From Planctomicrobium piriforme (lineage in GTDB: Bacteria; Planctomycetota; Planctomycetia; Planctomycetales; Planctomycetaceae): a stretch of 34,659 bases of DNA. Shown here piece after piece: positions 1 through 34,659 of this stretch. The notes beneath the pieces are model-generated. The model did no database searches. It had not been told where the DNA came from and saw nothing but the letters and a program-made list of their open reading frames with translations. The position numbers and the translations under genes were made by a program. The stretch spans positions 1 to 34,659 of the forward strand of contig CAMATH010000089.1 of the NCBI GenBank assembly GCA_945860955.1, given 5' to 3'. Each line of letters starts with the position of its first letter. Position 1 is the first letter of the stretch.

Positions 1-54
1 GACGCCGTTCAACTACGCCACCGTTCGCAGAGTGACTTCGACCAAACCCTTCGC

Positions 55-1260
55 TCACGCCCCGTATTTCTCCAGCCGGCCAGCGTGCGCCATCGCCAGG
101 GTCATCAGGTACTTCGCGGGGAATTGACCCAACCCCCCTTGCAGGCACTGCGCTTCGCCAAACGACGTGCAGGCATCCGGTCGGCACAGATTGCCATGCA
201 TCAGGACGGGAACTGGGTGCCAGCTATGCGACTTCATCTTGCTGGGGGTGCTGTGGTCGCCGGTGACGACCAGCACGTCGGGACGCAGCGCCATGATCCG
301 GGGCAAGACCGCGTCCAATTGTTCGATCCGCTCGACCTTGGCGGCGAAGTTCCCGTCTTCGCCGGTGGAGTCGGTGTACTTGTAGTGCATGAAGAAAAAG
401 TCGAAGTCGTTCCACGACTGTTCGAGTCGGGCGCACTGGTCGTCCAGCGTCAGCCCCGCGTCGAGGACGTTCATGCTCACCAGCCGGGCGAGGCCGCGGT
501 ACATCGGATAGACGGCGATCGCTCCCGCTTTCAATCCGTAGATTTCTTCGAATGTGGGAATCGACGGACGCTTGTCAATTCCGCGCATGGTGAAGAAGTT
601 GGCGGGAGCATCGTTCTTCAGGACTTCGCGGGCCTGCGCGAGAAACGCCCGGGCGATCTCGGCGGTTTTCTGCGAGGCGGCGTCGCGTCCCTGGGGATCG
701 AGCGGAGGGACACCCGTCTTCTGCGGGTCGGTGTCATGTACCGCTCCCCCGAGGCCGGGAGCGCGAAAAACCACCACGAGCCGATATTCTTTCACGGGGC
801 GCACAAACACTTCGACCCCGGGGATCTTGATCTTGTCGAGTTTTTCGCACAAGGTCTTGCCGATCTCGCTGGCGATGCGGCCGGCGCGGCGGTCGGTGAT
901 CCGCCCCTCGGCGTCGAGCGTGCAGAAATTGCCCCGAATCGCCACATCATCCGGACCGAGATCGAAATCGATCCCCAGCGCTTCGAGGACCCCGCGACCA
1001 ATGCGAAACTCCAGCGGATCGTAGCCAAACAGACCCAGATGTCCGGGACCGCTTCCGGGGGTGATGCCGGGCAAAACCGGCGTGCTGAGGCCCAGTGTTC
1101 CCTGTGCGGCCAGTGAGTCGAGATTGGGGGTGCGGGCTATTTCGAGTTCGGTCTTTCCCCCCGGAGCGAGGGGAAGCCCTCCCAAACCGTCCGCCACCAA
1201 AAGGATGATCTTCGACGAGTTCTTGAGTTGCAGTTCGCGGAGCAAAGCGTGGTGAGACAT
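55..1260 (-). CDS. apgM: 2,3-bisphosphoglycerate-independent phosphoglycerate mutase, archaeal type
   Basis: Interconverts 3- and 2-phosphoglycerate in glycolysis/gluconeogenesis in the cytosol. The 401-residue protein has the alkaline-phosphatase-superfamily layout of the short ApgM class rather than the ~510-residue GpmI class. An N-terminal metal site VADGLGG (Asp24) is followed by TPNLDSLA and by TPGSGPGHLGLFGYDP, whose Ser70 is the expected phosphorylated serine. The C-terminal metal-binding motifs HYKYTDSTGEDGN and VTGDHSTPSKMKSHSWHP are also present. It is complete and close to the usual ApgM length of ~400-410. The ATG at 1258-1260 is used; no strong Shine-Dalgarno is visible, but the N-terminus aligns well with the family. 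It is divergent from the small membrane protein gene at 1364, with about 100 bases between them. Bases 1-54 hold nothing recognisable. Confidence 0.93.
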   Translation of the reverse strand: MSHHALLRELQLKNSSKIILLVADGLGGLPLAPGGKTELEIARTPNLDSLAAQGTLGLSTPVLPGITPGSGPGHLGLFGYDPLEFRIGRGVLEALGIDFDLGPDDVAIRGNFCTLDAEGRITDRRAGRIASEIGKTLCEKLDKIKIPGVEVFVRPVKEYRLVVVFRAPGLGGAVHDTDPQKTGVPPLDPQGRDAASQKTAEIARAFLAQAREVLKNDAPANFFTMRGIDKRPSIPTFEEIYGLKAGAIAVYPMYRGLARLVSMNVLDAGLTLDDQCARLEQSWNDFDFFFMHYKYTDSTGEDGNFAAKVERIEQLDAVLPRIMALRPDVLVVTGDHSTPSKMKSHSWHPVPVLMHGNLCRPDACTSFGEAQCLQGGLGQFPAKYLMTLAMAHAGRLEKYGA

Positions 1261-1350
1261 TGCGGTTCACTCTGGCGTGACCAGAGAATCGTGGGCCTGT
1301 GTATTCGGTGAACCGCGATTCTTGATCTTTCGCGCCCGGTCTGCAAGTGT

Positions 1351-1355
1351 GGAGG
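1351..1355 (+). promoter_or_regulatory. Shine-Dalgarno deciding the start of the 1364 gene
   Basis: GGAGG, 8 bases before the ATG at 1364. It favours that codon over the upstream in-frame start at 1277. Confidence 0.6.
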
Positions 1356-1363
1356 TCAGATCC

Positions 1364-1846
1364 ATGACGAACTACGGCTTGACTCACACCTCGGTACACC
1401 TTTCGGCGCTCTTGTATTGTGTCGCGATGTCGCTGCGGCTCTGGGGGGCGTCACCGCAGCCCTGGCGACAGTACGTCACCCGAGGGTGCTGGATCGCCGG
1501 GTGTGTGCTGCTGTGGATTCACGTAGTGGCAGTCTGGTGCGTCCTCCACGACATGAGCTGGTCGGAAGCATGGGACCACACGGCACAGGAGACCGCCACT
1601 GCAACCGGCGTGACGACGGGAATCGGAATCGTGTTCAATTTCCTGACACTGGGGATCTGGACGGCGGACTGTTTGGGGAAACTGAACCGTTGGCGACGGT
1701 GGGTCGACGGGTACCTGGCATTCATGTGGTTTCAGGCGGCCGTTGTCTTTCCGCATTCCTGGATGCGGTTTGTGGGTTGGGGGGCGACGGTCTGGTTGCT
1801 GGGACTGGCGGTGGTTCGGCACAAGGGAGTCTCACAAACGAGATAA
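1364..1846 (+). CDS. small multi-pass membrane protein, function unknown
   Basis: A 160-residue hydrophobic protein with about four predicted membrane segments (roughly residues 10-26, 40-60, 85-105 and 115-150) and a short basic C-terminus. The frame is open upstream to 1277, but the ATG at 1364 is preferred. GGAGG at 1351-1355 lies 8 bases before it, and the protein then begins just ahead of the first membrane segment. Tryptophan and histidine are frequent (for example WIHVVAVWC and WFQAAVVFPHSW). I do not recognise a named family. It sits between divergent apgM and the metallophosphoesterase gene, with nothing else that hints at its role. The real-gene call rests on the ribosome binding site, the membrane topology and normal codon use. 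Confidence 0.7.
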   Translation: MTNYGLTHTSVHLSALLYCVAMSLRLWGASPQPWRQYVTRGCWIAGCVLLWIHVVAVWCVLHDMSWSEAWDHTAQETATATGVTTGIGIVFNFLTLGIWTADCLGKLNRWRRWVDGYLAFMWFQAAVVFPHSWMRFVGWGATVWLLGLAVVRHKGVSQTR

Positions 1847-1856
1847 TCCGCTATAC

Positions 1857-1886
1857 TTGACCGGTACCCAGACTCTAAAATAGACT
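1857..1886 (+). promoter_or_regulatory. candidate sigma-70 promoter for the metallophosphoesterase gene
   Basis: TTGACC (5 of 6 to TTGACA) at 1857-1862 is followed, after 18 bases, by TAGACT (4 of 6 to TATAAT) at 1881-1886. Transcription would start near 1893, giving a leader of about 50 bases before the TTG start at 1946. Weak evidence by eye only. Confidence 0.3.
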
Positions 1887-1945
1887 CGTCTGTTTCCCTC
1901 CCCTGGTAGCCCCGGGCCGGCGTCCGGTCTGCTTGTTGTGAAGGC

Positions 1946-2698
1946 TTGGCGTCCTTGAAAGCGATCATCAGCGACATTCACGGCAATCTCGAAGCCCTAG
2001 AATCCGTACTGGCCGACATTCGGCAGAAGGGAATCTCCGAGATTTATTGCCTGGGCGACATCGTGGGGTACGGTCCGAATCCCCGCGAGTGCATCGACCT
2101 AGTGATGCAGAACTGCAAACTCGCCCTGTTGGGAAACCACGATCAGGGGGCGCTGTTTGATCCCGAGGGATTCAACCAGGGAGCCGAGCGGGCGATTTTC
2201 TGGACCCGCGATCAACTCGAAAAGGGCGATCCCCGGGGGAACGAACGGCGGTGGGAATACCTGGGTGAACTTCCCCGCGTGGAACGTGATGGGGAATTCC
2301 TGTTCGTCCACGGTTCGGCCCGCAATCCACTCAACGAATACGTCTTTCCGGAAGACATCTACAATCAGCGGAAGATGGAACGAATCTTCGGCCTGGTGGC
2401 GAAGTATTGTTTCCAGGGCCACACTCACGTTCCCGGCGTGTTTACCGAGACTTTGAAGTTCTTCCGTCCGGAAGACATTGACTTTCGGTACCAATTGGGG
2501 CCTGAGAAGCTGCTGATCAACGTCGGCTCCGTGGGGCAACCGCGGAATGGTGATTCGCGTTCTTCGTACGTTGTGGTGGGGGATGGAAACGTGCATTTTC
2601 AGCGCGTTCCCTACGACATCGAGACGACTCGCGCGAAGATTTACGCCGTTCCAGAACTCGACAATTTTCTCGGGGATCGACTGCTGGATGGGCGCTAG
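1946..2698 (+). CDS. calcineurin-like metallophosphoesterase (YfcE/MJ0936-like)
   Basis: A 250-residue cytosolic phosphodiesterase/phosphatase of the calcineurin-like superfamily with all dimetal-site motifs in order: SDIHGN (about residue 9), [26 protein letters not shown] and QGHTHVPG. Members act on phosphodiesters or phosphomonoesters; the natural substrate cannot be read from sequence. There is no in-frame ATG near the N-terminus. The start is a TTG, at 1946 or at 1955, and an AAGG at 1941-1944 would fit the second better. The N-terminus [11 protein letters not shown] is the usual one for the family, so very little can be missing. It ends 45 bases before yidC and may be co-transcribed with it. 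Confidence 0.88.
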
Positions 2699-2743
2699 CC
2701 CGATTCCGCCGACCCCGCCTCTCCCAAAGATCCTCGTGGTGTA

Positions 2744-4831
2744 ATGGAACAGAAGCGCCTGTTGTTGGCGACGTCGCTGTCGATTTTGGTTTGTGGGGTG
2801 TGGTACCTCTTCGTGGTTCCGCGGTTCTTCCCCGAGAAGGCCCGCCCCGCGAAGAATGCCGAGGCGCGCCAGGACCAAAAGCCGGTCAAAAAGCTCGACC
2901 CCGTCGCCTCGGATGATGACGAAGACGCAGAGGATGCTGCCGAACGTGAGCCGGCCCAGGTGGTCGCCGCCCCTGCGGAAGACGGGAACGGCGAAGCGGC
3001 TGCCGATCAACCGAAGGAGAATGGCGACGCGGCTCCACCCGCGAAAAAGAAGCCCGCGCTTCCCAAAAACCCCAATCGGATCGTGGAGCTGGGTTCGCCC
3101 GATCCTGCGGTCGGTTTTCGGCAGGTGGTGCATCTCAACTCTCAGGGAGCCGCGGTCAACGGCATTGAAATGGTCGACCCCCGGTTGATCAGCACCGTCC
3201 CTCCCCACGAAAAACTGATGGTTTTGGGGGCGAATGAAGTCCGTCCCCGGTCGCTGGAGTTGGCCGTTCCGCAACTTCGCGCCAAGCTCCGCAAACTCGA
3301 CTGGGAAGTTGTCGAACTCGAACCGGCGCAAGCGCCGCACTCATCCGTCACGTTCCAACTGGAAGCGGACGGTCTGCGGGTCCGCAAGAAATACACGCTG
3401 GAAAAAGTCGACCCCAAGGCGGAGCGTCCCGAAGCGGCCGCCTACGGGCTCAACGTCGAACTGGAATTCCGCAATCTGGGGAGCGAGGAACGCGTCGTCA
3501 ATTACGTGTTGCAAGGACCGACGGGACTGGTCCTCGAAAACGAAGACAATACGTCCAAGTTTCGAGACGTGGTCGCGGGCTTTCTCACCGGCCCCGACAT
3601 TGTCAATCACCAGTTGCTGAGTGGCGCGAAGATCGCCGAGGGCAAAACCGAAGAGTGGAAGAAACCGGTCAAGTACATCGGCCTTGATGCGCAATATTTT
3701 GCCGCGCTGGTCTGTCCGCAGGGGAATCAGATCGACCACCCCTATCTCGAGTCGATGCGGCAGACACTCATCGGCCAGAAGAACGCGACCAATGCGTCGG
3801 CCAGTGAGATCAGCGTGGAATTGACGTCGGTCCCGCTGGCGCTCGCGGAAGCGGGTGACAAAGACGGAGCCGACCGGATCACTCACGAGTACGTTCTGTT
3901 CGCCGGCCCGAAACGAGATGAAGTCCTGCCGCCGCTGGCCGGGGGCATCATCGACTTCGGCAACTTCATGTGGATGGGAGGACTGACAAGCTGGGTCGCC
4001 CGCCGCCTGATGCAGTTGCTGGTCCTGTTTCAATCGCTGACGGGGAATTGGGGCGTCGCGATCGTGATGCTGACCGTTGTCGTCCGCGGCGTGATGGTGC
4101 CGATCTCGATCAAGCAGGCGCAGAACGCGGCGAAGATGCAGGAGATCGGCCCCAAAACGGCCGCGCTGAAAGAGCGGTACAAAGATGATCCCACGAAGCA
4201 GATGCAGGAGATGCACAAACTGTATCGGCAACACAACGTGAAGCCGTTTCAGATGGGCTGTCTGCCGGCGCTGTTGCAGTTGCCGATCTTCATGGGACTG
4301 TACCAGTCGTTGACGCACGCGGTCGACTTGCGGATGGCTCCGTTTTTGTATTTCGACAATCTGGCGGCTCCCGACGCGCTGTTCGCGCTGCCGTTCACAA
4401 TTCCGCTTTTGGGTTGGAAGACGGTCAACTTGCTGCCCGTGGTGTCGCTGTCTCTGCAACTGCTGCAGCAGAAATTGTTCGCTCCACCGCCGGCGAATGA
4501 AGAGCAGGCGATGCAGATGAAGATGATGAACTTCATGATGGTCGCGATGCTGTGGGTGTTTTACAAACTCCCCGCCGGGCTGTGTGTGTACTTCATCGTG
4601 TCGAGCGCCTGGGGGATCACCGAGAAGCTGCTGCTGCCCAAGAAGAAGCCGGTCGGTGCGGGATCTGCCGCCGACCCGATTGTGATTCCCGCCGACCCGC
4701 CAGTGCGACGCCCGAGTGGCAAAGAGGAGCCGGCTGAGGAAGTGGCGGGAGGGTTGTGGGCGACGTTGCTGAAGGCGGCCCAAAAACCCGACCCGGCGAC
4801 TCGCAACCCCAATCAGAAGAAGCGTCGCTAG
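2744..4831 (+). CDS. yidC: membrane protein insertase YidC
   Basis: Inserts and folds inner-membrane proteins, alone or with SecYEG. The 695-residue protein has the Gram-negative-type layout: an N-terminal membrane anchor (residues ~5-23, LLLATSLSILVCGVWYLFV), an acidic Ala/Pro/Lys-rich linker (~30-110), a large periplasmic beta domain (~115-400), and the conserved five-helix Oxa1 core (~420-640). The core includes GNWGVAIVMLTVVVRGVMVPIS with the conserved hydrophilic-groove Arg, then MGCLPALLQLPIFMGLYQSL and LPAGLCVYFIVSSAWGI. The C-terminal tail is basic (NPNQKKRR), as expected for ribosome contact. It is longer than E. coli YidC (548), mostly because of the linker and the tail. It lies upstream of dnaA. 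In many bacteria yidC also lies near dnaA, but rpmH and rnpA do not appear here. Confidence 0.96.
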   Translation: MEQKRLLLATSLSILVCGVWYLFVVPRFFPEKARPAKNAEARQDQKPVKKLDPVASDDDEDAEDAAEREPAQVVAAPAEDGNGEAAADQPKENGDAAPPAKKKPALPKNPNRIVELGSPDPAVGFRQVVHLNSQGAAVNGIEMVDPRLISTVPPHEKLMVLGANEVRPRSLELAVPQLRAKLRKLDWEVVELEPAQAPHSSVTFQLEADGLRVRKKYTLEKVDPKAERPEAAAYGLNVELEFRNLGSEERVVNYVLQGPTGLVLENEDNTSKFRDVVAGFLTGPDIVNHQLLSGAKIAEGKTEEWKKPVKYIGLDAQYFAALVCPQGNQIDHPYLESMRQTLIGQKNATNASASEISVELTSVPLALAEAGDKDGADRITHEYVLFAGPKRDEVLPPLAGGIIDFGNFMWMGGLTSWVARRLMQLLVLFQSLTGNWGVAIVMLTVVVRGVMVPISIKQAQNAAKMQEIGPKTAALKERYKDDPTKQMQEMHKLYRQHNVKPFQMGCLPALLQLPIFMGLYQSLTHAVDLRMAPFLYFDNLAAPDALFALPFTIPLLGWKTVNLLPVVSLSLQLLQQKLFAPPPANEEQAMQMKMMNFMMVAMLWVFYKLPAGLCVYFIVSSAWGITEKLLLPKKKPVGAGSAADPIVIPADPPVRRPSGKEEPAEEVAGGLWATLLKAAQKPDPATRNPNQKKRR

Positions 4832-4897
4832 GGGTTGGAGGAAGCCACACGATATCCCCAGACGGGGGGGTGGGCGAAGTGAGCGCGAGTGGGGAAA

Positions 4898-4928
4898 ACC
4901 GGCCGATTTTGTAGGGAAATCGGCCGGT
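4898..4928. terminator. perfect 12-bp inverted repeat downstream of yidC
   Basis: ACCGGCCGATTT, a 7-base loop (TGTAGGG), then AAATCGGCCGGT: a perfect 12-bp stem starting 67 bases after the yidC stop. No T-run follows, so it is either a terminator without a U tract or a stabilising 3' hairpin. Its position between yidC and the dnaA promoter fits separation of the two transcripts. Confidence 0.5.
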
Positions 4929-4973
4929 GGATGGGGGTCTCGAAGATGTCTTGCGGCAGAATCGTTTTTAGGT

Positions 4974-5001
4974 TTGACATCCCCGTTGGCGCGGGTATCC
5001 T
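4974..5001 (+). promoter_or_regulatory. candidate sigma-70 promoter of dnaA
   Basis: A consensus TTGACA at 4974-4979, then 16 bases, then TATCCT at 4996-5001 (4 of 6 to TATAAT). Transcription would begin near 5008 and leave a leader of about 280 bases before the dnaA ATG at 5291. Seen by eye; not tested. Confidence 0.45.
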
Positions 5002-5045
5002 CTCGACTTACCGAGTGAGTTGGAACCGACCAGCGGCAAGACGGT

Positions 5046-5150
5046 GAAGCTTCGGGTGCGAAGCTTCTGGTGCCCGTTGAAACGATGGCCGGTAGGATTT
5101 CTCTTCTGACATACCGCACGCGACGACCTGCGTTCAGGCGACACGTCGCG
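5046..5150 (+). other. structured segment of the dnaA leader
   Basis: The untranslated leader carries several stems. GAAGCTTC-N6-GAAGCTTC at 5046-5067 has two copies of a self-complementary octamer, so it can form one long hairpin. CGCGACG at 5119-5125 pairs with CGTCGCG at 5144-5150, and this encloses the small hairpin CCTG-CGTT-CAGG (5127-5138). I do not recognise a known riboswitch or small RNA here. It may be cis-regulatory RNA controlling dnaA, or protein-binding DNA. Confidence 0.35.
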
Positions 5151-5278
5151 ACACGGGTGGTCTTGCGCCTCCATTGGATGGTTTCGTCTGCCGACGATTA
5201 GGCAGGGGGCTTCCCAATTGGGCTAGGGACGGCCATGTTGTCGTTTTCACGTCGAACCGGGCCTACGGTCTGCGCGTT

Positions 5279-5284
5279 AGGGGG
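5279..5284 (+). promoter_or_regulatory. Shine-Dalgarno deciding the dnaA start
   Basis: AGGGGG, 6 bases before the ATG at 5291. It supports that codon over the open upstream extension that begins at a TTG at 5174 and carries no DnaA-like sequence. Confidence 0.6.
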
Positions 5285-5290
5285 TGCACG

Positions 5291-6808
5291 ATGCAACCCG
5301 GTTTTCCGAACTGCGACAAGCAGCCCGCGGCGAGCCTGGACGCGACTCATGACGAGTCCTTTGAACGGACTCTGATTGATCGCTTCGGAACGCGAAACTA
5401 TGATGCCTTCGTACGGAACCACGCGCGGTTCTGCCACGAGCATGATGTTCTTCACGTCCTCGTCGATCATTCGTTCTTGATGGAACTGTTGCAGTCCCGA
5501 TACCGTGAGCCGCTGCTCGATGCGGCACGCTCGGTCTACGGACCTGCCGTCGTTCTGCAATTTGAACTGATGGTCGCCTCGACGGCTAAGCCCCCCCACA
5601 AGGGCGATCCAGGGGCGGGCGCATCGGGCGATCTTCGCGGCGAAACAACGCCCCGTCTTGGCCCGGGGACTCTCCCTTTGCCCACGGCACGAACACCGGG
5701 GGGGACTCCCCTTCCGGCAAACGCGTCCAACGTGGGCCGACACGAACCCGAGAACGCCGCGCGCACTCAACGCCGGCTGGCGCGACTTGACGAGTTCGTC
5801 GACGGTCCCGGGGCGCGAACTGCGCTCGCCGCCGCCCTCGATTTCGTCGGGCGCGATCCGGGCGATCGCGGTACGTTGTACGTCTTCGGTCCGACCGGCA
5901 CGGGGAAGACGCATCTCCTGGAAGGGATCGTTCACGCGCTCCGGCGACAGTCCAATGGCGAACAGCCCTTGCTGCTGACAGCCGAGCAGTTCACGAATCT
6001 CTTTACGAGCGCCCTGCGTTCTCATGGTCTCCCCGCGTTCCGCCAGAAGCTGCGTGGGGCCGACGTGCTGCTGATCGACGACGTCGATTTTCTCGACGGC
6101 AAGCCGCGCGTGCAGGAAGAGTTTCTGCATACGCTGCAACAGCTCGAGTCTTCGGGAAGGCGGTGCGTTCTGGCCGCCGACCGGCACCCGCGTCTTTTGT
6201 CGCGAACACGCCCGGAACTGCAAACCCGTTACCTCGCCGGGACGACCTGTCGCATTGAGCCTCCCGATCAGGCGACGCGCGAGCAGATCGTCGCCCGCAA
6301 GGCGCTGACGCTGGGGATGATGCTTCCGCCGGAAGCGGCCCGGGTGATCGCGCAAAAGGTGCGAACCAGTGTCCGCGAACTCGAAGGGGCGTTGTACAAC
6401 CTCCGCAATCTGCACCGTGTCTCGGGGCAGCCGGTCAATGTCAGCCTTGCCCGTCAGGTCGTTTCGGAAATCGAACGGGACTGCGTTCGCGTCGTTCGGC
6501 TGCCGGATATCGAGCGGGTTGTCTGCGAGACGTTCGGTGTGACGGTCGAAGATCTGCGATCGGCCCGTCGGACGCGAACGATTTCCGAGCCGCGCATGCT
6601 GGCGATGTTTCTCGCCCGCAGGCACACGCGAGCCGCGTATGCGGAGATCGGAGCCTATTTCGGCGGCCGCAATCACGCGACAGTGATGTCGGCCGAGAAG
6701 AAGGTGCAGTCGTCGCTCGACAAGAACGACGAAATGGTGGTCTCGATTCAGCCCTGGCGAATGTCTGACCTGGTGCAGGCGCTGGAGCAGCAGTTGCTGG
6801 CGAGTTGA
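5291..6808 (+). CDS. dnaA: chromosomal replication initiator protein DnaA
   Basis: Binds DnaA boxes and melts the origin as an ATP-dependent filament. The 505-residue protein has an N-terminal DnaA_N-like domain (~residues 18-100), a poorly conserved Gly/Pro-rich linker (~105-150) and an AAA+ domain. In the AAA+ domain are the Walker A GPTGTGKT (residues ~200-207), the Walker B VLLIDDVDFL and the sensor-2 region RTSVRELEGAL. The C-terminal DNA-binding domain has the signature RNHATVMSAEKKV (~460), close to the usual GRDHSTV signature. The linker and N-terminus are divergent, but all catalytic elements are present. mutM starts 12 bases downstream, so the two probably share a transcript. dnaN and gyrB do not follow. 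I saw no consensus DnaA boxes (TTATCCACA) in the 4832-5290 gap. Confidence 0.92.
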   Translation: MQPGFPNCDKQPAASLDATHDESFERTLIDRFGTRNYDAFVRNHARFCHEHDVLHVLVDHSFLMELLQSRYREPLLDAARSVYGPAVVLQFELMVASTAKPPHKGDPGAGASGDLRGETTPRLGPGTLPLPTARTPGGTPLPANASNVGRHEPENAARTQRRLARLDEFVDGPGARTALAAALDFVGRDPGDRGTLYVFGPTGTGKTHLLEGIVHALRRQSNGEQPLLLTAEQFTNLFTSALRSHGLPAFRQKLRGADVLLIDDVDFLDGKPRVQEEFLHTLQQLESSGRRCVLAADRHPRLLSRTRPELQTRYLAGTTCRIEPPDQATREQIVARKALTLGMMLPPEAARVIAQKVRTSVRELEGALYNLRNLHRVSGQPVNVSLARQVVSEIERDCVRVVRLPDIERVVCETFGVTVEDLRSARRTRTISEPRMLAMFLARRHTRAAYAEIGAYFGGRNHATVMSAEKKVQSSLDKNDEMVVSIQPWRMSDLVQALEQQLLAS

Positions 6809-6820
6809 GCGGCTCTGCCG

Positions 6821-7669
6821 ATGCCTGAACTCCCCGAAGTCGAAACAATGGTGCGCGGCGTTCGGCCGCATGTGATCGGTCGCGTGATTTCGGCGTTCGA
6901 GGCCTGCCCGAATCATTGTCGACCCATCATGATGCAACCGGCATTGCGAGTGCAGGCTCGGACCGCAATTGGGAAACGCATCGTCGACGTGCGGCGTCGC
7001 GCCAAGCGGGTCGTGATCGACATCGAAGGAGGAGCGGCGTTCGTCATCGAACCGCGGATGACTGGGCTGGTGCTGTTGTCCGATCCGCCCGATCCAGGGC
7101 ATTTGCGGGTTGTCTGGCGATTTGACGATGGCGGCGATTACGACGCGCTCTGGTTCTGGGACCGCCGGGGATTGGGAACCGTGTCTCTCCTGGAGGGAGA
7201 TGAATTGGCGCGTATTCTGGGGAACGAATTCCTCGGCGTCGACGCGCTCGACATGACGGAGGCCGACTGGATCGCGCTCTGCCGGGACACTTCGCGCGAA
7301 ATCAAAGTCGCGCTGCTCGATCAAAAACGGGTCGCGGGGATTGGCAATCTGTACGCCAGCGAGATTCTGCACAAGGCGGGGATCTCTCCCCGCCGTAAGG
7401 CGCATCGACTGACTCGGCGGGAGATCCAGGCGATCGCGACCTGTTCCCGGGAGATCCTGGAGTCGGCGATCCTGCATGAGGGGTCGACTCTGTCGGACGG
7501 AACCTATCGCAACGCGCTGAATAAGTCGGGCGGGTACCAGAACGCGCATCAGGTCTACGCCCGCGAGGGGGAGCTCTGTTTCCGCTGTGCCGCTCCGATT
7601 CGCAGGATCGTGCAGGCACAACGCGCGACGTTTTATTGCCCCGGGTGCCAGCGCGGTCGCGGGGCGTGA
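6821..7669 (+). CDS. mutM: formamidopyrimidine-DNA glycosylase (Fpg/MutM)
   Basis: A base-excision repair enzyme that removes 8-oxoguanine and other oxidised purines and cuts the strand by beta/delta elimination. At 282 residues it is near family length (~270). It has the obligatory N-terminus PELPEVET with the catalytic Pro (after Met removal) and Glu. The beta-sheet lysine lies in RRRAKRVVIDIEGG, the helix-two-turn-helix has GIGNLYASEILHKAGISP, and the C-terminal zinc finger has paired cysteines (CFRCA and CPGC) ending in QR. It is complete and sits 12 bases after dnaA; this close linkage suggests co-expression with the initiator. Confidence 0.96.
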   Translation: MPELPEVETMVRGVRPHVIGRVISAFEACPNHCRPIMMQPALRVQARTAIGKRIVDVRRRAKRVVIDIEGGAAFVIEPRMTGLVLLSDPPDPGHLRVVWRFDDGGDYDALWFWDRRGLGTVSLLEGDELARILGNEFLGVDALDMTEADWIALCRDTSREIKVALLDQKRVAGIGNLYASEILHKAGISPRRKAHRLTRREIQAIATCSREILESAILHEGSTLSDGTYRNALNKSGGYQNAHQVYAREGELCFRCAAPIRRIVQAQRATFYCPGCQRGRGA

Positions 7670-7690
7670 CAGATGGTGTGGCGGAACCGC

Positions 7691-7722
7691 GTCACGGGAG
7701 GGCGAGGCTCCTGCCGAGCCGC
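7691..7722. repeat. palindromic intergenic repeat, GGCTC-N5-GAGCC core
   Basis: A GC-rich unit, GTCACGGGAGGGCGAGGCTC then CTGCC then GAGCCGC, with arms at 7706-7710 and 7716-7720. From memory this is a recurrent intergenic unit in planctomycete and related genomes, where it encodes spurious peptides such as REGEAPAEP. I find one copy here. A second, separate dyad, GGCGAG-N11-CTCGCC, is at 7943-7965. The rest of 7670-8190 shows no gene I can support. Confidence 0.5.
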
Positions 7723-8193
7723 CGTTGTGCTTTCGAGCGCAAAATGGCGTTCTCCGGGCAGCCATCGACCTGCATTCCTGAAAAGCCGCCGCTGCGCATG
7801 CGACGGCACAAACGTGTGCCTCGGTGACTGACAACGTCGATTTCAGTTCGGCCGTCCCAATTCGATTGGCAGCCGAGCGCTGCCCCGCGAACGGTGTCCG
7901 GCAGGCGATCGCACACTGGCGGCTTCCGAGGAACTCGTTGTTGGCGAGACGCTCCGCGGCTCGCCTAAACGCACCGCAGGTGCCGGTCGGAAGCGTCGAC
8001 GTACGGCCAGTTCCTTTTCATCACCTGTCGCGTGCCGCGTGCCGCGACTACGATTGCTCACGAGGCCGTTCGCCCTCTCGCGACGTCGAATGCGCCCCAT
8101 CCACGTGGTTTGTCCGGCGGTTGTCCATTGGGATTCTGAAGCCGTATCAGAAACGGAGTGGCCGCCCGGCGACGGCATCGAGGCTGCCAATAC

Positions 8194-8517
8194 CTTCTAG
8201 AGATCTTCCGCGCGGCCAAATCGTTGCTGGAGACGCGCCCCATCTATCATAAGAGCGACGAGACAATCCGCGGTCACGTGTTTTGCAGCTTCTTAGCGCT
8301 GCTGCTTCGAACGGAACTCCAACGCCGTCTGGAAGTGCAGGGATCGACGATCGAGTGGTCGCGAATGCTGCGTGATCTGGAAGCGTTGCAATGCACTGAA
8401 GTCGAGTGCGAGCAGCAGCGATTTCTCCTGCGCAGTGACCTCCGAGGCGACTGTGCCGCCGCCTTCCGCGCCGTTGGCGTTGCCATTCCCCCCAGTGTCC
8501 AGAAGGTGACCCCGTAG
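8194..8517 (+). pseudogene. IS1634-type transposase, C-terminal remnant
   Basis: About 108 codons match the C-terminal end of IS1634/IS4-superfamily DDE transposases as I remember them: FRAAKSLLETRPIYHKSDE, ETIRGHVFCSFLALLLRTEL, then an RDLEALQ segment ending in RAVGVAIPPSVQKVTP. The conserved YREK-type region should lie just upstream, but that sequence and the whole catalytic core and N-terminus (~450 residues) are missing. The frame is open from 8158 but is transposase-like only from about 8194. No intact terminal repeat is evident on either side. This is a decayed insertion sequence in the gene-poor stretch 7670-8703; 8518-8703 holds nothing recognisable. Confidence 0.65.
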
Positions 8518-8703
8518 CCGACCCGCTGACCGTCGTTCCGCTGACCGCGACTCCCGCGCATGGTGCCACGCCGCCAGCGCGTCGCCATAAGTCGCTTGTG
8601 GGAAAGACTTTTCTGGGGAATGGTGTAGAAGACGGGTCAGAGAGTGCCGCCTACGTTGATTCGGTCGCTGCTCGACGGACGATTCCCGCAAACAAGTCCC
8701 GTC

Positions 8704-9744
8704 TCACAACGTCGCACCGGCCAGCATCCCGCACGCTCCGTGAATATCCTGCCCACCGCTGTATCGCCGCTGCACCGGCATCGCAAGTTCTTCACGTAAC
8801 GCGTCACGGAACGCGTTCGCCTCCTCCGTAGACGGGCGGCGGAACTCCCCGGTGGGATCGTTGACGTCAATCAGATCGAGTAGGATCGGCAGTCCCCGGG
8901 TCAATTCCGCCAGCTCGCGAGCGTCTTCGCGTCGGGTGTTGATTCCCGACAAGACCGTCCAGGCGAACGTGACTCGCTTGTTCGTCGCCGCGTGGTATTC
9001 ACGCACCGCGTCGAGCAGGACCGGCAACGGATACGATTTTTCTATTGGCAACAGCTTCTCTCGCTGCGCCGAATTCGCCGATGTCAGCGACACGATCAGC
9101 CGGTACGGGTGCTGTTCCTGGGTGAAGCGACGGATCCCGGGAACCACTCCCACCGTGGAAACCGTGATCGCCTTGGCGTTAATCGCCATGCCGCACGGTT
9201 CCGAGAAAATTCGGGCGGCGCGAATCACGCGGTCGTAATTCAGCATCGGTTCACCCATGCCCATGAAGACCACGCCCCGCACGGGATGCTCTGAGTCGGC
9301 CTGAATTTGCGTCACCTGATCGACGATCTCCCAGGTGGCGAGATTGCGTTGAAACCCCATCCGGCCGGTCGCGCAAAACGCGCACGCGAGCGCACACCCC
9401 ACTTGGGAACTGACGCAGATCACGTACTTCTGGTCATCTGGTCGATGCAACAGGGGGATCCGAACTGCTTCGAACTGACCTGGTTCGACTCCTTCGAACA
9501 GGTATTTGGCAAAGCCGTCCTGCGGAGAGACGACTTTGTTGACCAGTTTTAGGCGCGGGATTGAAACGCGTTCTCGCAACTGGGCGAGCAGCCGTTTAGA
9601 GATGGTCGGCAATTCGAGGGGAATCTCGGTTGCGTTCCGGCGGACGGCAGCGGCGTGCAGTTGCCGGACCAGACGGTCGGAGGGACGGAGATCCGCTAGC
9701 GCCTGCGCGAGTTCGGACGACGTATGGTCCTTTAGCAGAATCAT
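8704..9744 (-). CDS. rlmN: dual-specificity RNA methyltransferase RlmN
   Basis: A radical-SAM enzyme that makes 2-methyladenosine at A2503 of 23S rRNA and A37 of some tRNAs. From the ATG at 9742-9744 the protein has 346 residues, the usual length. The radical-SAM cysteines are CALACAFC (Cys117, 121, 124). The SAM-binding GMGEPMLNYD and the C-terminal HGACGML, with the cysteine that resolves the protein-RNA adduct, are both present. The open frame extends upstream to 9843 inside the next gene, but the family N-terminus starts at MILLKDH. The start overlaps the stop of the upstream CYTH-like gene by one base (TGATG), so translation is probably coupled. There is no Shine-Dalgarno of its own, consistent with coupling. 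Confidence 0.95.
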   Translation of the reverse strand: MILLKDHTSSELAQALADLRPSDRLVRQLHAAAVRRNATEIPLELPTISKRLLAQLRERVSIPRLKLVNKVVSPQDGFAKYLFEGVEPGQFEAVRIPLLHRPDDQKYVICVSSQVGCALACAFCATGRMGFQRNLATWEIVDQVTQIQADSEHPVRGVVFMGMGEPMLNYDRVIRAARIFSEPCGMAINAKAITVSTVGVVPGIRRFTQEQHPYRLIVSLTSANSAQREKLLPIEKSYPLPVLLDAVREYHAATNKRVTFAWTVLSGINTRREDARELAELTRGLPILLDLIDVNDPTGEFRRPSTEEANAFRDALREELAMPVQRRYSGGQDIHGACGMLAGATL

Positions 9745-10529
9745 CAGGAGGATGCCGTTTCTTGCGAAGGAACGGCGGGCACGCCATTCGCGGCTTTTGC
9801 CGCGTGATACTCCAGCGCCCAGCGGGTCTTCGCCTGCTGGCACTCGTCGGTTTGTGCGCCGCGATCCCGCAAAAACGCCCCGAATGCCGCGATCGCGACG
9901 GCGGCTTGTGGGACCGACACTTTGATGGACGCTTCAAGCAGGCGTTCGCCATCGTCGCGGCGCCAGAGTTCCACAGTCAGATCCCACGGCAGACCCGGAT
10001 CGGTGAACTTCCACTTCCAGGCGCGCACTGGGCCGAGGGGAACGACCCGGGCGTAATCAAACTGCCGCTGGGCCATCGCCAGCACGAATTTGAGCTGCTC
10101 TTCGTTGAACAGCGACGCGAACGGCACCTCGCCGGCGGCGACCCGCTTGATCAGGCCTTTTTCGACCTTCATCGTCAGCGAAGCCGAAATCGCGGTTTGC
10201 GTCTCGCTGGCGTCGGCTTCAATCTTAAACCCCTTCAGCTTGCTCCAGAGGGGAGGAACCGTTTCGGGCTTCACCGGGCGGAATTTGATCGTGCTGTCGT
10301 GGTCACCGCCGACCACGCGCCGGGCGCGACCAATGACACCAGCCTCGAACAAATCGAGATCGGGGGTGTCGAAGAAGTAGATGAACCGCGGATCCTCGTC
10401 ACCGGCGGTCAAACCGTAAAGGGCCAGGGCCGCCTCAATCTGCCGGTCGGGAATGGTCGCCTTGATCTCGACTCCGTCGACTCCCCGCAATTCTTCAGCG
10501 ATTTTTCCTTGAATCGATTCGTTGGCCAT
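9744..10529 (-). CDS. CYTH-like domain protein (tentative)
   Basis: A 261-residue soluble protein. The order of charged strands resembles the CYTH/triphosphate-tunnel fold: VEIKATI near the N-terminus (in place of the classic ExExK), GRARRV, TIKFRPV, FKIEADAS, a middle helical section, DLTVELWRR and LLEASIKVS. CYTH proteins act on nucleoside or other triphosphates or bind polyphosphate-like ligands. With only part of the signature present, activity cannot be assigned. The stop overlaps the rlmN start (TGATG), so the two form an operon. The divergent N-terminal motif could mean a non-catalytic member. The gene itself is well supported by codon use and coupling; the fold call is moderate. Confidence 0.55.
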   Translation of the reverse strand: MANESIQGKIAEELRGVDGVEIKATIPDRQIEAALALYGLTAGDEDPRFIYFFDTPDLDLFEAGVIGRARRVVGGDHDSTIKFRPVKPETVPPLWSKLKGFKIEADASETQTAISASLTMKVEKGLIKRVAAGEVPFASLFNEEQLKFVLAMAQRQFDYARVVPLGPVRAWKWKFTDPGLPWDLTVELWRRDDGERLLEASIKVSVPQAAVAIAAFGAFLRDRGAQTDECQQAKTRWALEYHAAKAANGVPAVPSQETASS

Positions 10530-10595
10530 AATGCACCTGTGATGATCTTCCGAGCAATTCCAGGAACCCGCCTGGCCGGCATTTTCGCGAACAAA

Positions 10596-11495
10596 CTACA
10601 CCCGTCCCAGGTTCTTCCCCCGGACCATCGCTGGCGGACGCGATTGCCCTTGGCCGTGCAGGGTCCGCTCGGCCTCTTCGGGACTGTGTTCCCGCAACCA
10701 TCCGCGCAGTGGAACATCTCCATCGAGCGGATCATACGTACCGTTATTCGACAAGCCATCTCCCAGGATCTGCCTTCCGACCGGATCAAGTTGGGGAAGC
10801 AGGTGCGACACGGTCATCTGGTCTTTCGGACGCAGCCAGCGGTAACAGTATCCCAGCCACACGACCTTGCGGGTGACCTCCGATGTGTTCGCGCTCCGCG
10901 AGTGCCAGATCCGCCGATCGATGATGACCGCGGTTCCCGGCTTCACACACAACGGCTCCGATCCAGCGGGGCACGAAACGCCATCCTGCGGACAGTCAAC
11001 TTCATTCCAAAGGTGCGAACCCGGAACGATCAGCGTGTTCCCCCGCTCGGGTTGAGTCGCGTCGGTGAGGTAGAAGCCGATCTTTAACGACAGACGGGGT
11101 CGGGGATCGGTTTCCAGCTCATCATTCACCCGCATACTGTCCTGGTGCCAGGCGACCCGCCACGTCAGCGCCGCCTCGTCGGCCGGCGGCGTCACATCGA
11201 CATGCGAATGGTACGAATAGATGTTCCAGCCCAAAATCCCCCACACTTTTGGGAGTGTCGTTGGCGACAGCGCCAGATCGACAAACGCGGGATCCTCATG
11301 CAGCACGTTGGGGAAAGACAACAACTTCCCGGCGTGGTCCGGGGCGCGTTCCCTGCGGTCAATGCGATCGACCGCAGACAACAACCGGGCGTTCTTCTCC
11401 ACGTCCAGGGCGTTCTCAACGATGAGGTAGCCCTGGGTGTTGAAGAACTCCCGCTCGGCGGGGGTCAGTCGGTGGGCGAGACAGTCGGGATTCAT
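10596..11495 (-). CDS. phytanoyl-CoA dioxygenase (PhyH) family protein
   Basis: A probable Fe(II)/2-oxoglutarate-dependent oxygenase of 299 residues in the cytosol. The N-terminus has FFNTQGYLIVENAL, typical of PhyH proteins. The iron-binding HxD is in VAWHQDS, followed by GFYLTDATQPERGNTLIVPG; the distal histidine is in IIDRRIWHSRS, with the 2-oxoglutarate-binding Arg/Ser nearby. The substrate is unknown; planctomycetes carry many such genes. It lies 66 bases from the CYTH-like gene and 53 from the gene upstream, all on the same strand, so it may share a transcript. The ATG is at 11493-11495. Confidence 0.88.
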   Translation of the reverse strand: MNPDCLAHRLTPAEREFFNTQGYLIVENALDVEKNARLLSAVDRIDRRERAPDHAGKLLSFPNVLHEDPAFVDLALSPTTLPKVWGILGWNIYSYHSHVDVTPPADEAALTWRVAWHQDSMRVNDELETDPRPRLSLKIGFYLTDATQPERGNTLIVPGSHLWNEVDCPQDGVSCPAGSEPLCVKPGTAVIIDRRIWHSRSANTSEVTRKVVWLGYCYRWLRPKDQMTVSHLLPQLDPVGRQILGDGLSNNGTYDPLDGDVPLRGWLREHSPEEAERTLHGQGQSRPPAMVRGKNLGRV

Positions 11496-11548
11496 GGGGT
11501 GGTTACCGCGTCGAGTTGCTTAGGATTCGATCGAGTTGTCACAGGTCG

Positions 11549-12511
11549 TCACTCAGCCGCCAAGGCTCCCGCCCGCAACTGCGGAATCGCCCGGCGATGT
11601 TCGGCCTGAACGTACGTACTGCGCCCTCCATCCGCCACCGTCCGTACCAGGATCGTCTTCCAGGGACGGTAATAATACTGCGGATGGCTCTTGGGTTGCT
11701 CCTTTTGCGGATCCCCTTCCAGTGAGAGCAAATCGAACACCGCCGTCTGAAAGTCGGCGATCTTCCGCCCCTCCTGATGCGCCACGTTCCGCGCCATCGC
11801 CAGTGCCTTGAGGTACACCTCCGGCCCCATGACGGCGGTTCCAAAGTTGTACATCACGCCCCCTTCCAGCCGGTCGATCGCGTCGCAGTACACCAGAAAA
11901 TCGCGATAGCTCGCTCCCCCCAGCGCTTCGGCGACGCAGTTGGGATGTTCATGGAGAATGTCGTATCCAATGCCAATGTGGACTGTCACGGGCACTTTCA
12001 GCCGGTAAGCCTGGGCGACGACCGACAGCTCTTTATTCGGGAAATCCCCTTCCCAAATCGCCTTTCCCAGCGACTCGCCGTACCCCAGGCCGGCGTGATA
12101 CCCCGCCGCGATCACATCATTCATCCGGCCGGTTTCCCGCCACAGCCCGAACTCACCCGACCGCACGTAACGGGGAACGCTCTCGCACGTGGCACCGACG
12201 AGCGCCAGTTCCCAGTCATGAATCGGGCCGGCACCGTTAAACGCCAGGTGGGTCAATAACCCCCGTTCCATCAGGTCAATCAGGTGCCGGGCGACCCCGC
12301 CACGAATCACGTGTCCCCCACACATGAAAATGATCGATGCATTTCTGGCCCGAGCATGGGTCAACTCGGCTCCCAACTGGGCGATCACCGGGTCGAGAGG
12401 CTGTTCGAGCGGCGCATCAAGCGGGAGCTGGTACGTCAACGGCACGTCGTGCGTGCGTTCAAACAATGGCTTGATGTGCAGCCGGGAGCGGTCAAATTGT
12501 TTGTAGGGCAT
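11549..12511 (-). CDS. conserved protein, possibly deoxyhypusine-synthase-like
   Basis: A 320-residue soluble protein, complete, starting at the ATG at 12509-12511. Glycine-rich segments suggest a Rossmann-type nucleotide site: MCGGHVIRGGVARHLIDLME, AFNGAGPIHDWELALVG, SGEFGLWRETG and VHIGIGYD. The NGAG-hD pattern faintly recalls the NAD-binding part of deoxyhypusine synthase, but the signature lysine region is not recognisable and eIF5A is not expected here. I recall similar proteins in planctomycetes described only as hypothetical. It is next to the PhyH-like gene on the same strand and divergent from the PQQ dehydrogenase gene across about 157 bases. The gene call is strong; the functional call is weak. 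Confidence 0.5.
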   Translation of the reverse strand: MPYKQFDRSRLHIKPLFERTHDVPLTYQLPLDAPLEQPLDPVIAQLGAELTHARARNASIIFMCGGHVIRGGVARHLIDLMERGLLTHLAFNGAGPIHDWELALVGATCESVPRYVRSGEFGLWRETGRMNDVIAAGYHAGLGYGESLGKAIWEGDFPNKELSVVAQAYRLKVPVTVHIGIGYDILHEHPNCVAEALGGASYRDFLVYCDAIDRLEGGVMYNFGTAVMGPEVYLKALAMARNVAHQEGRKIADFQTAVFDLLSLEGDPQKEQPKSHPQYYYRPWKTILVRTVADGGRSTYVQAEHRRAIPQLRAGALAAE

Positions 12512-12655
12512 GATTGAAAATCGTACCGGGGTTGTTGAGAATTGGCGACGCTGCCGACCCGGGATTTTTCTCGCCTCCTTGGGATCCCTCGCGAACGTGC
12601 TCTGTCACGGGGAATCGACCTCCCGGTTCCGCAGCTTCACCTCCTTCCGCCCGTT

Positions 12656-12659
12656 CGGA
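12656..12659 (+). promoter_or_regulatory. Shine-Dalgarno deciding a GTG start
   Basis: GGAG, 9 bases before the GTG at 12669. Together with the signal peptide it begins, this outweighs the ATG at 12510, whose extra 53 residues overlap the divergent promoter region and look non-coding. Confidence 0.55.
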
Positions 12660-12668
12660 GATTCTGCC

Positions 12669-14921
12669 GTGCGCTCACTCTGCCTGACGAATGTTCCGCT
12701 GATTCTGGCCTGTCTGGCGAGTCTGGCGGCCGCCGCCGACCCCGTCGCACGTCCGGCGTTCAACACGCAAAAGCGGGTTCCGTTCACGGGATCGCGCGTT
12801 GTCGGCAGTCCTGATCCCCCCGCGCCGTTCGTGGTCAAACAGACGTTTCCCAAGGTCAAACTGTTCGAGCCGGTGGCGATCAATCGCGTTCCGGGAGCGA
12901 AACGGTTTGTTGTCGCCGAGCGCAAGGGGATCCTGAAAACGATCGCAATGAGCCCCGATGCCGATGCGATTTCTATTGGCGATATCGGCCGAACCGCCTA
13001 CGGTGTCGCCGCCCACCCGCAGTTCGAGAAGAATGGCTTCCTGTATGTGATGTCGATTGCCGACCCGACGGAAGGAGCCCCCAAAGGAAGCCGGGTCTCC
13101 CGCTTCACGGTCGATCGCAAAGGAGACTGGAAGGTCGACCTCGCCAGCGAACAGATTGTGATCGAATGGCCATCGGGTGGGCACAATGGGGGCAACCTGG
13201 CGTTTGGACCCGATGGATTTCTCTACATCGCGTGTGGCGACGGCAGTGGCATCGCCGACGAGCGGCAGACCGGGCAGGATCTCAGTGACCTACTGGCGTG
13301 CCTGTTGCGAATTGACGTCGATCACAAGTCGGCTGCGGGGAATTATGCAATTCCCGCCGACAATCCGTTCGTCAAATCTCCCCTCGCGCGGGGCGAGATT
13401 TTCGCCTATGGACTGCGGCAGTTCTGGAAGTACAGTTTCGACCGCCAGACTGGAGACCTGTGGGGAGGCGAAGTCGGTCAGGATTTGTGGGAAATGGTGC
13501 TGCGGATCGAAAAAGGGGGGAACTACGGCTGGAGCGTTTCAGAAGGCACTCACCCGTTCCGTCCCGAGCGGCCCCTGGGCCCTTCCCCGATCCTGAAGCC
13601 AATCCTTGAACACCCGCACAGTGACTTCCGTTCGATCACCGGCGGTTTCGTTTACCGGGGGACAAAGCACAAAGACCTGAGCGGTGCCTACGTCTACGGC
13701 GATTATGACACGGGGAAAGTGCATGCGCTCAAATACGTCGATGGAAAGGTTGTCTGGCAGAAAGAGCTGGTCGACACACCGTTGCGAATTGTCACGTTCG
13801 CGGAAGACGATGCTGGCGAGATCTTTCTCGTCGATTACATGAATGGCACGTTTTACGAACTCGCTCCGAACACGGCGAAGTCCACCGCCGCCGACTTTCC
13901 CAGGAAATTGAGTGAAACGGGACTTTTCGCGTCAACGAAAGACCACGTTCCCGCCGCCGGCCTGTTTCCGTACTCGGTGAACGCCGAACTGTGGTCCGAC
14001 CATGCGATCAAGGATCGTTTTCTGGCACTTCCGGGGGACGGACAGATTGAATTCGACGGTGTCGAGTATCCGCAGCCCGCCCCGGGAGCGCCGCGCGGGT
14101 GGCGTTTTCCGGACAAGACGGTGACCGTGAAGACCTTCTCGATGGAAATGGAAGCGGGCAATCCCGCGAGCCGTCGCCGACTTGAGACCCGCGTTATGTT
14201 GTTTGAGCAACTCGCCGGGAGCGAAGAGGTGGGGGATCAAGTGTGGCAGGGGTTCACGTACCTGTGGAATGACGACCAGACCGACGCCGTGCTGCTGGAG
14301 GAGCCGGGTTTGGATCGCGTTTTGACGATTCAGGATGCAGAGGCCCCGGGGGGACAGCGCAAACAGGTGTGGCATTTCCCCAGCCGAAGTGAATGCACGT
14401 TGTGCCACACGATGCCGGCGAAATATGCGCTGGGGGTCAACACCCTGCAATTGAATCGCGACCACGATTACGGCGGCGGAGTGAAGGCGAATCAGATCGA
14501 CGTCTTCGCGAAACTGGGGCTGTTCAAAAAGCAGCCTCCCAAACCTCACGCCGACCTCCCCCGTCTGGTCGACTACCGAGATGACAAACAGCCTCTGGAG
14601 TTGCGAGCGCGGTCGTACCTGCAGGCGAATTGCGCCCACTGTCACATGAAATGGGGAGGCGGCAACGCCGAATTTCAGCTCGTGTCGACGCTGCCCGTTG
14701 CCGAACTCGGGATCGTCAACGCAAAACCCAATCACGGAGCCTTCGCCCTCAACGACCCGAAAATCCTCGTTCCCGGCGACGCCAACCGGTCGATGATTCT
14801 GCATCGGATGACCAAGACTGGCTTGGGCCGGATGCCCCATGTCGGTTCCAATGTCGTGGACGAAAAGTCGGCGAAGTTCCTGCGGGAGTGGATCGATTCG
14901 CTCCCCGTCTCCGCGCGGTGA
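12669..14921 (+). CDS. exported PQQ-type sugar dehydrogenase fused to a di-haem c domain
   Basis: A 750-residue secreted oxidoreductase. A signal peptide (MRSLCLTNVPLILACLASLA, cut near AAADP) is followed by a six-bladed propeller of the soluble glucose/sorbosone dehydrogenase type, with GGHNGGNLAFGPDGFLYIAC, AYGLRQFWKYSFD and GGNYGWSVSEG (~residues 70-395). After this comes a C-terminal region with two haem c motifs, CTLCH (Cys576) and CAHCH (Cys655). The propeller would oxidise a sugar or alcohol in the periplasm, and the haems would pass electrons to the respiratory chain. The ~160 residues between propeller and first haem resemble the conserved module of SO2930-type diheme cytochromes. 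It stands alone between a divergent gene and the DUF4345-like gene. Confidence 0.85.
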   Translation: MRSLCLTNVPLILACLASLAAAADPVARPAFNTQKRVPFTGSRVVGSPDPPAPFVVKQTFPKVKLFEPVAINRVPGAKRFVVAERKGILKTIAMSPDADAISIGDIGRTAYGVAAHPQFEKNGFLYVMSIADPTEGAPKGSRVSRFTVDRKGDWKVDLASEQIVIEWPSGGHNGGNLAFGPDGFLYIACGDGSGIADERQTGQDLSDLLACLLRIDVDHKSAAGNYAIPADNPFVKSPLARGEIFAYGLRQFWKYSFDRQTGDLWGGEVGQDLWEMVLRIEKGGNYGWSVSEGTHPFRPERPLGPSPILKPILEHPHSDFRSITGGFVYRGTKHKDLSGAYVYGDYDTGKVHALKYVDGKVVWQKELVDTPLRIVTFAEDDAGEIFLVDYMNGTFYELAPNTAKSTAADFPRKLSETGLFASTKDHVPAAGLFPYSVNAELWSDHAIKDRFLALPGDGQIEFDGVEYPQPAPGAPRGWRFPDKTVTVKTFSMEMEAGNPASRRRLETRVMLFEQLAGSEEVGDQVWQGFTYLWNDDQTDAVLLEEPGLDRVLTIQDAEAPGGQRKQVWHFPSRSECTLCHTMPAKYALGVNTLQLNRDHDYGGGVKANQIDVFAKLGLFKKQPPKPHADLPRLVDYRDDKQPLELRARSYLQANCAHCHMKWGGGNAEFQLVSTLPVAELGIVNAKPNHGAFALNDPKILVPGDANRSMILHRMTKTGLGRMPHVGSNVVDEKSAKFLREWIDSLPVSAR

Positions 14922-15096
14922 GGGGGCAATCCAAGAGTTCTCCGGTCGGGGTGGCGGTCGCATGCTGCCACCCCGTACGTTTTTCCGTTTTACGCTCTCG
15001 ATCTGTGGTCACGTCGACCTTCCGCGCCGCCGATTGCGCGGCAGCGCAATGACCACGACGATCGAGGCTCTCCTATGTCTGCTTGCGAAGACTCCC

Positions 15097-15474
15097 ATGA
15101 AGATTAAACAGTTGTTTCTGATGCTCGCGTCCCTGGTGGTTTCGATCATCGCCCTGCTCTACGGCATCTCACCCACATGGTTCGCACAAACGTTTCTGAA
15201 CGAGTCGACTTTGTCGGTGGATCACGCCCACATTTTCCGGGCGGTCATGACACTGTATCTGTCGCTGGGCCTTTTTTGGCTGTCCGCCGCCTTCAACCCG
15301 AAGTACCGCAATCCCGCGGTCTTGACCACGGCGATTTTTGCCGGCGGGCTGGTGATTGGCCGGTTGGTGAGTTTGCTTGTCGATGGGCGGCCATCAACAA
15401 TCCTACTCGTTTACATCGCCATGGAACTCTCACTTGTTCCGGTCGCGCTGTGGGTATTTCGATTGCCCGAATAA
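15097..15474 (+). CDS. DUF4345-like four-helix membrane protein
   Basis: A 125-residue protein with four predicted membrane segments (~5-25, 43-64, 73-92, 98-118). It has the DUF4345 pattern of a central HIFRAVMTLYLSLGLFWL, then a loop and GGLVIGRLVSLLVDG; function unknown. The frame is open far upstream (to 14839), but the hydrophobic protein starts at the ATG at 15097. An in-frame ATG at 15049 is an alternative that adds 16 residues. A 10-codon reading frame in another phase (15075-15107, preceded by GAGG at 15064-15067) overlaps the start and could couple translation. Bases 14922-15048 hold nothing recognisable. Confidence 0.75.
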   Translation: MKIKQLFLMLASLVVSIIALLYGISPTWFAQTFLNESTLSVDHAHIFRAVMTLYLSLGLFWLSAAFNPKYRNPAVLTTAIFAGGLVIGRLVSLLVDGRPSTILLVYIAMELSLVPVALWVFRLPE

Positions 15475-15484
15475 ACCGAACGGA

Positions 15485-15504
15485 GCGACGCCGCGGAGCG
15501 TCGT
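15485..15504 (+). terminator. weak hairpin after the DUF4345-like gene
   Basis: GCGACGC-CGCGGA-GCGTCGT, a 7-bp stem (one G-T pair) starting 11 bases after the stop codon. There is no T-run. A possible terminator or 3' stabiliser. Confidence 0.3.
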
Positions 15505-16190
15505 GGCGACAACACCGAAAGCCCCAGAGTGAGGCGGCAACACGGTGACAGGTCGGAGAAGGTAGGCGTCTTTTTCCGAAAGACTGCCCCCGCTGTGCCT
15601 CCGCCGACAAACGACGCACTGGGGGCTGCCCCACGACTCACAACAAAGCCCCGCATCCAATTTCGACCAGCGGTTCACTCCCTCGCTGGCACCGTGCGGC
15701 GTCCGATTCATTTCGCGACGGTCGGCTCGCTTGGGAGATTGCGCCAGCCCCGAGTGCGTCGAGCGATGGAGAGCGCACAGCGGGCCGCGCATTTGGAAAG
15801 TGCGGGCTCCATTCACCGAATTTACAGCATTCTCAGCCGGACGAATTCACTGTGGAGTGAAATGGCTCCGCCGGGGCTCACCGATGTGGTCAAGACCGCA
15901 CGAGCGGCGTTGCCCACCAGTTGCCGCGACTGGGGGTCCGACTCGATGAGCGTCGCCTCAAACTGCTGCTGAGTGACCGATGACGACCTGCTTTCCCCCC
16001 TTGGAAAGTCCGGCTGTGGACTTTCGAACCGATTTCCAGCCGCAATTGGCGTTCCAACCCGGTGGCAGTGGAACGGGATTCGCAGTGACTGCAACCTGTG
16101 AAGTCGCACACCGAGACGGTACGCTGGCGGTTTGTCGAATTCACCGCCGCGGGTCGCGACGGTGAAGGACGTCCATAGGAAAGGAATGGC
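15505..16190. other. gene-free gap with dyads upstream of the histidine kinase
   Basis: About 690 bases in which I find no convincing gene. The short open frames on both strands have Arg/Ser-rich, low-complexity products. Two dyads stand out near the 3' end. GAAAGTCC-GGCTGT-GGACTTTC at 16004-16025 is a perfect 8-bp stem. GTTCCA-N12-TGGAAC is at 16051-16074. They lie 120-190 bases before the kinase start and may be operators or leader structure. I see no -24/-12 promoter and no clear sigma-70 promoter. Confidence 0.4.
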
Positions 16191-17660
16191 GTGCCGTTTG
16201 GAATTCCCCGGGGTTATCGATCCCCAATCATGCTGGCCAGCCTGCTCCTGCTGGTGTTGTGCGTGGCGCTGGCCGTCTCACTGTACCAGCAGCAGAGCGA
16301 GATTTCCGAACTGCTGAACGACCGCATTGATTTTCGCCGGCAGACGGCCCAACTCGAAGAGAGTCTGATTGACCTGAGTGCGCTGCTCGGAGATCAGGTG
16401 GAAAAAGTCGCCGCGCTTCATGAGCGAATTGAAGAAAATGTTGAAACCGTTCGGCGGAGTGCCGACCGCCCGGAACAAAGGGAGATGGCCTCGGAACTGG
16501 TCGCCCGTTGGAAGGAATATCGTCGGCGGTGGGATCAGCGTCCCCCGATCAGTTCCGCCGACCACGATGCCGCCGTGCTGGATGCGGCCCGGGAACTGAC
16601 CACGACGGCCGACCTCTGTGAAAAATTGCATTTGAAGACGGTCAAAGAGATTGAAACCGCCGCCAACGGGCACACGCTGGTATTGCGTGAACTCGCGTTA
16701 GGAATTGGCGCGGTCGGCCTGTTCGGCAGCCTGGCCGGAGTCGGACTCGGGTACGTCGCAGCCGGGCGCTGGCAACGGACCATGCACAAGTTGCAGGTGC
16801 ATATTCGACGGGCGGCTGGAAAGCTGGGGACCACGGTTCCCGATATTGTGGTCTCGGGTGAGGGAGGCATGCAGGAAATCGACGATCAGATGCGCGGCCT
16901 GGCGCGGCGTGTGGAAGAAGTCGTCGAGCAGTTGCAGCAGCGGGAAATTGAGGTACTGCGGACGGAGCAACTCGCCGCCGTCGGCCAACTCGCCGCTGGC
17001 GTGGCGCATGAGATTCGCAATCCTCTAACGTCGATCAAGCTGCTGGTTCAGGCGAGTCGCGAAGACGAAGCGACCCCCGGAATGAATGCCGAGGATCTCG
17101 AAGTGGTGGAACGGGAAATCCGCCGAATGGAAGGCTCGTTGCAGACATTTCTCGACTTCGCGAGGCCCCCCAAGGTCGAACGCCGCGAGGTCGATCTGGC
17201 GACAATCGTCGACCAGACTCTCGATCTCACACGCGGTCGGGCGGCGAAACAACAGGTCGCCGTCCGGTTTCTGAAACCAACACAGCCGGTGCGATTTCTG
17301 GTCGACCCGGAACAAATGCGTCAGGTATTGCTCAACTTGGTTCTCAACGCGCTCGACGCGATGCCCGAGGGGGGGATGCTGACGATTGAACTCACCTGCG
17401 CTTCCGATGCGATCGTCCAATTTGAAGTCCGTGACACGGGGCCGGGGATCAGTCCCTCGGTGGAGCCACGGCTTTTCCAGCCGTTTCAAAGCGAAAAAGA
17501 GACGGGTGTCGGGTTGGGCCTGGTCATTTCGCGGCGGATTGTCGAGGACCACGGGGGAACTCTCACGGCACGGAATCATACCGCGGGCGGTGCGTGCTTC
17601 ACCGTCAGCCTTCCCATTCAGAAGATGAGATCGGCCAATGCTCTCAGTGTTGCTGGTTGA
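16191..17660 (+). CDS. membrane sensor histidine kinase, NtrB/ZraS-like
   Basis: The sensor of a two-component system, 489 residues. The first membrane helix is at residues ~14-32. A periplasmic, mainly helical sensor region of ~130 residues (~33-165, coiled-coil-like) follows, then a second membrane helix (~167-190) and a HAMP-like/coiled linker. The kinase core has the H-box GQLAAGVAHEIRNPLTS with phospho-acceptor His273, N-box LLNLVLNALDAMPEGG, G1 VRDTGPGISP and G2 GVGLGLVISRRIVEDHGG. The start is the GTG at 16191, preceded by AAGGA at 16181-16185. It overlaps the response regulator gene by 23 bases, so the two are a matched pair. The signal is unknown; the downstream carbon-uptake genes suggest inorganic-carbon status, by inference only. 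Confidence 0.93.
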   Translation: MPFGIPRGYRSPIMLASLLLLVLCVALAVSLYQQQSEISELLNDRIDFRRQTAQLEESLIDLSALLGDQVEKVAALHERIEENVETVRRSADRPEQREMASELVARWKEYRRRWDQRPPISSADHDAAVLDAARELTTTADLCEKLHLKTVKEIETAANGHTLVLRELALGIGAVGLFGSLAGVGLGYVAAGRWQRTMHKLQVHIRRAAGKLGTTVPDIVVSGEGGMQEIDDQMRGLARRVEEVVEQLQQREIEVLRTEQLAAVGQLAAGVAHEIRNPLTSIKLLVQASREDEATPGMNAEDLEVVEREIRRMEGSLQTFLDFARPPKVERREVDLATIVDQTLDLTRGRAAKQQVAVRFLKPTQPVRFLVDPEQMRQVLLNLVLNALDAMPEGGMLTIELTCASDAIVQFEVRDTGPGISPSVEPRLFQPFQSEKETGVGLGLVISRRIVEDHGGTLTARNHTAGGACFTVSLPIQKMRSANALSVAG

Positions 17661-19110
17661 TGATGAACCTTCGATTCAGCACGCGTTTCGCAGAGTGTTG
17701 CGAGACGACGGCTGGCAGTTGCACGTCGCGTCGACGGCCGCCCAGGCGGTCGCCGAGATGCAGTCAATCCGCCCCGATGTGGTGGTCCTGGATGTGCATT
17801 TACCCGACGCGTCGGGTCTGGAGACGTTTGATCGACTGAAAGCGGTCGACGCGCGGACCCCCGTAATTCTGATCACGGGTCACGGAACGACCGATCTGGC
17901 GATCGAAGCGATCAAACGCGGAGCGTACGAATACCTGCTCAAGCCGCTCGATCTTTCCACGCTCCGCGGGTTGATTCGCCAGGCCGGGGAAAGTAGTCAG
18001 CGGATGCACGTTCCCGCGGTACTGCCCGAGGACGTGGTTCAGGCCGACGAGGGGGACCGGTTGATTGGTCGCTGCCCGGCGATGCAGGTCGTCTACAAAC
18101 AAATTGGCCGGGTTGCCGCTCAGGACGTCACGGTCCTGATCCTCGGCGAAAGCGGCACGGGAAAAGAACTGGTCGCCCGCGCGATCTACCAGCACAGCCA
18201 CCGCGCCGACAAGCCGTTTTTGGCGATCAATTGCGCTTCGATCCCCGAGAATCTGCTGGAAAGTGAGCTGTTCGGACACGAACGCGGAGCATTCACCGGT
18301 GCCGATCGCAAGCGGATCGGGAAGTTCGAACAGTGTCACGGCGGGACGATTTTTCTTGACGAAGTAGGGGACATGGCCCCACTCACGCAGACGAAAATTC
18401 TGCGACTGATGCAGGAGCAGCGTTTCGAACGGGTCGGAGGAAACGAAACAATTCAAACCGACGTTCGGATGATCGCCGCCACCAACGCCGACCTCGAACG
18501 CCAGGTCGCCTCTGGTAAATTCCGGGGTGACCTGCACTTTCGCCTCAACGTGTTTTCGATTCATCTGCCTCCGTTACGAGAGCGGGGGGATGACATCGTT
18601 CACCTGGTGGAACACTACCTGCGGCGCTACAGCCGCGAACTCAATCGCGAGGTTCAGGGGGTTGCGCCGGAAGCACTCGACGTTTTGCGGAATTATCCGT
18701 GGCCTGGAAATGTTCGTGAACTGCAAAGTGTGATCAAGCAAGTCCTGTTGCAGTTGCGCGATCCCGTGGTCACTCTCGCCGACATTCCCTCGTCGTTGCT
18801 GCCCTCGTCCCCCAACCTTTCAACCACTCCCCTCGGTTCCGACGGAGACCTGCTGGCCGCCGAGTGGAGCCGTTTCGTCGATGAGCGGATCGTCGCCGGT
18901 TCCGAGAATCTGTACGCCGAGGCGGTCGCCGCGATGGAACATCAAGTGATCACCCGTGTCCTTCGGCACACAGGCGGTAACCAATTGCAAGCGGCACGGA
19001 TCCTGGGGATGGCACGCAACAGCCTGCGAACACGAATTCGCGCCCTGAGAATCAACATTGGCCGAACAATTGACGTCGATCCCGATTCCGAAGACGGAGA
19101 CGTGTCGTGA
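17638..19110 (+). CDS. sigma-54-dependent response regulator, NtrC family
   Basis: A 490-residue enhancer-binding activator. The receiver domain (1-120) has the acidic pocket DDE (8-10), phospho-acceptor Asp52 and Lys102. The AAA+ domain has Walker A GESGTGKE (170-177), the sigma-54-contacting loop GAFTGA (217-222), Walker B GGTIFLDEVGD and an arginine-finger region FRLNVFSIHLPPLRER. A C-terminal Fis-type helix-turn-helix is RHTGGNQLQAARILGMARNS. With all ATPase and sigma-54 elements intact, it should activate -24/-12 promoters. One such promoter lies 151 bases after its stop codon, in front of the dab genes. It starts at the ATG at 17638 inside the 3' end of the kinase gene, so translation is coupled. 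Confidence 0.95.
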   Translation: MLSVLLVDDEPSIQHAFRRVLRDDGWQLHVASTAAQAVAEMQSIRPDVVVLDVHLPDASGLETFDRLKAVDARTPVILITGHGTTDLAIEAIKRGAYEYLLKPLDLSTLRGLIRQAGESSQRMHVPAVLPEDVVQADEGDRLIGRCPAMQVVYKQIGRVAAQDVTVLILGESGTGKELVARAIYQHSHRADKPFLAINCASIPENLLESELFGHERGAFTGADRKRIGKFEQCHGGTIFLDEVGDMAPLTQTKILRLMQEQRFERVGGNETIQTDVRMIAATNADLERQVASGKFRGDLHFRLNVFSIHLPPLRERGDDIVHLVEHYLRRYSRELNREVQGVAPEALDVLRNYPWPGNVRELQSVIKQVLLQLRDPVVTLADIPSSLLPSSPNLSTTPLGSDGDLLAAEWSRFVDERIVAGSENLYAEAVAAMEHQVITRVLRHTGGNQLQAARILGMARNSLRTRIRALRINIGRTIDVDPDSEDGDVS

Positions 19111-19211
19111 TCACATTTTGACCACACTGCTCAGTTGTATTACGTTTCGCTCGGTTTGAGCCCCATGGATTGTCGATAGTCCCAATTCCAAAAAATGAGA
19201 TTCTGGAGAAT
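19107..19211. promoter_or_regulatory. candidate enhancer dyads upstream of the sigma-54 promoter
   Basis: Two palindromes lie upstream of the -24/-12 element. GTGATCAC (19107-19114) overlaps the regulator's stop codon. ATTCT-GG-AGAAT (19200-19211) would be about 80-90 bases upstream of the predicted transcription start, a usual distance for NtrC-type binding sites. Short palindromes occur by chance, so support is weak. Confidence 0.25.
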
Positions 19212-19261
19212 GCCGTCCACTTGTTATCCATCGTGAGTTCACCCGATGTGATTTGGGAAAA

Positions 19262-19278
19262 TTGGCACCGGTTGTGCT
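19262..19278 (+). promoter_or_regulatory. sigma-54 (-24/-12) promoter of the dab genes
   Basis: TTGGCAC-CGGTT-GTGCT matches the consensus YTGGCAC-N5-TTGCW with one mismatch (the first T of TTGC is G), and with the exact GG-to-GC spacing. The predicted transcription start is near 19289, about 60 bases before the dabA TTG. It is the only match of this quality that I found, and the gene before it encodes a GAFTGA-bearing activator, so the two probably belong together. Confidence 0.7.
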
Positions 19279-19350
19279 TGATTCCCCTCGTCGGTCCCGT
19301 GCCGAACTTCCCCCGCCATCGCGAAGGGACGTCCCACGCCAGGAACACTG

Positions 19351-22300
19351 TTGTCGCCCCACTTCCGAATGTCATCCAGTCCTACTGCGGTTGCCCTCGG
19401 CGGTTCTGAACACAATTCCTCGGTATCGGCCGATCCGCAGGCCGACTTACGGCGGCAGATCACAGAGCTGGCCGAACTCCTGCCCGCCCAGGGGCCGATC
19501 ACCGCATTTGTTTTCTTGAACACGCTCCAGGGGCTGGAAGACCTGCAGTACGATGCCGCAGTCGCGCTCGGTTCGAAACTGTTCGGCTGCGAGCCCTATC
19601 TTTCGGAAGACAAGTACCATGATTTCATGACCCACGATCGCATCCGCGCCGAAGATCTCGCGGAGGTGATTCGTGACGAGCTGGGGCGAGACTGCGATCG
19701 CAAAATCGGACCCAGCGGAACATTGTTTGAGATGCGGCTGGCGATGTTACGCTACCGCGTCCGATTGGGGCCGCCCGAAGAACTCGCGTGGTATATCGCC
19801 GAGACCGACGCGCTTGCGAAAATGCGCGACGACCTTCCCGCCGGCGCGCGAACCCAGTTCTTGAAGGAAAGCCGTAAGTGGATTCGCCAGGCCCTGGCCG
19901 AGACACGAATTCCCGGTGTTCCCGGGGCACGGAGGATGTTGCCAGAGCCGTACCAGTCAGCGACGATCGCGGCAATCGAGAAGTGGAACGATGCGACCTG
20001 GGAAACGCTCTCTCTCGAAGCGCTGTGGCAAGTTTGCGTCCACGGCGTCCGGGGAGTGAACGGGACGGGCGCCACCGCTGCGGTACCAGTCCGGCCGCGC
20101 GATATTCTTCGTGAGACCGCCGGTCATGACGCCGACCTCTTGGTGCATGACGTCCTGGTCCGGCTGTGTGCGGCGTTTGTCGACCAGGGACAGGCGGGTT
20201 GGGCGTTGCCGGGAAAAGAGTTCGGGCTGTTTCATTCGTTCCTGGAACTGTATCTGGAGCCTGGGCAGATCGAACGCCCCTGGATGGCGGGTGTGGCAGC
20301 GGAACTGCGGCTGCTGAAACGCGACGAGGTGAGTCCGCTGGAGAGCTTGAGGCGATCGCTGGATGATCTGGGAATCCCCCCGGAACGCGAACGAGAATTC
20401 CTGACGGCGACACTGTTGGCGCTGCGTGGCTGGGCTGGCCTGATCTGGCAACTGGAAAGCCGGGGAGACCGGGTGGCACACCCCGCGCCCCCCGGGACTT
20501 TGATTGAATTCCTCGCTGTTCGGCTGATCCTCGATCGCTATGCGGCGCGCTTCATGGCCAAACGCGATCTGGACTTCACCGGGCCTTTGGCCAAGCTGCC
20601 CGAAATGCTCGCCCGCGAATCCGAAGTCGGTCGGGCACAGCGGACCGAGACCCGGGCGCTCCTGGTTTTTCAAGTCGCCCAGGTGTGCGGCTGGCCGGTC
20701 GGTTCGCTGGTGGCGATGTCGACGGAGCAGTGGCGCGAACTGGTTCACGAAGTCGAAGCGTACGGTTCGCTCGAACGTCGGCGGACGCTGCATTCGGCGT
20801 ATGAAATGCAGTTCCGCGTGCGGGCACTCGACGCGATCTCGATTCACGCGGTCCCACCCGCCAAGCGAGTTCCGAACCCCCGATTCCAGGCGGTGTTTTG
20901 CATCGACACCCGCGAAGAGTCCTTTCGCCGCCATCTGGAAGAGGTCTGCCCGCAGGCCGAGACATTCGCGACAGCGGGCTTCTTCGGTGTTCCGATCTAC
21001 TACAAGGGGGTTGCCGACGCCCACTACTCGACGCTCTGTCCGATTGTGGTGAAGCCACAACACTGGCTGGTTGAGGATGTGGTCTATACGCAGGAAGAAG
21101 TGAATCGCCGACGACAGCGGACCCGTCGGGCGATTGGCAGCGCCCAACAACGCATGACCGAAGGGACGCGCGGCGTCGCCAGTGGGGCGGTGTTGACCGC
21201 CGGGCTGGGGGTTCTGGCCTCCATTCCCCTTGTCGCGGGAGTGCTGTTTCCCCGTTTGACGTCGAAGGTGCAATCCACCGCGGGGCGGTTGATGGAACCC
21301 CCGCGGATGACGCGTCTGAGATTGGAACGGACCGATGAAAAAGCAGGACCGGAGGGGGGCGGAATCGGATTCAACCTGGATGAGATGACGTTTTTCGCCG
21401 AGAAGACACTTCGGGACATCGGTTTGCTCGATGGATTCGCCCCGCTGGTCTTCTTTTTCGGGCACGGATCGTTCTGCCTCAACAATCCCCACAAGTCGGC
21501 TTACGACTGCGGTGCCTGTTCGGGTGGAGCGGGAAATCCCAATGCCCGAGCGCTGGCGGCGATGCTCAACGACGTGCGCGTCCGACAAAACCTGAAGGTG
21601 CGCGGCATCGACATCCCGCACACAACAACCTTTATCGGCGGCCTGCACAACACCTGTGCCGACTCACTCACCTATCACGAGCTGGAGATGCTCCCCGCGT
21701 TCCAGCGCGAAGCGTTCGAATTCGCCCGCGAGAAACTCGAAGAGACGTGCGAACGCAACGCGCATGAACGGTGTCGGAGATTCCATTCGGCCCCCTTGAA
21801 CCTGACCCGCCCAGCGGCCCATCGACATGTCGAGAACCGCGCGGTCGATTTGGCACAGACCCGACCCGAGTTTGGGAACGCCACCAATGCGATGTGTATT
21901 GTCGGCCGACGGTCAAGAACGCGTGGCCTGTACCTCGATCGACGCAGCTTTCTGATGTCGTACGACCCGACGCAGGACGATGCCGACTTTACCGTTCTCG
22001 GACGAACGCTCGGCGCGGTGGTCTTCGTCTGCTCGGGAATCAATTTGCAGTACAACTTTTCGTACATCGACTCACCGGGATGGGGCAGCGGGACAAAACT
22101 GCCGCACAACATCACGTCCCTACTGGGAGTGATGGACGGGGCGGCCAGCGATCTGCGGACGGGGCTTCCGTGGCAAGGAGTCGAAATCCACGAGCCGATG
22201 CGCTGTCTGTTCGTCATTGAGGCCCCCCCCGAAGCGCTCCTCAGAATCATGGGGAGAAATCCGGTCGTCCGGCGGTTGATCGCCAATGACTGGGTGCAAC

Positions 22301-22500
22301 TTTCACTGCTCTCTCCGGATTCCAACCAGATCCTGGTGTATCGCAACGGTCAGTTCGAACCTTACACGCCCCGGTCGACGCGATTGCCGACGACTCCCAA
22401 TTCGTACGACTGGTACCACGGCCACCGCGAACACTTGCCGTTCGCTGTGTTGAGTCCCCGCGGCGATGCGCCAGACGCGGGGAAGGGAGGTGCGGCATGA
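19351..22500 (+). CDS. dabA: DabA, DUF2309 inorganic-carbon transporter subunit
   Basis: The cytosolic, beta-carbonic-anhydrase-like subunit of the Dab complex. Work on Halothiobacillus neapolitanus showed that DabA binds zinc through Cys351, Asp353, His524 and Cys539 and, with DabB, accumulates inorganic carbon using the ion gradient. The matching residues are Cys517 and Asp519 in VFCIDTREESF, His705 in FFGHGSFC and Cys720 in YDCGACSGG; the His-Cys spacing (15) is identical. At 1049 residues it is longer than the ~830-residue H. neapolitanus protein, mainly before the first cysteine. The start is a TTG at 19351 with AGGAA at 19341-19345; an ATG at 19369 is an alternative. It overlaps dabB by four bases (ATGA). 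Confidence 0.92.
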   Translation: MSPHFRMSSSPTAVALGGSEHNSSVSADPQADLRRQITELAELLPAQGPITAFVFLNTLQGLEDLQYDAAVALGSKLFGCEPYLSEDKYHDFMTHDRIRAEDLAEVIRDELGRDCDRKIGPSGTLFEMRLAMLRYRVRLGPPEELAWYIAETDALAKMRDDLPAGARTQFLKESRKWIRQALAETRIPGVPGARRMLPEPYQSATIAAIEKWNDATWETLSLEALWQVCVHGVRGVNGTGATAAVPVRPRDILRETAGHDADLLVHDVLVRLCAAFVDQGQAGWALPGKEFGLFHSFLELYLEPGQIERPWMAGVAAELRLLKRDEVSPLESLRRSLDDLGIPPEREREFLTATLLALRGWAGLIWQLESRGDRVAHPAPPGTLIEFLAVRLILDRYAARFMAKRDLDFTGPLAKLPEMLARESEVGRAQRTETRALLVFQVAQVCGWPVGSLVAMSTEQWRELVHEVEAYGSLERRRTLHSAYEMQFRVRALDAISIHAVPPAKRVPNPRFQAVFCIDTREESFRRHLEEVCPQAETFATAGFFGVPIYYKGVADAHYSTLCPIVVKPQHWLVEDVVYTQEEVNRRRQRTRRAIGSAQQRMTEGTRGVASGAVLTAGLGVLASIPLVAGVLFPRLTSKVQSTAGRLMEPPRMTRLRLERTDEKAGPEGGGIGFNLDEMTFFAEKTLRDIGLLDGFAPLVFFFGHGSFCLNNPHKSAYDCGACSGGAGNPNARALAAMLNDVRVRQNLKVRGIDIPHTTTFIGGLHNTCADSLTYHELEMLPAFQREAFEFAREKLEETCERNAHERCRRFHSAPLNLTRPAAHRHVENRAVDLAQTRPEFGNATNAMCIVGRRSRTRGLYLDRRSFLMSYDPTQDDADFTVLGRTLGAVVFVCSGINLQYNFSYIDSPGWGSGTKLPHNITSLLGVMDGAASDLRTGLPWQGVEIHEPMRCLFVIEAPPEALLRIMGRNPVVRRLIANDWVQLSLLSPDSNQILVYRNGQFEPYTPRSTRLPTTPNSYDWYHGHREHLPFAVLSPRGDAPDAGKGGAA

Positions 22501-23960
22501 CACTCGAAGGAATCTTCACCTTACTCGGGATGATCGTCGTCCTGGCCCCCGCTGTCTTGCTGATCATTCTGGGCGTATCGTCGCTCGTGGGTTGGAAACT
22601 GACGGAAGCGGGAATCAGTCGGAGCGCGCAGGTCACAATTTGGATGGGACTGATCGCGGCGATCGCCGTTCTGACGTTGATGCTGACCACGGGCAAGCGG
22701 CACGTCCAGGTACTGGACGGTGACTGGGTCGCCATTCCTCACTACCACTTTGCCGTCAAACTGATGTTCGATCGGCTGTCGGTTCCGTTCGTGATTCTGG
22801 CGTTCCTGTTGTGCGGTACGATTGGCGCATTCGCGACGCGCTACATGCACAATGAGCCGGGGTTCAACCGGTTTTTCGTCCTGTTTTCAATGTTCCTTCT
22901 GGGGATCGTCGTCGCGGCGCTCGCGGGAACGATTGAGACCCTGTTCGCTGGCTGGGAGCTGGTGGGACTCTCCTCGGCAATGCTGGTGGCGTTTTACCAT
23001 GAACGCCCCGCTCCGGTGAAAAACGGACTGCACGTCTGGACTGTGTACCGCGTTTCGGACGCGGCGTTGCTCCTGGCGTCGGTCGTGTTACATCACCTGA
23101 ACAGCCACGGAGACTTTGACAAATTGACGATGGGTGAAGCGAACTGGCCCTATGGTACCGCCGCGCTGGAACCGGGATGGGCAACTCTGGCGGGTTTGCT
23201 GCTGGTGGTCGCGGCGGCAGGCAAGTCGGCGCTGATCCCGTTCTCTGGCTGGTTGCCCCGGGCGATGGAAGGTCCGACTCCCTCCAGTGCCGTTTTTTAT
23301 GGTGCCCTGTCGGTGCATCTCGGTGCCTACTTGTTGCTGCGAGTCAGTCCGCTTCTCGAAGCGGCTCCGGGCGTTTGCGCAGTGATTGTTGTCCTGGGGT
23401 TGTCGTCATCCGCGGTCGCCTCGCTGATCATGAAAGTGCAGACCGATATCAAGTCGCAACTGTCGTTCGCGTCGCTGACTCAAGTGGGGATCATCGTCAC
23501 AGAAATTGGCGTGTCAGGTCTGCTCGTCCATTTCGGTGCCGATGTCGACCTGCCGTTGGGACTCACGCTGGCTCAGATTGGGGTTTGGTTCCGCTACGTC
23601 GCCTTGCTGCACATTCTTGGACATGCCTGCTGGCGGACGTTGCAATTCCTGCGGGCTCCGACGTTTCTCTACGACCACAAAGTCCTGGAAAACGCGATCG
23701 GAGCGCACGAGGTGCCGCCAACTCGCGGTTGGGAGCGCTGGATTCCCCAAGCCTCTCGCGCGAAGTTCTACCGCTTCGCATTGGAGCGAGGATTCCTGGA
23801 TGAATGGCTGATTCGCCTCGTCGTATCACCCGTGAGGGAGTTTTTTGAGAAGTGCGATCGTTTGGAACGCGGGGTGGTCGAAGAGGTCGGAGGAGCGCCT
23901 CTGCCTTCTTCCAAGCATGAGAAGGCCGAATGGTCTTCCGTGCTGCAGGAGCATTCATGA
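22497..23960 (+). CDS. dabB: DabB, NuoL/MrpA-like proton-conducting subunit
   Basis: The integral membrane partner of DabA, related to the antiporter-like subunits of complex I. It is thought to supply cation (H+ or Na+) flow that drives CO2 hydration by DabA. The 487-residue protein has roughly 11-12 membrane helices. Family residues include the Glu in TLFAGWELVGLSS, the Lys in AAGKSALIPFSGWLPRAME, the following GPTPSSAVFYG, and the Lys residues of MKVQTDIKSQLSFASLTQVG. It starts with the ATG of an ATGA overlap with dabA and ends with another ATGA overlap with the next gene; together these show a tightly coupled operon. Confidence 0.9.
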   Translation: MTLEGIFTLLGMIVVLAPAVLLIILGVSSLVGWKLTEAGISRSAQVTIWMGLIAAIAVLTLMLTTGKRHVQVLDGDWVAIPHYHFAVKLMFDRLSVPFVILAFLLCGTIGAFATRYMHNEPGFNRFFVLFSMFLLGIVVAALAGTIETLFAGWELVGLSSAMLVAFYHERPAPVKNGLHVWTVYRVSDAALLLASVVLHHLNSHGDFDKLTMGEANWPYGTAALEPGWATLAGLLLVVAAAGKSALIPFSGWLPRAMEGPTPSSAVFYGALSVHLGAYLLLRVSPLLEAAPGVCAVIVVLGLSSSAVASLIMKVQTDIKSQLSFASLTQVGIIVTEIGVSGLLVHFGADVDLPLGLTLAQIGVWFRYVALLHILGHACWRTLQFLRAPTFLYDHKVLENAIGAHEVPPTRGWERWIPQASRAKFYRFALERGFLDEWLIRLVVSPVREFFEKCDRLERGVVEEVGGAPLPSSKHEKAEWSSVLQEHS

Positions 23961-25387
23961 ACGATACCTTCTGGTTGGCCCTCTCGGTCGCGGTCCCTCT
24001 GTTGGGGGCGGTTATTGTCAGCCGATTTTCGGATCCCGGGATCGCCCGTCGCGCGGCTCTGGTCGCCAACTCGCTGACGTTGATCGCCGCGCTGATCGCC
24101 TGGGGATTGTTTGAATTCGCGAGAGGCCCACTGGCTGAGATTGGATCGCCCGGTTGGCCCGGTGCCTGGCTGTCCGTCGATCAATTGAGCGCTCCGCTCG
24201 GTTCATTGTCGGCCCTGCTGTTTCTGGTGACCACACTGGTCACGTTGCGAACAAAAATCCGACGTTTCTCGTTCTCGGCGACACTCGTTGCCGAGGCGAT
24301 CACACTCGCGACACTCGCCTGCCGGGAGCCTTGGGGGGTCGTCACGCTACTTTCGCTGGGAACGATCCTACCGTGGCTGGAATTGCGATCCCGCAAACAG
24401 CCGGTCCGGATGTACGTGCTGCACATGGGGGCGTTCGTCGTTCTCATGGTTCTGGGCCAGATGCTGGAAGACTACGAAGGGGAAAACCGGTTCATCCAGT
24501 GGTGGGCGAGCATTCCGCTGCTGCTGGCGGTTCTCATCCGCAGCGGAACCGCTCCGTTCCATATGTGGGTCACCGACCTGTTTGAACGCTCGTCGTTCGG
24601 CGGGGCGCTGCTCTACATGACACCGATGCTGGCGGCCTACGCCGTCGTGCGTCTGGTGGTTCCCGTGTCGCCCGACTGGGTTCTCCGCTGGATCGCGCTG
24701 CTCTCGTTGGTGACCGTGTTCTAAACAGCGGGGCTCGCGACGGTGCAGCGCGAGGCGCGGCGATTTTTCTGTTGCCTGTTCCTCAGTCACTCCGGACTGG
24801 TCCTGGTGGGACTGGAACTGATGACCCCGTTGGGGTTGACCGGCGCGCTGTTCATCTGGATCTCGGTCGGACTCAGTCTGGCGGGCTTTGGTCTCACCTT
24901 GCGCGCGGTGGAATCGCGGCGTGGCCGCCTGTATTTCGACGAGTTTCAAGGACTCTACGAACACTCGGCTTCGCTTGCGGTCTTCTACTCGCTCACGGGA
25001 CTGGCATGCGTCGGCTTTCCGGGAACGATCAGTTTCGTGGGAACGGAGTTGCTGTTTGATGGTGTGGTCGAAACGTATCCACTCTCCGGCGCGGTGGTCG
25101 TGATCGCGGCGGCGTTCAATGGGATCGCCATCGTGCGGACGTACTTTCGGTTGTTCACCGGAACCCGGCATCAGACCAACGTCTCGTTGCAGATCCGCAC
25201 GCGGGAAAAAGTTGCGGTGCTGACACTCGCGGCACTGATTCTGATTGGCGGAATCTTCCCCCACCCAGGCGTCCGCTCGCGATTCGAGGCGGCACGCGAG
25301 TTGCTCTCTCAATTGAAGTCGACCGACTCGGAGAATTCGACTGAGCCCGCAGGGGACAGCCACGAGGACTCCGGGCACGGTCACTAA
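23957..25387 (+). pseudogene. second NuoL/M-like subunit interrupted by an in-frame TAA
   Basis: A third coupled gene of the dab operon: the ATG overlaps the dabB stop (ATGA), and AGGAG at 23947-23951 is well placed. It encodes another antiporter-like, complex-I-type membrane subunit. One frame runs across the whole region but contains a single TAA at 24722-24724. The upstream part (255 residues) ends ...LLSLVTVF. The downstream part resumes at once with [17 protein letters not shown] and [14 protein letters not shown], then continues to a His-rich end (HEDSGHGH). The stop stands where relatives usually have Tyr, so TAC to TAA explains it. It could be a recent null allele, read-through, a two-polypeptide gene (re-initiation at the GTG at 24743) or a sequencing error. 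Confidence 0.75.
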
Positions 25388-25401
25388 GCTCGACGAGCGT
25401 T

Positions 25402-25430
25402 GAGAATTCGCCATTTCTAGCGAAATTCTC
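25402..25430 (+). terminator. inverted repeat after the dab operon
   Basis: GAGAATTCGC, 8 bases, then GCGAAATTCTC: a 10-bp stem with one bulged A, beginning 15 bases after the operon's last stop. A smaller perfect dyad, GCTCG-A-CGAGC (25388-25398), is directly before it. No T-run follows. It could end the dab transcript or act as an operator of the SulP gene at 25498. Confidence 0.4.
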
Positions 25431-25497
25431 CCCCGCACACACGCGGCGTATCGTTGAACCCGCAGACAAAAAGTCTGTTCCCCGGGAGTGATGGGTT

Positions 25498-27285
25498 ATG
25501 TCGGCTGATCAGAAACTGAACACACTGGAAACAGAACGCCCCGGCTCCTTCTGGAACCTGACTCGTCCCAACATTCTGTCTGGATTCCTGGTGTTTTTGA
25601 TCGCGATGCCGTTGTGCCTCGCCATCGCCAAAGCGAGCAACTTCCCCCCCATCGCGGGAATCTGGACCGCGGTCATCGGCGGCATTCTGACGTCGTTCAT
25701 CAGCAACTCGCAGTTGACGATCAAAGGGCCCGCCGCCGGCTTGATTGTGATTGTCGCGGGTGCGGTGATCGATCTCGGCAAGGAGGCCCTTCCCGCTTTG
25801 CCAGAACCGGTCGCCCAGACGATGGAGCAAGAGGGAAAAACAAAGGTTGAGATCGCCGACACTCTGGAGGCGGAGCAGATCAAAACCGGCTACCGCCTGG
25901 CGCTGGGAGTTGGTGTGGTCGCCGGAGTGGTCCAGATCGGTTTTGCGTTGTTGCGGGCCGGGAAGCTGGGGGATTTCTTTCCCCTGTCGGCGGTCCATGG
26001 CATGCTGGCATCAATCGGCATCATCATCATTTCCAAACAGGCGTATCCCGTGTTCGGCGTGACTCCCGAAAAGGGGGCGGAGCCATTGCAACTGCTGGCG
26101 GCGCTTCCCGGCGCGATCCTGGACCTCAATCCAGAGATCGCGTGCATTGGAATGATCAGCCTGCTGATTCTGTTCGGCCTGCCCTGGATCAAGGTGGGTT
26201 GGATTCGAAAAATCCCCGCCCCCATTGTTGTTCTGCTGATGGCGGTACCGTTGGGAGTCTGGTTCGATCTCAATGACGAACATGTCTATTCATTCATTCT
26301 CGGAGGAGCCGAGAAACTGTTTAACATTGGACCGAAGTTCCTCGTCGAGATGCCCGAGGTGCTGAAGGATCCCGGCAAAGCGTTTTTCTTGCCGGACTTC
26401 AGTGCTGTCGGTTCGTTGACTTTCTGGAAGTACGTGGCGATGTTCTCGATCATCGCGAGCCTGGAATCGTTGTTGAGCGCCAAAGCGATTGACCTGATCG
26501 ACCCCCAGCGTCGAAAGACCGACTTCAATCGCGACCTGCTGGCGTGCGGCGTCGCGAACGCGCTGTGCGCGTCGATCGGTGCGCTGCCGATGATCTCGGA
26601 AATCGTCCGCAGCAAGGCGAACGTCGACAACGGCGCGACAAATCGCACGTCGAACCTGTTTCACGGACTGTTCCTGCTCGCGTTCGTGCTGCTGGTTCCC
26701 AATCTGATTCATCGCATTCCGCTCGCGGCGCTCGGGGCGATGCTGGTCTTCACCGGCTTCCGCTTGGCGCATCCCCGGGAGTTCATCAGCACGTGGCGAG
26801 TGGGGCCGGAACAGCTCGCGATTTTTGTCACGCCGATTGTCACCACGCTGGCGACGGACCTGCTGATTGGGATCGCGGCCGGGATTATCCTGAAGCTGGT
26901 GTTCCACGTCTGGCACGGACGATCGCTGCGGGATCTGTTCCGGAATGACGTCGAGATCATGGAGCAACCCGATGGCAGCACCCTCGTGATAATCCATGGC
27001 AGCGCGGTCTTCAGCAACTGGCTCGGGCTGAAGGCGATGTTGACACGAATCGCGTCACAGCATGACGTGGTCGTTGACTTGAGCGCGACGCGTCTGATCG
27101 ACCACAGTACGATGGAAAAACTCCATGAAATGGAGCAAGACATTCAGCGCGAGGGACGTCGATTTGAGATCCGGGGATTGGAAGAACACCTTCCGTTCTC
27201 CGGTCATCCCCTCGCAGGCCGCAAGCGCGCCGTTGGCCTCGGTCCTATCGGGGCCGACTCCGAAATTCGTCCCGTGAATCGCTGA
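25498..27285 (+). CDS. SulP-family anion transporter with STAS domain
   Basis: A 595-residue inner-membrane SulP (SLC26-type) carrier. Membrane helices cover residues ~25-470, with FLIAMPLCLAIAKASNFPP in TM1, QLTIKGPAAGLIVIVAG in TM3 and SLESLLSAKAIDLIDP in TM8, whose Ser-Glu is typical of the substrate site. A cytosolic STAS domain (~490-575) has DLSATRLIDHST. Some SulP proteins (BicA) carry bicarbonate with Na+, others sulfate; the sequence alone does not decide. Its place 110 bases after the dab operon on the same strand favours bicarbonate, by inference. About 35 extra residues (~100-135) lie between TM3 and TM4. The ATG at 25498 follows a GGGAG-containing leader. Confidence 0.88.
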   Translation: MSADQKLNTLETERPGSFWNLTRPNILSGFLVFLIAMPLCLAIAKASNFPPIAGIWTAVIGGILTSFISNSQLTIKGPAAGLIVIVAGAVIDLGKEALPALPEPVAQTMEQEGKTKVEIADTLEAEQIKTGYRLALGVGVVAGVVQIGFALLRAGKLGDFFPLSAVHGMLASIGIIIISKQAYPVFGVTPEKGAEPLQLLAALPGAILDLNPEIACIGMISLLILFGLPWIKVGWIRKIPAPIVVLLMAVPLGVWFDLNDEHVYSFILGGAEKLFNIGPKFLVEMPEVLKDPGKAFFLPDFSAVGSLTFWKYVAMFSIIASLESLLSAKAIDLIDPQRRKTDFNRDLLACGVANALCASIGALPMISEIVRSKANVDNGATNRTSNLFHGLFLLAFVLLVPNLIHRIPLAALGAMLVFTGFRLAHPREFISTWRVGPEQLAIFVTPIVTTLATDLLIGIAAGIILKLVFHVWHGRSLRDLFRNDVEIMEQPDGSTLVIIHGSAVFSNWLGLKAMLTRIASQHDVVVDLSATRLIDHSTMEKLHEMEQDIQREGRRFEIRGLEEHLPFSGHPLAGRKRAVGLGPIGADSEIRPVNR

Positions 27286-27303
27286 GTCGACAACCCCCAT
27301 CAA

Positions 27304-27351
27304 GTTCCAGGAAATTCCCGGAACTTCCCGGTCAGGCTTTGATCGCCTGAC
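27304..27351. terminator. two hairpins between the convergent SulP genes
   Basis: GTTCC-N11-GGAAC (27304-27324, with an inner GGAA/TTCC match) and a perfect 7-bp stem GTCAGGC-TTTGATC-GCCTGAC (27331-27351) that overlaps the minus-strand stop codon. Only 46 bases separate the two genes, so these may serve as a two-way terminator. Confidence 0.45.
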
Positions 27352-29272
27352 CAGATTGATCCTGCCGTCGGAACCGCGCCCGAAGTGTCTCCCAGTCAAG
27401 GACCAGTCCGGCCCCCGTCTCCTGGTGCCTGGCCCCCCAGGTCATCAAGAGTTCCAGACACGCGTGGTCGATGTACTCGAGCTTCTCGAAATCCACATGC
27501 AATTCGACTCCCGGGGGAACCCGTTCGAGTGCCGCGGCGAGTTTTGGCAATCGAATGAACGTGGCGGCCCCAGTGAGCCGGAGTGCCGCGCGCCCCCCTT
27601 TCGGGTCCAGGTCCAGCCGCACCTGCAACTGAGAAAACCTGTGCAGCAATTTCAACGCCGACAGGGTGATCCCCACCAAGACCCCGGTCAGCAGATCCTC
27701 GAAAATGATCGTCAGGATTGTTGCCGCATAGATCGCGACTTCATCCCAGCCAAAGACTCGCAACTCGCGAATCGACCGAACGTCAATCAGACGGTAGCCG
27801 GTATAGACCAGGATCGCAGCCAGGCAACTCGTCGGAATTTGACGGAGCAGAGACGACAGAAAACTCACAAACACCAGCAGCCAGATTCCATGCAGGATCG
27901 CGGACAGCCGGGTTCGGGCACCCGACTGCACGTTGGCGGAACTCCGCACAATGACCCCCGTCATCGGCAACGCGCCCACGAGTCCGCAGAGCAGATTGCC
28001 AACGCCTTGCGCCCAGAGTTCCTTGTCGTAGCGAGTCCGAGCCCCACGGTGCATCTGGTCGACGGCGGATGCGCACAGCAAAGTCTCCGCGCTCGCCACC
28101 ACGGCCATCAACAGCCCCCCCTGAAAAACCTGTCTCCATGGGGCGTTTGTCAATACGGACCGGGTCGGAAGAGTCAGATCGCCCGAAAGGCTCTCTGGCA
28201 CATCGACGTAGTAGACTGGAAGATCCAGACAGGTCGCGGTAATAGCGATCACAAGAACGGCCACCAGCGCCGCGGGGACCACCCGCCAGGAACGTGGCGT
28301 CAGTTCCTTCCAAAGGATCAGGATCGCAATGGTTCCCAGCCCCAGCAGACCGGAAAATTGCGGACTCTTCAAGCTCGCCAACAACATGTCGACCGCTGCG
28401 ACTGATCGGTGGATCTCGGCCGTCGCCGTCACGGGATCCTCGTTCGCCACGGCGCGTGCCGCACGCTCGGTCGCCCCCACCGCATCGCCAACCACTGCCC
28501 CCAAATCGATTTTCGCCCCGGCCAGTTGGTCCGCCAAGCGTGCGGCGGTCTCGGCCAGGCGGGACTGCGTCTCGGCAATTTCCTTCCAGCCAGCGGAGTC
28601 TACGGAAGCGGGTTCATTGCCAGTCGGAATCCGCGCTCCCAACGCCTCGAGCGCGGCGCGAGCCCGTTGACGGAGATTTGTCTGTTCGGTCGCGAGCCGC
28701 CGACAGGTGTTGAGAGCGACAATCCGGGCTTTTCGTTCTTCCGGAGCGGGAAGAACCAACGGCCGCCAAGCGCTGCGCACCGCCTCAGGAATCTCCGCAA
28801 GATTCACCGCGCCAGATCCCGGTGCCTTGCTGTCGAACATCGCGTGGAATTGACCGCCGAGAATCAGAAACCCAATCCCGGCGAGCATTCCGCGGATCAC
28901 CGCCGGTGAGACCGCGCGAAACCACTGCCCCAGTCCCGTCACGCCGGCGAAAATCTGGAGAATGCCCGCGATCGCGACGACCAGTGATAGATTCGCGAGA
29001 CCGAGACGTTCACCCAACTCGACGACGATCACAGTCAACCCGGCGGCGGGACCACTGACCTGGAGGGGGCAACCGGCCAGACACCCCACGACCACACCTC
29101 CGATCACGCCGGACAAGATTCCTGCGGTAACCGGCACGCCGGACGCGATCGCGACCCCCATGCACAGTGGCAGCGCCACGAGAAACACCACAATCGATGC
29201 CAGGAAATCCTTCTGGATTGTCCTTGCGAGACCCGTGGCGGACGAGTTCTGCACCTGCACGAGACTGGTCAC
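27332..29272 (-). CDS. SulP-family anion transporter with a large helical insertion
   Basis: A second, distinct SulP carrier of 646 residues. TM1 has VVFLVALPLCMGVAIASGVP, TM3 has PLQVSGPAAGLTVIVVE, and TM8 has VVASAETLLCASAVDQMHRG; the C-terminal STAS domain (~555-625) has DFEKLEYIDHACLE. Between the fifth and sixth membrane helices (residues ~165-303, bases ~28364-28780) is an Ala/Arg/Glu-rich helical insertion of ~140 residues that SulP proteins normally lack. It faces the first SulP gene and may share its substrate, bicarbonate or sulfate. It starts at the ATG at 29270-29272. The small membrane protein gene 69 bases upstream on the same strand may be co-transcribed. Confidence 0.88.
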   Translation of the reverse strand: MTSLVQVQNSSATGLARTIQKDFLASIVVFLVALPLCMGVAIASGVPVTAGILSGVIGGVVVGCLAGCPLQVSGPAAGLTVIVVELGERLGLANLSLVVAIAGILQIFAGVTGLGQWFRAVSPAVIRGMLAGIGFLILGGQFHAMFDSKAPGSGAVNLAEIPEAVRSAWRPLVLPAPEERKARIVALNTCRRLATEQTNLRQRARAALEALGARIPTGNEPASVDSAGWKEIAETQSRLAETAARLADQLAGAKIDLGAVVGDAVGATERAARAVANEDPVTATAEIHRSVAAVDMLLASLKSPQFSGLLGLGTIAILILWKELTPRSWRVVPAALVAVLVIAITATCLDLPVYYVDVPESLSGDLTLPTRSVLTNAPWRQVFQGGLLMAVVASAETLLCASAVDQMHRGARTRYDKELWAQGVGNLLCGLVGALPMTGVIVRSSANVQSGARTRLSAILHGIWLLVFVSFLSSLLRQIPTSCLAAILVYTGYRLIDVRSIRELRVFGWDEVAIYAATILTIIFEDLLTGVLVGITLSALKLLHRFSQLQVRLDLDPKGGRAALRLTGAATFIRLPKLAAALERVPPGVELHVDFEKLEYIDHACLELLMTWGARHQETGAGLVLDWETLRARFRRQDQSGQAIKA

Positions 29273-29341
29273 CGTTCGAACAAATGATCGGGCATGAACC
29301 GCGGAAATCGATACTGTGGGATCCCTGGTGGCGAATTCAAC

Positions 29342-29659
29342 TCAGTGTCCACTTCCCCGACCCTCAGACGATTTTCGGCCGAACAACAGTTTCAGACTGC
29401 GGGTCGCCCCCATGACTACGTACAAGGCCGCGACGACAATCAGTGCCTCCAGGGAATTACTCCCTGCGACAAACCGCTCAATCAACCATCCGAGAGATCC
29501 CGCCAGACCGCACACGAACGCTACCGCGAAACAGAGTCGAATCTCCCACATCAATTCGTCGGAGGGTGGCGATTTGGTCGATTCGCGAACCGACTCCCGC
29601 GCAACCGCCACGTCACTCGAATTCGAAGCCGTAACAGTTCGCTCGGGAGCCTGAGTCAT
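29342..29659 (-). CDS. small two-helix membrane protein, function unknown
   Basis: A protein of 105 residues from the ATG at 29657-29659. The frame is open to a GTG at 29683 that would add 8 residues; neither has a clear Shine-Dalgarno. The first ~40 residues are polar. Two membrane segments follow (~43-64 CFAVAFVCGLAGSLGWLIE and ~70-92 SLEALIVVAALYVVMGATRS), ending in a basic tail. It precedes the second SulP gene by 69 bases on the same strand and may be an accessory subunit. I do not recognise a family. Confidence 0.6.
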   Translation of the reverse strand: MTQAPERTVTASNSSDVAVARESVRESTKSPPSDELMWEIRLCFAVAFVCGLAGSLGWLIERFVAGSNSLEALIVVAALYVVMGATRSLKLLFGRKSSEGRGSGH

Positions 29660-29791
29660 CTTGGAACCATGATTGAGGGACACCCCGCAGATCGAGGGTA
29701 GAGAACCGGACTCCGCGGATCAGCCTACCGCGTGCGGGCGTAAATGACAATTCGGGTTGGGACGGGAAGTCGCTGAGCGACGGGTTGGAGA

Positions 29792-29809
29792 ACGAGCAGA
29801 TCAGCTCGT
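29792..29809 (-). terminator. small hairpin after the SIS isomerase gene
   Basis: ACGAGC-AGATCA-GCTCGT, a perfect 6-bp stem 47 bases beyond the stop of the minus-strand isomerase gene. A neighbouring palindrome, GTCGCT-G-AGCGAC, is at 29769-29781. Weak terminator candidates without a T-run. Confidence 0.25.
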
Positions 29810-29855
29810 CCTCCGATGCGGCCGCCCTCGGCGCACTGCCACAGTCCCAGACATC

Positions 29856-30461
29856 CTAAGAGACCGGTTTATTCTTCATCCCATTGATCCGGCCGTGAAC
29901 ATCGTCAAGAACGTAGTGGAAGGCGATCTGGTGCAGTGACTCGACCATCCCCATGTCGTCCAGCGGGCAGTGCAACCCCTGCTTCGCCAGCCCCCGCAGC
30001 TTTCCGCCGTTGAAGCCGGTGACGCCGAAGGTGTCGATGCCGTGGGCATTCGCCCACTCGACGGCACGGAGGATATTCGGGCTGTTCCCTGAACCGCTGA
30101 TCGCGATCAACAAGTCTCCCGGCTCACCGAAATTCTTAAGTTGCTCGACGAAAATGCGGTCGTAGCTCGTGTCGTTTCCCCACGCCAGGATGTAGGGGGT
30201 GTTGTCGGTGAGCGAGAGAACTCTCAGCCGTTGCTGATTCTCGAAGTCGAGGACCGTACTCTTGCCGAGATCTTCGCAGAAATGCGAAGCGTTCGCACCG
30301 CTGCCGCCGTTGCCAATGATGTAGACGAAACGGCGGGAGAGGTACCGGGTGTAGATGGCGTCGGCGAGCGCCTCGATTTCCGCGTGATCGAGGCGCTCGA
30401 TCTCAGTCTGAACACGTTGAAGGTAGGTTTTGACGTCGACGTGCGCGCCGTACATGGCCAT
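29856..30461 (-). CDS. SIS-domain phosphosugar isomerase, GmhA-like
   Basis: A 201-residue cytosolic SIS protein close to sedoheptulose-7-phosphate isomerase (GmhA, ~190-200), which makes the first intermediate of heptose for lipopolysaccharide or surface glycans. It has the sugar-phosphate-binding motifs [19 protein letters not shown] and [17 protein letters not shown], plus a C-terminal [16 protein letters not shown] helix typical of GmhA. The ATG at 30461 is preferred (a second in-frame ATG is at 30455). AGGAG lies 11 bases upstream of it, and the longer open frame would run into the neighbouring gene. No other heptose gene is in the window. Confidence 0.85.
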
Positions 30462-30544
30462 GGCGTCCGTTGCTCCTGACTGCTTCGGGGGAAGGTGTCC
30501 GTTCAATCCCGGGGGGCCGAGGGCGGTTGACCCGGAAAGCCGGG

Positions 30545-31672
30545 TTATAGCGAATGCCCGGGGTTGGCCATAGTTTGAAGTGAGGATTTTCGATTTCCCC
30601 GGAAGAATCCGAAGTGGCGAAGGGCGAGCAGCGCCAAGCAAGCGATGCCAACAAGCATCGCCGACGATGGCTCCGGTGTGACAAATATCAAATTCGGACC
30701 GAAGACCCCGATTTCAGTCGGAAAGTTCAATCCGGGGTAGTCAAAACCTGACGCAGTACCGCGCTGGGCACCCCGGAATCCCAGCCCCGATGCCGGGCGA
30801 AACGTATTGAACGGGGTCCCGGTCGCGTCGGTTCGGTAGGCGTCTGGACTACCGGCCTCATAAAATGCACCAAGGACGTAGGTACCCGCATCCAGATAAA
30901 TCAATTGATCAGTTGTGCTGAACCGCCACGTTCCCGCCGGTTCGGCCCCTGCGTAACCATCACTGTTCGCGTTGCCGATGGTCGTTTGGTAAATCAGTGT
31001 CGGGCCGATCATTGGATCGGTGAGTTTCCAAAGTCCGATCTGGTGCGAATCGATTCCGTTGGCTCCTTCATCCCACAGCCCGAAAGCCCCGACCGCTTTC
31101 GTTGAAGTCAGATCGAAACGCCATCCGACATTCACGCCCTGGTTCGGAATTACGGGAGCTCCCCCGGTAAAGTCCGTACCCAAAGTTCCGGGGGCGACGG
31201 TGACGAAAACAGACGTTCCCAGTTGTCTTGTGCTGATCGGACTCCCTAGGGAAGGATTCACCTGAAGATCAACTTGATACCGTACGGGGATACTGCTTGA
31301 TGGTGTTCGCATGGTTTTAAGTTCCTCGTCGACTGCGTTGGATTTGTTAATTGGTAACGGATTTCTAAACGGAGTTTTTAAGGTAACCGTCCCGACAGAG
31401 AGTTTGTTTCCGACGCTTTGCGCACGACTAATCTTTTTGGGGGCCAAGGCGGTGACCGGATTTGAGGTTGCGAATGTATAACTGTTGGAGTCGCCTGGGC
31501 TGTCGGGGTTATTGATATTCCAGTGGATGACCTTTGACAGGCCCGCGACAATCGTTTCGATGGGGTTCTCTGGGCGAATTGTGATTGGTCCTGCCGTTGC
31601 GACTGTGCTCCAAGTGAAAAGGAACATACTCAAACTCAGCGTCAACAGATGGGATGTCTTATTGTGCAACAT
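30545..31672 (-). CDS. PEP-CTERM secreted protein
   Basis: A 375-residue exported protein. It has a signal peptide (residues 1-~28, [20 protein letters not shown]) and a body rich in Thr, Gly and Pro that contains a probable beta-sandwich. The C-terminal sorting signal is [20 protein letters not shown] followed by basic [11 protein letters not shown]. Exosortase would cut and process such a tail, probably anchoring or releasing the protein at the surface. An extra 14-residue tail follows the basic cluster, which is unusual. AAGGAG lies 10 bases before the ATG (31670-31672). The body has no recognised catalytic motif. Exosortase is not encoded here. Confidence 0.85.
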
Positions 31673-31740
31673 GGCGAATCGTCTCCTTGGGTTCGTGGGG
31701 AAGTGGTAAAGTTGGTGAATCAGGAAGTCGATGTCAACGA

Positions 31741-31759
31741 TCTTTCCAGCCTGGAAAGA
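31741..31759. promoter_or_regulatory. perfect 9-bp palindrome between kinase and PEP-CTERM gene
   Basis: TCTTTCCAG-C-CTGGAAAGA, seven bases beyond the kinase stop codon. On the minus strand TTGACA (31732-31737) comes just after it, but without a good -10. As RNA it is an 8-bp stem with a 3-base loop and could be a terminator; as DNA it could be an operator for the PEP-CTERM gene. Confidence 0.4.
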
Positions 31760-31765
31760 CATGCT

Positions 31766-34384
31766 TCAGGGAATCACGATTTGAAACCATTTGGTCTCCA
31801 AATCGATCTGCCGAAAATCCATCTCCATAGCCCAGTTGTTCAGCGATCCCATCTGGAGAGTTTTTTCCCAGGACTGACTAGCGGTATCGAAGTGCTGTTT
31901 CGCTTGCTCTTTCACGGCATCGTCGCTATTGAGTATCGCAAATGTGGCCGCTGCCCGTGCCCGCAGAAACAGAGCAGCACAGAGTTCGTACTCAAGAGGG
32001 GGCTTAAGTCCAGCCTTAGCAACGTTGATACAAGACTTCAACTCGTCGCAATGGGCCGAAATTTTCTTCTCGATGTCAGCCAGATCCATTTCCGATGCTT
32101 GCAGCCGTCGCTGGAACAGATCGATTTTGCATCCCAGTTCCCACAAAGTCAATCGCCGCAATAGCGGACTTCGCCGAAATAGCTGATGGTCGCGCTCGGC
32201 ATCCGCCCAATTCGCATCCCCCCACGTCGCGTCCTCCCGTGCGAGGTTTCGTAAGAGTTGCTCCAGTTCCTCCCGGGCGTCTCGCGCGCGCTTCGCGGTG
32301 TCTCGGTAGTCGTCTTCGATTCGATGTGTCAGACGCTCCGCAATTGCCGGACACGTGGCACGAAGTGCATTGCGCGCATGTTCGTAGAATTGCGCCCTCT
32401 CATACATAGCCATGCTCAACTGCCACAGGCTTTTGCAAATGTGCAAGGGAATGGGCGATTTGGCGTCACGTCGGACCTTCAGATCTTCCTGCAATAACAG
32501 GACCATTTTGTGTTCGATTCTCAGTCCGTCAAACGCTCGTTGAATCTCATCCAGCTCGCCGGCTGGCAATCCCTTTGCCTCCTGGTGGCGTTGTAATTTA
32601 TCGATCGTCTCCAGCCAAGGATCAAGTGTCGTTCTTTGTTTGCAGCGATTGTCCAGTTGATCACGATAGTCCTTATGAAGACCACAGGGATCGCTCTCCC
32701 AGGTGTCACCAAGGCGAAACGAGTCGTCGCGATCGCGAAGCAGTCGGTCGCGTACCTCATCGTTCGCGGGCAGGGGATCCTGTTTCTTCGGCTGGAGGTC
32801 CGCCAGATCGCGGAGTTCGTGGAGTTCCAGAAGTGCCTCGGGCATTTCGGTTTTCGCTTTGTGAAAGAGTTCTTCGAATTCACCACACTTTTTTTTCAGG
32901 TTCGACCAATCGCCGTTTCCGGCCAGATTCCGAAGCTCTGCCAGGCGATTTTCAATCATTAGGAGATCCTGGGTTTGGAAGACAGGCGGCTTCTGGGCGG
33001 CAATCCAAACCGCCGCTGCCCCGACCGTGGCCATCAATCCCATCGCGATCACCAGGATCGCTCGCATTCGCGCCTGGCGTCGCATCGGGCGACTCAATGG
33101 AAGTTGGGCGAGTGCGGTAGCTGCATCAGAGAAAGGTGGATGTGAGCCGGATCGGCAAAGCCGGTCGACACATCGCAGGAGTCGCTCGTGTTCGGCATCG
33201 GCGATTTTTGAGCGCCCTCCTTTCCCCGTGGCAGCGACAAAAAACTCCCGAGTTGGCTTGCCGGTCGATGCCACCCAAATCGTGAGACCCAGCGCGAACA
33301 GGTCGTCGGTCGAATCCCCGCGTGGACCTTCGGGTGGCCAATACGCTCGCGTGCCCCGCGCTCCTGTTGCTTCGCGCTCGGGACTGGATTTTATCGCCAG
33401 GCCCATATCTCCCAGTTTCCAGACTCCGTCAATCCGCAGGATGTTGGCTGGCTTCACGTCGCAGTGGACGATCTGGTTTCGATGGAGCCTCTCCAACGCG
33501 GACAGCAGTTGCCGCAGAAGGTCGAGCGATTCCTCGACGGTCAGCTTGCCACGCTGGGCAATTTCCAACTCGAGCGTATGCGGGCGGTACTCTTCGGACA
33601 GGGCGTTTGTTGGTGGAGCTGTCGCCGTTCCCGAGGCTGATTGATCCGGACGATAGGCGTCGGCGAGAGGCATCGTGTAGTACACGAATTTCGTCACCTT
33701 GCCCATGTGCAAAATCGGAACCAGGTGCGGATGCCCCCCGGCGGATCGCTTGAACTGGCTCACCCCGGCGACTTCGATTCCTGAACCTCTTCCCAGCACT
33801 TTGACAGCGGCCTCACTCCCATCATGGGCGTTTTTCCCCAGATACACCTTGCCGAAGCCACCACGCCCGATTTCTCGAAGGAGATAGTAATCTGCGATTC
33901 TCGGCAGTCGAGGTCGATTCGCACCACTTGTTTCGGAAACCGGCTTCAGATCCGTTGGATCCTGCGCATTTCGAGGGGTCGTGAGAGCGAGATCATTCGC
34001 CGCAAGCAGATTTGCGACAATACAGGTTGTCTCCCTCGAATCCGATTTATCGGAATTGGAGCCTGCAGTTTTGATCGGCAGCGCATCGTCGGCGACGTCG
34101 TGTTCCACCGTGGGAAACCCGCACGAATCGGAAAACTCAAGGTATTCCCAGACTTCTTTCGCCAACAAAGGAAATCGCCGTTCAATCTCGACAGCCAGAG
34201 CGGATTTCGATTCTCGATCACGACGGAGTATGATCTCACCGACCAGAAGCCACTTTGTGGTTTCCGAGTCCCCACTCCCCTCAGGAAAGCGGTGCAGCAA
34301 TTCCTCGACGGTCGGCCGTCCACCACGAGCCCACTCGTCTCCCTGGACCTCCAGCACCTGATCAAGCGTTACCGTCTCCGTCAT
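31766..34384 (-). CDS. membrane Ser/Thr protein kinase with large C-terminal helical domain
   Basis: An 872-residue Hanks-type kinase. An N-terminal region of ~165 residues is followed by the kinase domain (~166-430): glycine loop IGRGGFGKVYLG (~172-183), catalytic AAVK (Lys195), HCDVKPAN (Asp309) and DMG (326-328) in place of the usual DFG. One membrane helix (~441-461) precedes a ~410-residue, largely helical, charged C-terminal region with no known domain. The Lys and both Asp are present, so it is probably active. Planctomycetes often pair such kinases with ECF sigma factors, and the partial gene upstream may be one. The ATG at 34384 is preferred; the open upstream frame to 34531 shows no domain. 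Confidence 0.9.
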   Translation of the reverse strand: MTETVTLDQVLEVQGDEWARGGRPTVEELLHRFPEGSGDSETTKWLLVGEIILRRDRESKSALAVEIERRFPLLAKEVWEYLEFSDSCGFPTVEHDVADDALPIKTAGSNSDKSDSRETTCIVANLLAANDLALTTPRNAQDPTDLKPVSETSGANRPRLPRIADYYLLREIGRGGFGKVYLGKNAHDGSEAAVKVLGRGSGIEVAGVSQFKRSAGGHPHLVPILHMGKVTKFVYYTMPLADAYRPDQSASGTATAPPTNALSEEYRPHTLELEIAQRGKLTVEESLDLLRQLLSALERLHRNQIVHCDVKPANILRIDGVWKLGDMGLAIKSSPEREATGARGTRAYWPPEGPRGDSTDDLFALGLTIWVASTGKPTREFFVAATGKGGRSKIADAEHERLLRCVDRLCRSGSHPPFSDAATALAQLPLSRPMRRQARMRAILVIAMGLMATVGAAAVWIAAQKPPVFQTQDLLMIENRLAELRNLAGNGDWSNLKKKCGEFEELFHKAKTEMPEALLELHELRDLADLQPKKQDPLPANDEVRDRLLRDRDDSFRLGDTWESDPCGLHKDYRDQLDNRCKQRTTLDPWLETIDKLQRHQEAKGLPAGELDEIQRAFDGLRIEHKMVLLLQEDLKVRRDAKSPIPLHICKSLWQLSMAMYERAQFYEHARNALRATCPAIAERLTHRIEDDYRDTAKRARDAREELEQLLRNLAREDATWGDANWADAERDHQLFRRSPLLRRLTLWELGCKIDLFQRRLQASEMDLADIEKKISAHCDELKSCINVAKAGLKPPLEYELCAALFLRARAAATFAILNSDDAVKEQAKQHFDTASQSWEKTLQMGSLNNWAMEMDFRQIDLETKWFQIVIP

Positions 34385-34551
34385 GATTTCGAAATCCAGA
34401 CACTTTGGGAGTACCCAGGCCACCGCTTGCAAGAATTTCGCAGCACGAGACTGTTGGGTGTGACTCGTAGACAAAACGCAGTGAGAAACGCGAAGCGCAC
34501 AGAAACCAAGAAAAAAAATGGAATCTGGCACGTCATCGTCGCCTCCCCGGC

Positions 34552-34659
34552 CTACCCGGTTTCAGAGCGGGTCCCCGTTTCGTCCGGAAAAAGTACTCGA
34601 CTGATCCGGTCCAACTCTCTGGCAAACTTGACCTCCATCGTGTGCGGCCGTTTGTTGGC
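34552..34659 (-). CDS. C-terminal fragment of a possible ECF-type sigma factor
   Basis: The last 35 codons of a gene that enters the window from the right. The sequence KRPHTMEVKFARELDRISRV is compatible with the recognition-helix end of an ECF sigma factor region 4, and the remaining tail is short and polar. The stop codon (TAG) is at 34552-34554, 167 bases before the kinase start. Too short for a firm call; the frequent pairing of such sigma factors with Ser/Thr kinases in planctomycetes supports it. Confidence 0.35.
   Translation of the reverse strand, partial: ANKRPHTMEVKFARELDRISRVLFPDETGTRSETG

Follow-up and report, generated by a model that had tools for sequence, protein, structure and literature searches.

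In chemoautotrophs, DAB-type pumps for inorganic carbon are under LysR-type control, and, to our knowledge, little is known about how a shortage of CO2 or bicarbonate is sensed outside the well-studied autotrophs. For the DabA2 subunit of the DabA2/DabB2 pump, zinc ligands and an Asp-Arg dyad are named in the available portion of PMC13144422. A sequence-only reading of the DNA analyzed here had supposed that few or no carbon-uptake systems under sigma-54 control are known, and the literature sampled agrees: in extracts of open-licence PMC articles (subscription papers and preprints lie outside this scope), no account of sigma-54 control of DabA or of a CO2 concentrating mechanism was found. 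PMC5328954, PMC9053815, PMC9080137, and PMC3162934 treat other genes or, in their extracts, make no mention of planctomycetes or bicarbonate, and PMC12628692 reports the expression of DIC transporters, its extract containing no sigma or two-component terms. The parts of the system that we describe are known; their combination and target set are apparently undescribed.

The window, by which we mean the whole 34,659-nucleotide stretch of Planctomicrobium piriforme that was analyzed (contig CAMATH010000089.1), carries dabA, encoding an inorganic-carbon uptake subunit, at 19369..22500 on the forward strand (PF10070, E 5.9e-226), the strand of all oriented window features below unless stated otherwise. 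Residues 474-997 of the protein align to the DabA2 chain 9rd0_A (E 2.8e-72), and C511-x-D513-x-R515, H699, and C714 fall on like motifs of that chain, which we equate with the zinc ligands and dyad as given in the portion of PMC13144422 cited above. Adjoining dabA is a gene for a NuoL-like, DabB-like membrane subunit (22497..23960; Proton_antipo_M/N, PF00361/PF00662), and by domain, motif, and partner the two genes are predicted to encode a DAB-type pump with putative CO2 uptake activity. In this assembly, a second NuoL-like gene (23930..25387) is interrupted by an in-frame stop (24722-24724); the frame is open at the counterpart position in a sister species, and the stop reflects either an error of the assembly or a lesion of recent origin. 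Inside the end of this gene, 208 bp before sulP1, lies a second candidate sigma-54 site, CGGCAC-N5-TTGCT (25290..25305). The SulP-family transporter encoded by sulP1 (25498..27285; PF00916, with a STAS_2 match) scores below the cut-offs of the DauA, sulP, and BicA models (89.8 bits against 880 for BicA, NF050096), so that bicarbonate is a putative substrate. A second, convergent SulP-family gene on the reverse strand (27332..29272; Pfam) has a best upstream sigma-54-like score of 4.8, and the genome's second dabA, of the short type (G000:C12:73768-76086, locus L111), is without a sigma-54-like site upstream. By eye in the list of open reading frames, the reverse strand further holds genes for a protein with a PEP-CTERM-like tail (30545-31762) and a protein-kinase-like protein (31766-34531).

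The sigma-54 (-24/-12) promoter predicted for dabA occupies 19262-19278, which reads TTGGCACCGGTTGTGCT, or TTGGCAC-N5-GTGCT. Against the consensus TGGCAC-N5-TTGCW, both the GG and the GC dinucleotide and the N5 spacing are intact, and the one mismatch falls in the -12 element, where a G takes the place of the leading T of TTGC, confirming the near-perfect match that had been read from the letters. The full TTGC, a trait of the consensus and not strictly a defining one, is replaced by GTGC in both the window and the sister species. The site lies about 150 bp past the stop codon of a response-regulator gene and 90 bp ahead of the dabA ATG at 19369, the approximate distance given earlier. A dabA 5' leader at 19289..19368 is predicted, its start placed from the promoter position, and the RNA fold over 19289-19400 is not unusual (z 0.82).

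Such a match might be idle if a housekeeping promoter, or read-through from the kinase and regulator genes, accounts for dabA transcription. Across the window there are 147 matches with at most three mismatches, against a shuffle mean of 128.7, and three of the 147 are single-mismatch sites, the one at 19262-19278 included; genome-wide, 213 places match with no more than one mismatch, a count below the 339 of a backward-read control, so the motif by itself is not enriched and position decides. An equally high score is expected 0.004 times by chance on the same strand of the 259-bp gap, under a weight matrix that approximates the consensus. No sigma-70-like promoter was found in 18950-19450, where 0.3 is expected, which we count as weak support. 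Sigma-54-like matches inside kinase genes (e.g., 17128), which recur in relatives, were discarded because a protein motif, M-E-x-S-L-Q, probably dictates their letters.

Comparison within the genus bears further on the chance reading. In the sister species (G079), whose regulator is 97% identical to that of the window, the spacer at 19126-19261 retains 93/136 positions (68%), whereas the promoter retains 16/17 and the leader (19279-19368) 84/90; a palindrome at 19107-19125 keeps 17/19, and the last part of the regulator gene 374/411. The conserved block of the gap starts at the -24 element, which argues against an idle match. The other two of the three same-genus relatives, G046 and G099, have short gaps between regulator and dabA (133 and 81 bp) with no sigma-54 site in them, as the chance reading would have it, and dabA may be read through there from the kinase and regulator genes; the loss in close relatives that the sequence-only reading had set as a refuting condition is thus partly borne out. 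Candidate sites in G099 lie ~220 bp before the kinase gene and ~150 bp before the sulP1 homologue, and G046 has a weaker one ahead of a sulP.

The block before the ATG could instead be coding, its conservation driven by a DabA protein with an upstream start: the dabA frame is open upstream to ~19282 (1072 aa), with a TTG at 19351. The promoter, however, lies wholly upstream of that open frame and is nonetheless conserved at 16 of 17 positions, and the DabA domain starts at residue 31 counted from the ATG, so that an N-terminal extension is not needed. We consider a coding origin of the conservation very improbable.

Upstream of the gap lie the genes of a two-component system. The sensor histidine kinase (16191..17660; Pfam HisKA and HATPase_c, H-box HEIRNPL) has no Pfam match in its N-terminal part, and its homologues, 39-58% identical in local alignments, adjoin the regulator gene in most loci read. 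The activator gene that the earlier reading had placed before dabA is indeed there: 17638..19110 encodes an NtrC-type response regulator with a receiver, an AAA+ domain, and a Fis-type HTH (Response_reg, Sigma54_activat, HTH_8), in which GAFTGA, Walker A, and the receiver Asp motif are all present. Its best NCBIfam model is ntrC (TIGR01818), at 486.2 bits below the cut-off of 558.6. The genome encodes the sigma factor itself, with one PF04552 match (E 9e-63) in 8.4 Mb, as the reading required, and NtrC-type regulators match at 14 places at E<=1e-60.

We then compared dabA loci across relatives. Of 120 genomes sampled from the family, 90 have DabA, and we fetched 80 regions, which with few exceptions surround long-type DabA genes. 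Sites scoring 14 bits or more precede dabA in 15 of 76 upstream regions, compared with 29 of 3900 background windows from the same loci (the 76 omit L107, L108, and L111, with partial or short-type DabA, L068 at a contig edge, and loci with less than 150 bp upstream). These sites fall mostly into two groups, A and B. In group A the window's regulator and kinase stand directly before dabA, at seven loci including the window, one of which holds just the regulator's end at a contig edge. One unexplained exception, L106, has a site of 15.7 bits before dabA with neither regulator adjacent. Among 30 dabA genes without an adjacent regulator (50-58% identical to the window's, at partly overlapping loci), most scores are below 10, the exceptions being L165 (12.8) and L158, L170, and L169 (10.3-10.8).

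Searching outward from the regulator, we found a close match in 47 of 297 genomes of the class and read 39 of the 56 listed places, plus the window and four others. Fifteen of the 39 type-A loci have sulP1 within 5 kb, and 9 of these also have dabA, in the order dabA<-HK-RR->sulP (HK, kinase; RR, regulator). Three loci of another family (L200, L205, L221) show this divergent order with sites on both sides; in the window's own family, the order in L126 is HK-RR-sulP, with a site between RR and sulP, and in L127 a pair of sulP genes runs divergently from HK-RR, each preceded by a site.

To count the association, we required a strict core, GGCAY-N5-TTGC, in the 350 bp preceding targets that lie within 5 kb of type-A orthologues, leaving out genes with less than ~120 bp upstream or more than 5 kb from the regulator. 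The core precedes 9 of 16 group A dabA genes but only 2 of 49 dabA genes assigned to neither regulator (Fisher p 1.5e-5; these controls take in second copies, L063 and L066, from genomes with the type-B regulator), and 17 of 21 group A sulP genes against 0 of 31 sulP genes unlinked to a type-A regulator (p 2.7e-10). Collapsing at 70% protein identity leaves 7/13 vs. 1/36 for dabA (p 1.4e-4) and 8/9 vs. 0/19 for sulP (p 2.9e-6). The window's own site fails the strict core because GTGC replaces TTGC; with GTGC allowed, the dabA count rises to 11/16. The association holds across two families, which speaks against a chance match, and on the whole we think it improbable that the site before dabA is idle. 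We regard the promoter at 19262-19278 as likely real and used by the adjacent regulator, with a probability of about 0.8.

A candidate binding site for this regulator is the palindrome G-TGATC-N7-GACCA-C at 19107..19125, which overlaps the regulator's stop codon, lies 155 bp ahead of the promoter, and is proposed on its recurrence and conservation. In the window, TGRTC-N7-GAYCA matches once (0.18 expected; at least one match in 16 of 100 shuffles), and genome-wide it matches 49 times, against 20 for a control pattern. No common palindrome was found in a first set of 11 type-A upstream regions; it emerged when gapped palindromes were enumerated in 31 upstream regions of group A targets whose site scores 9.4 bits or more, where TGGTC-N7-GACCA, with one arm mismatch allowed, occurs in 19 (five-shuffle maximum, 5). 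A conserved TTCC...CTGGAG block at ~19185-19208, noticed by eye, was set aside after this palindrome emerged. TGRTC-N7-GAYCA lies upstream of 20 of 37 dabA and sulP targets, 78-349 bp ahead of the sigma-54 site, and, in a 700-bp window, at 8/16 group A dabA and 13/21 sulP genes, compared with 2/49 and 0/31 controls.

Most of these palindromes (15/20) lie in the tail of the regulator gene itself, where the letters are largely fixed because the protein motif W-S-x-x-D-Q/H lies there, a motif also seen in relatives without sulP or dabA nearby. The five outside the tail are those of the window and its sister species, at the stop codon, and those upstream of divergent dabA genes in L205, L221, and L224, the last of which is contained in the kinase's longest open frame. 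Ahead of the window's sulP1 site, no palindrome with at most one mismatch was found within 450 bp.

The promoter may also be real while the regulator answers nitrogen or stress, with carbon as one output, or while another activator acts on the site. The ntrC model is the regulator's best match (486 bits, the cut-off being 558.6), any of the 14 NtrC-type places in the genome could supply an activator, related regulators precede other genes, and 24 of the 39 further type-A loci lack both dabA and sulP within 5 kb, although some of these end at contig edges. Yet the window's regulator falls below the NtrC cut-off, and in a regulator tree it belongs to a 34-row clade (support 97/91) in which 23 rows show linkage to dabA or sulP and 11 do not, compared with 0 of 18 type-A rows outside the clade. 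Four loci of family f93 (L227, L229, L234, L235) have type-A-like regulators together with the palindrome and a sigma-54 site, with WD40-repeat or unknown genes downstream; with palindrome and site before other genes in some relatives, the signal need not be carbon. We hold this alternative to be possible though on balance unlikely, and we continue to favor use of the promoter by the adjacent regulator.

Group B dabA genes, from other genera, combine a sigma-54 site with a different palindrome, TTGCA-N6/7-TGCA; of the 20 loci examined for it, 13 have it 130-225 bp upstream of the site. The regulator of this group (P0001), also NtrC-type, shares just 35-41% identity with the window's and forms a separate clade (100/100). 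Orthologues (61-100% identity) occur in 21 of 98 genomes searched, the next listed matches being at most 46% identical; the first 24 of these genomes were chosen partly for a site or an adjacent regulator (17 had one) and the other 74 were not. These 74 added G097, G118, and G098, with dabA but no good site, and G007, which has a type-B regulator with an HlyD-like neighbor (L112) and no detected dabA in the genome. With G097, G118, and G098 included, the core precedes 13/20 group B dabA genes vs. 2/49 controls and the palindrome 13/20 vs. 1/49; the 350-bp limit skips the type-B sites of L087 and L100, since in these two the longest open frame has a different start. The type-B regulator is far from dabA in G004 and G066, so adjacency is not the explanation of the link in those genomes. 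Across the phylum, the type-B regulator occurs in 7 of 294 genomes, all but one in the window's family; the genome outside it (G235) has the regulator, a divergent dabA, and a site (L237).

A beta-carbonic anhydrase gene (PF00484) is divergent from dabA, within ~420 bp, at 5 of the 20 group B loci (L047, L083, L087, L095, L051), and one adjoins the type-B regulator in L116. The coordinates noted for beta-carbonic anhydrase genes by dabA or the type-B regulator are L122:4049-4711 and L116:9535-10200, and a Porin_O_P gene (L122:5654-7063) is divergent from the type-B kinase gene. At other loci the regulator divergent from dabA is of the OmpR type (Response_reg and Trans_reg_C in 7/7 tested), and the best sigma-54-like score before these dabA genes ranges from 0.5 to 8.3 bits; sigma-54 sites therefore go with sigma-54-type activators and not with two-component genes generally. 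This OmpR-type arrangement, seen at L034, L035, L046, L055, L071, L076, and L096, several with a kinase gene beyond, constitutes a third type of linkage between two-component genes and DAB.

The best overall reading of the locus, judged from sequence, is that of a sigma-54 two-component regulon for inorganic-carbon uptake. From the observed sequences, domains, and comparative associations we infer that the kinase (16191-17660) would phosphorylate the regulator (17638-19110), which would then bind the palindrome overlapping the end of its own gene; by a DNA loop, its GAFTGA-bearing AAA+ ring would open RNA polymerase-sigma-54 at the promoter. Transcription from ~19289 would cover dabA and the membrane partner genes, and sulP1 is perhaps also driven by the same regulator, via 25290-25305. 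The likely purpose would be to induce CO2 and bicarbonate uptake when inorganic carbon is short, carbon limitation being a plausible signal.

More broadly, we find it rather probable that Planctomycetia possess a dedicated inorganic-carbon sigma-54 two-component regulon that was put together two or more times from distinct activators: type A, with operator TGRTC-N7-GAYCA and targets dabA and sulP, and type B, with operator TTGCA-N6/7-TGCA and target dabA, the beta-carbonic anhydrase gene being divergent in 5/20. That two distinct activators are linked to one pump suggests repeated selection for tight, activator-gated control. If true, this would make carbon limitation an input to sigma-54 in Planctomycetia, and such a sigma-54 system, whose sensor, regulator, operator candidate, and promoter are all named, offers a direct handle on the planctomycete response to carbon shortage.

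The locus resembles described systems part by part and differs from each of them. It shares with the DabA2/DabB2 pump the homology of DabA, the aligned zinc-site and Asp-Arg motifs, and an adjoining NuoL-like DabB partner, whereas its DabA is longer (1043 vs. 870 aa) and it has two NuoL-like genes, a sulP downstream, and a sigma-54 site. Like SulP/BicA transporters, the sulP1 product has PF00916 and a STAS_2 match, but it scores far below the BicA equivalog cut-off, and its substrate is putative. With NtrC, AtoC, and ZraR systems the window shares a receiver, a GAFTGA-bearing AAA+ domain, and a Fis-type HTH, a partner kinase, and a palindrome standing 155 bp ahead of a -24/-12 promoter; it differs in that its regulator scores below the cut-offs of all three models and is linked to DAB and SulP genes.
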